DNA from: Desulfuromonadaceae bacterium
GTDB lineage: Bacteria > Desulfobacterota > Desulfuromonadia > Geobacterales > Pseudopelobacteraceae
Direction of reading: 5' to 3'
Length of the DNA: 64,000 bases
Assembly: GCA_028688955.1 (NCBI GenBank)
Contig: JAQTXD010000002.1
Location: 62,001 to 126,000, forward strand
Both the position numbers and the translations under genes were made by a program. The notes below the pieces were generated by a model. That model made no database searches, had not been told where the DNA came from, and saw only the letters and a program-made list of their open reading frames with translations. Shown here piece after piece: positions 1-64,000 of the stretch (position 1 is its first letter; each line of letters opens with the position of its first letter).

Positions 1-2268
1 GTGGAGATTTTCGGCTTCCAGCTCTTGAACCTCCAGCCTCTCGACAATGCGGGCACTCTCATCATGAGCCTGCTGGCGATCTTTGAGCAAACCGGTCAGT
101 TTCAGCTCCGCCTGATGCAGCTGCACACTGCCGCTTTTGAGCCCCTCCGCAGTTTCCTGGCTCTGACGGCGGAGATCATCGCGCTGAATGCCAAGCTGTT
201 TTGTCTCCTCCTCCAGACGGCTTACGGCAAGTTCCAGTTCCCTGATTTCCCGCTTCTTGTGAATCAGGCCGTTTCCCACCTGCTCACCCGAACCACCGCT
301 GACAATCCCCCCCTGGGAAACCATATCACCGGAACGGGTGACAAAGATCAGAGCCGGGTAGAGACGGGCCAACCGCAGCGCCGTTTCGATGTCATCGACC
401 AGCATGACAGCCGTCAGCAGATTGCGGATCAGTCCGGAGAACCTCCCCTCGATCTGCACCTGTTCCAGCAACGGGATCGCTCCCGCGACCACCGGTGGGA
501 TTTCAGTCGGAAGCTCAAGCGGCAGTGCAATTCCCGCCCGCCCTCCCTTGTTCGCTTTCAGAAATTCGAGAGCTCCGAGGGCATCCTGATCGTCGCAACA
601 GAGGACACACTGCAGCCGTTCCGCCAGGGCCGCCTCGAGCGCCGGCTCCAATTCCGCAGGAGCTTGAATGGCGTCGGCTAGCACGCCGCTGAACTTGGAG
701 CGGAGTCCGGCATCTTTCATCAGGGTGCGGGTCCCTTGACCGAATCCGGCAAACTGGGCCTCCAATTCCTTCAACGAATGGAGGCGGGAGGAACTCCGGT
801 TCAACTCATCACGGCGGGATTGCCACTTTTTTTCAACCTCGGGCAGGTGCAGCTTCAATTCATCTTCCTGACCGCGCAAAGTAGACACGTACGCCTGCAG
901 CTCCTCCTGCTCCCGTTGCCCGGTGGCGATTTCATTTTCCAGCCCATCCCCTCGCTGGCGCAGCTGTTCCTGCCGCTCAGCCAGTTGCATCGCTTCCCGC
1001 GTATGGCGGTCAAGCCGTTCCCGGAGCGACGCCAGACGTTTTTGGGCGTTCTCAAAGCGGCTTTTGAATTGGGCGGTCTCCGCAAGCGCGGTAAACAGAT
1101 CGCGGCGGCGGTTCTCCAGCTCACGGTTCAGGGCCTCCTCAGCCAGTTGGTGTGCAGCAAGTGCCTCCTCCGATTGTTCGAGTTCTTCCTGCATCCCGGC
1201 CGCATCTACCGCACCGGTTTCACGGCGAACGACGAGAGCCTCGCGCTGATCGCCACACTCTTTCAGTCGTTTCTCAAGCTCTGCAGTCTCGGCTGCCAAC
1301 CGCGCCAGGCGGCTCTCAAGTCCGGCGAACTCTTTACGCTGGAATTCCAGTCCGTTGCCGGTCGTAGTGAATTCACTTCTGACCCGATAAATCTCTTCCT
1401 GGGCGGCCGTCATCTGTTTTTCCACTTCCAGCAACCGGATTCTCGCTTCCTCAGCCTGAGCTTCTCCCACGGCAGTTGCTGAAAATACTTCACGGATGCG
1501 CTGATTAAGCGCCCCAAGCTCCCGCTCGGCCACTCCCCGCTGGGCCTGTGTTTCACAATATTCCCGCGCCGTAAAGAGCAGCTCAATCTGGCGTAACTCG
1601 TCGCGGTACTCCCGGAATTTTTCAGCCTTTTTAGCCTGGCGCTGCAATGACGCCAACTGGCGGCGGATCTCCCCCAGCACATCCGCCAGCCGGGCAAGAT
1701 TCTGACGAGTCCCCTCGATTTTTTTCAGGGCCACCTGTTTGCGCGACTTAAACTTGGTGACACCTGCCGCCTCCTCAATCAGAAAGCGGCGTTCCTCCGG
1801 CCGTGAATGAAGAATCTGGCCGATTTTCCCCTGTTCGATGATCGAATAGGCACGGGTACCAACACCGGTATCCATAAAGAGTTCGGTTATGTCGAGCAGT
1901 CGGCAGGGGGTTTTGTTAATCAGGTAATCACTCTCGCCGTCACGATAGAGGCGGCGGGTAAGCTGAATTTCGGCATAATCCAGATATTTGGCGGGTGCAC
2001 GGCCATCCTCGGTGGAGAAGACCAGCGACACCTCGGCAACCCCCAGCGGCTTGCGGGTTTCGCTGCCGACAAAAATGACATCCTCCATCGCCTTGCCGCG
2101 CAGATTCTTGGCGGATTGCTCCCCCATGCACCAACGGATGGCATCGACAATATTGGACTTGCCGCAGCCATTGGGGCCCACCACGCCGGTAACGTTCTGC
2201 TGAAAGTCAAGGACAACCTTGTCTGCAAAGGATTTGAATCCTGATATTTCGAGTCGTTTAATTTTCAC
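1..2268 (-). CDS. smc: Chromosome segregation protein SMC, 5' part only (3' end beyond the left edge)
   Basis: SMC is the ATPase core of the bacterial condensin that compacts and separates chromosomes. The minus-strand frame is open from a GTG at 2266-2268 to base 1, giving 756 codons of a protein usually near 1,170 residues. The N-terminus reads VKIKRLEISGFKSFADK, followed by the Walker A motif GPNGCGKSN, then the LFMDTGVGTRAYSIIEQGKI stretch typical of SMC N-lobes. After that come long charged coiled coils and, near the truncated end, a hinge with the signature GGIVSGGS. The C-terminal Walker B and signature motifs are outside the window. Several long open frames on the plus strand here are only its antisense shadow. 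The GTG start is supported by the match of the protein N-terminus to the family. Confidence 0.95.
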   Translation of the reverse strand, partial: MKIKRLEISGFKSFADKVVLDFQQNVTGVVGPNGCGKSNIVDAIRWCMGEQSAKNLRGKAMEDVIFVGSETRKPLGVAEVSLVFSTEDGRAPAKYLDYAEIQLTRRLYRDGESDYLINKTPCRLLDITELFMDTGVGTRAYSIIEQGKIGQILHSRPEERRFLIEEAAGVTKFKSRKQVALKKIEGTRQNLARLADVLGEIRRQLASLQRQAKKAEKFREYRDELRQIELLFTAREYCETQAQRGVAERELGALNQRIREVFSATAVGEAQAEEARIRLLEVEKQMTAAQEEIYRVRSEFTTTGNGLEFQRKEFAGLESRLARLAAETAELEKRLKECGDQREALVVRRETGAVDAAGMQEELEQSEEALAAHQLAEEALNRELENRRRDLFTALAETAQFKSRFENAQKRLASLRERLDRHTREAMQLAERQEQLRQRGDGLENEIATGQREQEELQAYVSTLRGQEDELKLHLPEVEKKWQSRRDELNRSSSRLHSLKELEAQFAGFGQGTRTLMKDAGLRSKFSGVLADAIQAPAELEPALEAALAERLQCVLCCDDQDALGALEFLKANKGGRAGIALPLELPTEIPPVVAGAIPLLEQVQIEGRFSGLIRNLLTAVMLVDDIETALRLARLYPALIFVTRSGDMVSQGGIVSGGSGEQVGNGLIHKKREIRELELAVSRLEEETKQLGIQRDDLRRQSQETAEGLKSGSVQLHQAELKLTGLLKDRQQAHDESARIVERLEVQELEAENLH

Positions 2269-2366
2269 AGGGTATCAATGAGTTCTTTATGTATTTTTAT
2301 GCAATGGAGCATGCATGACACGCAACCGATCCAACGGGCGACAACGTCACAAAACTAAACGTGCGA

Positions 2367-2395
2367 GAATAACTGTCAATGACCTTTATTGTCAA
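2367..2395 (-). promoter_or_regulatory. Candidate sigma-70 promoter of smc
   Basis: On the minus strand a perfect TTGACA (2390-2395) is followed after 17 bases by TTATTC (2367-2372), about 100 bases before the smc start. A second TTGACA lies a few bases further downstream. The rest of the 2269-2687 intergenic stretch shows no convincing gene; short frames there have no ribosome site or family resemblance. Confidence 0.45.
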
Positions 2396-2687
2396 TATAT
2401 TGCGCAGTATCAGCGTCATTGCGACTGACACACATTCCAGAATATATGCCGAATGAAAAGGAAATTTCTTTAATAAATCAAGAATGGTTTCCGCATCTCC
2501 CGGTCAACGGCTAAAGAAGATGAGGAAAAGCTTGATGAAAATGAGGCGTTAAAGCGATAGCAGGAGAGGCGGTGTTCTCGTTTTGCCGCACTCAAGCCAT
2601 CAGAGAAGCAACAGCTGATACGGTAAAAAGGGAATTATTGCCGATTAATCACGATGCTTTCAGCGGCACGGAAACCGGCTTTTTACA

Positions 2688-2993
2688 TTACTTGCCAAAT
2701 GCAACCAAAAATTGCTGCAGAAGCTGCGGAGCATTAGACTTTATTGTGCCGCTCATGAAATCCATGATCCCGGGTCGGTAGCCGTCATTCCAGATTCTGC
2801 AGAACAGTTCTCCGCTGGTTTTACAGACACAGTCGGCTTCCTCAACAGTCTTACCATCTTCAACTGTACAGCCGCCTGAATCCAGCGTCACCGTCTTCTT
2901 CGTGTCGTCGATTGAAAAGTAGAATGTTGTCGGCAGAGTGAAGACACCGCACTGATACTGCTCGGGAATTTTACTAAATATTACATCCTGCAT
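2688..2993 (-). CDS. Small SCP2 sterol-carrier-fold protein
   Basis: A 101-residue cytoplasmic protein that looks like a stand-alone SCP-2 domain, a fold that binds hydrophobic molecules such as lipids or acyl-CoA. What is seen: a beta-rich N-terminal half (TFYFSIDDTKKTVTLDSGG), a CVCKTSGELFCRIWNDG segment resembling the SCP2 core strand, and the common ending pattern MSGTIKSNAPQLLQQFL. The start at 2993 is chosen because AAGGAGG lies 7 bases upstream; an in-frame ATG further up lacks a ribosome site. It follows the VolA-like lipase gene on the same strand but is separated from it by a strong stem-loop. A role in lipid handling is inference from fold and neighbours. Confidence 0.7.
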   Translation of the reverse strand: MQDVIFSKIPEQYQCGVFTLPTTFYFSIDDTKKTVTLDSGGCTVEDGKTVEEADCVCKTSGELFCRIWNDGYRPGIMDFMSGTIKSNAPQLLQQFLVAFGK

Positions 2994-3020
2994 CCGATTA
3001 TCCTCCTTCAATTTATACTT

Positions 3021-3050
3021 GTGAAGGCGGAGCCGAAGCCCCGCCTTCAC
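3021..3050 (-). terminator. Strong stem-loop after the VolA-like gene
   Basis: GTGAAGGCGG and CCGCCTTCAC are perfect inverted repeats; read on the minus strand the stem extends to 13 pairs (one G-U) capped by a UUCG tetraloop. There is only an AT-rich tail rather than a clean T run. It could terminate the uptake operon, attenuate the SCP2 gene, or stabilise the upstream mRNA. Confidence 0.6.
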
Positions 3051-3074
3051 TCAGGCACACAATGTTACCGTTGA

Positions 3075-5432
3075 TCAGTATCCTAGTATATTCAATACTG
3101 CGGGCAAACGGACACCGGTGTATATTGACGGAATCGGAGCTGGTAACGCCCGTTTGGCCGGGGTTGACGAAGACGTCGGATCAACGATTCCGCCATAGAG
3201 AAGAAACTGAACCATCTGCGACTGGGCGAGGGCAGTGTTGGCCGGAGTAGTATTATCAAGCAGGAAGCCGTGGCCGATGCCGGATTGATCAAATTGGAAG
3301 TAACCTTCCGCCGGCGTTGCCGATCCAGAGGAGTTTGCAGCGGCAAAGCCCACCTTTGGCACAAGCCCGGAGGCCAGAGTATACATGAATGATGACGGAA
3401 TGCGCGGTGTCGCGGTCCCCAGGTATCCCAACTGTTTGAAACCCGGAGCAACGGAATTCGCGGCGGAACCAAGCACTTCACGCCCTCCCAGAGCATTACC
3501 GAGATATCGGGTGTTTTCATTAGGAATGACCTGATCGCCAACAGCTTCCTGGATTGCAATCCGGCCTGAAAGACGGGAAGGCAGATCAGGTAAGATCGGT
3601 GTTGTCATCGTTGCCGGGTCAGCAGTATCCACAACACTCTGTGTCACCTGGAAAAAACTGTTGTAGGTGGGCGTCCCTGCTGTAATACCCACTGCAGCCA
3701 ACCCCGCGTTAATGGTCGGGCTGAATGCAGGGCTGTTCTGCATCAGGTATGCAAGACGGCCGCCGGGAACACTGAAAAATCCCTTCATATCGCTGTTCAG
3801 GGTGGTCTGTGTGTATGGATAACCTGACGTAGACATCGTCGTATTACCGGCCAGATAGTATGAACCAACAATAGAGCCGAGACTTAGACTGACGTATTTT
3901 ATATCAACAGTGGGACTGGGTATTATTCCCTGGGCCGCAAAACCGCCGGTTCTCATGGTTAATTCAAGACGGTTCAAATTGAATGCACCTTGCTGGATAT
4001 TAGTGCGGGTAGCAAGGGGAGCACCAACCGCCATGAAGTCCTGACCCCACTCAGAATCGGTAGGATGAACCGCCAGGTCTCCGTGAAGCGGAAGATCAAT
4101 TGCTGCGACCGTATATCCTGCCGCAGTAAGCGCCCCGGTAACCGCCACCACCTGCTCTTTCCGACCGGTAATGCCATGCTGGAAGATAATGACCTTCCCG
4201 TTAGGCGCTGCCGGTATCATGAGGACAAATGGGACAGAGAGTGGCGTGTGATAATAGCTGGTCAGATTTCCGGAACTATCACGGAACGCCTGTAACACTC
4301 CGGCAGCATGGTGATAGGCACCGCTCACGCCGGAAAGATCACCGCCGGCAGCAGCTGCGTTTGCTCTAACGGCAACCGGATCCATCGAAAGTTGTGCGCT
4401 GTTGACGGTGCCGGTTACAACATTAGCAAGTGACGCCGGAAGTGTTGTTGTAGAACCGGTCACTGCTGTCCAGTATGCCGCTGCTGGAATTGTGGCAGCT
4501 CCATTTACCGCATTTGTCCATGTTTTTCCTGTCAGACCTCCGAGGGCAGCCCCAGCTGCAAAAGCACGCAAAGCGCTTTCAACCGGTATCATGGTTCCGA
4601 TTGCATCTTTGGATACAAAGCCAGCACCGGTGGTTATGAATCTTCCCATAAGTGCTATATTATCGCGGCTTGTAATAGTTGTGGTTGCTGATGCCGCAAT
4701 AAGATCGTCCATGACTTTGGCATACCCGGAAAGCTTGATATCCGTCCCGTTCATTGCATTTGCACGAATCGGCTCCAGAGCAGCAAAGGCCCCAACAAGT
4801 GGGAATGTGGATTTTAGAATGTCAAAATAAGGAGAACTTGTGACCGGATTACCAGTAGCGGCATCCTTCACCCGATTACTTACCACATAGAGGTAACGGG
4901 TCGCAGGAGACATCGGGAAGTTGGGGAACAGGAACAGATCAGTACTGCCAGCACTGTATTTGAATGTAAACATTCCTGAAATATCTTTAAAACCAAGGGG
5001 GTTGTTTTCCGTGGCTGAAGTGCTAGAAGTATCCGCAGCTAGCTGGAACACCTTGATATTGGCTGCAGTTACCGTCGCAACATCAACCGGGCTCCCGAAT
5101 CTGATGTAGATCGGAGCGTTCACACCTGATACGGCGCTGGTAGAATTAACTTCGTAATAGTTGATATAGGACAGCGCTTCAGGGGGAGTCATCGGAGAGC
5201 TGGCCGCACGGACAACAGGGTCGCCTGCCGATAACGTATTTGTAAGCGGGTTTTTAGCCATGGCGGTAGCTAAGACATTTGGCAGTGGGACATCCCCCGT
5301 CAACGGGTTAAATACTGCCGCATTGCCGGTGCTGTTGCTGGGATTGTTGGTGCCTGACGGGTCTGAATTTGAGCAGCCTGCCGCCAGTATGAAGCAAAGA
5401 TATAACAGAAGTCGCATTATACGTGGATTCAT
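3075..5432 (-). CDS. VolA-like surface lipase / phospholipase lipoprotein
   Basis: A 785-residue lipoprotein resembling the Lipase_bact_N family, whose best known member VolA of Vibrio cholerae is a surface-exposed lysophospholipase encoded beside fadL. The signal peptide ends in lipobox LAAGC (Cys 20), followed by a Ser/Asn/Pro-rich tether. Residues about 60-270 form the N-terminal domain. The alpha/beta hydrolase part shows an HGITG oxyanion segment near 420, a nucleophile elbow SLSLGS near 515 (Ser replaces the first Gly of GxSxG), GDQVIP near 634 as the acid, and GIGHGF near 720 as the catalytic His. It sits 82 bases after a FadL-type channel gene, which suggests that it releases fatty acids from lipids for uptake. 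The start is supported by an AGAGAGG site. Substrate is not determinable from sequence. Confidence 0.85.
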   Translation of the reverse strand: MNPRIMRLLLYLCFILAAGCSNSDPSGTNNPSNSTGNAAVFNPLTGDVPLPNVLATAMAKNPLTNTLSAGDPVVRAASSPMTPPEALSYINYYEVNSTSAVSGVNAPIYIRFGSPVDVATVTAANIKVFQLAADTSSTSATENNPLGFKDISGMFTFKYSAGSTDLFLFPNFPMSPATRYLYVVSNRVKDAATGNPVTSSPYFDILKSTFPLVGAFAALEPIRANAMNGTDIKLSGYAKVMDDLIAASATTTITSRDNIALMGRFITTGAGFVSKDAIGTMIPVESALRAFAAGAALGGLTGKTWTNAVNGAATIPAAAYWTAVTGSTTTLPASLANVVTGTVNSAQLSMDPVAVRANAAAAGGDLSGVSGAYHHAAGVLQAFRDSSGNLTSYYHTPLSVPFVLMIPAAPNGKVIIFQHGITGRKEQVVAVTGALTAAGYTVAAIDLPLHGDLAVHPTDSEWGQDFMAVGAPLATRTNIQQGAFNLNRLELTMRTGGFAAQGIIPSPTVDIKYVSLSLGSIVGSYYLAGNTTMSTSGYPYTQTTLNSDMKGFFSVPGGRLAYLMQNSPAFSPTINAGLAAVGITAGTPTYNSFFQVTQSVVDTADPATMTTPILPDLPSRLSGRIAIQEAVGDQVIPNENTRYLGNALGGREVLGSAANSVAPGFKQLGYLGTATPRIPSSFMYTLASGLVPKVGFAAANSSGSATPAEGYFQFDQSGIGHGFLLDNTTPANTALAQSQMVQFLLYGGIVDPTSSSTPAKRALPAPIPSIYTGVRLPAVLNILGY

Positions 5433-5514
5433 GGCATTACCTCTCTATTTGGTATGATAGTGGTCAATGACAGGGCAGATCCTCTTTGCAATCTGCCAAT
5501 TGAAGGATAACCGG

Positions 5515-6861
5515 CTAAAATTTCACGGTAATAGAGCCGCCGAAAAGATGGACGTCACTCTTGTATGTACCGTTAGCTCCCGTCAGCTCCGCCATATTCT
5601 GGTTGTTGACCGTCCTGTCGACAAAATGGGTCCACATATAGGCCAGATCCAGCGAGTATACGTCGTTATGAATACCCTGACCGATACTGAAACTATGACG
5701 GTCGGAGTCAGGAAGTACCGGCCCAATAGTGGATGACGGGATAGGATTTTTGTCATACATGTACCCGGCACGGAGATCCAGATTTTTTGTCAACGCATAT
5801 TGTCCGCCAAGCTTGTAGCACCAGACGTCTGTCCAGTTGAGAGGTTTTGGCCTGTTATTGAAGTTGGCAAATTGAGGACCGTCAACCTGGAACTCCAGTT
5901 TTTTCATCGAACTCCAACCGGTCCATTCTGCGTCCAATTCTACTGTAAGCTTATCTGTCGGCTGCCAGGGAACACCGAGACCCATACTGGCAGGAAGTGT
6001 AATTGTACTCGAAACGCCGGATGCAGCTCTTGTTCGGGAATAGGGAGATGTTGCGCTGGTAGTCATACCGATAATATTAAAACCGGCGGGTGTAGTCGCA
6101 AGGAAATTGGCATCACCCTTGATTTTAAGTGAAATTTCACTTCGGTAGGCGGCGCCAAACGAGAGATTCGGTAGCGCCTTCCACTTGAGCCCCACGTTGT
6201 AGCCGACATCTGTGGCCGTCCCATCAAGGCCCATACTTCCAAGCTCGTAGGCGGAATTAGGAATTGCCGAATCAGGCGAATAGGCCATTTTTTGCAGCGT
6301 GACGATCGCGTACGTAACATCCAGTCCTGCAGCTACTGAAAGATTCAGATCATCAAAACGATACGCGACCGTTGGCTGAAAATTTATCGGCTTAACTGCA
6401 ATATTCATAATCTCGGCACGAAAGGCGCTGCTGTCGTCCCAGCTTTTTGCAAGCGGATAAATAGCGTTCACGGCAAGACCGACCGACACCGGTACTCGTT
6501 CAAATGAATGGGTTGCGTAGAAGGCGGGAGCGATAAAAATATCATTTTTCGAATTTTCGGATATCGAAGCGGTACCCACACCGAGTGGAGCGTTCCCGCT
6601 CAGTGGTGCTGTGCCCGTGAATTCGGTCGAAGGGACGTAAATGGTTGTAGAACCAAGATTGACCTGCGTTCCTTTGAGAAACGCAATACCGGCAGGGTTG
6701 TAGAAGAGCGCCGAAGGATCATCAGCCTGCGCTGCAAAAGCATTCCCCATTGCCATCGCCTTTGCACCCTGCTCATTAACTTTCAGACCCGCCGCCATAG
6801 CCAGGGAGGCGGACCCCGCCAGAATCGCCAGCGTACTCGCGAAAATCAGTTTATTTTTCAT
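5515..6861 (-). CDS. FadL/OmpP1-family outer membrane long-chain fatty acid channel
   Basis: A 448-residue outer membrane beta-barrel of the FadL/TodX family, which lets hydrophobic compounds such as long-chain fatty acids cross the outer membrane. The signal peptide (about residues 1-24, ending LAMAA) is followed by the family hallmark of an N-terminal hatch, GLKVNEQGAKAMAMGNAFAA, then DDPSALFYNPAGIAFLKG with the conserved NPAG. The C-terminus ends in Phe (GGSITVKF), typical of barrel proteins. The start at 6861 is chosen over a longer frame because it has an AAGGAG site and begins the signal peptide. It overlaps the stop of the upstream RHH-like gene (TGATG) and precedes the VolA-like gene, so the three are probably one operon. 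Confidence 0.9.
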   Translation of the reverse strand: MKNKLIFASTLAILAGSASLAMAAGLKVNEQGAKAMAMGNAFAAQADDPSALFYNPAGIAFLKGTQVNLGSTTIYVPSTEFTGTAPLSGNAPLGVGTASISENSKNDIFIAPAFYATHSFERVPVSVGLAVNAIYPLAKSWDDSSAFRAEIMNIAVKPINFQPTVAYRFDDLNLSVAAGLDVTYAIVTLQKMAYSPDSAIPNSAYELGSMGLDGTATDVGYNVGLKWKALPNLSFGAAYRSEISLKIKGDANFLATTPAGFNIIGMTTSATSPYSRTRAASGVSSTITLPASMGLGVPWQPTDKLTVELDAEWTGWSSMKKLEFQVDGPQFANFNNRPKPLNWTDVWCYKLGGQYALTKNLDLRAGYMYDKNPIPSSTIGPVLPDSDRHSFSIGQGIHNDVYSLDLAYMWTHFVDRTVNNQNMAELTGANGTYKSDVHLFGGSITVKF

Positions 6862-7046
6862 CAGTAATTCTCCTTTCCGTGTGTATGTTCTGCACTTCGT
6901 TGCATGTACAGCCGCAATGCATCCCTCATGACATCTGACACGTGCGCGCCCCTTTGTTGTGCGCAATTCTGAATCACCCCCAGTTCATTGGCGTTGACTC
7001 TCATCGAGAGTATATGTGTGCGAAGTCGCTTTGAACAATGTTCCAC
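6861..7046 (-). CDS. Small ribbon-helix-helix (CopG/Arc-like) putative regulator
   Basis: A 61-residue protein starting at GTG with AAGGA six bases upstream. The core LSMRVNANEL looks like the DNA-contacting beta strand of ribbon-helix-helix proteins; it is followed by helix A and by GAHVSDVMRDALRLYMQ as helix B. Its stop overlaps the start of the FadL-type gene (TGATG), so translation is coupled. The upstream region contains a perfect dyad over the -35 box. The simplest reading is an autoregulatory repressor of the lipid-uptake operon, but binding is inference. It is small enough to be missed by automated annotation. Confidence 0.65.
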   Translation of the reverse strand: MEHCSKRLRTHILSMRVNANELGVIQNCAQQRGAHVSDVMRDALRLYMQRSAEHTHGKENY

Positions 7047-7098
7047 TATTTTCCTTGAAATACTACTGCAAATATAAATTATAGAACAGCATTTTTGC

Positions 7099-7129
7099 AG
7101 GCTAAATTACCTTGACGCACATGTCAAGG
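7099..7129 (-). promoter_or_regulatory. Promoter with overlapping dyad operator of the RHH-fadL-volA operon
   Basis: CCTTGAC-N6-GTCAAGG (7110-7129) is a perfect 7-bp dyad that contains the minus-strand -35 box TTGACA (7122-7127). TAGCCT follows after 17 bases (7099-7104). The predicted transcript would begin near 7092, about 45 bases before the RHH-like start. The same 30-base layout occurs in the opposite direction at 7443-7472 (23 of 30 bases identical). Confidence 0.6.
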
Positions 7130-7219
7130 ACTAAATACACCCATCCCATTCCAATTTTCATCATCGCTGCTCTTCAAGTAGCTACCGTCATAAAGATGAC
7201 TCGTGCATGGCGGGTGTGT

Positions 7220-7399
7220 TCTCATAAATAACTATGAGAGTCAGGATGTTGCCCTGCCGATTCAAACAGATCACCATGTGCGGACCAGGTGATACACGTT
7301 CTCCAATACCGATATTTCTACCGTACTTGTTTACAAATAGTGCCCACGTAATCAAAAATAAATCTGAGCTATGACGTTTCTAAATGAAACTGATATAAT
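7220..7399. promoter_or_regulatory. Other dyads and a second plus-strand promoter in the divergent intergenic region
   Basis: The region 7047-7502 between the two lipid operons holds no gene. Besides the two matched operators it contains TCTCATA-N6-TATGAGA (7220-7239), ATCACC-N12-GGTGAT (7270-7293) and GTTTC-N5-GAAAC (7376-7390). The last lies between ATGACG (7371-7376) and TATAAT (7394-7399), spaced 17, a plausible additional promoter for the synthetase operon. Confidence 0.35.
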
Positions 7400-7440
7400 C
7401 CCATCAGAAAATTATATTTCGTAAAATAGAATAAAATTAT

Positions 7441-7471
7441 ACTTGACATGAACGTTAAGTAGATATAGCCT
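7441..7471 (+). promoter_or_regulatory. Promoter with overlapping dyad operator of the beta-oxidation operon
   Basis: ACTTGAC-N6-GTTAAGT (7441-7460, one mismatch in the dyad) contains a perfect TTGACA (7443-7448), with TAGCCT 17 bases on (7466-7471); TATAGC at spacing 15 is an alternative -10. It matches the divergent operator at 7110-7129 base for base in most positions. The leader before the synthetase ATG at 7503 would be about 25 bases. Confidence 0.6.
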
Positions 7472-7502
7472 GACACCAACGTGAACCAAGTGGAGGTGGG
7501 AG

Positions 7503-9314
7503 ATGAGCAGCCGAGCGTACCGTTCCGTACCGGACATGATCAGGAGCAACGCCACAGAATTCAGCTCTCGGCTTGCCCTCAAGTATCGCAAGCAGGGTGT
7601 CTTTGTCACGCTAACCTACGCTGCCTATTACGAGCGAGTGCTGATGGTCGCCAGGGGTCTGGGCAAGATGCATGTCAAGCCGGGGGACCGGATTGCGATT
7701 CTCTCTGAAAACCGTGCCGGCTGGGTTATCGCCGACATGGGGATCCTCATTACCGGCGCTGTTACCGTCCCGATCTACCCAACCAACACTCCGGAGCAGA
7801 TCGAATACATGATCAATCATTCCGGAGCGAAGATCGTGTTTGTATCCGGAAAGTTTCAATACACAAAGCTGCTCAAGATCAGGGAATCAATCCCCCACGT
7901 TGAGCTGGTCGTTTCATTTGAACGTTTTCTGGGTGAACCGTCATTGCCGGTGACAACCTTCTACCAGCTCTCCGAGATCGATTCGCCGATTACCGATGAT
8001 GAGAAGAAGGAGCTGGAGGCGGGTATCGACCGGATCGAACCGGGTGACCTCTTGACTCTTATCTATACTTCCGGCACAACCGGTGTACCCAAGGGAGTCA
8101 TGCTGACACATAACAATATTCTTACCAACACCCAGTACCTGACGGAGCAGAGCGGGGCGATTGACAAAGATGACACTCTGCTGAGCTTTCTCCCGTTGAG
8201 CCACATTCTTGAGAGAACCGCCGGTTATTACATGACCATCCGCAACGGCGCCCTGCTGGCATTTGCAGACAGTATCGAAAAAGTCCCGGAAAATATGTTT
8301 GAGATCCGACCGACCGTCATGATCAGCGTGCCGCGGTTGTTTGAAAAAATTTATCACCGTATCTTTGAAAATGCCCACCAGATGTCGCCCATAAAAAGAT
8401 CACTGTTCCACTGGGCGGTGGATGTCGGCAAAAAATATGTCGCCGCAACCTATATACTCAAACAGCCCTCATCACTGCTGAACTTGAAATACGAACTTGC
8501 CGACCGTCTGGTATTCAGTAAGATACGAGCCAGATTCGGCGGCAATATGAAACTATTCTGTTCTGGCGGTGCACCGCTGGATAAAACGATCAACGAGTTT
8601 TTCTGGGTCATCGGTATCCCGATTTTTGAGGGGTATGGGCTGACCGAGACAAGTCCGGCCCTCAGCTTCAACAACTTTAAACATATCCGCTTCGGATCCG
8701 TCGGCGTTGCTCTGTACCAGACACAATTCAAAATTGCTGAGGACAGCGAAATTCTGGTGAAGGGGCCGCAGGTCATGGCCGGTTACTATAACGACCCGGT
8801 CGCCACTGCCGAGTCATTCCAGGACGGCTGGTTCAAGACCGGTGACATCGGCCACATCGAGGACGGCTTCCTCTTTATTACCGATCGGAAAAAAGAGTTG
8901 ATTGTCACTGCAGGCGGCAAGAACATCGCTCCTCAGCCGATCGAAAACGAGCTGAAGATGGACAAGTATGTCACCTCGGCTTTTGTACATGGTGACCGCA
9001 AACCGTATCTGATCGCGCTGATAGTCCCGAATCTGGAACGATTACTGGAATTTGCCAAAGAAAAGCACATTCACTACTATGAACTTGAAGATCTGGTCAT
9101 ACATGAACCGGTTCAGAGATTGTTTGAACAGCGACTGAAGGAGATCAACAGCCGGCTGGCTCCCTATGAAACCATCAAGAAGTTTGTGCTGCTGGCCCAT
9201 GATTTTTCAATTGCGGGAGGAGAACTGACGCCAACGTTAAAGCTCAGACGTAAAATCATCTACGAAAAATATAAACATAAAATTGAAGACCTCTACATAG
9301 AGCACAGCAACTAG
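7503..9314 (+). CDS. Long-chain acyl-CoA synthetase (AMP-forming)
   Basis: A 603-residue member of the ANL superfamily that activates fatty acids with ATP and CoA, the entry step to beta-oxidation. Motifs seen: the P-loop-like A3 motif YTSGTTGVPKG at 188-198, GYGLTETSP near 376, the TGDIG motif near 445 and the hinge DRKKELIVTAGGKN near 461 followed by the C-terminal lid. No membrane anchor or signal peptide is visible, so it should work on the inner face of the membrane. The start has GGAGGTGGG just upstream. It is the first gene after the divergent promoter region and leads the fad cluster. Chain-length preference cannot be read from the sequence. Confidence 0.92.
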   Translation: MSSRAYRSVPDMIRSNATEFSSRLALKYRKQGVFVTLTYAAYYERVLMVARGLGKMHVKPGDRIAILSENRAGWVIADMGILITGAVTVPIYPTNTPEQIEYMINHSGAKIVFVSGKFQYTKLLKIRESIPHVELVVSFERFLGEPSLPVTTFYQLSEIDSPITDDEKKELEAGIDRIEPGDLLTLIYTSGTTGVPKGVMLTHNNILTNTQYLTEQSGAIDKDDTLLSFLPLSHILERTAGYYMTIRNGALLAFADSIEKVPENMFEIRPTVMISVPRLFEKIYHRIFENAHQMSPIKRSLFHWAVDVGKKYVAATYILKQPSSLLNLKYELADRLVFSKIRARFGGNMKLFCSGGAPLDKTINEFFWVIGIPIFEGYGLTETSPALSFNNFKHIRFGSVGVALYQTQFKIAEDSEILVKGPQVMAGYYNDPVATAESFQDGWFKTGDIGHIEDGFLFITDRKKELIVTAGGKNIAPQPIENELKMDKYVTSAFVHGDRKPYLIALIVPNLERLLEFAKEKHIHYYELEDLVIHEPVQRLFEQRLKEINSRLAPYETIKKFVLLAHDFSIAGGELTPTLKLRRKIIYEKYKHKIEDLYIEHSN

Positions 9315-9350
9315 GGGGGGGGAACGTCATTTACCATTTGGAGGAGACTT

Positions 9351-11738
9351 ATGAAACAGATCAATAAAGTAGCAGTCCTTGGGGCCGGAGTGATGGGAGC
9401 GACCATCGCCGCGCACCTTGCCAATGCGGGAATACAGGTACTGCTGCTCGATATCGTACCGAGGGAGCCGAATGCTGCCGAGGCCGCCGCGGGGCTCACG
9501 CTCGATAACAGCAGCGTGCGCAACCGAATTGCCGCCGCCGGGCGGGACGGGCTGCTGAAGATGAAACCGGCCCCGTTCTTCCTGCCGGGGTATGCGGCAC
9601 ATATCGAGATCGGCAACTTTGATGATGACATGCAGAAACTGAGGGAATGTGACTGGGTTGTTGAGGTTGTCATTGAAAATATGGCCATCAAAAAACAGCT
9701 GTTCACAGAAAAAGTCGTGCCTAACCTGAAGGACGGAGCGATCCTCTCCACCAACACCAGCGGCCTGTCGGTGAACGAAATGGCGGAATGCCTCCCTGAA
9801 GCTGTCCGTAAGAACTTCCTGGTGACCCATTTTTTCAACCCGCCGCGCTACATGCGCCTGCTCGAAATCGTATCATGCACTGCAACCGATCCGGAGGTAG
9901 TCGCCTTTATGGCCGGATTTATCTCCAGGCGCCTCGGCAAGGGGATCGTCTACGCCAAGGACACCCCCAACTTTATTGCCAACCGCATCGGCGTCTATGC
10001 CATTTGCAACTGCGTGCGTACCATGATGGAAACCGGAATGACCGTAGAAGAGGTTGATGCCGTGGCCGGGCCTGCCACCGCCCGCCCGAAAAGTGCGGCC
10101 TTTCGCACCGCCGATCTGGTCGGTATCGACACACTCCGGCACGTGGCTCAAAATTCCTACGAACTGCTCCCCAATGACGAACAGCGCGAAATCTTCAGAT
10201 TACCGGATTTTGTCGGTGACATGGTAGCCAAAGGGCTTCTCGGCAACAAGAGTAAGCAAGGATTTTTCAAGAAGGTCAAAGGGGAAAAGGGGCAGGAATT
10301 TTACTATTTTGACTACACCACGGGAGACTATGCCCCGTCACAGCGCCCCACATTTGCTTCGATCGAGGCGAGCAAGGCCATCGAAGATCCAGCAAAGCGT
10401 CTCAAAGCGGTCATCACCGGAGATGACAAGGCGGCCCGGTTTGCCTGGACCAACCTGCGCGACACTTTGATTTATACCATTAACCGCATTCCTGAAATCG
10501 CCGATGACATCGTCAATATCGACAACGCCATGAAATGGGGTTTCAACTGGGAACTCGGCCCGTTCGAGATGCTGGACGCAATCGGCGTTGCCTATTTTGT
10601 GGAGCGGGCTGAGAAAGACGGCATACAGGTTCCTCCTCTTCTCAAAACAATCACTCAATTTTATACCTTCGAGAACGGGCGCCCCCACTACTGTGCCATT
10701 CCCGACAGCAGATATCTGAAAGTACCGCAAAAACCGGAACACATCAGCCTCTCCATCATTAAAAGAAATAATACGGTGTTGGAGAAAAACAGTGGCGCAT
10801 CCGTGATCGATCTTGGTGACGGCGTATTCTGCCTGGAATTTCACACCAAGATGAATGCCATTGGCGGCGAGATCCTCTCCATGATCCACAAGGCGATCAA
10901 GCGAACGGAAGAGGAGGGTGTCGGCCTGGTGATTGCCAATGAAGGGCCGATGTTCTCCGCCGGTGCCAATTTGATGCTGCTGGTAATGGCCATTGCCGAA
11001 GGGGCCTTCGACGAGATAAACATGACGGTAAAGGGATTTCAGAAGGCGATGATGGCGATCAAATATTCCAAAATCCCGGTCGTAGCCGCTCCCCACGCAC
11101 TGGTTATGGGTGGCGGCTGCGAGACCTGCCTCCACTCCGATGCAATCATCCCCCATGCGGAGACCTATATGGGGCTGGTGGAACTCGGTGTCGGCCTGCT
11201 CCCGGCCGGCGGCGGCACCAAAGAAATGGCGATTCGCGCCATAAAACTGGCGGAAGAATACGAAATTGATGCCACCCCGTTCATCTTCAAGAATTACATG
11301 AATATTGCCATGGCAAAAGTCAGCATGTCTGCAGCAGAGCTGATACCCATGGGCTTCATGAGACAGGGTGATGCGATTGCCATGGACATGGACACACGCA
11401 TCCATGACGCAAAACTGAAGGCGATCTCTCTTGCAGCCACCTACCGCCCCGGGCGCCCCCTGACCAACCTCAAGGCGCCCGGCCGCGGCGTGGCGGCTTC
11501 CATCAAATCGCAACTCTGGAATATGCAGCAGGGCGGCTTTATTTCCGAATACGATCAGTACCTGGCCGGAATGGTTGCCGACGTCATCACCGGCGGAGAT
11601 GTCCCGACCGGTACCCTGATCACCGAAGAATATTTGCTGGAGTTGGAACGGGAGGCATTTGTACGGCTCTGCGGACAGAAGAAGACCCTGGAGCGCATCC
11701 AGCACATGCTCAAAAAGGGAAAACCGCTGCGCAATTAA
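9351..11738 (+). CDS. fadN: 3-hydroxyacyl-CoA dehydrogenase / enoyl-CoA hydratase fusion (FadN type)
   Basis: A 795-residue bifunctional beta-oxidation enzyme. The NAD-binding Rossmann motif GAGVMGATIA is at residues 10-19 and the 3-hydroxyacyl-CoA dehydrogenase domains cover roughly 1-420. A crotonase domain lies in the C-terminal part (about 490-700, with FSAGANL and an oxyanion-type GGGCET segment). This dehydrogenase-first order is that of Bacillus FadN, not of E. coli FadB where the hydratase comes first. It hydrates trans-2-enoyl-CoA and oxidises the product to 3-ketoacyl-CoA. The GGAGGAG site is ideal. Thiolase and acyl-CoA dehydrogenase genes follow in the same order as the Bacillus fadNAE operon. 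Confidence 0.93.
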   Translation: MKQINKVAVLGAGVMGATIAAHLANAGIQVLLLDIVPREPNAAEAAAGLTLDNSSVRNRIAAAGRDGLLKMKPAPFFLPGYAAHIEIGNFDDDMQKLRECDWVVEVVIENMAIKKQLFTEKVVPNLKDGAILSTNTSGLSVNEMAECLPEAVRKNFLVTHFFNPPRYMRLLEIVSCTATDPEVVAFMAGFISRRLGKGIVYAKDTPNFIANRIGVYAICNCVRTMMETGMTVEEVDAVAGPATARPKSAAFRTADLVGIDTLRHVAQNSYELLPNDEQREIFRLPDFVGDMVAKGLLGNKSKQGFFKKVKGEKGQEFYYFDYTTGDYAPSQRPTFASIEASKAIEDPAKRLKAVITGDDKAARFAWTNLRDTLIYTINRIPEIADDIVNIDNAMKWGFNWELGPFEMLDAIGVAYFVERAEKDGIQVPPLLKTITQFYTFENGRPHYCAIPDSRYLKVPQKPEHISLSIIKRNNTVLEKNSGASVIDLGDGVFCLEFHTKMNAIGGEILSMIHKAIKRTEEEGVGLVIANEGPMFSAGANLMLLVMAIAEGAFDEINMTVKGFQKAMMAIKYSKIPVVAAPHALVMGGGCETCLHSDAIIPHAETYMGLVELGVGLLPAGGGTKEMAIRAIKLAEEYEIDATPFIFKNYMNIAMAKVSMSAAELIPMGFMRQGDAIAMDMDTRIHDAKLKAISLAATYRPGRPLTNLKAPGRGVAASIKSQLWNMQQGGFISEYDQYLAGMVADVITGGDVPTGTLITEEYLLELEREAFVRLCGQKKTLERIQHMLKKGKPLRN

Positions 11739-11773
11739 CAGGTTAGTTAGTCAATCTATTTACGGAGGACATG

Positions 11774-12946
11774 ATGAAAAACGCATATATTCTGGCCGCC
11801 TACCGCACCCCCGGCTGCCGGGCAAAAAAAGGAAAACTGAAGGATGTCCGCCCGGATGATCTCGCAGCGGCCGCCATTAGGGGATTGCTGGACAGAACCG
11901 GCATCGACCCACTCGATGTCGAAGACATCATCATCGGCTGTGCCTTTCCCGAAGGGGAACAGGGGATGAACTTTGCCCGTGTCGCAGCGATGAAGGCGGG
12001 TGTACCGGTAGAAGTCCCGGCTCAGACGGTGAACCGATTCTGCTCATCCGGTCTGCAGACAATCGCATCGGCGGCAGAGCGGATCATGGCCGGCTTTGCC
12101 GACTGTATCATCGCCGGAGGAGCCGAGAGCATGAGCATGATTCCGATCGGCGGAAGTAAATACAGCGCCAACCCGTCGCTTATGGCACGCTGGCCGGAGT
12201 CCTTCGCATCAATGGGTATCACGGCAGAACTGGTTGCGGAGAAGTACGGCATCAGCCGTGAAGAACAGGATGTTTTTGCCGCCGCCAGCCATGCCAAAGC
12301 CGCCGCCGCCATTACTGCCGGGAAATTCACCGAAGAAATCATTCCGGTGGAAGTTGAAAACTGTGTCCTTGTCAACGGGAAGATGAAACGAAGCAGCGAA
12401 CTGGTCATCGCGGATGACGGTGTACGTTCTGACACAACCACGGCCGGCCTTGCCAGGCTGAAACCAGCATTCAAGGCGAACGGAACGGTTACCGCCGGCA
12501 ACGCATCCCAGATGACCGATGGGGCCGCAGCGGTGCTGGTCGTATCGGAGGAATATCTTAAAAAGACTGGCAAAAAACCATTGGCCCGTTTCGTCGCTTT
12601 TGCCGTCAAGGGAGTGCCGCCGGAACTGATGGGGATCGGCCCGGTTGCGGCAATTCCTGCCGCCCTGAAGCTGGCCGGCCTGAAGCTCGACGACATCGGC
12701 CTGATCGAACTGAACGAAGCGTTTGCCGCCCAGTCTCTGGCATGCGTGAAGGAACTGGGTATCGACCCGGCACGGATCAACGTCAATGGCGGGGCAATCG
12801 CCCTCGGTCACCCGCTCGGCTGCTCCGGAGCAAAACTGACCGCCAGTATTCTTCAGGAAATGCAGCGGACGGATACCCGCTACGGGATGGTCTCAATGTG
12901 CATCGGTGGCGGTATGGGTGCTGCAGGTATTTTTGAAAAGGTATAG
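11774..12946 (+). CDS. fadA: Acetyl-CoA C-acyltransferase (3-ketoacyl-CoA thiolase)
   Basis: A 390-residue thiolase that cleaves 3-ketoacyl-CoA with CoA, releasing acetyl-CoA. The nucleophilic Cys is in [10 protein letters not shown] near residue 90; the second active-site block [15 protein letters not shown] and the third, [10 protein letters not shown], lie near the C-terminus, all intact. Two ATGs are adjacent; the second (11774) is used here because the GGAGG site is five bases from it but only two from the first (11771). It follows fadN by a short gap and precedes fadE, so the three probably form one transcript. Confidence 0.93.
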
Positions 12947-13038
12947 CACACACCGGTTCATGTTTCGCCCCGTCAGAAGTAATACCGGATACGCATACAT
13001 TGCTTTGCACTACTTATCAAATAATGTGAGGTGACATC

Positions 13039-14817
13039 ATGTCCGCAAAACTATTCAAAGGCGCCGAATATCTCATCACCGCAGCAGATAAGAACGACAT
13101 CTTTACGCCGGAAGATTTCAGCGATGAACAGCGCCAGATTGGCGACACCACCGAGCAGTTTGTGCTGAACGAAGTGATTCCCCACCGTGAGGCGATAGAG
13201 CATCACGACCTGCCGTTGACCGTTGAGTTAATGAAAAAGTGCGGTGAACTGGGTCTGCTGATGATCGATGCGCCGGAGGAATACGGCGGTCTGGAACTGG
13301 ATAAAGCCACCAGCATGCTGGCGGCAGAAAAACTTTCCCAGGCAGGTTCGTTCTCCGTCACCTATTCCGCCCATACCGGTATCGGTACCCTGCCGCTGGT
13401 CTACTACGGTACCAAAGAGCAGAAAGAGCGCTATCTGCACAAGATCATTTCCGGAGAATGGATTGCCGCCTATTGCCTGACCGAGCCCGGCTCCGGAAGT
13501 GACGCTCTCGGTGCGGCGGCAACCGCTACCCTCTCTGCTGACGGGAAGTATTATATCCTCAACGGCACCAAGCAGTTCATCACCAACGGCGGCATCGCAA
13601 ATATATACACCATCTTTGCCAAGATTGACAAACAGCACTTCACCGGTTTCCTGGTCGAACGAACCACGGAGGGACTGAGCGTCGGGCCGGAAGAAAATAA
13701 AATGGGCGTGCGCGGCTCTTCTACAACCCAGATCATCCTCGAAGATGCCAAGGTTCCGGTGGAAAACCTGCTTGGAGAGATTGGCAAAGGACACAAGATC
13801 GCCTTCAATGTCCTCAACGTAGGACGGTTTAAACTGGGGGCGGGCGCCACAGGCGCGGCAAAGACGGCGCTTACCATCGGTATCAGGTATGCCAACGAGC
13901 GGAAAGCTTTCGGTGTCACCATCGGAACCTTCGGAGCCATTCAGGAAAAAATTGCCGATCTGAGCGCCGCTGTCTTTGCCTCGGAATCAGTCGTGTACCG
14001 CCTGGCCGGGCTGATCGACCACCGCCTGGCCACTCTGCCCAAAGGAACGGCGGACTATTATGAGACGTACCAGCAGGGAATTGAGGAATATTCCGTCGAG
14101 TGCGCCATCGTCAAAGTCCTCTGCAGTGAGATGCTTGCTGACGTTGCCGACGGTGTTGTCCAGATTCATGGCGGCTACGGCTTCATTCAGGAATACGCCG
14201 CTGAAGGGTACTATCGCGACGAACGTATCAACCGGATCTGGGAAGGGACCAACGAGATCAACCGGCTGTTGATTCCCGGCATTATCCTCCGCCGCGCCCT
14301 GAAGGGGGAGATCCCTCTGCAGAAAGAGGCGATGAAGGCGTTTGAATCACTGATGTCACCTTCATTTGAAGAGCTGGACGACTCGATACCGTTTGCAGCA
14401 GAGAAAGCGCTTATCGCCAGTCTCAAACAGGCCTTCCTTGTGCTGGCCGGCAGTGCTGTACAGAAGTTTATGGATAAAATCAAGGATGAGCAGGAGATTC
14501 TGATCGCCGTTGCCGACCTGGCCATCAACATCTTTGCTATTGAAAGTATCGTGCTGCGCGCAGAGAAGATCCTGCCGAAATTGAGCGAAGGGAAAAAAGC
14601 CTCCGTCAACGCCGCCGTAAAGGTGTTCACCTTCAACAGCTCGGAAAAATCTGCATCTGCCGCCCGGCGTGCCGCCTATTTCATCGCTGAGGGGGATACC
14701 CTGACAATGCTGCTGGCAGGCATCCGCAGGTTTACCAAGTACGATGCGACCGGACTACTCACGGCGAAACGCCAGCTTGCAGCAGCCTCTCTTGAGGCAG
14801 ACAGGTATATTTTTTAA
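13039..14817 (+). CDS. fadE: Acyl-CoA dehydrogenase (FadE, about 590-residue type)
   Basis: A 592-residue FAD enzyme for the first oxidation step of beta-oxidation. The acyl-CoA dehydrogenase signature AYCLTEPGSGSDALG is near residue 155, a second signature covers GYGFIQEYAAEGYYRDERI, and IWEGTNEI carries the catalytic Glu position. A C-terminal extension of about 190 residues beyond the classic 380-residue core resembles Bacillus FadE (YusJ) and mitochondrial VLCAD. It needs an electron-transfer flavoprotein partner; no etf genes are in the window. The gap of 92 bases to fadA has no obvious terminator. Confidence 0.92.
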   Translation: MSAKLFKGAEYLITAADKNDIFTPEDFSDEQRQIGDTTEQFVLNEVIPHREAIEHHDLPLTVELMKKCGELGLLMIDAPEEYGGLELDKATSMLAAEKLSQAGSFSVTYSAHTGIGTLPLVYYGTKEQKERYLHKIISGEWIAAYCLTEPGSGSDALGAAATATLSADGKYYILNGTKQFITNGGIANIYTIFAKIDKQHFTGFLVERTTEGLSVGPEENKMGVRGSSTTQIILEDAKVPVENLLGEIGKGHKIAFNVLNVGRFKLGAGATGAAKTALTIGIRYANERKAFGVTIGTFGAIQEKIADLSAAVFASESVVYRLAGLIDHRLATLPKGTADYYETYQQGIEEYSVECAIVKVLCSEMLADVADGVVQIHGGYGFIQEYAAEGYYRDERINRIWEGTNEINRLLIPGIILRRALKGEIPLQKEAMKAFESLMSPSFEELDDSIPFAAEKALIASLKQAFLVLAGSAVQKFMDKIKDEQEILIAVADLAINIFAIESIVLRAEKILPKLSEGKKASVNAAVKVFTFNSSEKSASAARRAAYFIAEGDTLTMLLAGIRRFTKYDATGLLTAKRQLAAASLEADRYIF

Positions 14818-14846
14818 GATCAGAAGCGGGAGTTCTGAGATGACGA

Positions 14847-14881
14847 AGCAGCGGAGATTTTTAAAAGAGTGCTCCGTTGCT
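14847..14881 (+). other. Stem-loop between fadE and the MBL-fold gene
   Basis: AGCAGCGGAG and CTCCGTTGCT form a ten-pair stem (one G-T wobble) with a 15-base loop, followed loosely by a T-rich stretch at 14901-14911. It may be a partial terminator or an mRNA processing or stability element that adjusts expression of the distal genes. Confidence 0.35.
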
Positions 14882-14934
14882 CCGTGACTCTCTGTTTCAA
14901 TTATTTTTTTGATGATTGCACTCCCAGGAGTTAC

Positions 14935-15873
14935 ATGAACCAGCACACCGTACAGACGCCCTACATCGTGGGGGAAGTCCACTTCTACAGCACCGAACTC
15001 AACGGCACCCCCGTCATGTTTGATACCGGACCACCGACGCCGGAAGGTGAGGCCTGCCTGCACGAGAATGTGGATCTCAAGCGCCTCAAATACGTGTTTA
15101 TCACCCATTGTCACATCGACCATTACGGTCTGGCCAATTATATTCTTCAGCGGAGCGATGCCGAAGTTTTCATCTCACGCCGGGACGCAATTAAGCTTCA
15201 ACACCATAGTGAACGGATGGAGCAGATGGGCAGACTCCTGAATGGATTCGGCTTTGACAATGACTTTACGATGAACGTGAGGGAATCGTTCAGAAAGAAC
15301 AAGATCTTCCCCGAAGCTCCGGAACGCTTCAGGATTATTGAGGAATCTGATGTTCCGGCAGAACTTGGCATCAGTTATCTTCCCTGTCCGGGGCACTCCC
15401 AGAGTGATCTGGTCTATCTGGTCGGGGATACGGCGATAACGGGCGATGTCCTCCTCAGAAATATTTTCCAGGTACCGCTTCTGGATATCGACTTGGACAG
15501 CTTTTCAGGGCGGTTCAAAAATTATGACGTGTACTGCAGCACCCTGCTCAACCTTACCCGGTTGCGCGGCTGCCGGATCATGCCGGGACACCGCCAGTAC
15601 GTCGATGATCTGGACGAAGCGGTCCTTTTCTACGTCAGGACGCTCCTTGTACGGGTGGTGCAGCTGCTTCCCCTCAGGGGACTGGCCATGAATACTATTA
15701 TTGATCAACTCTTTAAAGGAAGAATAACCGAGCCGTTCATACTGTATATGAAAATTTCCGAAATTGTGTTCATGCTGGATTTTCTGGAAAACCCCACCCT
15801 GCTGAGAGCATCTCTCGAGCAGATGGGGCTCTTTGATCAGGTCGCCTCGTTATATGAGGACGTCGCGCACTAG
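14935..15873 (+). CDS. Metallo-beta-lactamase-fold hydrolase
   Basis: A 312-residue MBL-fold protein of unknown substrate. The zinc ligands are visible: THCHIDH near residue 56 (HxHxDH), PCPGHSQSD near 150, TGDVL near 170 and MPGH near 220. A C-terminal helical part of about 90 residues with a putative winged-helix-like shape follows, as in LACTB2-type enzymes. The start at 14935 is preferred because AGGAG lies seven bases upstream. Position inside the fatty-acid cluster suggests hydrolysis of an acyl thioester or lipid-derived ester, which is inference only. Confidence 0.8.
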   Translation: MNQHTVQTPYIVGEVHFYSTELNGTPVMFDTGPPTPEGEACLHENVDLKRLKYVFITHCHIDHYGLANYILQRSDAEVFISRRDAIKLQHHSERMEQMGRLLNGFGFDNDFTMNVRESFRKNKIFPEAPERFRIIEESDVPAELGISYLPCPGHSQSDLVYLVGDTAITGDVLLRNIFQVPLLDIDLDSFSGRFKNYDVYCSTLLNLTRLRGCRIMPGHRQYVDDLDEAVLFYVRTLLVRVVQLLPLRGLAMNTIIDQLFKGRITEPFILYMKISEIVFMLDFLENPTLLRASLEQMGLFDQVASLYEDVAH

Positions 15874-15885
15874 AGGGGAGAAGCA

Positions 15886-17889
15886 ATGAGCGACCCGCTT
15901 TTTGAACCGATTACCATCAACCGCATGGACGTTAAAAACCGTATTTTCATGCCGGCAATGCACCTTAATATGGCAGGAAATTACGGGATCAGCGACCGCC
16001 TGGTGGATTTCTACGTTGAACGGGCCCGTGGCGGAGCCGGCATGATCACCGTCGGCTATGCCACGGTTGATGAGCTCTCCGGCAACCCCGGCAACATAGG
16101 TGCTCATAAAGATGCCTATATTCCCGGCCTGGCACGTCTGGCAGCAGCCATCCGCGACAACGGCGCCCGCTCCTCCGTGCAGTTGAACCATGCCGGGCGC
16201 TACAATCACACCATGCTTACCGGCGGAAAACAGCCGGTGGCCCCCTCTCCCATCCCGTCACGACTGACCCGCGAAACGCCCCATGAACTGACTATCCCGG
16301 AAATTGAAGAGATTATCAGCCGCTTCGCCCAGGCGGCACGACGGATCAGAGAGGCAGGATTCGATGCCGTGGAAATCCTCTCCGGAACCGGGTATTTGAT
16401 CAGTGAATTTCTGTCGCCGCTCACCAACAAGAGGGAGGATCGTTACGGCGGCGACTTTGATGGCCGCTGCAGGTTTGGCCTGGAAGTTATTGCCGCGGTA
16501 CGTTCGGTCGTTGGCACGGAGTTCCCGCTTCTGGTGCGGATGAACGGCAATGAATTCATGAAGGGGGGCTCCAGTCGTGCAGATTTGCAGGAATATGCTG
16601 TCCGGCTGGAGCACGCCGGAGTGGATGCGCTCTGCATCAACGTCGGCTGGCATGAAGCCCAGGTACCCCAGATCGTCACCGAAGTTCCCCGTGGCGTCTT
16701 CGGCTACCTGGCGCGCGGTATAAAGGAACGTGTCACCATTCCGGTGATCGCCAGCCACCGCATCAACGACCCGGACCTTGCCCGAAGCATGATCTCCAAC
16801 GGCTGCTGCGACATGGTGGCGGTCGGACGGGCGCTGATTGCCGACCCGTTTTTCCCGGAAAAAGCCCGGAGCGGCCACGAAGCTGACATCGTCCACTGTG
16901 TTGCCTGCGGGCAGGGATGTTTCGACAACCTGTTCAAGATGAAAGCGGTGGAATGCCTCTGTAACCCGCGGGCCGGCTATGAACGATCACGGGCCATCGG
17001 CAGGACGGACACCCCGCTGAATATTACCGTTGTCGGCGGCGGCGCCGCCGGAATGAGTGCGGCGGCCGCTGCGGCGGAACGCGGACACCGCGTCACTCTC
17101 CACGAATCCGGTAGTCATCTTGGCGGCCAACTGCTGCTTGCCGGCGCACCTCCCGGCCGGGAGGAGTTCCTTGAACTCGCTGCGGATCTGCGGCGGCAGG
17201 TTGAACGAGCCGGCGTAACGGTGGTACTCAACTCTACTGTCAGCGATTCCACACTCACCGGTGACCTACCGGATGCGGTTATCCTTGCCACCGGTGGCCA
17301 ACCGGTCACCCCACCCATTCCCGGTGTCGATCTGCCCCATGTTGTTCAGGCGTGGGATGTACTGACGGAAAGAGTACCAACCGGTCGGCGGGTCGTCATC
17401 ATCGGTGGAGGAGCGGTAGGAATTGAAACGGCACTGCTGTTGGCTGAGAAAGGTACCCTGTCCGGTGAAGCGCTTAAATTCCTGCTCGTGCACGGTGCCG
17501 AATCGGCGGAGGTGCTGCACGATTTGGCGACACGGGGCAGCAAGGAAGTCACCGTCATTGAAATGCTGAAGGAACTGGGCACAAACTTCGGTAAAAGCAC
17601 CCGCTGGGGCATGATGCAGGATGTGGAACGGTTTGGTGTCAAGAGCCGTTCAGCAGCAACGGTTTGCGGGATTACGGCGGATAGCGTCACGATTGAGTGT
17701 AATGGCCGGCAGGAGCATATTCCGGCCGATTCAGTGGTGCTTGCAGTCGGCACCCGTGCCTACAATCCGCTTCAGGAGATTGTCGCTGCACACGGTATTC
17801 CATACCGTGTCACCGGGGACGCACTTCGGCCAGCCATGGTGTTTGATGCCGTCCACCAGGGATTTGCCGCCGGACGTGAAATCGGCTGA
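15886..17889 (+). CDS. 2,4-dienoyl-CoA reductase-like NADH:flavin oxidoreductase
   Basis: A 667-residue protein with the FadH/old-yellow-enzyme architecture. An N-terminal FMN TIM barrel covers about 1-330, the [4Fe-4S] cluster Cys residues are in CVACGQGCFD near 340 plus ECLCNP about 15 residues later, an FAD-binding GGGAAGMSAA is near 383, and an NAD(P)-binding GGGAVGIETA is near 506. FadH reduces 2,4-dienoyl-CoA intermediates so that polyunsaturated acyl chains can be degraded. Related enzymes act on other enoates, so the exact substrate is inferred from the surrounding fad genes. Its stop overlaps a possible upstream start of the next gene. Confidence 0.85.
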   Translation: MSDPLFEPITINRMDVKNRIFMPAMHLNMAGNYGISDRLVDFYVERARGGAGMITVGYATVDELSGNPGNIGAHKDAYIPGLARLAAAIRDNGARSSVQLNHAGRYNHTMLTGGKQPVAPSPIPSRLTRETPHELTIPEIEEIISRFAQAARRIREAGFDAVEILSGTGYLISEFLSPLTNKREDRYGGDFDGRCRFGLEVIAAVRSVVGTEFPLLVRMNGNEFMKGGSSRADLQEYAVRLEHAGVDALCINVGWHEAQVPQIVTEVPRGVFGYLARGIKERVTIPVIASHRINDPDLARSMISNGCCDMVAVGRALIADPFFPEKARSGHEADIVHCVACGQGCFDNLFKMKAVECLCNPRAGYERSRAIGRTDTPLNITVVGGGAAGMSAAAAAAERGHRVTLHESGSHLGGQLLLAGAPPGREEFLELAADLRRQVERAGVTVVLNSTVSDSTLTGDLPDAVILATGGQPVTPPIPGVDLPHVVQAWDVLTERVPTGRRVVIIGGGAVGIETALLLAEKGTLSGEALKFLLVHGAESAEVLHDLATRGSKEVTVIEMLKELGTNFGKSTRWGMMQDVERFGVKSRSAATVCGITADSVTIECNGRQEHIPADSVVLAVGTRAYNPLQEIVAAHGIPYRVTGDALRPAMVFDAVHQGFAAGREIG

Positions 17890-17912
17890 TGTCCAAACAG
17901 AAAGGGAACTCT

Positions 17913-18467
17913 ATGAAAAATGTATGTGCGGCACTTCTTTTAATTTTCCTGACATCCGGTCACTCACTCGCCCTGGAAGTAGCAGGCGTACAACTGGATC
18001 AGGTAGTCACGGTACATGGTCAGCAGCTGAAGTTGAACGGTTACGGCATACGTAAGAAGTTTTTTATCAAGGTGTACATCGGCTCGCTCTATGCGGCCAA
18101 ACGCTTTGTTAACGCCTCTGAGGCGTTTGGTGACAGTGGTGACAAATTGATCCGGATGAATTTTCTCCACTCGAAAGTGGAAAAAGAAAAGATACTTGAG
18201 GCCTTCAGTGACGGCTTTACCAATAACTCGCCCGACTTGTCCGCTGCGCCTGAGGTGAAAAAGTTCCTTTCTCTCTTCAGCGCAGATTTCAATCGTGGTG
18301 ATGTCGTCGACTTAACTCTTTCGGCCGGCGGCAGTGTCACCGTGAGCCACAATGGAAAGACACTCGGAACGGTTGCATCCGCCAGACTCGCGAAGGGAGT
18401 TCTCGCCATCTATCTTGGCGAGAAACCTGCTGATGAATCATTGAAGAGAGGGATGCTCGGCAACTAA
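17913..18467 (+). CDS. Secreted chalcone-isomerase-fold protein
   Basis: A 184-residue exported protein of the chalcone isomerase-like family (CHI-like, Pfam Chalcone_3 group). The signal peptide is MKNVCAALLLIFLTSGHSLA, followed by the typical beginning EVAGVQLDQVVTVHGQQLKL and then GYGIRKKFFIKVYIGSLY. In plants the related FAP proteins bind fatty acids; the bacterial forms are periplasmic and poorly characterised. The start at 17913 is chosen over the ATG overlapping the previous stop because it begins the signal peptide and has AAAGGGA upstream. Fatty-acid binding in the periplasm would fit the operon but is inference. Confidence 0.8.
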   Translation: MKNVCAALLLIFLTSGHSLALEVAGVQLDQVVTVHGQQLKLNGYGIRKKFFIKVYIGSLYAAKRFVNASEAFGDSGDKLIRMNFLHSKVEKEKILEAFSDGFTNNSPDLSAAPEVKKFLSLFSADFNRGDVVDLTLSAGGSVTVSHNGKTLGTVASARLAKGVLAIYLGEKPADESLKRGMLGN

Positions 18468-18488
18468 TATCCAAGGAGTTCAATCATC

Positions 18489-18878
18489 ATGGCTCAAACA
18501 TTCTCCACTCCTATTGAACTGCGTTTTTCCGATCTTGACCTGTATGGTCACGTGAACAGCGTCGTCTATTTCAGTTATCTCGAGACTGCCCGGCTCAAGC
18601 TGTTCAAAGGTTTTTTTAACGATCTGACGAAGAAAAATATTTTTACGCTGGTTGCCCGGTCCGAATGTGATTACAAACTGCCGATCCTGCTTGATGACGA
18701 ATTGATAGTTTCCGTGACCGTAACCAGAATCGGCACAACCAGCTTTGATCTCAGCTACCACCTTCATGACGGAGCGGATAAAACCTATGCCACCGCATCT
18801 ACAACCATGGTCTGTTTCGATAACACCAGGAAAGTCGCGGTAGCGGTACCGGAATGCATACGTTCCATGGGAGAGTAA
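18489..18878 (+). CDS. Hot-dog-fold acyl-CoA thioesterase (YbgC / 4HBT type)
   Basis: A 129-residue single-domain thioesterase. The 4HBT signature is clear: RFSDLDLYGHVNSVVYFSYLE, with the catalytic Asp in the DLDLYGHVN block. It hydrolyses acyl-CoA thioesters in the cytoplasm. In a degradation operon it could relieve CoA trapping or recycle dead-end acyl-CoAs. AAGGAG lies ten bases upstream of the start; the next gene begins three bases after its stop. Confidence 0.88.
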   Translation: MAQTFSTPIELRFSDLDLYGHVNSVVYFSYLETARLKLFKGFFNDLTKKNIFTLVARSECDYKLPILLDDELIVSVTVTRIGTTSFDLSYHLHDGADKTYATASTTMVCFDNTRKVAVAVPECIRSMGE

Positions 18879-18881
18879 AAC

Positions 18882-19657
18882 ATGAATAGCGCTGATCTGG
18901 TTCTAACAGAGCTTGAGGACAGTATCCTGACAATACGGATCAATCGCCCCGGGAAAAAGAATGCCCTTAATACCGCAATGTACGGCATTCTGGCAGAGGC
19001 ACTGCAGCGGGCCGACCATGAACCCGCCATACGTGCTGTTCTACTCACCGGCTGTGACGACAGTTTCACCAGCGGTAACGACATCGCCGACTTTGTCAAC
19101 TTTCCACCAACCGGCCCGGATAGCCCGGTGCTCCGTTTTATGCACGCCATCATCGGGGCAGAGACTCCGATAATTGCCGCCGTCAGCGGTGCTGCCGTCG
19201 GTGTCGGGACGACGCTGCTACTCCATTGCGATCTCGTGTATGCGGCTGCCACCGCGACCTTCCAGATGCCGTTTGTCAGCCTCGGTTTGTGCCCGGAAGC
19301 CGGCTCGACGCTGCTGTTGCCGCAACTGGTGGGACACCAGCGCGCTTCGGAACTGCTGCTGCTCGGCGAATCTTTCTCTGCGGCACGTGCCGAACAGTTG
19401 GGAATAGTTACCGCAGTCGTGCCGCCGGAAGATCTCCTCCGGACAGCCCGCAGCAAAGCCATGCAGCTGGCGGCACAACCTGCGGCAGCGGTCCGGCTGA
19501 CCAAATCACTTCTCAAACGGGGAAATACCTCGCACCTTCAGGAAACGACCCGCTTGAAATCAGCTGTTTCCTTGAACGGCTCACCTCTCCCGAGGCGCGG
19601 GAAGCGTTGCAGGCCTTCATGGAGCGAAGAAAACCGGACTTTTCAAAATTTGACTGA
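18882..19657 (+). pseudogene. Enoyl-CoA hydratase/isomerase family gene, 3' end frameshifted
   Basis: Crotonase-fold enzyme of the enoyl-CoA hydratase/isomerase family. The first 223 or so codons are intact, with INRPGKKNALNTAMY, FTSGNDIADF and VSGAAVGVGTTLLLHCDL, the oxyanion-hole region. Near 19551-19556 the frame changes: the expected C-terminal motif LERLTSPEAREALQAFMERR, usual in this subfamily, is found in another frame and ends at 19657. One extra base near the CGCTTG would restore it. As the sequence stands, translation continues to 19700 with an unrelated tail of about 49 residues. This is either a real recent mutation or a sequencing error. The C-terminal helix lost is part of the trimer interface, so function may be reduced. 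Confidence 0.8.
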
Positions 19658-19720
19658 ATCTTTTCATCGGCAGGATATATCTGCAGCAGGGTGTTTTTAA
19701 GGACGGTGTACACTGTTGAT

Positions 19721-21031
19721 TCAATTACTGCCTGACTCCCCCGCAACACCCATCGCCCACAGATAGGTAACCTGCGCCACAGAGAAGTCACGCTGCGCCT
19801 TTGCCAGGTTGCTTCTGGCCTGGAGCAGATTCAATTGTGCGTCATCAACTTCCAGTCTGATTTTCACGCCGAATTCATAGCCTTTTTCCGCCATCAGGAC
19901 AAGTCGCTCTGCCTGCGTAACGGTGCCGGCAAGTGCGGCAACAATTTCGGCCGCCTCATGGTACGAAAAATCAGCCTGCCGGACCTCAAGTGCGATAGAA
20001 TCAATCAGCTTGGCTTCTTCGACCTGCTTTGTCCTCAAATCACTCTTCGCCTGAGTTACTCTGCCACTGGTACGGAGGCCGTCAAAGAAGGGAAATGTTG
20101 CGTAGAAACCGACATTCCAGGCAGCCCCCTCAGCATCACGAACCGGCCCGGGATCATTGAGGTTAGCCCAATGCCAGCCAACACCGCCTTTCAGGTCGAG
20201 GCGCGGTTTGTTCTCTGCAGTGGCGATGGTAACCAGCTCATTATAAATTCCGAGGCGCAACCGCAGGTCTGACAGCTCCGGGCGGCGCTTAACGGCAATT
20301 TTCAGCGCTTCGTCATATGTGGTTGCAGGAAGCGTAAGGCTTGCCGGAGCTTCAGGAGATCCGGTCACGTCGACCTCGTCAGCCCCCATGGCAAGCAGAA
20401 ACCGAAGCTTTTCACGGGCCAGTCGCACGCTGTTTTCGGAGCGGATGACTTCCGGCAGAGTGTTTTCCAATGTCACCCTGGCAGCAAGTATGTCATAATC
20501 AGTCGCAACGCCGGCATCGAATTTCCGGGAGGCCTCGTCAAGATGACGCTGCTTTTGTGAGCGGTTTTCCTGTGCCAGGCGGCTCAGTTCCCGCGCCAGC
20601 AGGACATCGTGATAGGCGGTGACAACGTCACGATACGCGGCCTGACGGTACAGACGCAACTGTTCGTCGGCTGTTTTCAGTCCAACTTCGGCGGCACGGA
20701 TGGCAGCATTCAATTTGCCCCAGGTATAGAGCGGCTGAGTGAGCGTCAGGTCAACGGCACGACCAAACTGGCGCTGGGCAGGAATTCCGGTGACGCCCTG
20801 GCTGCCATCCTTTGAAAACTGGGCGGCAGCATTAAGCGATAGCTGCGGCAGCGCGGCAGCCCGTTCCTCCATATATTTACCCTGGACATACTGCCCGTAT
20901 TCCCGGGCTTTTTCTATGTCGCGGTTTTTGTCCATGGCAACGGCAATTGCCTGATCCAGCGTCAAGACCTTCGTCTCAGCACTGCAAACTACCGGAATAC
21001 ATATCAACAGAACCACCCAAACATAGTTCAT
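19721..21031 (-). CDS. TolC-family outer membrane efflux channel
   Basis: A 436-residue outer membrane factor that would provide the exit duct of a tripartite pump. The signal peptide (MNYVWVVLLICIPVVCS) is followed by the first OEP repeat beginning TLDQAIAVAMDKNRDIEKA. Long helical stretches and a second repeat (TYDEALKIAVKRRPEL) follow, as in TolC. The start at 21031 has AAGGAG upstream. It is the last gene of the efflux operon, 16 bases after pabBC, and is convergent with the enoyl-CoA hydratase gene. Confidence 0.9.
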   Translation of the reverse strand: MNYVWVVLLICIPVVCSAETKVLTLDQAIAVAMDKNRDIEKAREYGQYVQGKYMEERAAALPQLSLNAAAQFSKDGSQGVTGIPAQRQFGRAVDLTLTQPLYTWGKLNAAIRAAEVGLKTADEQLRLYRQAAYRDVVTAYHDVLLARELSRLAQENRSQKQRHLDEASRKFDAGVATDYDILAARVTLENTLPEVIRSENSVRLAREKLRFLLAMGADEVDVTGSPEAPASLTLPATTYDEALKIAVKRRPELSDLRLRLGIYNELVTIATAENKPRLDLKGGVGWHWANLNDPGPVRDAEGAAWNVGFYATFPFFDGLRTSGRVTQAKSDLRTKQVEEAKLIDSIALEVRQADFSYHEAAEIVAALAGTVTQAERLVLMAEKGYEFGVKIRLEVDDAQLNLLQARSNLAKAQRDFSVAQVTYLWAMGVAGESGSN

Positions 21032-21047
21032 TGCCGCACATCTCCTT

Positions 21048-22793
21048 TCAAATAACCACACACGGGCGCCAGCCGCGCACCGAATTAATCAGCCACACTT
21101 CAGCAGCCCTCTTCAGGTCGGCGGGGTAGAGAATCCGTTCCGCAATTGTTCCCTTTTCAAGCAGCTCTTCACGCAGGACACCCGGCAGCAGGCCGCACGC
21201 CAGCGCGGGGGTCACAAGGCGGCCATCCAGCTTCACCACCAGTGAATGATAGCTCCCTTCGGTTAACTGACCATGTTCGTTGAGCAGTATTACCTCGTCA
21301 CAGTCGGGACATGACGCTCTCGCTTCGTTGAATATTTCTCTGCAGGATGTCTTGTGATAGCGAAAGCTGTCGGTTGAATTAATCCGAATGCAACTGATAC
21401 CTACGCGCAGTACACGAGATGTTTCTATCAACGTTTCAGAGTCAGATTCTACAGAACCGTCAGCACCCAGGAGAAGGCGTACCTTACACGGTTTGTTTGT
21501 CTGCGCAGCATGGTTTGAAAGCGTCTGCCGTATTTTTTCCGCGTCCCACGCAAACCCGAAGTACTCAGCAGAGGCCTTTAATCGTGCCAGGTGACGATCC
21601 AGTAACGTGTAGGCTCCGCTCTCCTCCAGCCGTAACGACTCTATCAGGCGGAAATCATGCCCCTGCTGATTGACAAACGCTCCCTTGCTCAAATATTCGT
21701 CATATTCCGAAGGTGCTTCTGAATCCCATGTAACAGCACTCCCGACACCCATTGTCAGCAGGCTGTTCTGCCTGTCAAGAAGAAGCGTGCGAATTGCAAC
21801 TGAAAAGACAGCCTCCCCACCGGGAGCAACACAGCCAATCGCCCCGCAATATACACCACGAGGGTTCCCTTCAATTTCGGCGATGATTTCCATACTGCGC
21901 CGTTTAGGGGCTCCGGTTACCGAACCGCAGGGGAAAAGGGCTCGAAAAATATCCGTCAAACACGTACCTGATTGGAGGTGTGCCGAAACAGAGGAGGTCA
22001 TCTGATGCACGGTGGGATAGGTTTCTATTTCAAACAGCGCATCCACTGATACGGAGCCGGTTTCCGCCACAATGCCGAGATCGTTGCGCAACAGATCAAC
22101 GATCATCAGGTTTTCCGCTCTCTCCTTGCCATTGTTACGCATCCGTTCAATGGCATCGATGTCTTCGCCGGCCCAGCGCCCGCGACGGGCGGTTCCCTTC
22201 ATTGGACGGGTGCTGATACAACCGTTTTTCAGGGAAAAGAACAATTCCGGTGATGCGGAAAGAATGGCGAAACGGCCGATATCCAGGTACGCACAAAACG
22301 GCGATTGCTGCGCTAATGCGATGTGGGTATAGAGCTCGTGGTCATTTCCGGTGAAAGTTTCCTGCAGTGAAAAAGTATGATTTACCTGATAACAATCACC
22401 GGCGGCAATGTACCTGCGGATTCGCGCGACATCTGCACTGTACTGATCAATGTTTCTCGACGCTTCCAGGGTGATTTCAGGCGACGTCGCGAGATGCCCC
22501 CTTTCGGAGGTAATCGTACTCCGTTCACGAAAGAGTGCGAACCAGACCAGCGGCAGCCCTTCGAGATGCGGAACAGATGGCAAATCAGGGTTCAGTACTG
22601 GGGCCGCTTCATAGGCAACGAACCCCGCCGCATAGAGACCATCAGCAGCGGCCTGCTCAACCTGCTTCAAAACACCGGGAACTTCTCCATGGCAGGAGGC
22701 GGCGACAGTCATAACATACCCGTCAAATCGCCATGAAGAGGAGTAATGCCCACTGACGAACGAATCAAAGAAGATTGCGGGAGCTTCAGGCAT
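21048..22793 (-). CDS. pabBC: Fused aminodeoxychorismate synthase component I / 4-amino-4-deoxychorismate lyase
   Basis: A 581-residue fusion that makes p-aminobenzoate for folate. Residues about 1-360 are the chorismate-binding PabB part, with ENLMIVDLLRND, GSVTGAPKRRSMEII near 296 and the AIGCVAPGGEAVFSVAIRT block. Residues from about 370 are a fold-type IV PLP lyase (PabC) with the candidate PLP lysine in YHKTSCREIFNEAR and the LTEGSYHSLVVKLDGRLVTP segment. The glutamine amidotransferase subunit PabA is not in the window. Its ATG overlaps the RND pump stop by eight bases and it is followed by the TolC gene, so a folate enzyme is embedded in an efflux operon. Confidence 0.92.
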   Translation of the reverse strand: MPEAPAIFFDSFVSGHYSSSWRFDGYVMTVAASCHGEVPGVLKQVEQAAADGLYAAGFVAYEAAPVLNPDLPSVPHLEGLPLVWFALFRERSTITSERGHLATSPEITLEASRNIDQYSADVARIRRYIAAGDCYQVNHTFSLQETFTGNDHELYTHIALAQQSPFCAYLDIGRFAILSASPELFFSLKNGCISTRPMKGTARRGRWAGEDIDAIERMRNNGKERAENLMIVDLLRNDLGIVAETGSVSVDALFEIETYPTVHQMTSSVSAHLQSGTCLTDIFRALFPCGSVTGAPKRRSMEIIAEIEGNPRGVYCGAIGCVAPGGEAVFSVAIRTLLLDRQNSLLTMGVGSAVTWDSEAPSEYDEYLSKGAFVNQQGHDFRLIESLRLEESGAYTLLDRHLARLKASAEYFGFAWDAEKIRQTLSNHAAQTNKPCKVRLLLGADGSVESDSETLIETSRVLRVGISCIRINSTDSFRYHKTSCREIFNEARASCPDCDEVILLNEHGQLTEGSYHSLVVKLDGRLVTPALACGLLPGVLREELLEKGTIAERILYPADLKRAAEVWLINSVRGWRPCVVI

Positions 22794-25700
22794 TATTTCC
22801 TTTCCATCTGCGTTTCATCCAGCTTCCCAGATCATCCATCAGTGTGTACATGACCGGCACCACCAGCAACGTAAGCATGGTCGATGTCAACAAACCACCC
22901 ACCACAGCACGGGCCATCGGTGCACGCCCTTCAGCTCCGGCACCGAGCGCCAGAAAAAGCGGCATCATGCCGAATATCATTGCCAGTGTTGTCATAATGA
23001 TCGGACGGAGACGGGTGCGACCGGCGAGAATGACCGCTTCACGACGCCTCATGCCATCCCGGCGCTGCAGTACCTTGGCATAATCAACCAACAGAATGGC
23101 ATTCTTGGTCACCAGCCCCATCAGCATGATCAGACCGATCAGCGACATGATGTTGATCGTGTCGCCGGTCAGTTTGAGCATGCCGGCCATGCCGACGATG
23201 GAGAGCGGCAGGGAAAGCATGATGGCAAGCGGCTCGAAGAGTGATTCAAACTGGGCGGCGAGAATCAGGTACACAAAGAGTACCGCCAGCAGTAGCGACT
23301 CGCCCATGTAGCCGAATGATTCCGCCATATCTTCGGCCTCCCCCGACAGGTTGATTGAATAGCCCGGCGGCATGTTGATCCGCCGGGAAGCCGCCTCAAC
23401 GTACTTGGCGGCCGTGCCGATCGGCAGACGGTCGAGATTGGCACTGACCGTCACCTGGCGGGCAAGGTCGCGGCGGTTTATCTCCGTTGGTGAGGCAGCC
23501 ACCACGGTACTTGTCAGACTGGATAGGGGTATTAATTTGACACCACCGCTGCCGTCGGGAACGGACACCTTTAGATCCAGCACCTGTGCAGCATTCTGTC
23601 GCAGATGAGCAGGGAGGCGAACACGCAGATTAACCGCATCGCCATCCTCATCTTCAAACGTGGAAATATCCTCGCCACCAACCAGGCGGCCGACGGCACC
23701 GACGATGTCGCTGGTGGTAACGCCGGCAGAGAGCGCTCTATCCCGGTCCACCCGCATGCGGTATTCGGGAATATCATTTTCCAGAGTCATGGACAGATCA
23801 ACGATTCCGCGAACTTTGTAGAGTTCATCTTTCAAGCGAATGCCGATCTGCTTGAGGACAACGAGGTCATCACCCTTGAGATTGATATTGAGCGGTTTTT
23901 GGGATCCGCCAATTTGTCCGACCTCTTCAATGGAGAAGGTAATTCCGGCAATTTTCTGCAACCGCTCCCGTACTTCCCGCTGCAGCAGAAATTGGTTCTT
24001 TGAACGTAAATGCCGCTCCTTGAGCTTCACATACAGCAATCCATCCCGCACCGTGCCGCTATCCCCCGCACCAATCGTTGCATAGGTATGATCAACCTCA
24101 GGCGCGACTTTCACCGCGGCAAGAACGGCGTTCAAGCGGTTCTCTGTTTCTGCAATTGAAGCGTCCGGCGCCGTTTTGAATGAGATCTGATACTCCCCCT
24201 TGTCTTCAGGCGCCATAAACGATGACTCCAGGCTGCCAAAAATAATGATTCCGGCGGTAAAGGCGGCACCTGCCAGTACCATGACACTTTTGCGGTGGTC
24301 CAGTGCCCAGGCGATGGCACCACGGTATTTATCAGCACTTCTGTCAAACCAGGAGTTGAACAGCTCCAAATACCGGGCGACCCCCTTGCGCTTTCCCTGC
24401 ATATGAATCGAGGGATCATGCCAGCGGGAGGAGAGCATCGGATCAAGCGTGAAGGAAACGAACAGTGACACCAACACGGCAAAGGCGACACTGATGCCGA
24501 ACTGGTAGAAGAAGCGCCCGACGATCCCTTTCATAAACGCCACCGGTATAAATACGGCAATGATCGACATTGAGGTGGCGAACACCGCCAGTCCGATCTC
24601 TGATGTACCGAATCGGGCCGCCTCCATGTGATCCTTGCCCATCTCCAGGTGCCGAACAATATTTTCCCGCACGACAATAGCGTCGTCGATCAGCATACCT
24701 ATGGCAAGAGAGAGGGCCATCAGAGTCATGACATTAAGCGTCATACCGAGGGCATTCATGATGATGAACGAGGAGATGACCGAAATCGGCAGGGTAATGC
24801 CGGTGATCACCGTCGATCTCCAGGAGTTGATGAAGCAGAAGACAATCAGCACCGTCAGAATGCCGCCGATCAGCAGGGTTTCCTTCACATCTGCCAGTGA
24901 TTCACGGGTCATGATCGAGCCGTCACGCACAAGTGACAGCGTTACCCCGGGCGGCAGTTCTTTCTGAACTTTGGCCATAACCTTCTTGACCGTGTCAACC
25001 AGCTCGACCTGATTCCCGCCTGACTGTTTGTAAATATCGAGGCCGATGGCCGGTCTGCCGTTTACCAGCGCTGTCCTGCGTTTTTCCTCAATGCCGTCAT
25101 TTACCTGTGCCACCTCGCCAAGAGTGATCGGGCGGCCGTTCCTCTGGGCTACGGTCATCAGACGGTACTGGTCAACCCGGTCAGGTTTTCCCTCTATTCG
25201 GAGCGGATATTCCGCATTTCCTCTGGTTATCCGCCCGAGCGGTGTATTGGTATTTTCGGAGCGGATACCGGCTACAATGTCGTTCACTCCCAACAAAAGT
25301 GCATCCAATCGCGTGGGATCAAGATCAATCGTTACTTCACGCTTCTGACCTCCGACCATATCAACTTTACCGACGCCGGCAACACTCTCGAATCGTTTTT
25401 TTACCTTCTTCTCAACAAGAGTTGTCAGCTCTCGGGGAGACATGATTGTCGATTCAACTGCCAAAGCGGCAATCGGTGCGGCATTAAAGTCCAGTTTCTG
25501 GATAATTGGCTCATCAATGGCAGTGGGCATTGTTCCACGAATGGAAGAGATCTTTGCCCGAACCTCCTGTGCAGCGTCGTTAACCTTTTCCTCCAGCCTG
25601 AACTGGATAACAACCGTAGACACCCCCTCACGGGAGGTAGAAAAGACATGTTTCACTCCGGCGATTTGGTTGACCGACTCCTCGATGCGCTTGGATACTT

Positions 25701-25884
25701 CCCGCTCAACAGTTTCAGGAGAAGCACCCGCGAACGTGGTGACAACTGAAATAATCGGGAACTCGACATTGGGGAACATTTCGACAGACAGACGCCGATA
25801 GGAAAAAATACCGAGAATTACGAGAGCCAGAATCATAACCGTTGCAAAGATCGGGCGTTTAATAGAGGTGTTGGAGAGAATCAT
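22786..25884 (-). CDS. RND-family efflux pump, AcrB/HAE1 type
   Basis: A 1,032-residue inner membrane proton-driven exporter. It begins with the typical [22 protein letters not shown] helix, shows the duplicated RND organisation (two sets of periplasmic loops and membrane bundles), and ends with [19 protein letters not shown] and [13 protein letters not shown], which are hallmark sequences of the last helices. The genes for a lipoprotein membrane fusion protein upstream and a TolC channel downstream complete the pump. The HAE1 type exports hydrophobic or amphiphilic compounds; the actual substrate is not evident. The start lies 15 bases after the fusion protein stop. Confidence 0.94.
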
Positions 25885-25899
25885 AAGTTCCTCATACGG

Positions 25900-27048
25900 T
25901 CATTTCGCTGTGGTGACGGCAACTTTGTCGCCTTCTTTCAGGTTGAATCCCCCTCTGACGACATACTGTTCTCCCTGTTTCAGGCCTGAAGCAATTTCGA
26001 TCATATCACCGGATACTGTGCCGCTCTGGATCTGACGGGTGTGTACGAGACTGTTTTCTATAACAAAGATGCTCCCTTTTTTTGCCTGTATATCAAAACC
26101 GTTTATCGCACTGCGCGGTACCTGCAGAACGTGTTCCCGGATTCCGGCAACGATGCGCCCTTTGGCAAAGAGTCCCCCTTTAAGTATTTCCGGGACATTG
26201 CGGACTTCGGCAATGACCTTCAATGAGCGGTCAGCCGGAGAAAGCTCCGGATTTATGTATTTTATTTTACCCGTAAAGATGCGACCAGGCAGCGAATCCA
26301 CGCTAAACTCCAGTGGCTGTCCGACTTTGACCCGTGCAGAATCCGCAGACGCAACGGTCACCGTCAGATTCAGCACGCTGTTGTCAACGATCCGGAAAAT
26401 CGGCCTCCCCGCGGCTGCATCACTGGCCAGATCGCCGACATTCACATCACGCAGGGCAACAATGCCGTCAATGGGTGCGACAACAAGACCCTTTGCCTTA
26501 CGTGCAAGCCCCTGACGGAACTCTTCTTCGCTCACGTTAATCTGTGCAGCAGCAACACCAATCCTTGCCCTGGCAGCTTCAGCTTCACTGCGGGCATCGT
26601 CAACAGCCTGCCTGGTAGCCAGTCCGGACTCTTGCAACTTGATAATCCGGGCAAATTCACGGTCGGCACGATGTGCGGCCACCTGCGTTTGAGCAAGATT
26701 CGCTTTGGCGGAAACGATGCCCGCCTCCGCCCGTTTGACCTGTGCTTCTGTTTCGGCAACATCGATGCGGATCAGCGGCTGTCCCTTCTTTACATGAACC
26801 CATTCCGACACCATAACCTGCTTCACCAACCCGGGAATCTGAGTCTTCACATCAACTGAAAACTTCGGTTCCAGGCTTCCGGTAACTTCAATACCGTCCA
26901 CTACACGTGACGCAGCGGCAGCAGAGGTTTCGACGGAAATCGGCGGCTTGGAAACCTGCTCAGGATTATTTTTCACATCATTTTTTCCGCAGGCACCGAT
27001 CGTAACCAGCATCTGGACGGACAATAACAGTGATACCAACCGTTTCAT
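25900..27048 (-). CDS. RND efflux membrane fusion (adaptor) lipoprotein
   Basis: A 382-residue periplasmic adaptor. The start MKRLVSLLLSV has AAGGAG seven bases upstream. The signal peptide ends in a lipobox-like TIGAC. The body shows a biotinyl-lipoyl half motif (VKKGQPLIRIDVAETEAQVKRAE), a long coiled-coil hairpin about 100-180, then the second lipoyl half and beta-barrel domains (VVAPIDGIVALRDVNVGDLAS). The gene begins 32 bases after flhB on the same strand, so flagellar transcripts may run into the efflux operon. Confidence 0.92.
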   Translation of the reverse strand: MKRLVSLLLSVQMLVTIGACGKNDVKNNPEQVSKPPISVETSAAAASRVVDGIEVTGSLEPKFSVDVKTQIPGLVKQVMVSEWVHVKKGQPLIRIDVAETEAQVKRAEAGIVSAKANLAQTQVAAHRADREFARIIKLQESGLATRQAVDDARSEAEAARARIGVAAAQINVSEEEFRQGLARKAKGLVVAPIDGIVALRDVNVGDLASDAAAGRPIFRIVDNSVLNLTVTVASADSARVKVGQPLEFSVDSLPGRIFTGKIKYINPELSPADRSLKVIAEVRNVPEILKGGLFAKGRIVAGIREHVLQVPRSAINGFDIQAKKGSIFVIENSLVHTRQIQSGTVSGDMIEIASGLKQGEQYVVRGGFNLKEGDKVAVTTAK

Positions 27049-27080
27049 TACACTGCTCCTTGGTTGTGTCATACAGCTCA

Positions 27081-28154
27081 TTAAACCTTACCTTTCAATT
27101 TGTAGACATACGCCAATACTTCTGCAACAGCCGCATACAGAGTCTCCGGTATCGGTTCGTTTTCCTTGACCTGATCGTACAGTTCACGGGCCAGAAAGCG
27201 GTTTTCAACCAGGGTGATACTGTGTTCCCGGGCGATTTTCTTGATCGCTTCCGCCATGATGTCCATCCCTTTGGCAAGGACAACCGGTGCGACCATTTTA
27301 TCCCGTTCATATTTGAGAGCAACAGCAAAGTGGGTCGGGTTGGTAATGACAACGTCTGCCAACGGAATTATTTTAGTCATGCGGCGGCGGGCAGCCTGAA
27401 ACTGCAACTTTTTGATCTTTCCCTTAACCTCCGGGTTGCCGTCCGACTCTTTGTGTTCGTCCTTTACTTCCTGCTTGGTCATTTTAAGATTTTCGATGTA
27501 GCGCCACTTGACATAGAGCATATCTATCAGGCCAAGGACGATCAGGATACCACAGGTATGGGTGACAATTTTGAATGCGATGTGGCCGACAAAATCGAAA
27601 ATTGTCTGAATATCCGCCTCAGCCAGAAAGGTGATATTCTGCATTTCATCCTTTATCACTCCGTAGGCAATCCAGCCGACAACAGCCAGCTTGAGAAGTG
27701 ATTTCAGCATTTCCACTGCAGCATCTTTATTAAAGAGACGCTTAAAGCCACTCAATGGATTAAGTTTTTTGAAATCGACCTTAAGCCGTGATGATCTGAA
27801 TTCGAGCCTGCCATTGTCCTGAACCAGACTTGAAAGCATTGCGGTCGCTATAATGGTCACAACCAGGGGAGCAAGTAAAAGTACGATTGTGCCACACAGC
27901 TTGAGAAGCAGTGCATACAGGTTGGCTTCGGTCATCTGAAAACTGGCCATGGTTGACAGAATCTTGACCGTACTCTCCTTAAGACCATCCATCATGAAAC
28001 TTCCGAAAATATACAGGCTGACGATACCCGTGAGCAGGGTAAGAGAAGACGTCAGCATCTGACTCATCGGCGGTGGGCCGTCCTCCCGGGATTTCTCCAG
28101 GCGTTTACCGGTAGGTTGTTCCGTTTTCGAGTGTTTGTCGGAATCTTCAGCCGT
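27081..28154 (-). CDS. flhB: Flagellar export switch protein FlhB, probable ACG start
   Basis: FlhB is the inner membrane component that switches flagellar export from rod/hook to filament substrates. With the proposed start it has 357 residues, the normal family length: a charged N-terminus, four membrane segments, and a cytoplasmic domain with the autocleavage motif NPTH (VVITNPTHFAVALKYE). The usual opening AEDSDKHSKTEQPTGKRLEKSRE is encoded in frame, but there is no ATG, GTG or TTG before it; the expected Met codon is ACG at 28152-28154. A run AAGGGGGGA sits about seven bases upstream. The frame is the same as fliR, closed by the fliR TGA at 28158-28160. The first canonical start would be the ATG at 28067, which would remove 29 conserved residues. 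Confidence 0.85.
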   Translation of the reverse strand, partial: TAEDSDKHSKTEQPTGKRLEKSREDGPPPMSQMLTSSLTLLTGIVSLYIFGSFMMDGLKESTVKILSTMASFQMTEANLYALLLKLCGTIVLLLAPLVVTIIATAMLSSLVQDNGRLEFRSSRLKVDFKKLNPLSGFKRLFNKDAAVEMLKSLLKLAVVGWIAYGVIKDEMQNITFLAEADIQTIFDFVGHIAFKIVTHTCGILIVLGLIDMLYVKWRYIENLKMTKQEVKDEHKESDGNPEVKGKIKKLQFQAARRRMTKIIPLADVVITNPTHFAVALKYERDKMVAPVVLAKGMDIMAEAIKKIAREHSITLVENRFLARELYDQVKENEPIPETLYAAVAEVLAYVYKLKGKV

Positions 28155-28157
28155 AGG

Positions 28158-28952
28158 TCATCCCCCCTTTGCCATAAGCCTGAAGAGTGCGCTTATCTGG
28201 GCGGAAAGATGGCTGAAGGAAACTTCGAGGACATGAAAGAAAATTGTCAGCGTCAGTCCCATGATAGTTAACCCCAGCCCGATGTTAAGCGGCATACTGA
28301 TCATGAAGATGTTCATCTGGGGAAACGCACGGGCCATGATTCCGAGCGCAACCGTCGTCAGCAGCAGTGCCACCATTACCGGAGCGGCCAGACGGATGCC
28401 GATGATAAAAATATCAGCAGTCCGCATGACCAGAAAGTGGATTAATTCACCGTTCAGATGCCACCCACCCAGCGGGATGACTTTGAAGCTGTCCATTATT
28501 GCCCGGATAAAAAGATGGTGGATATTGAGAGACAGAAATAACAGCGTGGCAAATAAGGTCTGGACAACCGACATTATTTGCGTTTGCGTACCCTGTGAAG
28601 GGTCGAGGATAGAGGAAATGGTCAAGCCCATCTGCATACCAATGATCTGACCGCTGAATTCAACAGCAGCGAAAATAATCTGGGTTATGAATGCCAGTGT
28701 CAGACCGACCATGACTTCACTGAACGCCAGCAGTGCAAGACTGAATGCATCAGTCGGGAGCTCTGGCAGTGTGACAGAAAGCGTTGGAAAACAGACCAGC
28801 GTAATCATGAGTACGGTTACGGCCTTGATGCGTAACGGCAAGCGGCGGCCGCCAAATACGGGCAATGCGGCAAATATTCCAGCAACGCGACTTAACACCA
28901 GCATAAAAAAAATGACTTCGCGGGGGGATGGAAAGGGGAGGAGCGGGAACAT
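28158..28952 (-). CDS. fliR: Flagellar export gate protein FliR
   Basis: A 264-residue inner membrane protein of the flagellar type III export gate, with the characteristic VLSRVAGIFAALPVFGGRRLPLRIK N-terminal region and about six hydrophobic segments. It follows fliQ by six bases and precedes flhB by three; its TGA stop is in the same frame as flhB. FliR-FlhB fusions exist in some bacteria, so a low level of read-through would make a meaningful product here. Confidence 0.93.
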   Translation of the reverse strand: MFPLLPFPSPREVIFFMLVLSRVAGIFAALPVFGGRRLPLRIKAVTVLMITLVCFPTLSVTLPELPTDAFSLALLAFSEVMVGLTLAFITQIIFAAVEFSGQIIGMQMGLTISSILDPSQGTQTQIMSVVQTLFATLLFLSLNIHHLFIRAIMDSFKVIPLGGWHLNGELIHFLVMRTADIFIIGIRLAAPVMVALLLTTVALGIMARAFPQMNIFMISMPLNIGLGLTIMGLTLTIFFHVLEVSFSHLSAQISALFRLMAKGG

Positions 28953-28958
28953 GTGAGG

Positions 28959-29228
28959 CTAACGCCTCATTATTGCAATGAATGAATAAATTTCCCGGGT
29001 AAAATCACTCATATAGCTCATCATCCAGGGGAAGAAGATGATCATGGCAACCATGACTGCAATAATTTTCGGGGCAAAGGCCAGGGTCGCTTCATTGATT
29101 GAGGTGACAGCCTGAAAGACACTGATCAACAGTCCGATAATCAGGCTGGCGATCAGCAGGGGGGCGGCAAGCAGAAGGGTTGCTTCAAAACTGCGCCGGG
29201 CAAGTTGTACGACTAATTCGGGGGTCAT
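28959..29228 (-). CDS. fliQ: Flagellar export gate protein FliQ
   Basis: An 89-residue protein with two transmembrane helices (LLAAPLLIASLIIGLLISVFQ and IIAVMVAMIIFFPWMM), beginning MTPELVVQLARRSFEATLL as in the family. It forms part of the FliPQR export pore. Twelve bases separate it from fliP and six from fliR, and all are co-directional. Confidence 0.94.
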   Translation of the reverse strand: MTPELVVQLARRSFEATLLLAAPLLIASLIIGLLISVFQAVTSINEATLAFAPKIIAVMVAMIIFFPWMMSYMSDFTREIYSFIAIMRR

Positions 29229-29240
29229 TTAGTGTATCAC

Positions 29241-30008
29241 CTAACCAAAACTTTTCACGAGCGAACCGATAACAAGTCCCCAACCGTCGACCAGAACAAA
29301 GAGCAGTATTTTGAACGGCAGCGATATCATGACCGGCGGCAGCATCATCATACCCATCGACATCAGTACTGAGGCAACCACCATATCAACGACGATAAAT
29401 GGAATATAGATGAGAAAGCCGATTTGAAACGCAGTGCGCAGTTCTGAGATCATGAAGGCAGGAATGATCGTCAGGGTCGGGATATCGGCAGCATTCTTCG
29501 GTCGTTGCAACTTCGAAAGGCTCACAAACAGCGCCAGATCTTTTTCACGTGTTTGCGACAACATGAACGTGCGTACCGGTTTTACTGCCCGCTCCATCGC
29601 TTGTTCCTGACTTATCTGTTGTGCTTTCCAGGGTTGGTAGGCATCCTTGTTGATCTGCTGCCAGACCGGCGTCATAATGAAGAATGTCAGAAACATTGAT
29701 AACGACAGAATAATCTGGTTGGAAGGTGCCGCCTGGGTACCCATAGCGGTTCGCAGAAATGAGAGCACGACCGAGATGCGAGTAAATGATGTGGTCATAA
29801 TCAGCAGACCGGGAGCGAGCGACATGATTGTCAACAGCAGGAAAATCTGCACCGTGACCGCGACATCATTTGGCTTGGTGGCAGAACCCACCCCGATATT
29901 CAGTGATGGAAACGGCAGCGGTTCGGCGCACACGACGGCACCGGCCAGCAACAGCACCGCAGTCAAGCTGAGGATCAAGATACGTTTAGATTGGCCACAG
30001 TGTGTCAT
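29241..30008 (-). CDS. fliP: Flagellar export gate protein FliP
   Basis: A 255-residue export pore protein. An N-terminal signal peptide is followed by a hydrophobic hairpin starting VAVTVQIFLLLTIMSLAPGLL, the family sequence MTTSFTRISVVLSFLRTAMG, then the periplasmic region and the C-terminal segment AFQIGFLIYIPFIVVDMVVAS with MMMLPPVMISLPFKILLFVL. It overlaps fliO by four bases (ATGA), indicating translational coupling. Confidence 0.95.
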   Translation of the reverse strand: MTHCGQSKRILILSLTAVLLLAGAVVCAEPLPFPSLNIGVGSATKPNDVAVTVQIFLLLTIMSLAPGLLIMTTSFTRISVVLSFLRTAMGTQAAPSNQIILSLSMFLTFFIMTPVWQQINKDAYQPWKAQQISQEQAMERAVKPVRTFMLSQTREKDLALFVSLSKLQRPKNAADIPTLTIIPAFMISELRTAFQIGFLIYIPFIVVDMVVASVLMSMGMMMLPPVMISLPFKILLFVLVDGWGLVIGSLVKSFG

Positions 30009-30424
30009 GATGTTTGTCTCAAACGTCCTAATAGCGTAGCAAAGCTGCTTTGTTCGGGCTTTTCTTCTATTATTTCAATGTCTTCCAACATATCAATCTG
30101 CTTGATCAATGTCAGGCCCGCGTCACTGCTTGACAGCAAGAGGTATTCTCCACCCACTTCAACCAGTAATAGAGCTTTCTTCGGTCCAAAGTAACGGGTT
30201 TCCACGAGACGGATATGCTTTGAAACCATCTGCTGCCCGAGCGGGAGTCCCTTCATCAGCTTGCCTGAGAAGTACCAGGTAATAAGGATAAGCCCGACAA
30301 CAAGCGCCAGCGCTGCGATCATCTGAAGAAAACTTGCCAGAAAACTGAACTCATGCCCGCTGCTGTCAGCAGCGGTTGCAATGGAAGGCAGGAAGAGGAG
30401 AAGTGCGGAGGCCGCACCTTTCAA
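30005..30424 (-). CDS. fliO: Flagellar assembly protein FliO
   Basis: A 139-residue membrane protein that assists assembly of the FliP ring. It has a signal-like N-terminus, one transmembrane helix (MIAALALVVGLILITWYF), and the short cytoplasmic FliO domain including IRLVETRYFGPKKALLLVEV and GEYLLLSSSD. It overlaps fliN upstream and fliP downstream by four bases each. Confidence 0.88.
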   Translation of the reverse strand: MKGAASALLLFLPSIATAADSSGHEFSFLASFLQMIAALALVVGLILITWYFSGKLMKGLPLGQQMVSKHIRLVETRYFGPKKALLLVEVGGEYLLLSSSDAGLTLIKQIDMLEDIEIIEEKPEQSSFATLLGRLRQTS

Positions 30425-30720
30425 AGAATTTTCTCCACCCGCTCGTTGGGGGTAACGATATCGACCAGACGGACGCCGAACTTTTCGTTGACGACAACCG
30501 CTTCTCCGCGGGCCACCAGCTTGGAGTTGACAAAAATATCCAGTGGTTCACCTGCAAGCTTGGTTAATTCAACAACCGCACCCTGGTTAAGCTGTAAAAT
30601 ATCTTTGACCAGCAGCTTGGTTCTCCCAAGTTCGACGGTAACCTGCAGGGGAATGTCGAGGATGAAATCGAGGTTTTTCTTATCAAGTGATGTTTGATTG
30701 TCTTCCGGCATATCACTCAC
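30421..30720 (-). CDS. fliN: Flagellar motor switch protein FliN
   Basis: A 99-residue SpoA-domain protein of the C-ring. The core DIPLQVTVELGRTKLLVKDI, GAVVELTKLAGEPLDIFVN and VARGEAVVVNEKFGVRLVDI is canonical. It is a short form without the FliY phosphatase extension. The start codon shares a base with the fliM stop, so the two switch proteins are coupled. Confidence 0.95.
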   Translation of the reverse strand: MSDMPEDNQTSLDKKNLDFILDIPLQVTVELGRTKLLVKDILQLNQGAVVELTKLAGEPLDIFVNSKLVARGEAVVVNEKFGVRLVDIVTPNERVEKIL

Positions 30721-31700
30721 TACTGCCCCCTATTATCGCAGATCTTGCTGATTTGAATAGCTTTATTGCCATGTTTGATACCCGGTACACCAAAATATTT
30801 GGGTACGCCCTCAACCTTGACAACCATGTCGCTCGAGCAGGCCTTGTCGAGCATAATGGTGTCGCCCGGAACCAGATCAAGCAGTTCACGCAGGGTAATG
30901 TTGGCATTTCCCATCTCGACGGTGGTTTCCATAGGTGCTTCCATCAGTTCTGCAGAGAGCCGTGAAGACCACTGCGGGTCAATTGCCATCAGGTCGAACT
31001 GCATGCCGGTCTTGAGCTTATCCCGAATAGGATCAATGGTCATGAACGGTACTGCGAACATCATATTGCCTGAAATATCATCAATCTGAATTTTGAGCGT
31101 CATGGTGACGATCTGATATTCAGGAGGAACAATATTTACCAGGCGCGGGTTCGTTTCCATACGCAGCAGACTCATGTGAGTGGCGTACAGAGGTGCCCAG
31201 GCTTTTTCCAGATCCTGCAGGGCATCACCAACAATTTTTTCCATGAGGCGCAGTTCAATTGCGGTGTACATACGGTTGGCAATCGGAACTTTCGCGCTGC
31301 CGACACCCCCCAGAAGGCTATCAACCAGTGACAGTACCAAGGTGCTGTCAAACGAAATCAGGGCAGCACCCTTAAGCGGTTCGATCTTGAAAATACCCAT
31401 ACAGACCGGTGTCGGCAGTGTCTGGAGAAAGTCATCAAATTTGTAGGAACGTGCACCGACCTTTTTTATTTCGACCGATTTTCGGAGACGATTGGAAATA
31501 TTGACTCGGTTGGACCGGATAAAGCTGTCGTATATAATATCGAGATTCGGCACCGATCCCTTTTGGGTATCCGAATTAATCAAATCATAGTTCGAAACAG
31601 CACCTTCCGCTTTCGCAAGCTCCTTTTCAGGCTCTATACGACCCTCAAAGACCGCATTCAGCAGCGCTTCAATTTCAGCTTTTGAAAGAATTTTTTCCAT
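30720..31700 (-). CDS. fliM: Flagellar motor switch protein FliM
   Basis: A 326-residue C-ring protein that binds phosphorylated CheY and reverses the motor. The N-terminal CheY-binding peptide appears as MEKILSKAEIEALLNAVFEG, which is why the ATG at 31700 is preferred over an in-frame GTG three codons earlier. The middle CheC-like domain carries LVDSLLGGVG and the C-terminal SpoA domain VEMGNANITLRELLDLVPGD. Confidence 0.95.
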   Translation of the reverse strand: MEKILSKAEIEALLNAVFEGRIEPEKELAKAEGAVSNYDLINSDTQKGSVPNLDIIYDSFIRSNRVNISNRLRKSVEIKKVGARSYKFDDFLQTLPTPVCMGIFKIEPLKGAALISFDSTLVLSLVDSLLGGVGSAKVPIANRMYTAIELRLMEKIVGDALQDLEKAWAPLYATHMSLLRMETNPRLVNIVPPEYQIVTMTLKIQIDDISGNMMFAVPFMTIDPIRDKLKTGMQFDLMAIDPQWSSRLSAELMEAPMETTVEMGNANITLRELLDLVPGDTIMLDKACSSDMVVKVEGVPKYFGVPGIKHGNKAIQISKICDNRGQ

Positions 31701-31717
31701 TGCAGCCACTTCAGTAC

Positions 31718-32293
31718 CTATTGAACAACAAAGTCAGTAAAGTACACTTTGGCAATCTTACCGGGAGGAATATTTCTATTGATTGCACCCAGAATTTCAT
31801 CCTTGAGTGTGTTCTTGCCCTGGACATCCTGAATATCCTGCAATGTTTTTGCGCTGAGCAGAATCAGGATCGAATCGCGGATCGGCGCCAATCGCCCTTC
31901 CAGTTCGGTCTTGACTGCAGGTCCAACCATTTCAAGTTCAACTTTGACTTTTAGATAGCGTAATTCCTGGCCGTCGTAGATGTTTACGATAAAGGGATCC
32001 AACGGGAAGATGTTCGCAGAAGCACCAGCAGCACCCCCGGCAGCAGCGCCATGTCCACCGGCGGCAGGTGCCCCATGCCCTCCGGCTGCCGGTGCCGCAG
32101 CTCCATGACCACCGGCGGCCTCGGTCTGAGCGGCCTCGCCCTCAGTTTTTGCCTTCTTGTCACCCTTGCCCATCATCATGAAGACAACAACACCAAGTAT
32201 CAACGCCACGGCAACCGCCGCGCCGATAATGATAAGTTTTTTCTTTCCGCCTTCTTCAGCCGGCGCTTCTGCTGCCTGTTCTTCCTTGGCCAT
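31718..32293 (-). CDS. fliL: Flagellar basal body protein FliL with Gly/His/Ala linker
   Basis: A 191-residue stator-associated inner membrane protein. A short acidic cytoplasmic tail is followed by one transmembrane helix (LIIIGAAVAVALILGVVVFMM), then a linker of repeated GGHGAA/GGHGAP units (about residues 63-90), then the periplasmic FliL domain starting FPLDPFIVNIYDG and ending GKIAKVYFTDFVVQ. The low-complexity linker with four His residues is unusual for the family. It starts with a good site and lies after a stem-loop that separates it from flgE. Confidence 0.9.
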   Translation of the reverse strand: MAKEEQAAEAPAEEGGKKKLIIIGAAVAVALILGVVVFMMMGKGDKKAKTEGEAAQTEAAGGHGAAAPAAGGHGAPAAGGHGAAAGGAAGASANIFPLDPFIVNIYDGQELRYLKVKVELEMVGPAVKTELEGRLAPIRDSILILLSAKTLQDIQDVQGKNTLKDEILGAINRNIPPGKIAKVYFTDFVVQ

Positions 32294-32381
32294 GTAATCC
32301 TCCGCGAATGGATAATAAATTCAATGGATTGATTTACGCGTAGCATTATGTAAAACGAATCAACTGATTTTGCAATAAATT

Positions 32382-32434
32382 AAACGGCCGCGGAGGCGTA
32401 TCCTGCACCTTCTGATGCGCCTCCGCTCCGTTTT
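32382..32434 (-). terminator. Stem-loop terminator after flgE (possibly bidirectional)
   Basis: Long inverted repeat: AAACGG and GCGGAGGCG on one arm, CGCCTCCGC and CCGTTT on the other, separated by 19 bases. On the minus strand it ends in TTTAATTTATT. It should at least reduce transcription from flgE into the fliL-flhB part of the cluster. The 32294-32381 stretch just after it may hold a promoter, but none is convincing. Confidence 0.65.
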
Positions 32435-32451
32435 AATTTGTCATATGCTTT

Positions 32452-34062
32452 TTAGCGTTTCAGATTCAAAACTTCCTGCGTCATTTCATCCGCCGTCGTA
32501 ATGGTCTTGGAATTTGCTGAATAGGCGCGTTGTGTCATGATCATTTTCACAAACTCGCTGGCCATATCCACGTTGCTCTGTTCTAAAGAATTGGTGGAAA
32601 TTTTTTCACTACTGCCGTTAGCACTATTGGTTGAAAGGCTGAAGGCACTTCCGGGAACACCGGAGGCAACTGCAGGCCGGTACAATGACCCGCCGATTTT
32701 TTCCAATCCGTTCGGGTTGGCAACATTTACAACTGCAACCCGCTGGACAGTTGAAGCATTCGCAGCATTGGCGGTCACACCCGCCTGTCCGGAGGCATTG
32801 TAGTAGTTAACGCTGATCCCGTCTTTTCCCAAATAAGTAATCAAACCACTGGGATCCACACTGACGATTTTGCTGAACGCTAGCCCCTGTTGGGCTGTCA
32901 ATTGTGTTTGTACCGATGAGAGCGTCGGCATAGCAGCAGTTACAGCTGCATTAACGGCGACATTCGAAGCATTCAGCGGTGTGAGAAATGGAGCTTGGAA
33001 GGCAGCATTGAATGCCACGGGAGTAAAGTTCGAATTATTTGCCAACGTTGTCAGCGCATTAAATGCCGTCTGGGCCGCCTGAACAGAGGGAAGGCTAGGG
33101 GAACTGATAGCTGCAGTTGCTGCTGCCTGCGCTGCAGCTGCCGCTGACTGAATAGCACTTGCCGATTTAATTTCAGCAGGCGGCGCGCCTGCGGCAATTG
33201 ACGTATTTACCGCATTCATAGTTGCCTTGAGTGTAGTGAAGGCGGTGACAATTGCCGGTGTCGTGATGCTACTATTGTTGATCTGTGTGTTCAGCGCAGC
33301 AAAAGCGGCTTGCGCGGCAGCCGTATTATCAGCATTTGGAGTGGCAGTAGCCGTTGCTGCTGCTGTCTGAGCCGCATTTGCAAGTGTTAGAATGGATGCT
33401 TGAGCAGATTGTTCGGAAGTGGTTCCACCAGCTACTCCTTGAAAAGTAGTTGCAGCTGCGACCGCATTTGCAGCCTCAGTAGTATATACTGCTGCTGCCG
33501 CAGTGAATATGGCGGTTAAAAATGTATTTGCTGCCGTGAGTTGAGTGGCAGCCTGCGTATTCATAGTTGCAGTTGGTGTGCTGGCGGCAGCGGAGAGGGC
33601 AGCGGTGAGATTTGCTATTCCAGCCGCATTATCACTGAATTTTATCGGATTCCCGGCAGTATCCAACACCTGATAGCCATCTGCATTTACCAGGGTTAAA
33701 TTACTATCCAAACGAAATGCTCCTGCGCGCGTCAACAGTGAACCATTCTGATTTACTGGCGAGCCGGCAGATGGATCCTTGACAGCAAAAAAACTACCGC
33801 CTTGAATAGCCAGATCGGTAACATTCGAAGTGCTCTCAAACGTTGTCTGGCTGAAGATATTGTCTACTTTCTGGATCTGGCTGCCTCGCCCGATCTGAGA
33901 TCCGTTACCGATATTTGCTGAGAGAACGTCGGAAAACAACATGCGGCCACTTTTAAAACCAACCGTGTTGACGTTGGCAATATTGTTACCTATGACGGAA
34001 ATACCTTCTGCATTGCTCAATAGTCCTGATACTCCAGTAAACATTGCACCTGTTACACTCAT
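32452..34062 (-). CDS. flgE: Flagellar hook protein FlgE with Ala/Thr-rich insert
   Basis: A 536-residue hook protein. The conserved D0/D1 N-terminus is clear (MFTGVSGLLSNAEGISVIGN, then NIANVNTVGFKSGRMLFSDV), as is the C-terminus (NSLEQSNVDMASEFVKMIMT and AYSANSKTITTADEMTQEVL). Between them, residues about 150-400 are an Ala/Thr/Gln-rich, low-complexity helical-looking segment instead of the usual beta-rich D2 hook domain. A normal-looking stretch (VDPSGLITYLGKDG) resumes near 410. A GGAGG site precedes the start. A TATAAT-like box at 34089-34094 and a dyad GAAACGC-N12-GCGTTTC (34102-34127) lie in the upstream gap. Confidence 0.9.
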   Translation of the reverse strand: MSVTGAMFTGVSGLLSNAEGISVIGNNIANVNTVGFKSGRMLFSDVLSANIGNGSQIGRGSQIQKVDNIFSQTTFESTSNVTDLAIQGGSFFAVKDPSAGSPVNQNGSLLTRAGAFRLDSNLTLVNADGYQVLDTAGNPIKFSDNAAGIANLTAALSAAASTPTATMNTQAATQLTAANTFLTAIFTAAAAVYTTEAANAVAAATTFQGVAGGTTSEQSAQASILTLANAAQTAAATATATPNADNTAAAQAAFAALNTQINNSSITTPAIVTAFTTLKATMNAVNTSIAAGAPPAEIKSASAIQSAAAAAQAAATAAISSPSLPSVQAAQTAFNALTTLANNSNFTPVAFNAAFQAPFLTPLNASNVAVNAAVTAAMPTLSSVQTQLTAQQGLAFSKIVSVDPSGLITYLGKDGISVNYYNASGQAGVTANAANASTVQRVAVVNVANPNGLEKIGGSLYRPAVASGVPGSAFSLSTNSANGSSEKISTNSLEQSNVDMASEFVKMIMTQRAYSANSKTITTADEMTQEVLNLKR

Positions 34063-34162
34063 TTGTTGCCTCCTTGATTTTTTGAGAGATTATAGTTGAG
34101 TGAAACGCGTCTATCGGTCGGCGTTTCGGGGGCTTCCTCTCGGAGGACCAGCCCATTGCGAG

Positions 34163-34549
34163 TTAAATCACTATTGCTGAATCAATGTTTGTAAAAACAT
34201 TACCCTTCATCTGACTCCGGTCCATTGCTGTGACAACAGTCCGGTTTTTAATACTGACTACCAGCGCAGAGTCTCCCATCATGACCAGGGATTCTTTGCC
34301 GCCCTTTTGAGCCACACTGTTGACGGCTCCTTCAAGGTTTGCAATATCAGTGGCGGAGAAGTTGATATTTCGTGCTCGCAGTCGATCTTGTGCGTGTTGC
34401 GAGAACTTGAGCCCCTGAGTCGGAAGTTTTTGGTCCAGAACCTTGGCAAACGGCGAATTAGATATCTGGTCGGATACCGGTTTCTGCTGCTGCGGTCGAT
34501 CAACCCTTCCCGGCTGGATCGGATTTGGAATAAATATCTGATCTATCAT
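34163..34549 (-). CDS. Flagellar operon protein of the TIGR02530 type
   Basis: A 128-residue cytoplasmic protein widely found between flgD and flgE in flagellar operons. The recognisable part is LKFSQHAQDRLRARNINFS, then the C-terminal half with GKESLVMMGDSALVVSIKN and TVVTAMDR. Its biochemical role is not established. It lies six bases after flgD and about 100 bases before flgE. Confidence 0.85.
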   Translation of the reverse strand: MIDQIFIPNPIQPGRVDRPQQQKPVSDQISNSPFAKVLDQKLPTQGLKFSQHAQDRLRARNINFSATDIANLEGAVNSVAQKGGKESLVMMGDSALVVSIKNRTVVTAMDRSQMKGNVFTNIDSAIVI

Positions 34550-34555
34550 GGCCTG

Positions 34556-35215
34556 TTACACCCCCACACTGATAATATCGCTCAGTGCAACAGAGGTAGA
34601 TCCGATGGTCAGTTGTGGCGTACTTCCTGAGAGGTCAACCCCATCTATTCTGCCCGTAGTGAAAGTCGATGCCGGCAGTGTAGTGCCATTGGCCGCAGTC
34701 GCATTGATGGCAAACGTGTACGCACCTGCTGGAAGTAATGCACCGCTGTTGTCACGGCCATCCCATGCAAAAGTGTTGTTACCGGCGGTACAGGCCCCGA
34801 GTGCTGCTGTCCTGATGGTTTTACCGGTACTATCCGTAATTGAAACCTGTGCTGATGTCGCTGGCAGTGACAGGTTGAACTCCAAAACTGAAGCCGTGCT
34901 GCCATCAAATGTGGCAACATTGCCGTTCGCCTTGATATCTTTTCCTATAAAAGAAAGGGCAGTCAGGTTTATGGTGTTATTCTGCGCAGTCAAAAGGTCT
35001 TTGAGAGCGGTATTACTATTGTAGGATTGCTCTACCAGGGACAGCTGTGAAAGCTGATCCAGCATGGCACTCGGGTCCTGTGGCTTCAGGGGATCCTGAA
35101 ATTTCAACTGGGCAATAAACAGTTTCATGAAGTCATCCTTGTTCATTCCCAGAGACTTCTTCATTGCTGCTGCCGTTGCGGTTGTATCGGTTGACGTTGT
35201 TACGGTACCTACCAT
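34556..35215 (-). CDS. flgD: Flagellar hook capping protein FlgD
   Basis: A 219-residue scaffold needed for hook polymerisation. The N-terminal FlgD signature is present (MNKDDFMKLFIAQLKFQDPL then KPQDPSAMLDQLSQLSLVEQ), followed by the FlgD Ig-like and Tudor-like domains with ITDSTGKTIRT and FAWDGRDNSGALLPAGAYTF. It follows fliK by 18 bases. Confidence 0.95.
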   Translation of the reverse strand: MVGTVTTSTDTTATAAAMKKSLGMNKDDFMKLFIAQLKFQDPLKPQDPSAMLDQLSQLSLVEQSYNSNTALKDLLTAQNNTINLTALSFIGKDIKANGNVATFDGSTASVLEFNLSLPATSAQVSITDSTGKTIRTAALGACTAGNNTFAWDGRDNSGALLPAGAYTFAINATAANGTTLPASTFTTGRIDGVDLSGSTPQLTIGSTSVALSDIISVGV

Positions 35216-35233
35216 CTTGTCCTCACCTCACTT

Positions 35234-37933
35234 TCAATAATGAATGTCAAGCATCGACTGGCCGTGCTGTTTCTGATATGCAGCTTTACCTGCTGGAACA
35301 TCAGCATGCGCTGTTTGATAGCCGCGTGGTGATAACCATATCTGCTGCTGCTGTTGCTGTTTCGCCAGTTCACGCCAGGCATTTTGATTCTGTCCCTGGC
35401 CTGTCCCTTTTCCACCGGTCGTTACATCAAAAGATTCCATCGTGATGTTCTGACGTGACAGAGATTCTTTAAGGGAATCGGTATGCTGTACAATAGCGTC
35501 CCGCACTGTTCGGTTTTCAGCTACAATTTCAACTGAGAGCTTCTGCCCCTGAAGATTCAGGTTCACTTTCAGTTCACCCAGGCTGTCTGGTGACAGTGTC
35601 AGTGTAATCTGCTGACTCCCTGCCTTTACATCGTGCTGCACCAGGCGCTCCTTAACGTGCTGCATGACCTGTTCCGGAACATCCTGACGAGCGGATTCGG
35701 GCTGTGCAAATTTTCCTGATGTCGATACTACTTTCTGATGGTCTGCCCCCAGTTGCCCACGCATGTTCTGGGCCAGCAACTGACCGTCTGAAGTACTGTC
35801 GGATTGCCCAAAATCACCTTCGAAACTACCGGAGGAGTCCGAATCAACCATTGACTCACCAACTGTTGCTGCAAGCTGAAGAGATGGAGTCATATCTTTG
35901 ACGTTGCTCTTTTCAGAATTCGTCCGGGCCTTATCAATCCACGTTTCTGACGTTAGGTGTAGATTGCCCGGACCGGCTGCACGGTTTACTGCATCAGGTA
36001 GTACAGAAGTCACCCGGGCGGTAATCGGCCGAGGCTGGGAGAGTTCCTTATCAACCCATGCTTCTGACGTAAGGTGCGGATTGCCCGGACCTGCTGCACG
36101 GTTTACTGCATCAGGTAGTACAGAAGTCACCCGGGCGGTAATTGGCCGAGGCTGGGAGAGTTGAATATCCAGCTCTGACTCAGGTGTAGGGGAAATAACT
36201 AATGCCGTCTGAACATCGTCTGGTTGATGAACGGGTGTAGATGCCGCAATCTGTATTTGGTCAACGGGAAGTGGAGTTGATTTGCTGACCTCCGAAGCAC
36301 TCCGAGAGACCTCTACCTGAGGAAGCGACACTGCTGTTAAGGGTTTATTCTCAGTAAGTGCCGTTCGGATTACATCGTTTGTTATGCGCTGATTCTGCAC
36401 TGAAACCGGTTCATCTACCACATGAACCGCCTTGCCTGTCATTAGTGCTACGGGCTGTGCCGGTACTACGGCAGATTCGCCATCAACAACGGCGTCCCCT
36501 TTTATTCCGGTCTGTAAATGCTGACCCTCGATTTTAACAGTTCCCGCAACAGTTTTCTCATCCCAGGTTGCCGCAGGCTTTAATTCTGTTGCGTGTGTCT
36601 GAGTCTGCTCTGCAACAGATTGTTCAGATTCTTTGACCACAATTGCTTCAGTATTTACGATGTGTTGATCTGCTGTAACAACTGCGTCCAGAAGAGTTTC
36701 AGCGAAGGGCTGTGCTGGTTTGCTGACTTCCGAAGTTTTGATGACGGTGCCATTCATCACCGTGCTATCTGGTGCGGTTGGAGCGGGCGACTGCCCGTCA
36801 GAAAACATGGTGCTGGTTGATACGGTCTTCATGATCTTTTCTGCAGTTGATTGATCATTCCGTAGAACGACCAGCGTCTGATGTGTCCCTACTGGTTGTG
36901 TTAATTCTGACGTCGCCGGCACCGGTCGGTTCGTTGTTGCTGAAGCGATAATAGTGGGCTGTTTTACCGAAGTGACTGTCTTCGTGGATTCATCAACGGA
37001 AACTTGTGTTGTTTTGTTGACTTCCAAGATGCTCTGAGCCGTTTTCACGTAGACGTCATCAGCTGTTTTTGTTGGTTGACTCTCCACACCCTGTGTTACC
37101 TTTGATTCTGCCAGCTCAAAAACGTGAACTGGTTGTACGGTCAGTGGGACCACCTGCGGTGTTCGATGTACCGTAATTTGTTCCTTCTGAGCCGTATCAT
37201 TTGATGCAAAAACATTTGCAACCTGCAATGACGGACCTGCTATCTTCTGTCCATCTTCAGCCGGAATTATTATCGGTTTGATGACGTCCGACACGCTGGC
37301 AGATAACACTGGATTCCGTGCCCGTTGTCGAGCATAATCAGCCTCAATGAGGTTATCCTCCGTTACCATCTCTTTTTCTCTCTGCTGTGCCGGTTTTACA
37401 GCCTCTGACTCTGTCGCCATCATGGCTGATTTCCCTAACCGTACGGCTTCCTTCTGAGGCCCGTCAACAGGAGGCACCATCGTAATGTTGACGTCCGGTA
37501 TTCTGCCGGATTGTACGTATGCAGCTAAAGCCATAAGCGATGAAACATCTGATTGTTCGTTGCGTTGAGATTCAGTTTTTTCGTTGAGTACAGCTGTCTC
37601 GGAATCATCTGCATTGATCGCAGTTGACGGTGACGTGGGAGTGATTGTATGTGCCGTCTGAATCAACGCAAGCAGGTCTGCCATGCGCTGTTCAACACCA
37701 GCATCGACAATCACCTGATCCACACCCGGATTCACTTCCGATGTCTCCGTTTCCCCAGACTCAGATGCCACTTTTGCCGCCGATAGAAGCTTGAACCCGC
37801 CCAACAACTCTGCAAAATCTCCGGCTTGCTTCTGCGCACCATCGATTGTCGGAGTAGCCGCTACCACTAGGTTCTGAGTTACAAAAGGTGCTATTGTCTG
37901 CACTGAAACAGTATTCAATTGTCCGTTACTCAT
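35234..37933 (-). CDS. fliK: Flagellar hook-length control protein FliK (long form)
   Basis: An 899-residue secreted ruler, about twice the length of the Salmonella protein. The C-terminal Flg_hook domain is conserved (ITLTLSPDSLGELKVNLNLQ and LSVEIVAENRTVRDAI, near residues 780-830); the rest is Thr/Val/Gln-rich and variable, as expected for a ruler. Residues about 590-668 are a recent tandem duplication of 39 residues. A Gln-run (QQQQQQ) lies close to the end. The start has AAGGAGG. It follows the motE-like gene and precedes flgD. Confidence 0.88.
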   Translation of the reverse strand: MSNGQLNTVSVQTIAPFVTQNLVVAATPTIDGAQKQAGDFAELLGGFKLLSAAKVASESGETETSEVNPGVDQVIVDAGVEQRMADLLALIQTAHTITPTSPSTAINADDSETAVLNEKTESQRNEQSDVSSLMALAAYVQSGRIPDVNITMVPPVDGPQKEAVRLGKSAMMATESEAVKPAQQREKEMVTEDNLIEADYARQRARNPVLSASVSDVIKPIIIPAEDGQKIAGPSLQVANVFASNDTAQKEQITVHRTPQVVPLTVQPVHVFELAESKVTQGVESQPTKTADDVYVKTAQSILEVNKTTQVSVDESTKTVTSVKQPTIIASATTNRPVPATSELTQPVGTHQTLVVLRNDQSTAEKIMKTVSTSTMFSDGQSPAPTAPDSTVMNGTVIKTSEVSKPAQPFAETLLDAVVTADQHIVNTEAIVVKESEQSVAEQTQTHATELKPAATWDEKTVAGTVKIEGQHLQTGIKGDAVVDGESAVVPAQPVALMTGKAVHVVDEPVSVQNQRITNDVIRTALTENKPLTAVSLPQVEVSRSASEVSKSTPLPVDQIQIAASTPVHQPDDVQTALVISPTPESELDIQLSQPRPITARVTSVLPDAVNRAAGPGNPHLTSEAWVDKELSQPRPITARVTSVLPDAVNRAAGPGNLHLTSETWIDKARTNSEKSNVKDMTPSLQLAATVGESMVDSDSSGSFEGDFGQSDSTSDGQLLAQNMRGQLGADHQKVVSTSGKFAQPESARQDVPEQVMQHVKERLVQHDVKAGSQQITLTLSPDSLGELKVNLNLQGQKLSVEIVAENRTVRDAIVQHTDSLKESLSRQNITMESFDVTTGGKGTGQGQNQNAWRELAKQQQQQQIWLSPRGYQTAHADVPAGKAAYQKQHGQSMLDIHY
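35929..36162 (-). repeat. Two tandem 117-bp repeats inside fliK
   Basis: Units 35929-36045 and 36046-36162 are exactly 117 bases each and nearly identical, in frame, each encoding 39 residues with the common core LSQPRPITARVTSVLPD. The few differences show that the duplication is young. Copy number could vary between strains and change ruler length. Confidence 0.92.
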
Positions 37934-38001
37934 AATTTTTCACCTCCTTTTTGTATAAATTTTTTATGGAGTGGACGCTGCTGCTGTCCATAAAATCAGG
38001 T

Positions 38002-38583
38002 TTATCTTTCCTGCAGATTATCGGACACCCACTTGATAACGCGTGGCTGGCTGATAAATGGAGCCAGCTTTGCGACAGTTTTGGTGTCCAATTTACTTAA
38101 AAGCGACAGGGCTAGGTCTTCCTTCAGAGAGTCAATCATCTTTCCTGCCTGCTCAGCTTTCATGGCTTTAAAAAGTTTGACCATCTTCAGTATTTTCTCT
38201 TCGTGTTTTTTCTTCTGAGCGTCGGATTTATTCTTTAAGGATTCATCTAGTCGCTTTTTATTATCTTCAAGCGCTTTAAGCTGCGCTTCAAGCTTTGCAC
38301 TCAATTTCTTAAGCTCCAACTCTTTGGCAGCAAGAGCAGCTTCCCTCTCCGCCAGTTGCTGACGGCGCGCATCCTGAAGAGCCTTTTCTTCACGCGCCGC
38401 GCGCGTTGCATTTACCGGCTGCGAAGATGGTGATGCACCATCTTTCCCCGAATCAACAACAGCCTTGGAAGTTGTTTCACTCTGCGGCGGCGAACTGGCT
38501 AATACGGTTGACAATTTATATGGCAGCAACGCGAGGATACTCCCCACAATGACTGCCATAGTGTAATAGATTTTCTTATTCAC
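38002..38583 (-). CDS. MotE-like flagellar protein (MgtE N-domain fold)
   Basis: A 193-residue protein with an N-terminal membrane anchor (YTMAVIVGSILALLPY), a long coiled coil (about residues 60-130) and a C-terminal domain (KMVKLFKAMKAEQAGKMIDS and LALSLLSKLDTKTVAKL) resembling the intracellular N-domain of MgtE, the arrangement of MotE-type chaperones that assist stator assembly. It overlaps fliJ by four bases. Assignment is by domain layout and position between fliJ and fliK. Confidence 0.75.
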   Translation of the reverse strand: MNKKIYYTMAVIVGSILALLPYKLSTVLASSPPQSETTSKAVVDSGKDGASPSSQPVNATRAAREEKALQDARRQQLAEREAALAAKELELKKLSAKLEAQLKALEDNKKRLDESLKNKSDAQKKKHEEKILKMVKLFKAMKAEQAGKMIDSLKEDLALSLLSKLDTKTVAKLAPFISQPRVIKWVSDNLQER

Positions 38584-39023
38584 GACGTTTTAGCCTTTTT
38601 CTGGACGGAAATTTCATCGAAAAAATTTCGTTCTTTCGTTGCCATTTCCTGTCGGAATTCGGCAGTTTTTTTCTCTTTTAGCGACTCAAGAACTTTTTTG
38701 TCTTTGCTCGCTTCCATTAAATCAGATCTCTTCTCGATCATAATCAGGTTAAGGCATTCAACCCGTTCTTTATGCTGCTTTATTTGCTCACGCTTTCGTG
38801 CAAAAAAATCCGCATACATACGTAAATCATCGATGCAGGCGATGTTCTGCTGACACCGCTGAAACTCACGTGTCAATATCATGACAAGCTCTTCTTCACG
38901 CTGTAATTCGGTGCTGGCATGCTCAAAGCTCTGTTTTGCCGTTGCAAAATCTTGTTTACGCGCCTTTTCCATCTCCCGGCGATAGACAAGCACCTGTTCC
39001 AATTCGAATGTTTTTCCTGCCAT
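38580..39023 (-). CDS. fliJ: Flagellar export protein FliJ
   Basis: A 147-residue, almost entirely coiled-coil protein that acts as the stalk of the export ATPase. It is charged and starts with FELEQVLVYRREMEKARKQD, the usual FliJ pattern. It lies directly after fliI, with the motE-like gene overlapping its stop. Identification rests on size, coiled coil and location because the family diverges strongly. Confidence 0.85.
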   Translation of the reverse strand: MAGKTFELEQVLVYRREMEKARKQDFATAKQSFEHASTELQREEELVMILTREFQRCQQNIACIDDLRMYADFFARKREQIKQHKERVECLNLIMIEKRSDLMEASKDKKVLESLKEKKTAEFRQEMATKERNFFDEISVQKKAKTS

Positions 39024-39054
39024 CGCCCGCTACCCCCCTGAACTACAGCCGGTA

Positions 39055-40374
39055 TCAGGATAAAAACATGGATTTTAAATCCTGTACCGCTTCTTCAAGC
39101 ATGACCGGATCATGGACGGCCTGTTTCATAAACAACTGCATCTTGGCAATATGCTCTATAGCATAATCTATACCGGGATTACTTCCTGATTTGTAAGCAC
39201 CAATATTAATCAGGTCTTCAGACTGACGATAGGTTGCCATCACCTCTTTGAACTTGGAGGCAACATCAAGATGCTCTTTAGATGCAACATCAGTCATGAC
39301 ACGACTGGTACTTGCAAGAACATCAATTGGCGGGTAGATAGACCGGGCGGCAAGGTCACGGGAGAGCACAATATGACCGTCAAGAATACTGCGCATAGCA
39401 TCCGAGATCGGTTCATTGAAATCATCTCCCTCGACGAGCACCGTATAAAGCGCCGTGATGCTTCCTTCAGGGAAGTTGCCGGTACGTTCCAGCAGTTTTG
39501 GCAGCGCGGCAAAAACAGAAGGCGTATATCCCTTGGTAGTAGGAGGTTCGCCTATAGCAAGACCGACTTCGCGCATAGCCATCGCAAATCTGGTCGCCGA
39601 ATCCATCATCAGGAGGACCTTCTTACCCTGGTTCTTAAAATATTCCGCAATTGTAGTTGCAATATAGGCCCCGCGCATCCGCACCAAAGGAGGTTGATCC
39701 GATGTAGCAACGACCACAACCGACTTTTTCAGTCCCTGCTCCTGAAGATCCTTTTCGATAAACTCACGCAACTCGCGACCTCGTTCACCAATCAGAGCAA
39801 TAACGTTTACATCTGCTTCGGTATAACGGGCTATCATTCCAAGCAAGGTAGATTTACCGACCCCCGAACCTGCCATTATACCGACACGCTGCCCCCTTCC
39901 ACAGGTCAACAATCCATTTATGCTGCGTATACCAAGATCCAGTGGTTTCCGGATTGGTGGGCGGGACATGGGATTAACCGGCAACGCATATATCGGATAC
40001 TCTTCCTCGACATCGATCGCCCCCTTGTCGTCGATCGGATTGCCCAATCCGTCAATGACACGACCCAGCATGGACGGTCCAACGCCCAGAGTGGCATTAT
40101 CGCGCCGCACAGAAATAAGGCTGTCCAGACCGACGCCCCGCAATTCACCAAGCGGCATCAACAGGGTTTTGTTGTTGCGAAAGCCTACTACCTCTGCAGG
40201 GATCGGATCACCTTCGACCGGCTTTATTTCACAGATAGCTCCAACGGAAGTATCCGGACAGTACCCCTCGATAACCAGACCAACTACCTGGGTAACCTTG
40301 CCATGCAACCTGATCGGCTTGGAAGCGGCAAGTGCAGAACGGTATTTCCCGAAATCAACGTTACGATTCGCCAT
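39055..40374 (-). CDS. fliI: Flagellum-specific ATPase FliI
   Basis: A 439-residue F1-beta-like ATPase that powers or assists unloading of export substrates. Walker A is GSGVGKST near residue 168, followed by ALIGERGREL, the Walker B region KVLLMMDSATRFAMA, and the FliI-specific GEPPTTKGYTPSVFA. A 444-codon open frame on the opposite strand is an antisense shadow. It begins 17 bases after fliH. Confidence 0.96.
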   Translation of the reverse strand: MANRNVDFGKYRSALAASKPIRLHGKVTQVVGLVIEGYCPDTSVGAICEIKPVEGDPIPAEVVGFRNNKTLLMPLGELRGVGLDSLISVRRDNATLGVGPSMLGRVIDGLGNPIDDKGAIDVEEEYPIYALPVNPMSRPPIRKPLDLGIRSINGLLTCGRGQRVGIMAGSGVGKSTLLGMIARYTEADVNVIALIGERGRELREFIEKDLQEQGLKKSVVVVATSDQPPLVRMRGAYIATTIAEYFKNQGKKVLLMMDSATRFAMAMREVGLAIGEPPTTKGYTPSVFAALPKLLERTGNFPEGSITALYTVLVEGDDFNEPISDAMRSILDGHIVLSRDLAARSIYPPIDVLASTSRVMTDVASKEHLDVASKFKEVMATYRQSEDLINIGAYKSGSNPGIDYAIEHIAKMQLFMKQAVHDPVMLEEAVQDLKSMFLS

Positions 40375-40391
40375 GGCACATCACAATCGAA

Positions 40392-41129
40392 TCACGATTC
40401 ATCAACGACGGAGGTGGTGCGCTGCTCAAGGAGACTCCGGTATATTTGTTCGAGCTGGCCATCCAGGGAAGCATCGATTGTCCCCATCTCCGTTTCTACG
40501 AGACAAAATCCGGCTGCCACCGATGGGTCAGGCTTGAGCAGCAGCCGCTCATTCAGCAGCTCGGCATGCAGTAATGCATCCCGCCCGGAAGTAACCAGCA
40601 GATAATCATCAGGATTGATACGAACGGTAATTTCTTCACGTGAGGAGAGGTCGGCGAGCGCAGCCTGAACAACTCCGGCTACAATTGAATGGTCTTGATT
40701 TATTTCCTGTATGATAACCTTGCGGGCTACCAGCATAACCAGGTTTATTAATTCGTCTTCCGACTCCCGGAGTATTTTATCGCGCAGGTTATGGATTGCT
40801 TCACTTGAAGCACGCAATGCACGGAATACATTAATAAGACCTCGTTCGGCAAGCTCCTTCCCTTCTTTCAGGCCATCATTAAACGCATCACCGATTCTCT
40901 GGTTTAGTTCGTCCTCGCTTATTTCAATGGCGGAAGGACCGGTATCTCCACTGCCATTTTGGCCACTCACAATCGGGCCAATACCTTGAAACAGTCCCAT
41001 CGGAACGAAATGCCCCTCGCTCTGCACCACATTTGGTGCACTATCTGACTGTCCAATGCTCCTGAAGCTGAATTCAGAGATTCCGGTGCTGTCGTGAAAA
41101 GCCTGTTTGATTATTTTAGACGAGGACAT
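40392..41129 (-). CDS. fliH: Flagellar assembly protein FliH
   Basis: A 245-residue regulator of the FliI ATPase. The central part (IGDAFNDGLKEGKELAERGL, then the helix around LINVFRALRASSEAIHNL) and the C-terminal vacuolar-ATPase-E-like part (EEITVRINPDDYLLV, LLLKPDPSVAAGFCLVET) fit FliH. The ATG at 41129 is preferred to a GTG two codons earlier. It overlaps the end of fliG by 14 bases. Confidence 0.9.
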   Translation of the reverse strand: MSSSKIIKQAFHDSTGISEFSFRSIGQSDSAPNVVQSEGHFVPMGLFQGIGPIVSGQNGSGDTGPSAIEISEDELNQRIGDAFNDGLKEGKELAERGLINVFRALRASSEAIHNLRDKILRESEDELINLVMLVARKVIIQEINQDHSIVAGVVQAALADLSSREEITVRINPDDYLLVTSGRDALLHAELLNERLLLKPDPSVAAGFCLVETEMGTIDASLDGQLEQIYRSLLEQRTTSVVDES

Positions 41130-42108
41130 CGTCACTGCCTTTGCCCGCTAGTACGATTTTTCCTTCCTCCTCCATCTTGCGGACAATCTTGATGATTTCT
41201 CCCTGCGCCTTTTCGACGTCTGAAAGTCGCACCGGTCCCATGACCTCCAGGTCTTCCTTGATCATATCTGCAGCTCGACTTGAGATGTTTTTGAATATCT
41301 TTTCCTTCACCTCATCCGGTGAAGTCTTCATAGCCAATGTCAACGTGTCATTTGACACTTCACGCATAACCGATTGAATACTTCTGTCGTCCAGAGCAAA
41401 TACGTCTTCAAAGGTAAAGAGGTGCTTGCGGATGATTTCAGACAACGGTGGGCTGAGAACATCCAGTTTATCGAGAATTTGTTTTTCCTTGCTACGATCA
41501 AAGTAATTAAACATTTCGACAACTTTATCAATCCCGCCAACTTTATAGCGCTGGGTACCTCCCATTGATTGAAGTTCGCGCTTCATTACGTCATCAATTT
41601 CTTTGAGTATTTCAGGTGACACCTGATCAACGTCCGCAATACGCAACACCACTTCAGCCTGCAGTTCCTGCGGCAGGTGGCTTATTATCTCACTGGTCTG
41701 CTTTGATTTGAGTTTTGCCAGAATGACCGCTATGGTCTGAGGGTGTTCCTGAGAGAGGAAGTTGGCGAGGCTTTTAGAGTCCATGTTTGCCAGAATATCA
41801 ACCAGGTCACCGTAACTGGAGGCTTGCAGTTCCTCCATCAAAAGCTTTGCCTTTTCCGGACCGATCGCTTTCTCGAGAATTTTCAGTACAAATTCATCCC
41901 CCTGAGAAAAAATACCCGCTTCGGGATCTATTACTGCAGTGAAGTCACTGACAATATCCATAATTGTGTCACGTGACACATGCCCAAGCGTGCCCATACT
42001 TCTACTGATTTTTTTAATCTCCGAGTCATCCAAGTGCTCATAGACCTTGGCGGTCACATCGTTGCCAAGATAAAGAAGCAGTATTGCAGCCTTTTCTGAA
42101 CCTGTCAT
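41116..42108 (-). CDS. fliG: Flagellar motor switch protein FliG
   Basis: A 330-residue torque-generating rotor protein. It shows the FliG N-domain (MTGSEKAAILLLYLGNDVTA), the middle-domain EHPQ motif (LSQEHPQTIAVILAKLK), and the C-domain with the charged torque helix (FEDVFALDDRSIQSVMREV). It lies between fliF and fliH. Confidence 0.96.
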   Translation of the reverse strand: MTGSEKAAILLLYLGNDVTAKVYEHLDDSEIKKISRSMGTLGHVSRDTIMDIVSDFTAVIDPEAGIFSQGDEFVLKILEKAIGPEKAKLLMEELQASSYGDLVDILANMDSKSLANFLSQEHPQTIAVILAKLKSKQTSEIISHLPQELQAEVVLRIADVDQVSPEILKEIDDVMKRELQSMGGTQRYKVGGIDKVVEMFNYFDRSKEKQILDKLDVLSPPLSEIIRKHLFTFEDVFALDDRSIQSVMREVSNDTLTLAMKTSPDEVKEKIFKNISSRAADMIKEDLEVMGPVRLSDVEKAQGEIIKIVRKMEEEGKIVLAGKGSDDVLV

Positions 42109-42160
42109 AAATTTCCTATAGTCATAAATCCGGATGCATAAATCCAGTAGCAGTTAGTGC

Positions 42161-43738
42161 TTATTTGTCTTCAGCAACCCAGTTTTGTAGTATCTGGGCA
42201 ACCTGATATGGGTCCTTTTTTGCCTGTTCAATGAGACTTTTCTGTTCCTCTACCTGAGCATTAATGAGAGCCCGTTCTGCAGTTGTTAACTCACCGCCCG
42301 ATCCTATTGCTTCAAAGCTCTCAAGTGTTGGACGTTTTGAAAGACGCAGGGAGGCAAGAAGAGGCCGGATCACAAACAATATCAGAGCAAGGAAACCGAC
42401 GCCGATCATCAAATTCTTTGCAAGTGACTGAAAGAACGGATTTGTCCACCACGATGCAACCTCAGTGCTGCCAGCCTCTCCGGTATCCTGAAAGGGTATG
42501 TTTTGGACCGTCAGCTGGTCGCCCCGCTCAAGGTTATAGCCAATGGCACTTTTTACCAATGTTTCGATTTTCTGCAATTCATCTGGTGAACGGGGAATGT
42601 ATTTGGCTTTGGCAACCTGTCCCTCTTTCACCGCAGCAGGTGCTTCATATTTACCATCAACCAGTACAGCAATTGATATTTTGCTGAGAGCTCCTACCGG
42701 CTCAATAATCTTGGCGGTAGAGCGGCTTACCTCGTAGTTCAAAGTTTCGTCACTTTTGGAACCGCCACCGGAGGTTGACCCGGCACCAGCAGGTGTACGC
42801 CCAAGATTTGTTTGTACTCCCGGGACGCCGGTGCTGCTGGTTGTAGAAGCCCCTTTTTCATCTGTTCTCTGCTCACTGCGTACCGCAATTGATTCTGGAT
42901 CGAACTTTTCTTCGACCCGCTCAACCTGTTTGAAGTCAAAAGAGGCAGTGACACGGGCAATTGATTTCCCCCCACCTACAATCGGGTCAAGCAGCGACTG
43001 GATCCGTTCCTCAACATTTTTTTCGTACGCGTGTTGGGTTTCCTGCATCGCTGAAGTCATACGGGCTGTCGGGTCACTGCTACCGCCTTTACTGAGAATC
43101 TTGCCGCGACTGTCCAGGATTGTGACATGTTCCGGGTCCATCCCCTCAATCGAAGAAGCAACCAGATGCACCACCCCTTGCACCTCCGAATCCCGCAAAA
43201 CACGATTCGATTTCATCTTAAGCACGATTGAAGCGGTCGCCGGTTTCTCATTATCCTTGAAGAGAGATTTTTCAGGTATGACCAGATGGACACGAGCCTG
43301 TTCGACCCCTGTCAACTGGGCTATCGTCCGAGAAAGCTCACCCTGCAATGCCCGCTGATAGTTGAGTTTCTGAACAAATTCCGTCATGCCGAAATTCTTG
43401 CGGTCAAAAATTTCGAACCCGACACCGCCTCCCTGCGGGATACCTTCGGAAGCCAATGTCAGGCGAAGTTCGTATACTTTGTCGGACGGCACGAGAATGC
43501 CTTTGCCATCAGCCGTGATCTGGTAGGGTGTTTTGGCATCCTTCAATTTTTTGACAATTTCACCCGCATCTTCAGATGTCAGATTTGTGAAAAGGGGGCG
43601 GTAGTCTGTACGATTTGCAACAAAGATTAAAATAGCGAACGCAGCTGCGGACAGAAATGCCACAAAGGCTATCAGCATCTGCTTGCCGGGAGCAAGAGCG
43701 GTAAATGGTTCTATGAGTCTGCGGATTCCTTCTGGCAT
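42161..43738 (-). CDS. fliF: Flagellar MS-ring protein FliF
   Basis: A 525-residue MS-ring subunit with two membrane helices, at about residues 18-40 and 430-455. In between lie the ring-building motifs, with the YscJ-like segment EGIPQGGGVGFEIFDRKNFG and then LQGELSRTIAQLTGVEQARV. The C-terminal FliG-binding tail ends LIEQAKKDPYQVAQILQNWV. It follows fliE by about 60 bases. Confidence 0.96.
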   Translation of the reverse strand: MPEGIRRLIEPFTALAPGKQMLIAFVAFLSAAAFAILIFVANRTDYRPLFTNLTSEDAGEIVKKLKDAKTPYQITADGKGILVPSDKVYELRLTLASEGIPQGGGVGFEIFDRKNFGMTEFVQKLNYQRALQGELSRTIAQLTGVEQARVHLVIPEKSLFKDNEKPATASIVLKMKSNRVLRDSEVQGVVHLVASSIEGMDPEHVTILDSRGKILSKGGSSDPTARMTSAMQETQHAYEKNVEERIQSLLDPIVGGGKSIARVTASFDFKQVERVEEKFDPESIAVRSEQRTDEKGASTTSSTGVPGVQTNLGRTPAGAGSTSGGGSKSDETLNYEVSRSTAKIIEPVGALSKISIAVLVDGKYEAPAAVKEGQVAKAKYIPRSPDELQKIETLVKSAIGYNLERGDQLTVQNIPFQDTGEAGSTEVASWWTNPFFQSLAKNLMIGVGFLALILFVIRPLLASLRLSKRPTLESFEAIGSGGELTTAERALINAQVEEQKSLIEQAKKDPYQVAQILQNWVAEDK

Positions 43739-43801
43739 TGGAGAAGTTTACATTCCTTTCGAAGTAGATCTTTCCTGCTGGCACTACGTTTGCTTCTAAT
43801 G

Positions 43802-44104
43802 CTACACCTGCATTCTCATAACCTCTTGATATGCTTCAAGTGCTTTGTTGCGTACCTGAGACATAAACTGGAACGATATGCTGGCCTTCTCTACCTCGAT
43901 CATTACCTCGTGAAGATTTTTGTTTTCTCCGCTGGCAAGTCCCTGGATCGATTTGTCAGATTGAACCTGGATATCATTGACTTTAGATACAAGTTCACTG
44001 AAAAATTTACCCGCGCCTTCCGCAGTCGATGACGAACTGATTTTGCCCATTTCCGGAAAAGCCTTTGCCATGCCTATGCCGCTCTCGATACCTGTGATAA
44101 CCAT
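43802..44104 (-). CDS. fliE: Flagellar hook-basal body adaptor FliE
   Basis: A 100-residue protein joining MS ring and rod. The C-terminal family motif is clear: [20 protein letters not shown] followed by [17 protein letters not shown]. It follows flgC by 40 bases. Confidence 0.95.
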
Positions 44105-44144
44105 AATGTATATCCTCGTCAGTTCAGTTAGATAGATTCAGAAA

Positions 44145-44582
44145 CTACTTGCCGATTTCAAGCGTCTTGAGAGCCATACTTTTGGCAGCCTGTACTGCTG
44201 TCACATTTGCCTCGTAAGCCCGCGTCGCGCCAATCATATCAGCCATCTCTTCTACAACGTTAACATTCGGCATGGCAACATAACCCTGCGGATTAGCATC
44301 AGGATGACTTGGGTCATACTGCAAGCGTGGTGGATTCTGGTCTTCTATTATTTCAGATACATCAACTTTCCGTACCTGTTTCGCTGTCGCACCGTCAAGA
44401 GCCCGGTTGAATTGATTTTCCAGAGGGGTTGCGGCAAACACGGCATCTTTCCTCTTGTAGGGACCTCCTTCAGGGGTTCGTGTCGCGTTTGCATTGGCAA
44501 GATTACTCGATATCAGGTTCATGCGCGTCCGACCGGCAGAGAGCGCTGAAGAGCTAACATTCATTGAACTAAAAAAATCCAT
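44145..44582 (-). CDS. flgC: Flagellar proximal rod protein FlgC
   Basis: A 145-residue rod protein. The start MDFFSSMNVSSSALSAGRTR with NLISSNLANANATRTPEGGP and the C-terminal EEMADMIGATRAYEANVTAV are canonical. It is immediately adjacent to flgB with no gap. Confidence 0.96.
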   Translation of the reverse strand: MDFFSSMNVSSSALSAGRTRMNLISSNLANANATRTPEGGPYKRKDAVFAATPLENQFNRALDGATAKQVRKVDVSEIIEDQNPPRLQYDPSHPDANPQGYVAMPNVNVVEEMADMIGATRAYEANVTAVQAAKSMALKTLEIGK

Positions 44583-45017
44583 TTATTTTCCCTCCCTGAT
44601 TGCAGACCGCAACCCCTCAAACTTTTTGTTCAGCATCTGCACTGATGCATTAAACATGACCTGGTTTTCAGCCATCCGGCCCATTTCGTTTTCTAGCTCA
44701 ACTGCGTTACCATCTTTGCCGGGAGTCTTGGCGGGAGTTTCTATAACGCGGCCTGTAACTGATTGTATTCCGCTCGCTGCAGCGGCGCCACGAACGGGTA
44801 TATGTCGCGGGTGCGGAACCGTTGAAGAACGTTGTCCACTCTGGCGTTCTTTAAGAGCCCCCTGCAATTCTTGTTCAAAATCAAGAGACTTGGGAATAAA
44901 GTTCGGGGTTTCTGCATTGGCAATATTTGACGCAATCAAATTCTGGCTTTTAGACCTTAAGTCAACACTTTTACCCAGAAGATCTATAGTGTTGCTAAAA
45001 AGACCATCTATACGCAT
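44583..45017 (-). CDS. flgB: Flagellar proximal rod protein FlgB
   Basis: A 144-residue rod protein with the rod signature SQNLIASNIANAETPNFIPK and the C-terminal MGRMAENQVMFNASVQMLNK. The ATG at 45017 is chosen because AAAGGAG lies seven bases upstream; a TTG two codons earlier is less likely. It is the first gene of the main basal-body operon and sits about 30 bases downstream of a sigma-54-type promoter. Confidence 0.95.
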   Translation of the reverse strand: MRIDGLFSNTIDLLGKSVDLRSKSQNLIASNIANAETPNFIPKSLDFEQELQGALKERQSGQRSSTVPHPRHIPVRGAAAASGIQSVTGRVIETPAKTPGKDGNAVELENEMGRMAENQVMFNASVQMLNKKFEGLRSAIREGK

Positions 45018-45045
45018 ACACAAGCTCCTTTAGAAACGCACTTTC

Positions 45046-45061
45046 TGCAAAAAGTATACCA
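45046..45061 (-). promoter_or_regulatory. Sigma-54-type promoter of the flgB operon
   Basis: On the minus strand TGGTATACTTTTTGCA matches the -24/-12 pattern, with GG and GC separated by exactly ten bases and a perfect TTGCA -12 element. The -12 GC is about 30 bases before the flgB ATG, leaving a leader with room for its AAAGGAG site. Sigma-54 control of flagellar genes is known in Geobacter. No enhancer-binding site was identified. Confidence 0.65.
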
Positions 45062-45367
45062 CACCACTTCCCGTCGGGGGCAGAGCATCGGATAGCGCGT
45101 GGCTTCCAACGAATTTTAAATACAACATATGGTTCATAATTGAATAATACGGAAACTACATTACGACAATCACACAAGCAGAACTGAATTAATGATGAAA
45201 GACCGCATAATTGGTACCTTTTAGTACAATCCCACATGTGTTTAAAATATTTTCCCGTCCAAACGAGACGTTTTTTACTTACGCTTTCTGGAATCTGCAT
45301 TATAAATAACGTCACTGCCAAACATGGAGCCTGAACAAGCCCATGCATTCAATGCGTCATTATATTG

Positions 45368-45391
45368 GCTAAGTCATTATATTGACTTAGC
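45368..45391. other. Perfect 9-bp dyad after the TPR gene
   Basis: GCTAAGTCA-N6(TTATAT)-TGACTTAGC, just beyond the TPR gene stop. The AT-rich sequence TCATTATATTG also occurs twice around it (45357-45367 and 45374-45384). There is no T run for a standard terminator, so a role as weak terminator or protein-binding site is open. The rest of the 45018-45401 gap contains no supported gene. Confidence 0.4.
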
Positions 45392-45401
45392 GGTATTTTG
45401 A

Positions 45402-47516
45402 TTATGGTGGGGAAGGTTTCTGCTCGATAGACGTCAGGGCCCGCTGGGCCAGTTTTTGCCAGTCAGGGTCCTTGCCTTTTTTGACAAGTTGATCAAATAA
45501 ATTCTTTGCCCGCAGAGTATTGCCTGTCTGAAGATTAATCTGCCCTGCCCTATAGACGAACTCTTCGTTTCGGCTGTTATCTGGCAGTTTAAGCGCCGCT
45601 TCAAACAGCTTCAACGCTCCCTTTCGATCACCGGAGTATTCGCGCGATGAACCGGCAATGAAATAGGCATCCGGTAAAAGTCGAGGATCACGCCCTGAAG
45701 GCGACTCAATAAAGCGGTCCATTGCTTTAGCTGCCTGTGCATAAAGCTGCAGAGTCCAGAGCGACCTGCCTAACTGATAATAACTTTCATTACGCTGGGC
45801 GTGCTCCCCTTTATTAAGCAACCAGAGAAGTGTATCCTTAACCTGCTGATGTTTATCCGCTGACGCATAAATGCCTCCAAGACGTTCTGTCATCAGCCTC
45901 GCCCGCGGATTGCCGGGGAACTTCCCGAGATAGGCTTTAATGGTTCGTTCAGCGGTAGCCATATCTCCAATCAATTCGGCGTTGTCAACAATACTGGCAT
46001 ACATGTCGGGAGCAGCGGAACCCGCCCATGATCGTTCAACCAACCCGCTCAATAAATTGACAAGCTCAATCGGACGACCGGCTTCGTTGTAAGCGTGGGT
46101 AACAGTCGCAAGGAAACCGGGTTGTTCAATACAACCCGCAACAAATTCATGCTGTTCATCCATAAACCGCACAAGCGCGGAAGGGTCTTTGGACCAAGAG
46201 GTGCTCCGGTAGACTTCAGCAACAAGTATTTCCCGAATATTCCTGACAACGGCAACATATACGCCTCGTGGAAATTTTCGCTGGAACGCCATTATCTGCT
46301 GTAACGCTTCACCGGCTTCACCGTGGAGAGATTCAAGGAGAACGTACTTAAAGTACGCTTCCTCACGCATATCGAGGTCACCGCTCTGCAGAGACGCGCT
46401 CAGATAGACGTCTCTAACAGGTCGATAGTTCCAGGGGTTCAAGTGCAGGAATTCACCGTCGGCAATCCGCATTAATGCCATTTGACTGGCTTTATTCTCT
46501 GTAAAATTTTCCGCTACATTTTGATAGATTGCACGTGCCTCGAGCTCATGCCCCTGCCTGGTAAGAATATCACCCAGCCGAACAAGCAGAGCCGGAGCGA
46601 ATGTTTTGTCGGCAAGACGTGCGACCAAGCCGGCAAGCAATGCACGGGCATTGCTCAACTCACCGCTTCTGGCAATACTGTCACCGTAGTAGAATGTAAC
46701 TCCCGGGTTCAAGCCAAGATAGGCAGGCCATAGTTTTTCTGCCTCACGAAAAACGGTAAGTGCCTGAGGATACTTTTGCAGTTTGTACCACGTCTCGGCA
46801 AGACGATACAGTGCCAACGACCGAATGGGACCCTGTCGTGATGAAAACTGTGTAAACAATTCTTCGGCCTCGGTCAGACGCCCTTTATACAGGGCTGCCT
46901 CCGCTGCCATAAATTGCTTTTGCTCTTCCTCCGTAAGGAAATTTTTTAAAACCTGGCGATCCGTTTGAGTAAAGGGAATCTCTGACTTCAGTGGCGGGTC
47001 AAAATTCCGTACCAGCTTTTCGATGCCATTCCATATTTTTTCACGCCCTGCCAGTGAAGGGTGAGCCGCTCCAGGTTTGAAGGAAGCTCCAACATCCACC
47101 GTTATCGCGCTGACATCAGATCGTGACAAATCGCGCCAACCTGCCACGTGAGACACCTGAAAAGTTATCAGCAGACTGTCGCCCCGTTTTGCCAGAAGCA
47201 AGCCACCAATGTTTTTATCCGAATAGCGGCGGAACTTTTTAAATAACGTCCCCCCGGTATCCTGAATCTCGAGTCGGAGCCGGTTGCCGGGTATAGTCAC
47301 AAGTGTATAGTTAGGAGGATCTGACAAGCGCACTGTAAGCCGGGTGAATTCTTTTCGTGGGTGGATATCAATGCGATAGAGACGATTCTGAATCGACGCA
47401 AAGGCCGGGCCGGGCAACAGGGCCAGAGTGATGGTCAGGACAAATAACGGAGCAGCAGCGCCAAGCCAGCGAACGGGGCATACAGCTTTTGATTGAGGGG
47501 TTGGTGTTTGAACCAT
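45402..47516 (-). CDS. Exported TPR-repeat protein preceding the flagellar operon
   Basis: About 704 residues. The N-terminal signal or anchor segment (FVLTITLALLPGPAFAS) is followed by a beta-rich AMIN-like region (about residues 45-150), then a long array of TPR-like helices to the C-terminus, for example ALYKGRLTEAEELFTQFSS and SLALYRLAETWYKLQKYPQA. Such proteins act as scaffolds in the periplasm. The start at 47516 is preferred over an ATG six codons upstream, but neither has a strong site. Position between chemotaxis-type genes and flgB suggests a role in flagellar assembly; this is inference. Confidence 0.75.
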   Translation of the reverse strand: MVQTPTPQSKAVCPVRWLGAAAPLFVLTITLALLPGPAFASIQNRLYRIDIHPRKEFTRLTVRLSDPPNYTLVTIPGNRLRLEIQDTGGTLFKKFRRYSDKNIGGLLLAKRGDSLLITFQVSHVAGWRDLSRSDVSAITVDVGASFKPGAAHPSLAGREKIWNGIEKLVRNFDPPLKSEIPFTQTDRQVLKNFLTEEEQKQFMAAEAALYKGRLTEAEELFTQFSSRQGPIRSLALYRLAETWYKLQKYPQALTVFREAEKLWPAYLGLNPGVTFYYGDSIARSGELSNARALLAGLVARLADKTFAPALLVRLGDILTRQGHELEARAIYQNVAENFTENKASQMALMRIADGEFLHLNPWNYRPVRDVYLSASLQSGDLDMREEAYFKYVLLESLHGEAGEALQQIMAFQRKFPRGVYVAVVRNIREILVAEVYRSTSWSKDPSALVRFMDEQHEFVAGCIEQPGFLATVTHAYNEAGRPIELVNLLSGLVERSWAGSAAPDMYASIVDNAELIGDMATAERTIKAYLGKFPGNPRARLMTERLGGIYASADKHQQVKDTLLWLLNKGEHAQRNESYYQLGRSLWTLQLYAQAAKAMDRFIESPSGRDPRLLPDAYFIAGSSREYSGDRKGALKLFEAALKLPDNSRNEEFVYRAGQINLQTGNTLRAKNLFDQLVKKGKDPDWQKLAQRALTSIEQKPSPP

Positions 47517-47534
47517 CTTCAGACCTGCATACAA

Positions 47535-48581
47535 CTAGACCGGCACAATTTTGCAGTAACGACGAACCTTCGAATTAACATCGTCACCATTGAAGGGTTT
47601 AATTATGATATCGCGTGCGCCGTATTTAAGGGCTTTGAGGACAGCTGTTCTTGTCCAGCACTCTGCACTCATGATGATCGGTGGCGGGGAATCCTGACGC
47701 ATGGCATTTACCTTTATACATACGGCAAGCTCACGATCATCTGCGTCCTGGGAACCGATCATGACCAGCTTAACATTCCTGCCGGCAAACAACTCTTTGA
47801 TATCAGCATTCAACGTTCCTTCCGCAATCTGAAAACCGGTGAATGCCAGTAGCTCTATCATCTGCTTACGCTGTTCCTCGTCATCCTCCAGCACAACGAC
47901 ACTATCGACGCCTCCTCCTGTTTCCAACGGTGCAGCTGCACTCTCTTCTCCCAGTTCGGGAGGAGCCTCCCCACCTTCGGCAGCCACAACATCCGCACAC
48001 ACCGGCTGCGGGTCAAACAGCTCACCCAGGTCAGTCGGAATAAGTACATCCAGATGATTCATTTCCTGCCCCGGCATCTCCAGTTTGGAGCGGAACATAA
48101 GATAATCACCGTCCGGAAGCGGCTCATCAGAGGTCAGCGCATCTATCTCGGGAATGTATTTTTTGGGGGGGAGTAATTTGAGGCGAACTTTATTGGGGAG
48201 GGTACCCTGAAAAACGGTGTTAAGTGCACCGTTCACCATATTGGCGATTTCTGAAAAAGCGTCAATATCATCATTTTCTATAATGGAAAGGCGTTTCTTT
48301 TCCTGAATACGAGCAGGAGGGATGCCGAGCAGAATGCTGCTCATGACGATGGAGTCACGCAGAGAAAATACAAGATAAAACTGTCCGCCATAGGACTCGC
48401 CAGAGTCAACTCCGAGCACAAAACAGCCGTCGTCAAGCCCCCCGAAATAGGAACTCTTGCTCGTAGAGAGTGAATCAGCAAGGGCGATAGAGAGTTCCTG
48501 CCCTAAGAGCATACCGCTCTCTTCACCAGCCTGTTTCAGGGCTGTTTCCAGCATCCCGTATAACGTTGTATAACCATCCAT
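47535..48581 (-). CDS. CheC/CheX-like domain fused to a degenerate receiver
   Basis: A 348-residue fusion. Residues about 1-200 resemble the CheC/CheX/FliY phosphatase fold, with a helix IDAFSEIANMVNGALNTVF carrying the Glu-x2-Asn pattern used to dephosphorylate CheY. After an acidic linker, residues about 228-348 are a receiver domain starting VVVLEDDEEQRKQMIELL and ending GARDIIIKPFNG. The phosphorylation site is lost: the strand end reads KLVMIGSQ, with Gly where the acceptor Asp should be. So it looks like a phosphatase linked to a pseudo-receiver. It lies downstream of cheX. Confidence 0.8.
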   Translation of the reverse strand: MDGYTTLYGMLETALKQAGEESGMLLGQELSIALADSLSTSKSSYFGGLDDGCFVLGVDSGESYGGQFYLVFSLRDSIVMSSILLGIPPARIQEKKRLSIIENDDIDAFSEIANMVNGALNTVFQGTLPNKVRLKLLPPKKYIPEIDALTSDEPLPDGDYLMFRSKLEMPGQEMNHLDVLIPTDLGELFDPQPVCADVVAAEGGEAPPELGEESAAAPLETGGGVDSVVVLEDDEEQRKQMIELLAFTGFQIAEGTLNADIKELFAGRNVKLVMIGSQDADDRELAVCIKVNAMRQDSPPPIIMSAECWTRTAVLKALKYGARDIIIKPFNGDDVNSKVRRYCKIVPV

Positions 48582-48649
48582 CCAGTTCGTGTTCCGATAC
48601 TAATTTAAGAATAGCGACAGATCGCCATGTCAGTTGATGGGGTACAGGA

Positions 48650-49156
48650 CTATTCTTCTTTCTTCAACGTAAGCCCGACCAGCAACGTGAACCCTTCAAC
48701 GGAAAACGGGACGACAACGCAATCATTGTCAGAGAGCGAATTGACCGTGTAGTCTTCTCCTGAAATAACGGTTGGTATTGACAGTTTAACATCCAGTCCC
48801 CCTTTGGAAAGAACCTGTTTGACGCTGCCACCCAACATGTTGGCAATTTCTCCGATAGCATCGTTCAAATCATCGTCTACCTCATCACATTCAATACCAA
48901 GCATATTGGAGGTAATCTTCAACGCCAGGTCAACCGGGCAGTGAATCGAAATCACACCGGAATAGGTCCCTGCAAAGCCGACCATCCCGGTAATGCTGCA
49001 TTTGAAGCGACTGACCGGTTCCTTCAGAGGAAAGTCATCTGCCACATCCATCATGACCATGGTAGAAAAGACATCTCTCGTCGCAGAGATCACATAACCC
49101 GCCACCTGCTCTTCAGTGAAGCTGGTTGATTGGGAAATGTCAGCGTTCAGACTCAT
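48650..49156 (-). CDS. cheX: CheX-like chemotaxis phosphatase
   Basis: A 168-residue protein of the CheX/CheC class that dephosphorylates CheY. The key helix reads DDLNDAIGEIANMLGGSVKQ with the E-x2-N catalytic pair. The start overlaps the stop of the upstream cheY gene by four bases (ATGA), so kinase target and phosphatase are made together. Only one copy of the helix is obvious, favouring CheX over CheC. Confidence 0.82.
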   Translation of the reverse strand: MSLNADISQSTSFTEEQVAGYVISATRDVFSTMVMMDVADDFPLKEPVSRFKCSITGMVGFAGTYSGVISIHCPVDLALKITSNMLGIECDEVDDDLNDAIGEIANMLGGSVKQVLSKGGLDVKLSIPTVISGEDYTVNSLSDNDCVVVPFSVEGFTLLVGLTLKKEE

Positions 49157-49518
49157 ATCAACCCTCCCAGCTTTTCCTGAAGCTGGTCCGGGGTGAACGG
49201 CTTTTTAATACTGTCGCTTGCACCGCTCGACATTGCTTCAGCTATGATCTCTTCGCCACCTTCAGTTGTGATCATAACAATGGGGGTTGTGTTGCCGTTG
49301 CCACGCACCGCTTTCACAAACTCAAGGCCATCCATGTTCGGCATATTGATATCAGACAGAATCAGCTGGATCGATTTACCTGATGCAATTACTCCCAAGC
49401 CCTCGATACCGTCACCGGCTTCGTAGATTTCGTCAACAGCGAGACCTGCCTGTCGAAGAGATCTTGAAATTATTTTACGCATAGTGGATGAATCATCAAC
49501 AATCAGAATGTTTGCCAT
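49153..49518 (-). CDS. cheY: CheY-like response regulator
   Basis: A single-domain receiver of 121 residues. It has the acidic pair in ILIVDDSSTMRK (Asp 8 and 9), the phospho-acceptor Asp 56 in LSDINMP, the Thr in IVMITTEG and the Lys in KKPF, so it is fully competent. The start at 49518 (MANILIV) is chosen over an upstream frame extension; AAGGAG lies nine bases before it. Being coupled to cheX and upstream of the flagellar operon, it is likely a motor-directed CheY. Confidence 0.92.
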   Translation of the reverse strand: MANILIVDDSSTMRKIISRSLRQAGLAVDEIYEAGDGIEGLGVIASGKSIQLILSDINMPNMDGLEFVKAVRGNGNTTPIVMITTEGGEEIIAEAMSSGASDSIKKPFTPDQLQEKLGGLI

Positions 49519-49605
49519 TGCAGTGTGCTCCTTTTCGTGATTTTCCATAGCAGTATGGATAAATTTGCTGTGCAATCAGTATGTAGCGGACGACTAGCGT
49601 GCAGG

Positions 49606-49633
49606 AGTATAACTGTTTTTTTCGACAGCGCAA
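49606..49633 (-). promoter_or_regulatory. Candidate promoter of the cheY operon
   Basis: TTGCGC (49628-49633) and TATACT (49606-49611) on the minus strand are spaced 16 bases, giving a leader of about 80 bases before cheY. The region also has GACAG/CTGTC repeats just after the phosphomutase stop. The call is tentative. Confidence 0.35.
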
Positions 49634-49660
49634 CCGTTACTGTCAATATTGGAATAATTT

Positions 49661-51070
49661 TCAGCAGCCGGCTATAATTCCCGCCTGGTGCAGAAATCGC
49701 CCTACTTGATCCACCGATCCCGCTTCACTATACAGGCGCAAAACCGGCTCGGTACCGGATGGCCGGATAAGCAACCAGTCACCGTTTTCAAAGATAAACT
49801 TAAAGCCGTCACTAACGTTGGTCGAGACGACGCGCTGTCCATCAATCATTGTCGGCGGTTGTAAGCGCAGCCGCTCGATCAGTTCCGCTTTGGCGACGGA
49901 TTCGATTCGGCGGTCAATCCGCTGATAATAAAAATGTCCGATATCGTCCATCGTCTCCTCAAGCAGCTGCCGTAACCCTTTCCCACTGACTGCAATCGCT
50001 TCCAGGAGCAGCAACCCGAGTAGAATCCCGTCCCGCTCTGGAATATGCCCCTTCACACCAAGCCCCCCGGATTCTTCTCCTCCCATAAGGACATCGCGCT
50101 CCAGCATCAGCTCGCAGATATATTTAAAGCCGATCGGCGTCTCAAAGAGTTCCAATCCGTATTTTTCGGCAAGCAGGTCAACCATACGTGTTGTCGAAAC
50201 GGTTTTGACAACTGCTCCGCTCAGTTTTTTATGTTCGATCAGGTGCCGTAGAATAACGGTAAAAATGCAGTGGGATGAAAAGAAGTCACCATTTTCGTCA
50301 ACTGCACCGATCCGGTCGGCATCACCGTCCAGCGCCAGACCGACCCGGTATTTTCCTTCTTTGAGAAGCGCCGACAACTCCAGAAGATGCTGACCAATCG
50401 GTTCAGGAGCCTGCCCACCAAAGGAAGGATTTTCGCTGCCATGAATTTCAGCAACACCAGGCAGCAGCCGGGGAATAAAACCGCAACCGGCACCGTACAT
50501 AGGATCAACCACCGCTGCAATCCCTGCTTTTTTAATCAGATCAAGGTCGACATAGCGGCTGATCTGGTGAAAATATCCTTCGCAGGGATCAAACAGTTCA
50601 ATTAACCCCTTTGTCACGGCTTCTTCATAGGGGATGGAAATAACACGTCGGTCATTTTCCTGATTGTAGGCAACGATTTCTTCAAGAATTTTTGTTGTAG
50701 CCGGGAGGGCGGAACCGCCAAATGCCTCTTTAATTTTAAAACCGTTATACTCTGGCGGATTATGGCTGGCGGTGATCATCACACCGGCACCGGCATGCCT
50801 TTCATGTACCGCCCAGGAAACCGCAGGCGTCGGAGCATAATCTTCCGTCAAACAGACATGGATAGCGTTACCAGCCGCAATTTCTGCTACTCGCCGGGCA
50901 AAATCACGGGACAGAAAACGCCGGTCATACCCGATCACCAGTCCCTTATTCCCCAAACCCTCGCGGTTCAGATAATCCATCGTGGCCTGTGCAACTCTCG
51001 AAAGATTTTCAAAGGTGAAATCACGAGCTATTATACCCCTCCAGCCATCAGTACCAAATTTGATCTGCAT
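49661..51070 (-). CDS. Phosphoglucomutase/phosphomannomutase family protein
   Basis: A 469-residue alpha-D-phosphohexomutase. The phosphoserine loop is TASHNPPEYNGFK near residue 98, the metal loop DGDADR near 243, the sugar-binding GGEESGG near 325, and the phosphate-binding RPSGTEP near the C-terminus. It interconverts hexose 1- and 6-phosphates for envelope or storage polysaccharide synthesis; whether Glc, Man or GlcN is preferred cannot be told. The start has GGAGG. It sits 43 bases after the FlhB-like gene, in the same direction. Confidence 0.93.
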   Translation of the reverse strand: MQIKFGTDGWRGIIARDFTFENLSRVAQATMDYLNREGLGNKGLVIGYDRRFLSRDFARRVAEIAAGNAIHVCLTEDYAPTPAVSWAVHERHAGAGVMITASHNPPEYNGFKIKEAFGGSALPATTKILEEIVAYNQENDRRVISIPYEEAVTKGLIELFDPCEGYFHQISRYVDLDLIKKAGIAAVVDPMYGAGCGFIPRLLPGVAEIHGSENPSFGGQAPEPIGQHLLELSALLKEGKYRVGLALDGDADRIGAVDENGDFFSSHCIFTVILRHLIEHKKLSGAVVKTVSTTRMVDLLAEKYGLELFETPIGFKYICELMLERDVLMGGEESGGLGVKGHIPERDGILLGLLLLEAIAVSGKGLRQLLEETMDDIGHFYYQRIDRRIESVAKAELIERLRLQPPTMIDGQRVVSTNVSDGFKFIFENGDWLLIRPSGTEPVLRLYSEAGSVDQVGRFLHQAGIIAGC

Positions 51071-51113
51071 CGTTCCTCCGTTGACGCTCTAAATTTTCTG
51101 TTTAAGAACCAGA

Positions 51114-51386
51114 TTATGACTGTTGACTTTCCATCCACTGGAGCCACACGAGCACTTCAGCAACAGCCCGATACAACTCCGGAGGAATGAACTGGTCACT
51201 GTCAACCTGCATCAGCAGCCTGACGAGGTCCGGTGACTCATGAACGTACACTCCTGCCTCAAGAGCACATGCAATGATCGCTTCGGCAACCACTCCCTTG
51301 CCGCGCGCAACAACAACCGGAGCGTAGTACCCCTGTTTGTAAGAAAGGGCAGCCGCCCGGCGATCTTCCGTTTCACGGGGCGACAT
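51114..51386 (-). CDS. FlhB C-terminal-domain-like protein (FlhX/YlqH type)
   Basis: A 90-residue soluble protein equal to the cytoplasmic domain of FlhB without the membrane part or the NPTH cleavage motif. It shows AALSYKQGYYAPVVVARGKG, CALEAGVYVHESPDLVRLLM and IPPELYRAVAEVLVWLQ. Such stand-alone copies occur in many flagellated bacteria and can partly replace the cleaved FlhB C-domain in substrate switching. It overlaps the end of the FliK-like gene by 14 bases, which ties it to hook-length control. Confidence 0.88.
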   Translation of the reverse strand: MSPRETEDRRAAALSYKQGYYAPVVVARGKGVVAEAIIACALEAGVYVHESPDLVRLLMQVDSDQFIPPELYRAVAEVLVWLQWMESQQS

Positions 51387-53577
51387 GGCTAAAACTCATC
51401 TCTGCCGGAGTCAGTCCGGCCCCTTGCAGCTGCTCGATCAGTCGCGTCTTTCCCGACTCCATGATTGTCACCGTCGTGCTGTTTTCAGCACGTACCCTGA
51501 TTCCGGTATGAGTTCCATCGAGAGTCAGCACTGCCGTCACCGAACCCAGATGCGGCAGATGTATCGATACACTGGTTTCCCAGCTCCGCTCACGGCTGCC
51601 GTTTTCGTTTCTGCCCGCCTCCCGCTCGCTGACCGTCCATTCCAGTCGTTGACCGGGGATCAGATCACCACGCAGGACAATCTGGCTGTTTTGCAGTACA
51701 GAAAGTTGTTCACTGACGATCGGTACGCTGCGGTGGTCTGCTATCCCTTCATGCGCCATAGTGGCGCCTGCCGTCTTAAAGACACCTTCCATAACCTCGG
51801 CCAGGCCGGTCCGAATGCTGGCACGCACAAGTGCCTCGGCTGACATGATACCACGAGAATCAGTCTGCGCCAGGCGGGGAGACAGACGCCCCTGCGGCTC
51901 CTTGAGGACCTCTTCCAACGCATAGTCGCCGCCAAACCAGCGGGCCAGATGAGACTCATAAAACAAGCCACTTTTCTGAAGCCCCTGTTGAAGCATCCTG
52001 CCGAGCAGTGGCGCATCACTCGTCGACTCGTTCAGGAGCGTCCCGAGAGTACCAAGGGCAGCTTGAGTGGGCACCTGCCCGGATGCTTCGGCAAGAAAAC
52101 CGCTTAACCAGCGACCGGTTTCACTAATACGGGAATCCCCCGTACGGCCAAATCGAACCATCAGATACGTTTGCTTCGGCTCCCCGGTTATAAAAAACAG
52201 GTTGATCAGATCACCGCGTCTGACCCCTTTCGGCATGACGAACTCCAACATCTGTCCGGCAACCTGAACGGTAAATTGGCCGCCTCCCAATGCAGCCATC
52301 ACCTCACCCTTGATTTGCTGACCAGGGGTTAACGAGTTGGGCGCCCCCTGCTGGTTGAGCGCTTCAAGCAGCGCCAGACGATTGCCTTTGATTACCGCCT
52401 GAAGAAGCTTCGCCATATCGTCGCTCAGTATAATCCCGTTACCGGACGCTGCCGGCGGCGTCGGTACTCCTTGGGATGCAATGGCTACTGGAGCCTGTTC
52501 ACGTGCCGGTTGCATCCGCTGGTTCCTTTGGTAGCTCTGCACATCATCCGAAATGGCAGTGAAAGCGGGAGAACCGGGCGGGAGGCTTTTAAGCACCGTA
52601 TTCATCCGCTCCAGCACGTACGACTGCTGGCGCGAGACACCACCCTCGCTATGTTCAAGTATACTCAGCCAGCGTCCGGCCTCGCTGAGGACCGGAGGGG
52701 AACTGTCGTGGATTGTACGGGAAAGCGCAAAAGTCGGCTTTGGCTCGGCAGAAAGGTACGTCAGGCGGAGAATTTCTCCCGCAACGGCCTTATACGGCAG
52801 CAGCAGTTCCATGGTTGTTCCGGCAGCATGAACGATGGTTCGGCCACCCGACAGGACACCGGCAACAGTCGCATTTATCTCTTCGCCCGGCAGAAGCGGC
52901 AACGGGGACGCCGGATTATTTGCCGACTCGATCAAGGTAAAGCGTGAATTCTGGGCAATATTTTTGAGGATCTGGGCAGCATTTGATTCGAACGTTGTCA
53001 GGCGTGCCTGATCCAAATTCATACGGCCGGCACCCGTATCACCGCCCGGCGCATTCAGAGCCGTTCCAGCTGGGAACTGGGTTCTTTTCGCATCATAGCT
53101 GGAACCGTAGGTCAAAGCCTCATCCAGCAGGTTCGCCAGTACGGCAGTTTGGCCGGATGAACTGCGGAGCATGGTACTGACACTATGCAAAGAGGAGCGC
53201 AGCTGCGGATCGATGATCTGCTCCCGGGACACCAGCAGGCTTAAAAGCCTCGAAGCGTCCGAAAGAGCTACCGGTGGGGAGCTGCCCGTCTGACGGGCAA
53301 TGGCAAAGGTCGATCGCGGATCATTGGAGACGAAGGTCATCTCCAGCATCTGCCCCGCACGAACTGCCATCGGCAGTTCAAGATTGAACTGATCTGATCC
53401 AACCCGTACCTGAACACGGTTGTTCGGCATCAGAGACACAACTTCGGCACTGACACGCTGACCGGGGACCAGCAGACTGATGCCGCCGGTTTCACGATCT
53501 GCAGACACAAAAGATATGTTGGAAGCACGCGAAAGCAGGTCGAATACCTGCTGCTGGATGTCAGCTGTTACAGCCAC
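51373..53577 (-). CDS. FliK-like protein with three internal repeats
   Basis: A 734-residue protein with a C-terminal Flg_hook-like domain (about residues 655-734, with SVSIHLPHLGSVTAVLTLDG). In front of it are three related segments, each with a PGQ/PGE-type start, a beta-barrel-like stretch and a following helix: near residues 30-115, 230-310 and 415-500 (for example LEMTFVSNDPRSTFAIAR, LRLTYLSAEPKPTFALSR, INLFFITGEPKQTYLMVR). The start is GTG with GGAGA upstream. Being coupled to the FlhB C-domain-like gene, it probably is a second hook-length or substrate-switch factor. Confidence 0.75.
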   Translation of the reverse strand: MAVTADIQQQVFDLLSRASNISFVSADRETGGISLLVPGQRVSAEVVSLMPNNRVQVRVGSDQFNLELPMAVRAGQMLEMTFVSNDPRSTFAIARQTGSSPPVALSDASRLLSLLVSREQIIDPQLRSSLHSVSTMLRSSSGQTAVLANLLDEALTYGSSYDAKRTQFPAGTALNAPGGDTGAGRMNLDQARLTTFESNAAQILKNIAQNSRFTLIESANNPASPLPLLPGEEINATVAGVLSGGRTIVHAAGTTMELLLPYKAVAGEILRLTYLSAEPKPTFALSRTIHDSSPPVLSEAGRWLSILEHSEGGVSRQQSYVLERMNTVLKSLPPGSPAFTAISDDVQSYQRNQRMQPAREQAPVAIASQGVPTPPAASGNGIILSDDMAKLLQAVIKGNRLALLEALNQQGAPNSLTPGQQIKGEVMAALGGGQFTVQVAGQMLEFVMPKGVRRGDLINLFFITGEPKQTYLMVRFGRTGDSRISETGRWLSGFLAEASGQVPTQAALGTLGTLLNESTSDAPLLGRMLQQGLQKSGLFYESHLARWFGGDYALEEVLKEPQGRLSPRLAQTDSRGIMSAEALVRASIRTGLAEVMEGVFKTAGATMAHEGIADHRSVPIVSEQLSVLQNSQIVLRGDLIPGQRLEWTVSEREAGRNENGSRERSWETSVSIHLPHLGSVTAVLTLDGTHTGIRVRAENSTTVTIMESGKTRLIEQLQGAGLTPAEMSFSHVAP

Positions 53578-53762
53578 AGCATCTCCAATTTCAAGAAAAA
53601 TGGCGCAATGAAAGTCAACGGTGACATCAGTCGAATTGCCCCTTTAATGTCGGAAGGAAGCTTTACCAGATATTTACTTCTAATCAAAGAGGATTATGTC
53701 TGAGGGTGCCGCAGGCGTGCACACAGGAAGTGTTATGTGGCGATGCAAAGGTTGGCCGCTAT

Positions 53763-54512
53763 TTATACGCCATGACGAATCGGGAGTGTAACGCAAAAAC
53801 AGGTGCCTTCGGCCTTGCTGCTCGTCACGTTTATGTTCCCACCCATATTTTCTACCAGGCTCTTTGTAACAAACAGACCCAGACCGGTTCCTTCACCCAC
53901 TTTTTTTGTTGTGAAGTATCGGTCGAAGATCCGCTCGAGTGTTTCAGGAGGAATCCCCGGTCCATTATCTGATATATGGAAGCAGACGCAGCCTTCTCCA
54001 GCAGCTGACGTTTCAACATGCAGCGTACCGCCACTGTTTTCCATTGCCTGTAGGGCATTCATGATAATGTTGAGTAGAATCTGTTTCAGCAGGTTAGCGT
54101 CAATCAGGATGGTCGGCAGTGTGAAGTCATACTCTTTACTGACAACCACTCCTCTTCGGGCAGCCTCGTAGTTGAGAAAATTGAGTATAAAATCGAGCGT
54201 AAGATTGAGATCAACATCGCTGACGGTTTCATCATGACTACTGAAATGAAGTAAACCTTTTGTCAGGTGAGAAAGACGCTGCGCTTCCGAGCTGATGCGG
54301 GAGATCATTTCCACGACAGAATCAGGAACTCCTTCTTCACGCATGATCATCTGTGAAGCTGAAATAATAACTGAGAGGGGAGAATTCAGTTCGTGCACGA
54401 TGCCGGCAGAAATCTTACCCAGTTCAGCCATTTTTTCGTTATAGGCCAACTGGCGCAGCAGGTCTGTGGTTATGGCAGCGTCATCGCTATACCTGGCAGC
54501 CGGATCTTTCAT
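53763..54512 (-). CDS. Histidine kinase without sensor domain, downstream of amtB
   Basis: A 249-residue cytosolic kinase. The phospho-acceptor His 40 is in GIVHELNSPLSV, the N box is LLNIIMNALQAM, and the G1 (DNGPGIP), F (FDRYFTTK) and G2 (GTGLGL) boxes are complete. No membrane segment, PAS or GAF domain is present; only about 30 residues precede the HisKA domain. The ATG at 54512 has GGAG six bases upstream. It follows amtB past a terminator-like hairpin, so it may sense nitrogen status through AmtB or GlnB; NtrB-like function is inference. No response regulator gene is adjacent. The 53578-53762 gap beyond it shows no supported gene. Confidence 0.85.
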   Translation of the reverse strand: MKDPAARYSDDAAITTDLLRQLAYNEKMAELGKISAGIVHELNSPLSVIISASQMIMREEGVPDSVVEMISRISSEAQRLSHLTKGLLHFSSHDETVSDVDLNLTLDFILNFLNYEAARRGVVVSKEYDFTLPTILIDANLLKQILLNIIMNALQAMENSGGTLHVETSAAGEGCVCFHISDNGPGIPPETLERIFDRYFTTKKVGEGTGLGLFVTKSLVENMGGNINVTSSKAEGTCFCVTLPIRHGV

Positions 54513-54532
54513 AGATGCTCCAGAGTAGAAAG

Positions 54533-54556
54533 AAGCCGCCCACAATCGGGCGGCTT
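54533..54556 (-). terminator. Intrinsic terminator after amtB
   Basis: AAGCCGCCC-N6-GGGCGGCTT, a perfect nine-pair GC-rich hairpin, followed on the minus strand by CTTTCT. It lies between amtB and the kinase start, whose ribosome site begins just after it, so kinase expression probably depends on read-through. Confidence 0.7.
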
Positions 54557-54586
54557 CCTGTTGTGTGAGAAAAACAGCGGCTGGAA

Positions 54587-56086
54587 CTACATGTTGTAGC
54601 CTGACTCCGAATGCTGAGTCTGGTCAAGACCCATGATTTCGTCTTCTTTGTCAACACGCAGGCCAACAGTTTTATCAAGGATGAAAGCAAGTATGACGGT
54701 CACAATAAACGCATACGCACCGGCTGCTACAACAGCAATCAACTGGGTCATAAGCTGCTTGAAGTTCCCTGACAGGAGTCCGGTGGCTCCAACAGTGGCA
54801 AAAACACCTGTCATGATCGCACCAAATGTTCCGCCAATCCCGTGTACACCAAAAGCATCCAACGAATCGTCATATTTAAGTTTTGCTTTCAGCAGGATGC
54901 CGCCGTAGCAAACAATGCCGGCCATCAGGCCCATCAGCAGTGCAGCACCAGGCTGTACAAAACCGGCAGCGGGGGTGATAACAACCAGACCGGCAACTAC
55001 ACCGGAACCAAAACCGAGGGCACTTGGCTTGCCGGAGTGGATCCATTCAGCAACCATCCATGAAAGGCCTGCAGCTGCAGGCGCGATGGTGGTTGTGGCA
55101 AATGCGAGTCCGGCAAGGCCACCGGCGGCATCAGAAGTGTTGACTCCAACTATTGCGGAGCCGGCATTAAAACCGAACCAACCGAACCAGAGCAGTCCTA
55201 CGCCCAGCAGAGTCAGCGGAAGGTTATGCGGAGCCATACGCTCATTGGGGAAACCATGGCGCTTGCCAAGGAACATGAGGAAAGCCAGGGCGGAAATACC
55301 GGAGGAGAGATGAACAACGGTACCACCGGCAAAATCAAGTGCACCTTTTTTGAACAACCAGCCGTCCGTCATCCACACCCAGTGTGCCAGCGGATCATAC
55401 ACCAGTGTTGTCCAGAGAAGGACAAACGCGCAATACGCAGAGAATTTAACACGCTCAGCCATTGCACCGGAGATAAGAGCAACGGTGATCATGGCAAACA
55501 TGCACTGGTACATGGCGAAAACGAGCTCCGGGATTGCACCCGGCTCTTTGGTATAGTTCTGAAACAGTGCAAAATCAACAGTTCCGCTGGCAGCATCTTT
55601 CATGATGATCAGGCCGTTAAGCATAAATTTACTAAAATCACCGATCAACCCCATTTTAGCCATATCAGGGCCGAATGAGAGTGAATAGCCGATAACAGCC
55701 CACTGTACACCAACGATACCCATAGCAACAAACGAGTGCATGAACGTCGAAAGAACGTTTTTCTGGCGGACCATACCACCGTAGAACAGTGCCAGACCTG
55801 GTATCATCAGCAGTACAAGTGCGGATGAAACGAGCATCCAGGCAGTATCCCCGGTATTGAGAACCGGCTTGACATCCGGTGGTGTCGCTGCAGCAGCAGC
55901 GGTCGGTGCGGCTGCATCAGCCGGTTTTGCGGCATCAGCAGCGGCTGGTGCTGCTGCAGGAGCAGGGGTTGCGACAGCAGCCGCAGCCGGAGCTTCATCT
56001 TTCTTTTCTTCGGCCATTGAGGCGACCGGAATCAGGCCTGCCAATATAACGAGCATTACTGATGCGAGATATAGTTTTAATTTCAT
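54587..56086 (-). CDS. amtB: Ammonium transporter AmtB with N-terminal Ala/Pro-rich extension
   Basis: A 499-residue ammonium channel. A signal peptide (1-24) is followed by an Ala/Pro/Asp low-complexity segment (about 25-70) before the Amt core of eleven helices, which begins DTAWMLVSSALVLLMIPGLA and includes VLLWTTLVYDPLAHWVW and the ammonium-site region DFAGGTVVHLSSGISALAF. The periplasmic extension is unusual. The C-terminal tail ends with a short GlnB-contacting region. glnB lies 34 bases upstream, the classic pairing in which GlnB (GlnK) plugs the channel. Confidence 0.94.
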   Translation of the reverse strand: MKLKLYLASVMLVILAGLIPVASMAEEKKDEAPAAAAVATPAPAAAPAAADAAKPADAAAPTAAAAATPPDVKPVLNTGDTAWMLVSSALVLLMIPGLALFYGGMVRQKNVLSTFMHSFVAMGIVGVQWAVIGYSLSFGPDMAKMGLIGDFSKFMLNGLIIMKDAASGTVDFALFQNYTKEPGAIPELVFAMYQCMFAMITVALISGAMAERVKFSAYCAFVLLWTTLVYDPLAHWVWMTDGWLFKKGALDFAGGTVVHLSSGISALAFLMFLGKRHGFPNERMAPHNLPLTLLGVGLLWFGWFGFNAGSAIVGVNTSDAAGGLAGLAFATTTIAPAAAGLSWMVAEWIHSGKPSALGFGSGVVAGLVVITPAAGFVQPGAALLMGLMAGIVCYGGILLKAKLKYDDSLDAFGVHGIGGTFGAIMTGVFATVGATGLLSGNFKQLMTQLIAVVAAGAYAFIVTVILAFILDKTVGLRVDKEDEIMGLDQTQHSESGYNM

Positions 56087-56120
56087 AATATTCCTCCGTT
56101 ATTAAGTGATTGAGTCGTCG

Positions 56121-56471
<351 letters not shown>

Positions 56472-56554
56472 TTAAGATTCTTTTTGTATAGGTAAACTCC
56501 AAAAAATCAGGGACGGAAGGCACCCCCGCCGCCCCCGGATAACAGGAGGAACAG

Positions 56555-57292
56555 CTAGGGAAGATTGATAAGCAGCTGGGTAGTAAATGTCGGTTTACCG
56601 CCAGTTTTTTGTTCATTGTAGAAGGTCACACCTGTTAGAAGTGATACTTGCTTGGAAAAGGTCCATGAACCACCTAAACCTAGCCCGCCGAGTGAATTAT
56701 TACCGCTCATATAATCAACAGCAAGCCAAAGCTTGTCGGAGACTTCCGTAATGGAGCGGTCCCAGGAAGCCAGGACGCCAGAGTTGTCCTTTTTGCCATT
56801 AGCATCCAGAAGATTGTTCTTGTCACCAGTATAACCACCAGCCGACAATCTGCCGATAACGGGCAGCGTCTTTGCAACCAAAGCGTACATAATGTTTACA
56901 GGTTTTTGAGCGTCAATTGTGCCAAGGCCTAATCCACCAACCGCAAAGGCAGGCATTCCGGTAACCAGTACATCTTCAGGTGTGGCAAGTTTTGCGTTGA
57001 AAGTAAAAGGATAAGCCGATCCAACTCCAGCTGTGCTGTAATCCGTTCCAATTTCAAGTTTTATTTTTTCGAATGGCAGAACACCTGCGGTCAATCCAAG
57101 ATCATAATAGTTGGGGCCTGCGTCAGCTGCTGAGGAAAAGCGGGCATAGTTGTTGATGCCAACTGTAACTTCTTTGAAACCTTTTGCATCAGTGGATGGA
57201 ATGTTTATTTGTCCGGTATAAAAGGCCATTGCCGAACTGCTTGCCATTGCCACGATTGCTGCTGCGATTGCTACTAATTTCAAGTTTTTCAT
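56555..57292 (-). CDS. Outer-membrane-type protein of unknown function beside glnB-amtB
   Basis: A 245-residue exported protein with a clear signal peptide (LVAIAAAIVAMASSSAMA) and a beta-rich body with alternating hydrophobic residues, ending in LLINLP. It has no recognised domain; similar small barrel-like proteins occur near amtB in other Geobacter-type genomes, to my knowledge uncharacterised. The second of two adjacent ATGs (57292) is used because it is better spaced from AAGGAG. A sigma-54-like promoter lies about 145 bases upstream. A role in nitrogen-compound permeation is a guess from the neighbours. Confidence 0.7.
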   Translation of the reverse strand: MKNLKLVAIAAAIVAMASSSAMAFYTGQINIPSTDAKGFKEVTVGINNYARFSSAADAGPNYYDLGLTAGVLPFEKIKLEIGTDYSTAGVGSAYPFTFNAKLATPEDVLVTGMPAFAVGGLGLGTIDAQKPVNIMYALVAKTLPVIGRLSAGGYTGDKNNLLDANGKKDNSGVLASWDRSITEVSDKLWLAVDYMSGNNSLGGLGLGGSWTFSKQVSLLTGVTFYNEQKTGGKPTFTTQLLINLP

Positions 57293-57443
57293 CATCTTCT
57301 CCTTTTCATCGTTGATTTTGAACTGTGATAAGATGAAAGCATCGTTGATCCCATCGCTGCACGTTCTGTTGAAGTTGATTATTTTGGCCATAACAACTTG
57401 CATTTGATTTCAGGTGTTTCACATATTGATCGACAATCCATTC

Positions 57444-57459
57444 AGCAGAGAACATGCCA
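57444..57459 (-). promoter_or_regulatory. Sigma-54-like promoter upstream of the OMP-glnB-amtB genes
   Basis: On the minus strand TGGCATGTTCTCTGCT has GG and GC spaced ten bases and differs from consensus in only two key positions. It lies about 145 bases before the exported-protein gene. The remaining 57300-57673 stretch also must hold the divergent Rieske promoter, but no strong box was found. Confidence 0.5.
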
Positions 57460-57673
57460 ACCATGCATCATGTAATGAATACAGTGAGTTAGATAACATA
57501 TCGCTCTTTCCCCCCAAGATTATGGGCATTTAACGCCCAGATACTGCTCAATAAATAGGCACTGTTGCCGTAAAAATATAGTGCTTACGATTCTGGAGAA
57601 TAAGAGCGGTTGACGCATACGGCGTTTTTCAGGTAGGTTTGCTCATCACGCCAATCTCTCAGGAGGAAAGTCC

Positions 57674-57973
57674 ATGCAAACTGTTGCTAAACTGAGTGAA
57701 GTTCCCAATTTCGGCAAAAAGGTGGTTTCGATTGGAGGAAGGGATATTCTGCTCGTCAATATCAAGGGCGTTATCCATGCAGTTGAAAACGAGTGCCCGC
57801 ACCAAGGGAGCCCCATGAATGCTGCCATAATCAAGGATGGCTTTATTTCCTGCCCGCGGCATGGGTACTGTTTCAGCTTGGCTGACGGACACTGCGCCAA
57901 CCACCCGGATTTGATTCTTGCAACATTTCCTGTGCAAGTAAACGGAGATGAAATTCAGTTGGATCTTGGCTGA
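57674..57973 (+). CDS. Rieske-type [2Fe-2S] ferredoxin (NirD-like)
   Basis: A 99-residue soluble Rieske protein. The cluster ligands are Cys 41 and His 43 (CPHQG) and Cys 60 and His 63 (CPRHGYCF). It resembles small ferredoxins that serve dioxygenases or nitrite reductase (NirD), but no such partner is nearby. AGGAGG lies seven bases before the start. The cardiolipin synthase start follows its stop by three bases, so they are co-transcribed. Confidence 0.88.
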   Translation: MQTVAKLSEVPNFGKKVVSIGGRDILLVNIKGVIHAVENECPHQGSPMNAAIIKDGFISCPRHGYCFSLADGHCANHPDLILATFPVQVNGDEIQLDLG

Positions 57974-57976
57974 TCG

Positions 57977-59410
57977 ATGGATCACCTGCTGATTGCACTT
58001 TTAGTTGTCGGCACATCTCTTCTGTCTCTCGCGGCAGCTGGACATGCGTTGCTCTATAAGCTCGATTCCCGATCAGCACTTGTCTGGACCAGCCTCAACC
58101 TCACCCTGCCGATTGTAGGCCCATTTTTATACTGGTGTCTCGGCATCAACCGTATCTCTCGTCGTGCCCGCAGTTGGCAGGAAAGCGGCCGCAGGATCAG
58201 CGGCACATCCATCTACCCACTAGATGATCTGTATCAATCTGTTCTTCATCTTCCTGCAGCAGCATCTCATTTTGCAGACCTGCGGGTCCTTGGTGACCAC
58301 GTTGTCACAACCCCGTTGAGGAGTGGCAACCAGATTGAGCTTCATGAAAACGGCGATATTGCCTATCCGGCAATGCTTGCCGCCATCAGCCGTGCAGAGA
58401 AGAATATAAATCTCTCCAGCTATATATTCGATGCTGACGGCATCGGAGCTGACTTCGTCAACCGCCTTATCGATGCAGCCGAACGCGGCGTTGCAGTTCG
58501 GGTTATCATCGATGCGCTCGGGGAAAAATACAGCACCATTTCACCAGTAAAGGCATTTAAAAACAGCCGGGTTCGTATTGAACGCTACCTGCCGTTGCGA
58601 CATGGTGCGTATATCAACCTTCGTAATCACAGAAAACTTATGATTATAGATGGGCGCACTGCATTTACCGGCGGCATGAATATCCGTGGCAAGCATATCC
58701 TTGCCACAACAGCCCCGGATCAGGCCGTGCTAGACATTCATTTTTCAATCAATGGTCCGGTTGTTTCGGACCTGCAGCGATCTTTTTTAGAAGACTGGTT
58801 TTTCGTAACCGGCGAGCGTCTGGATTCGCCACTTTTCTTCCCGCCGCTTGATGCCCCAGGAAATGCCTACATGCGCTGCATCAGCGACGGACCTGACAAG
58901 GAGTTTCGTAAACTGGAACAGCTTATCATGGGTGCGCTCTCCTGTGCGACCCACAGTGTCTACATCATGACACCATACTTCATCCCGGACCGGTCCCTGA
59001 TTTCGGCATTGATTACAACAGCTCTTCTGGGAGTAGAGGTATGCATTGTACTTCCCGGCTGCAACAACCTCCCTTTTGTCCAGTGGGCCAGCCAATCACT
59101 GTTACGGGAACTTGTGGTCAACGGTATCAAGGTGTATTACCAGCCCCCGCCATTTGTGCACACTAAACTTATGCTGATTGATGACATCTGGGCACTAATC
59201 GGCTCGGCGAATCTTGACACCCGCAGCCTGCGATTGAATTTTGAGCTAAACCTGAGTGTTATTGACGCTGCTTTTGCCCGCAGCGTCCGATCACACTTCG
59301 AACGCGCTCTGGCCCCAGCCCGGGAAATAACGCTGCACATCCTTGAAAACAGACCTTTGCCGATACAGTTACGGGATAGCTTCTGCCATCTTTTTGCTCC
59401 ATATCTTTAA
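57977..59410 (+). CDS. cls: Cardiolipin synthase, phospholipase D family
   Basis: A 477-residue membrane enzyme that condenses phosphatidylglycerol into cardiolipin. Two N-terminal transmembrane helices (about 2-22 and 34-56) are followed by two HKD motifs: HRKLMIIDGRTAFTGG near residue 217 and HTKLMLIDDIWALIGSANLD near 394. Length and layout match ClsA-type enzymes. There is no clear ribosome site, which suggests coupling to the Rieske gene. Confidence 0.93.
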   Translation: MDHLLIALLVVGTSLLSLAAAGHALLYKLDSRSALVWTSLNLTLPIVGPFLYWCLGINRISRRARSWQESGRRISGTSIYPLDDLYQSVLHLPAAASHFADLRVLGDHVVTTPLRSGNQIELHENGDIAYPAMLAAISRAEKNINLSSYIFDADGIGADFVNRLIDAAERGVAVRVIIDALGEKYSTISPVKAFKNSRVRIERYLPLRHGAYINLRNHRKLMIIDGRTAFTGGMNIRGKHILATTAPDQAVLDIHFSINGPVVSDLQRSFLEDWFFVTGERLDSPLFFPPLDAPGNAYMRCISDGPDKEFRKLEQLIMGALSCATHSVYIMTPYFIPDRSLISALITTALLGVEVCIVLPGCNNLPFVQWASQSLLRELVVNGIKVYYQPPPFVHTKLMLIDDIWALIGSANLDTRSLRLNFELNLSVIDAAFARSVRSHFERALAPAREITLHILENRPLPIQLRDSFCHLFAPYL

Positions 59411-59437
59411 AAAGAGTAGAAGATCTTTTTTATCTTA

Positions 59438-59466
59438 TTGACAAGTTCCCAATTGGCTGGTAATAG
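59438..59466 (+). promoter_or_regulatory. Sigma-70 promoter of the peroxiredoxin gene
   Basis: TTGACA (59438-59443) and TAATAG (59461-59466) are spaced exactly 17 bases, about 40 bases upstream of the peroxiredoxin ATG. Confidence 0.6.
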
Positions 59467-59507
59467 GTCTGGGAGATGTTATTTCTACTTTTAAGGAGAA
59501 TTATACT

Positions 59508-60104
59508 ATGTGTCTTACAACTCTTGTAACCAAGGAAGCTCCCGATTTTACCGCCGAAGCAGTTATGCCGGACAATTCTTTCGGTTCAATCACCCTTTCT
59601 TCCCTGAAGGGTAAATATGTCGTGCTGTTTTTTTACCCACTTGACTTTACCTTTGTATGTCCTTCAGAAATCCTTGCTTTCAACAAGCAGGTGGCAGCGT
59701 TTAAAGAGAAAAACTGTGAACTCATCGGCGTGTCTGTTGATTCGAAGTTTACACATCTCGCATGGAAAAACACACCAATCGAAAACGGCGGAATTGGCCA
59801 GATTCAGTACCCGCTTGTTCAAGACCTCAATAAAGAGATCGCCAAATCCTATGGCATTCTCTTCAATGGTGCTGTTGCCCTTCGTGGCCTGTTCCTGATC
59901 GATACAAAAGGTGTTGTTCGCCACTCCACAATCAATGACCTGCCGCTGGGCCGCAATGTTGACGAAGCACTGCGCATGGTTGATGCTCTCCAGTTCCATG
60001 AAACCCACGGTGACGTCTGCCCTGCGAACTGGAAACAGGGTGACGAGGCAATGAAGCCGACCGCTGCTGGCGTGGCTTCCTATCTTGCCAAGCACGCAAA
60101 ATAG
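59508..60104 (+). CDS. 2-Cys peroxiredoxin (AhpC/Prx1 type)
   Basis: A 198-residue peroxide-reducing enzyme. The peroxidatic Cys 51 is in [13 protein letters not shown] and the resolving Cys in GDVCPANW near residue 170, both intact. A C-terminal extension follows, as in typical 2-Cys forms. The reducing partner is not nearby. The start has AAGGAG. As an oxygen-defence enzyme in an anaerobe it is expected to be highly expressed; it has its own promoter. Confidence 0.94.
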
Positions 60105-60123
60105 ATACTTAATTGGAAATCTC

Positions 60124-60153
60124 TTGACTTTAACAGGCCGTTTTTTCTACTAT
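60124..60153 (+). promoter_or_regulatory. Promoter of the leuA T-box transcript
   Basis: TTGACT (60124-60129) and TACTAT (60148-60153), spaced 18. Transcription would start near 60160, just before the T-box stem I. Confidence 0.55.
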
Positions 60154-60171
60154 GTTTGAAATTGGTAAAGG

Positions 60172-60401
60172 CTATGAAGAGGAGTAGTAACCATTTACAT
60201 GCTTTTCAGAGAGCCGGTGGTTGGTGTGAACCGGTAAGCATTGTGGTGAACTCGCCTTGGAGCCGCTCTGGTGACAGGTAGTCAGAGTCGTGAGCCTGCG
60301 TAAAAGGCGCATCAAGGCCCGGTAGTTTTCGGGCGAATTGGGTGGTACCGCGGATGGCTCAAAACCTCTGCCCCAAATACATGGGGTGGAGGTTTTTTTT
60401 T
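60172..60401 (+). ncRNA. T-box riboswitch (leucine) with intrinsic terminator
   Basis: The leader of leuA has all T-box parts. The 5' stem I start GAAGAGGAGTAGTAA (60176-60190) is followed by the AG-bulge region AGAGAGCCGG and the specifier loop GTGAACTCG with the codon CTC at 60251-60253 (leucine). The conserved T-box GGGTGGTACCGCGG lies at 60340-60353. A terminator hairpin (AACCTC..CCCC / GGGG..GAGGTT) with a run of nine T ends at 60401. Uncharged tRNA-Leu should bind the specifier and the T-box and allow read-through. T-boxes are mainly a Firmicutes device; leuA T-boxes in Geobacter-type bacteria are a known exception. Confidence 0.92.
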
Positions 60402-60478
60402 GATGGTACTGGCAACACACATAATTTAGTGCGAAAAGGCGTAATCCAAATCGCAGGAAATCGAAAGGGGAGCAAAAC

Positions 60479-62032
60479 ATGGCAAAAGCAGCGAAGAAAG
60501 ATGACCGGAAGATTATCAGAATTTTTGATACGACATTGAGAGATGGCGAGCAGGCGCCTGGCAACAGCATGAACATTGAAGAAAAGCTGCGGATTGCCAG
60601 ACAGCTGCAGAAACTGAATGTCGATGTCATCGAGGCCGGCTTTCCAATCGCATCCGATGGTGATTTCGAAGCGGTCAAGAAGATTGCACAGACAATCAAA
60701 GGGCCAGAGATAGCGGGACTCTGCCGTTCCAGTGAGAAAGATATTGATCGTGCCTGGGAAGCACTGAAATACGCCGGCGATAAAGGGCGCATCCACACCT
60801 TTATTGCCACCTCCGATATCCACATGAAATACAAGCTGCAGATGGAGCCTGCTAAAGTCCTTGCTTCAGCAGTCAAGGCGGTTAAACGTGCAGCGTCATA
60901 TACAGCCAACGTTGAATTTTCCTGTGAAGATGCCGTCCGCACCCGCTTGCCGTTCCTTGCCGAAGTTGTTGAGGCTGTGATTGCCGCCGGAGCAACAACC
61001 GTAAACATCCCGGATACGGTTGGCTACACGGTACCGTTTGAATATTTTAACATCATCAAGTTTTTAAAAGATACGGTACCAAATATTGACAAAGCGATCA
61101 TCTCGGTTCACTGCCATAACGATCTTGGCCTGTCTGTAGCAAACTCAATCGCTGCCATACAAGCTGGAGCCGGTCAGGTTGAATGTACCATCAATGGGAT
61201 TGGCGAGCGGGCGGGGAACTGTTCACTGGAAGAATTTGTCATGATTTTAAAAACCCGCAGGGATATCCTCCCCTTTGCAACCAACGTAGTGACAGAGCAG
61301 CTGACACCGACCAGCCGTTTATTAACGACGGTCACCGGCATTGCCGTGCAGCCGAACAAGTCCATCGTCGGTGCAAACGCCTTTGCCCATGAGGCAGGTA
61401 TCCACCAGCACGGCATGCTCATGGATAAAACCACCTATGAAATTATGACGCCTGAATCGGTCGGCCTTCTGTCCAGCGCCCTGGTGCTGGGTAAACACTC
61501 CGGACGGCATGCCTTTAAAAAACGCCTGGAAGAACTTGGACATGACCTGGATGATGACAGGCTTAATCGTGCGTTTGATCGCTTCAAAGATCTGGCTGAC
61601 TTGAAAAAAGAGGTCTTTGATGAGGACCTGGACGCCATTGTAACAGATGAGGCCCGCGAAGAAGACCACTTCAAACTGGACCATGTCACCGTAACCTGCG
61701 GCTCCTTTGCAGTCGCGACAGCTACCGTCCAGATGGAAATCAACGGCGTCACAGTGCGCACAGCAGAGCTTGGTGATGGTCCGGTTGATTCAACATTCAA
61801 GGCAATCAAGAAGCTGACCAAGTCAAAATCAAAACTGACACAGTACAATGTCGGATCAATTACCGGAGGCACTGATGCCCAGGGTGAAGTGACGGTAAGG
61901 GTGGCTGAGGGGAACCATATAGTTGTCGGGAAAGGTTCATCGACTGACATTATCGTCGCCTCGGCAAAGGCGTATATCCATGCTCTCAACCGATTGAATA
62001 ACAAGCAGAAAAGGCTCATGGACGTGCTTTGA
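60479..62032 (+). CDS. leuA: 2-isopropylmalate synthase
   Basis: A 517-residue enzyme for the first committed step of leucine synthesis, joining acetyl-CoA and 2-ketoisovalerate. The catalytic domain has DTTLRDGEQAPGNSMN near the start, metal ligands in SVHCHNDLGLSVAN, and the signature NGIGERAGNCSLEEFVM. The C-terminal LeuA regulatory domain (about 385-517) should bind leucine for feedback inhibition. Citramalate synthase is a relative, but the DGEQAPGNSM opening and the leucine T-box favour LeuA. So the gene is controlled both by tRNA charging and by product. Confidence 0.95.
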   Translation: MAKAAKKDDRKIIRIFDTTLRDGEQAPGNSMNIEEKLRIARQLQKLNVDVIEAGFPIASDGDFEAVKKIAQTIKGPEIAGLCRSSEKDIDRAWEALKYAGDKGRIHTFIATSDIHMKYKLQMEPAKVLASAVKAVKRAASYTANVEFSCEDAVRTRLPFLAEVVEAVIAAGATTVNIPDTVGYTVPFEYFNIIKFLKDTVPNIDKAIISVHCHNDLGLSVANSIAAIQAGAGQVECTINGIGERAGNCSLEEFVMILKTRRDILPFATNVVTEQLTPTSRLLTTVTGIAVQPNKSIVGANAFAHEAGIHQHGMLMDKTTYEIMTPESVGLLSSALVLGKHSGRHAFKKRLEELGHDLDDDRLNRAFDRFKDLADLKKEVFDEDLDAIVTDEAREEDHFKLDHVTVTCGSFAVATATVQMEINGVTVRTAELGDGPVDSTFKAIKKLTKSKSKLTQYNVGSITGGTDAQGEVTVRVAEGNHIVVGKGSSTDIIVASAKAYIHALNRLNNKQKRLMDVL

Positions 62033-62163
62033 GCCGCATCGTCCCGATTGCTGAGTCACTCATTTTAAATAAACACACGTCATTTTTTTTAAACAACAGT
62101 ATTGACAGGGAGTCGAGTTTTAATGTAGATATTTACCAGTTTTTTAAAATAGCGTTGTATAAA

Positions 62164-62240
62164 TAACGATAATACTAAACCATCTGTGAGGATGGGACGG
62201 AAAGCCTATAGGGTCTCACTGAGACAGCCGGGTTGCCGAA
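62164..62240 (+). ncRNA. GEMM-Ib riboswitch aptamer, probable cyclic AMP-GMP sensor
   Basis: The aptamer shows AATACTAAACC at the 5' strand, a P2 stem CCATC/GATGG capped by a GNRA-type GTGA loop, the core GGGACGGAAAGCC (62193-62205), a P3 stem GTCTC/GAGAC, and the 3' strand ACAGCCGGGTTGCCGAA. The residue equivalent to G20 of the c-di-GMP class appears to be A (62174), which marks the Geobacter cGAMP-responsive subtype; several stretches agree with the crystallised Geobacter cGAMP aptamer as I remember it. A TTGACA (62102-62107) upstream is the likely -35. The 3' strand overlaps a terminator, so ligand binding should turn expression on. Confidence 0.9.
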
Positions 62241-62273
62241 TATGTTCTATTTTGGCAACCCGGCTTTTATTTG
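62226..62273 (+). terminator. Ligand-controlled terminator of the GEMM-Ib riboswitch
   Basis: AGCCGGGTTGCC (62226-62237) pairs perfectly over 12 bases with GGCAACCCGGCT (62254-62265), followed by TTTATTTG. The left arm is also the 3' strand of the aptamer, so aptamer folding and termination are mutually exclusive, giving a transcriptional on-switch. It lies 75 bases before the porin start. Confidence 0.9.
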
Positions 62274-62347
62274 TGCTCGTTCCAGAGGATGACTGCATCG
62301 ACAACGACAACTATCTGTTTTTCCATTATACTTCAGGAGCCTGTCCA

Positions 62348-63667
62348 ATGAAAAAGACCTGTTGCACCCTGCTCTGTGCAGCGTCACTTACAGTTACTCC
62401 CTTTGGTGTCATGGCGGCCGATGTAAGCGTTGACTCCACAACTCTGCTCGGCATCGGCCAACGGGATGTTGCCGGTGCTTCGAAAGAGAGCCTGCTCCCT
62501 GCCACCCAGTTTCTGGGCCTTAGCGCCGATAAACTTGCCGACGGCAACCTCTCGCTGCACCTGTATGGCTGGGGTCGTGCCGATCTGGGCGACAAAAGCT
62601 ACAACGACGAAAAAGCCGCTGGAAGTCTCACCTATGCATACCTTCAGTATCGCTTCAAAGAGGCTAACGCCAATATCCGCGCCGGACGACACTTTATCCG
62701 CGAAGGTATCGTCAATGAACAGCTTGATGGTATAAGCGCCCGTACCGACCTGCCCTTGGGCTTTGGCCTGTCGGCCTTCGGCGGAGCCACCGTACACACC
62801 ACACACATAAGTGGTGAAAGCAGCGACGGAAAAGGTGATTCACTCTATGGCGGCCGTGCCAACTACCGCTACAAGGGTCTGCTGGAGATTGGGCTCTCCG
62901 GCATTTATGAAAGTGCCGCACCGAAACTTACTCCCCCCCATTTTGCAGGTGACTATCGTCGTGTCGGGACAGATCTCTGGCTCACTCCGTTCCAGACAAT
63001 CGACATCATAGGCCACAGCAGCTACAACCCGGTAACAAAAAAAATAGCCGAACACACCTACCTGCTCAACTACAAGCCAACTCAACAGACTGTGCTGACG
63101 GGTGAATTTAACCAACATAACGAACAAAGTTATCTGTATGCCTGGACCATGTTCTCTGCAGCCGCCCTTAACCCCAACGACAAATCAACGTCAATCGGCC
63201 TGAGCGGTTCTTACGAAGTAAACAAAAACCTTGAAGTTGCCGGTGACTACAAACACTATAAACGTGAATTCGGCAGCGCCAACCGCTTTGGCGGTGATGT
63301 CCGCGTTAAATATAACGACAACTCAATTCGTGGCGGCATTGGCTATCACTACCTTGATGCAGGTGAAGGGTTCGCAATCGGCACTAATCCGTCGGCTTCC
63401 TACCATGAACTACGCTGTTTCATCATGCGAGACAGTAAGAGTTACTTCACCGCCATCGATCTGCTCGGCGACATTTTCAAAGATAAAATCTACAACGAAA
63501 CCAGCGCGTGGGAAGCAATTGCCTCACTCGGCTACCACATTACCCCAGCACTGGCGCTGTCCGGAGACTTCAGCTACGGCAGAAATCCTCAATTTACCGA
63601 AGAGGCCAAAGCGCTTCTCCGCTTGACCTACAACATGACCTACCCCGGCATAGGAGGGAAGAAATGA
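62348..63667 (+). CDS. Outer membrane porin-like protein of a cytochrome conduit
   Basis: A 439-residue beta-barrel-type protein without haem motifs. The start MKKTCCTLLCAAS has AGGAG upstream and begins a signal peptide cleaved near VMAA; a longer frame running back into the riboswitch is not coding. The body alternates polar and hydrophobic residues as in porins (LSLHLYGWGRADLG, AYLQYRFKEANANIRAGRHF) with many Tyr/Trp girdle positions. Its stop overlaps the start of a multihaem lipoprotein cytochrome, so together they resemble porin-cytochrome conduits used to carry electrons across the outer membrane in Geobacter. Similarity to a specific ext or pcc gene was not established. Confidence 0.8.
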   Translation: MKKTCCTLLCAASLTVTPFGVMAADVSVDSTTLLGIGQRDVAGASKESLLPATQFLGLSADKLADGNLSLHLYGWGRADLGDKSYNDEKAAGSLTYAYLQYRFKEANANIRAGRHFIREGIVNEQLDGISARTDLPLGFGLSAFGGATVHTTHISGESSDGKGDSLYGGRANYRYKGLLEIGLSGIYESAAPKLTPPHFAGDYRRVGTDLWLTPFQTIDIIGHSSYNPVTKKIAEHTYLLNYKPTQQTVLTGEFNQHNEQSYLYAWTMFSAAALNPNDKSTSIGLSGSYEVNKNLEVAGDYKHYKREFGSANRFGGDVRVKYNDNSIRGGIGYHYLDAGEGFAIGTNPSASYHELRCFIMRDSKSYFTAIDLLGDIFKDKIYNETSAWEAIASLGYHITPALALSGDFSYGRNPQFTEEAKALLRLTYNMTYPGIGGKK

Positions 63668-64000
63668 ACCGTACGCACCTGACACTCCCACTCCTGGCAG
63701 TCGCCGGGCTTTTTGCCCTACTGGCATCCTGTGCCCAGATGAAGGCGATTCCCGGGCTTCCCGCCTCACACCCGGAAGCCCTCGCCGTCGGTCAGCAGGT
63801 AAACTGCGCCGAATGTCACGAGGATCAGCAAAAAGGGACCATGAAAGCCTTCAACGCTTTTAACCACAGCCAATCCTTCGTTAAGAATCACCGCTTTTAC
63901 GCTGCATCAGATGACCGGCTCTGTTCAACCTGCCACAAAGCGTCCTTCTGCGCAGACTGCCACACCAACAAAGTTGAAATGAAACCGTCCACCAGATACG
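63664..64000 (+). CDS. Multihaem c-type cytochrome lipoprotein, 5' part (runs off right edge)
   Basis: The first 112 codons of a cytochrome. The signal peptide ends in the lipobox LLASC (Cys at about residue 23), which predicts a lipid anchor. Three CxxCH haem sites are already visible: CAECH, CSTCH and CADCH. Its ATG overlaps the porin stop (ATGA), so translation is coupled. Under the cGAMP riboswitch it likely forms, with the porin, an outer membrane electron conduit; number of haems and topology need the missing 3' part. Confidence 0.9.
   Translation, partial: MNRTHLTLPLLAVAGLFALLASCAQMKAIPGLPASHPEALAVGQQVNCAECHEDQQKGTMKAFNAFNHSQSFVKNHRFYAASDDRLCSTCHKASFCADCHTNKVEMKPSTRY

Follow-up and report, generated by a model that had tools for sequence, protein, structure and literature searches.

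The 64,000-nucleotide stretch of Desulfuromonadaceae DNA analysed here (the window) ends in a riboswitch-like leader followed by a porin-like gene and the beginning of a cytochrome gene, which raises the question of what ligand this leader senses and what the genes behind it build. The first-pass annotation, made from the letters of the sequence, proposed that 3′,3′-cGAMP induces an outer membrane electron conduit at this site. We find it probable that the element is a GEMM-Ib transcriptional cGAMP ON-switch placed before an extracellular electron-transfer operon, whereas the term conduit calls for more reserve. The features on which the argument turns are listed below in window numbering, which is also used for features beyond the window end.

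60165..60378, plus strand: T-box leader before leuA, a separate regulator (123.6 bits)
60479..62032, plus strand: leuA-like gene upstream, outside the target of the switch
62164..62240, plus strand: GEMM-I aptamer, cGAMP (GEMM-Ib) type by RF01051 match and A-type core
62226..62274, plus strand: intrinsic terminator with arms 62226-62240 and 62251-62265 and a U-rich tail, 62266-62274
62335..62339, plus strand: AGGAG resembling a ribosome-binding site, 8 nt ahead of the barrel ATG, by reading of the sequence
62348-63667, plus strand: porin-like barrel protein of 439 aa with weak family matches; opens the row of genes below the switch
63664-64140, plus strand: pentaheme c-type cytochrome lipoprotein, 5 CxxCH, lipobox LASC by eye; ends beyond the window
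64154-65344, plus strand: lipoprotein with 8 CxxCH and 3 CxxxxCH
65403-67997, plus strand: NHL/Glucodextran_B (NHL/Ig) protein
68070-68576, plus strand: small lipoprotein
68623-72735, plus strand: giant cytochrome, 26 CxxCH
72800-76606, plus strand: giant cytochrome, 23 CxxCH
76704-79010, plus strand: giant cytochrome, 14 CxxCH
about 78880 to the contig end, plus strand: last frame

Aptamer and terminator share one strand

Two Rfam elements lie above cut-off in the window, the T-box before leuA and a GEMM-I aptamer at 62164-62240 (+). The latter scores 49.6 bits (E 1.1e-6 with the whole window as search space) with RF01051 (c-di-GMP-I, GEMM-I), which has a gathering score of 35, and the c-di-GMP-I-GGC sub-family model gives it 47.1 bits, below that model's own cut-off of 59. 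The model R1, built from 16 A-type aptamers (13 of the window's genome and three orthologous sites), scores it at 101.9 bits, with the window aptamer itself in the training set. In the RF01051 alignment, A62174 occupies the column in which the consensus GGC has its first G. We take this residue to be the ligand-selecting position known as ‘G20’ in Vc2. The P2 loop at 62186-62189 is GUGA, a GNRA loop. The first-pass annotation had described a GEMM aptamer with A at the key ligand-contact position and a GNRA loop on P2, and had proposed the comparison of Rfam GEMM classes; its description holds on each of these counts. Folded alone, the aptamer reaches -22.1 kcal/mol (z -2.21; 7 of 200 shuffles equally stable), only moderately better than its shuffles. 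The consensus pairing of the 16 A-type sequences comprises 17 pairs, one of which is broken in one sequence; two-sided changes are seen at four of the 17, all in P2, and outside P2 no pair changes on more than one side, so that covariation speaks for P2 only.

The 5′ arm of the terminator (62226-62240) is the 3′ strand of the aptamer, and the two structures therefore compete for it. The stem has the 12 strict Watson-Crick pairs that had been noted at first pass, and 15 pairs when one G-U and two further A-U pairs are counted. With its 10-nt loop it folds at -27.6 kcal/mol (z -6.97; none of 200 shuffles equally stable), and in the fold of the full leader (-43.1 kcal/mol) the aptamer 3′ strand sits in the 15-bp terminator. 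A simple terminator scan did not list the 62226-62274 stem, probably because this loop exceeds the 3-8 nt that the scan permits. Throughout the genome, all 13 A-type sites have a stem of at least six pairs (6 to 19) that starts in the aptamer 3′ strand. Tail U residues are few at two of them: C159_11895, with 7 pairs and 4 tail U, may lack a terminator; at C184_163 the tail contains 3 U and follows an arm that itself ends in U.

Sequence and folding together give the anatomy of the element and its two competing folds, and the shared strand gives good support to an ON-type platform, the direction of which we infer from this arrangement. In the absence of ligand, the aptamer 3′ strand would pair downstream, the terminator would form and transcription would stop before the barrel gene. 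With 3′,3′-cGAMP bound, the strand would be kept in the aptamer, no terminator would form and the polymerase would read into the barrel gene; read-through would then yield the barrel, two multiheme lipoproteins, the NHL/Ig protein, the small lipoprotein and the giant multiheme cytochromes.

Genes below the switch and the case for a conduit

The porin frame (62348-63667) is followed by a CxxCH cytochrome that begins at 63664, its start overlapping the barrel stop as ATGA, just as first annotated. Extension of the contig, a check suggested at the same time, reveals a cluster far longer than the window displays, up to giant cytochromes: the contig runs 15,994 bases beyond the window, all cluster genes lie on the plus strand, and their spacing suggests one transcript. 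In their 3′ parts, the first two giant cytochrome genes agree at every base of a 1963-bp stretch (100% identity; 70777-72739 and 74648-76610, or 11778-13740 and 15649-17611 of locus L017), a pattern that points to recent duplication or conversion, or to an assembly fault. Repeats in the giant cytochromes (L017 11751-18967) are mostly 291 or 294 nt apart (about 97 aa), with ten copies in register at 60-100% identity. A loose text match (L017 6368) had offered a second switch before the NHL gene of this operon, and was rejected as the covariance model finds nothing there.

Of the 76 genomes searched in the family, 51 have the barrel gene (E 1e-10); at the level of the order, the pentaheme protein is found in 116 of 141 (E 1e-5). 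Sixty loci were compared, comprising 38 named loci, four chosen stretches (the window as L017, L165, L167 and L169) and 18 of 20 further stretches; L166, L168, L187 and L189, which are duplicates, and L170, a distant paralogue in the window's genome, stand outside the 60.

Otero 2018 (PMC6148476) defines a conduit by three components, a multiheme cytochrome in the periplasm, a barrel in the outer membrane and an outer lipoprotein; ExtB, ExtC (5 hemes) and ExtD (12 hemes) are described there, as are clusters without extA nearby. The barrel protein of the window matches OMP_b-brl at E 0.022, under the cut-off. Among 30 aligned members of its family, 11 match OMP_b-brl (best 8.4e-5) and two match MtrB_PioB (best 4.4e-4). 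A search of the PDB gave no relative of the barrel protein, and its beta-amphipathicity did not stand out (z 0.9), a value that is uninformative. Across five genomes from two other genera the barrel profile had no match, in a search run without positive control and with G. sulfurreducens not identified among the five; the barrel as an ExtB homologue was set aside on this result, to which the same limit applies. Pentaheme orthologues in Geobacter-type genomes were also rejected, the 34-37% matches sitting in open frames of 236-262 aa and one more, at 26%, being weaker. The weak barrel matches and the negative outcomes in the PDB and in the five genomes are the reason why we call the barrel-cytochrome unit conduit-like, ‘conduit’ being a plausible name for it.

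The claim of an outer membrane electron conduit stands in part. The order of barrel and cytochromes agrees with it, whereas the outer-membrane barrel matches are weak, the stretch read to the contig end contains no small periplasmic multiheme partner, and the two cytochromes beside the barrel (5 CxxCH, then 8 CxxCH with 3 CxxxxCH) are both lipoprotein-like, with lipoboxes seen by eye that would place them at the outer surface. This absent partner, the weak matches to general porin families, and the NHL/Ig protein and giant cytochromes, which suggest surface or filament roles, would also suit a genuine switch without a conduit, with the barrel as a common porin or a channel of adhesin type and the cytochromes acting on their own at the surface. 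We consider this unlikely, as the pentaheme gene accompanies the barrel in 58 of the 60 loci (both misses at a contig end), MtrB_PioB is matched by two of the 30 members, and the gene order resembles ExtBCD, known also without extA nearby. A conduit-like unit with a proposed role in electron transport is the reading that we retain.

Ligand class

The window's genome has 16 matches to RF01051, 15 of them above cut-off. Read side by side, 13 of the 15 are of A type and two have the canonical GGC core; the A-type core reads A(A/C)UACUAAAC...CGGAAA in all 13 and carries A at the selectivity position. Four tandem pairs of A-type aptamers (G000 contigs C94, C159, C180 and C181), 143-200 bp from start to start, precede genes with exported-looking products, as judged by eye. 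R1 sites also occur in another genus of the order: four of its genomes have 8, 14, 16 and 18, one of the 18 being weak (37 bits). Two of the 30 R1 sites retrieved as loci from the other genus precede a PilM-type gene (L198 and L203; identified as PilM by family search in L198 only), and the window aptamer is identical to the aptamers of these two at 70 of 77 positions, which suggests a preference for 3′,3′-cGAMP. PMC9262584 describes the pilM riboswitch of G. metallireducens as a cGAMP ON-switch in which aptamer and terminator are mutually exclusive.

A candidate source of the ligand lies among the GGDEF proteins. The genome has 33 GGDEF matches, of which 30 were retrieved as loci and 28 have a readable motif (19 by a first pattern and 9 more by a second; L051 and L059 gave none). 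The selectivity position is Asp in 26 of the 28 and Ser in L053, a Rec+GGDEF protein (C77:2085-2555) in which Ser343 and D369 are spaced by 26, as are S347 and D373 of GacA. L053 is thus a predicted GacA-like cGAMP synthase, a Hypr GGDEF with Ser. The remaining protein, L055 (G000:C74:3113-3568), has Asn where 26 of the 28 have Asp and the GacA-like one Ser. The genome is rated by tool as 98.98% complete and 5.91% contaminated, so that a few of the switch sites or the synthase gene could be foreign. PMC6456294 describes variants of GacA at S347 and D373 and reports that deletion of gacA lowers transcripts below GEMM-Ib switches, that A20G in a GEMM-Ib aptamer switches its selectivity to c-di-GMP, and that the omcST switch of Geobacter answers to both dinucleotides.

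The last of these observations bears on a different assignment, in which the aptamer is promiscuous or senses mainly c-di-GMP and the operon answers to attachment signalling by c-di-GMP. In its favour, the c-di-GMP-I family supplies the best general Rfam model, and PMC12285248 reports an odd expression pattern in G. metallireducens, where several predicted cGAMP-activated genes rose in the strain that has lower cGAMP and higher c-di-GMP. Nevertheless, all 13 A-type sites have A at the selectivity position where the other two have G, the window aptamer is close to those before the two pilM-type genes, and a Hypr-like synthase is encoded, all of which make this assignment rather improbable. The cGAMP class assigned at first pass is accordingly well supported, by the A-type core and this identity and also by the clean split of the genome's aptamers into two types and the GacA-like synthase gene, and the element is likely a cGAMP ON-switch.

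Position of the switch among relatives

Switch sites in the 60 loci were found with the R1 model. In four loci (the window, L113, L091 and L169) the switch is at the front, 184-293 bp before the barrel start, and in seven (L097, L098, L099, L100, L101, L105 and L116) it is internal, 3.1-4.4 kb after the barrel start; L099, L100 and L101 are near-copies, so that the independent internal cases number fewer than seven. An internal switch lies between a multiheme cytochrome gene, whose stop precedes the switch start by 84-132 bp, and the NHL gene; L105 is tandem, its second copy starting 412 bp after the cytochrome stop. The other 49 loci have no switch in the cluster. One of them, L095, has two switches on the opposite strand, some 5 kb upstream; two more, L180 and L181, break off at the barrel, so that a front switch would be out of sight. 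A match to RF03168 in L089 was rejected as an A-type switch: it has a GGC core, lies on the other strand and gets 25.1 bits from the A-type model. Four genomes, including that of the window, share the order leuA, switch, barrel, 5-heme gene and next cytochrome, and leuA adjoins all four front-type loci. It is very improbable that the switch is inert here, or terminates at all ligand levels, with the operon read from a promoter below it, since promoter-like hexamers beneath the aptamer at 62304-62332 are a consensus match only (3 sites in the stretch against 0.7 in shuffles), whereas the leader combines an intact aptamer core with a strong terminator and is found at the same place in four genomes.

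The window's genome contains a second barrel/5-heme/cytochrome set on contig C205 (G000:C205:53719-55505; L165 4720-7912), with 82% and 95% identity. This set has no switch, NHL gene or giant cytochrome genes, and its third gene reads as two frames. In a relative, G040, a full second set without a switch lies beside a gene that appears by eye to be response-regulator-like.

The association of the switch with giant cytochromes was assessed in the 54 loci that offer 4.5 kb or more of downstream sequence (L127, L098, L179, L108, L109 and L176 were dropped). Nine loci have both, six a giant cytochrome without the switch, one the switch without a giant cytochrome and 38 neither, giving a Fisher p of 8e-6 that ignores kinship. 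Counts that likewise ignore kinship place the switch, at the leuA locus, in 9/9 clusters with the NHL gene and in 1/9 of those without it and with enough sequence, and in 1/8 clusters that have the NHL gene with no leuA seen beside it. A kinship-corrected version, with the NHL gene as trait and L108 and L109 dropped for short flanks, gave only four independent pairs on starred branches and no significance (median sign-test p 0.5). In the tree of 46 barrel proteins (8 divergent ones of 54 full-length left out; midpoint root for drawing only), a single group of 22 rows (96/95) contains all 11 loci with a switch, alongside 11 switch-less loci. A 13-row subgroup inside it holds all four front loci and the internal L098, and the other six internal loci branch outside this subgroup. 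The states front, internal and none need seven changes on the tree.

From these patterns cGAMP control seems to be tied to the NHL/giant-cytochrome module, and in the window it seems to cover the whole cluster. The shift in switch position among relatives is suggestive. One reading is that the switch moved from inside to the front, and most of the earlier-branching switch-bearing lineages do have it mid-operon; separate gains and losses are another. That the switch belongs to the module and has changed place within one operon is a tentative proposal, to which we give slightly less than even credence. If it is true, lineages with an internal switch could express the barrel-cytochrome genes without cGAMP and the extracellular module alone would wait for the messenger, whereas in the window and its three front-type relatives the messenger would gate the whole unit. 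A second, switch-less set would then provide one always-ready and one cGAMP-gated unit in the same genome.

Comparison with known systems

The order of barrel, 5-heme lipoprotein and larger multiheme lipoprotein approximates ExtB-ExtC-ExtD in ExtABCD of Geobacter sulfurreducens, as presented in PMC6148476, from which the window cluster differs by lacking an ExtA-like gene in the stretch and by adding NHL and giant cytochrome genes. It also resembles the OetI-type conduits of syntrophic sulfate reducers, which according to PMC10553843 unite a barrel, cytochrome lipoproteins and extracellular cytochromes in one cassette; this likeness is one of gene content by description, set beside the window cluster. 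In the available text of the literature searched, no cGAMP switch is described ahead of a barrel-cytochrome cluster, although the target lists of 2015 (Kellenberger, Nelson) could contain the gene set. The element is a well-formed GEMM-Ib member at a target not found described in that literature, and through it cGAMP would have a direct link to a barrel-cytochrome unit, the step across the outer membrane, beyond pili and surface cytochromes.

As a switch it is ordinary for these bacteria, and its interest lies in its place before these genes and in the shifting of that place in relatives. It shares with the Geobacter GEMM-Ib switches of pilM, pgcA (GSU1761) and omcAHG (GSU2885-2882) the A-type core, the GNRA loop on P2, a terminator that uses the aptamer 3′ strand and targets in extracellular electron transfer. 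Unlike those switches, it has a target that begins with a barrel and a pentaheme lipoprotein, and relatives of the window carry a switch of this type within the cluster. The two placements, front and internal, may represent a natural experiment in which the place of a riboswitch within an operon decides which genes the messenger controls.
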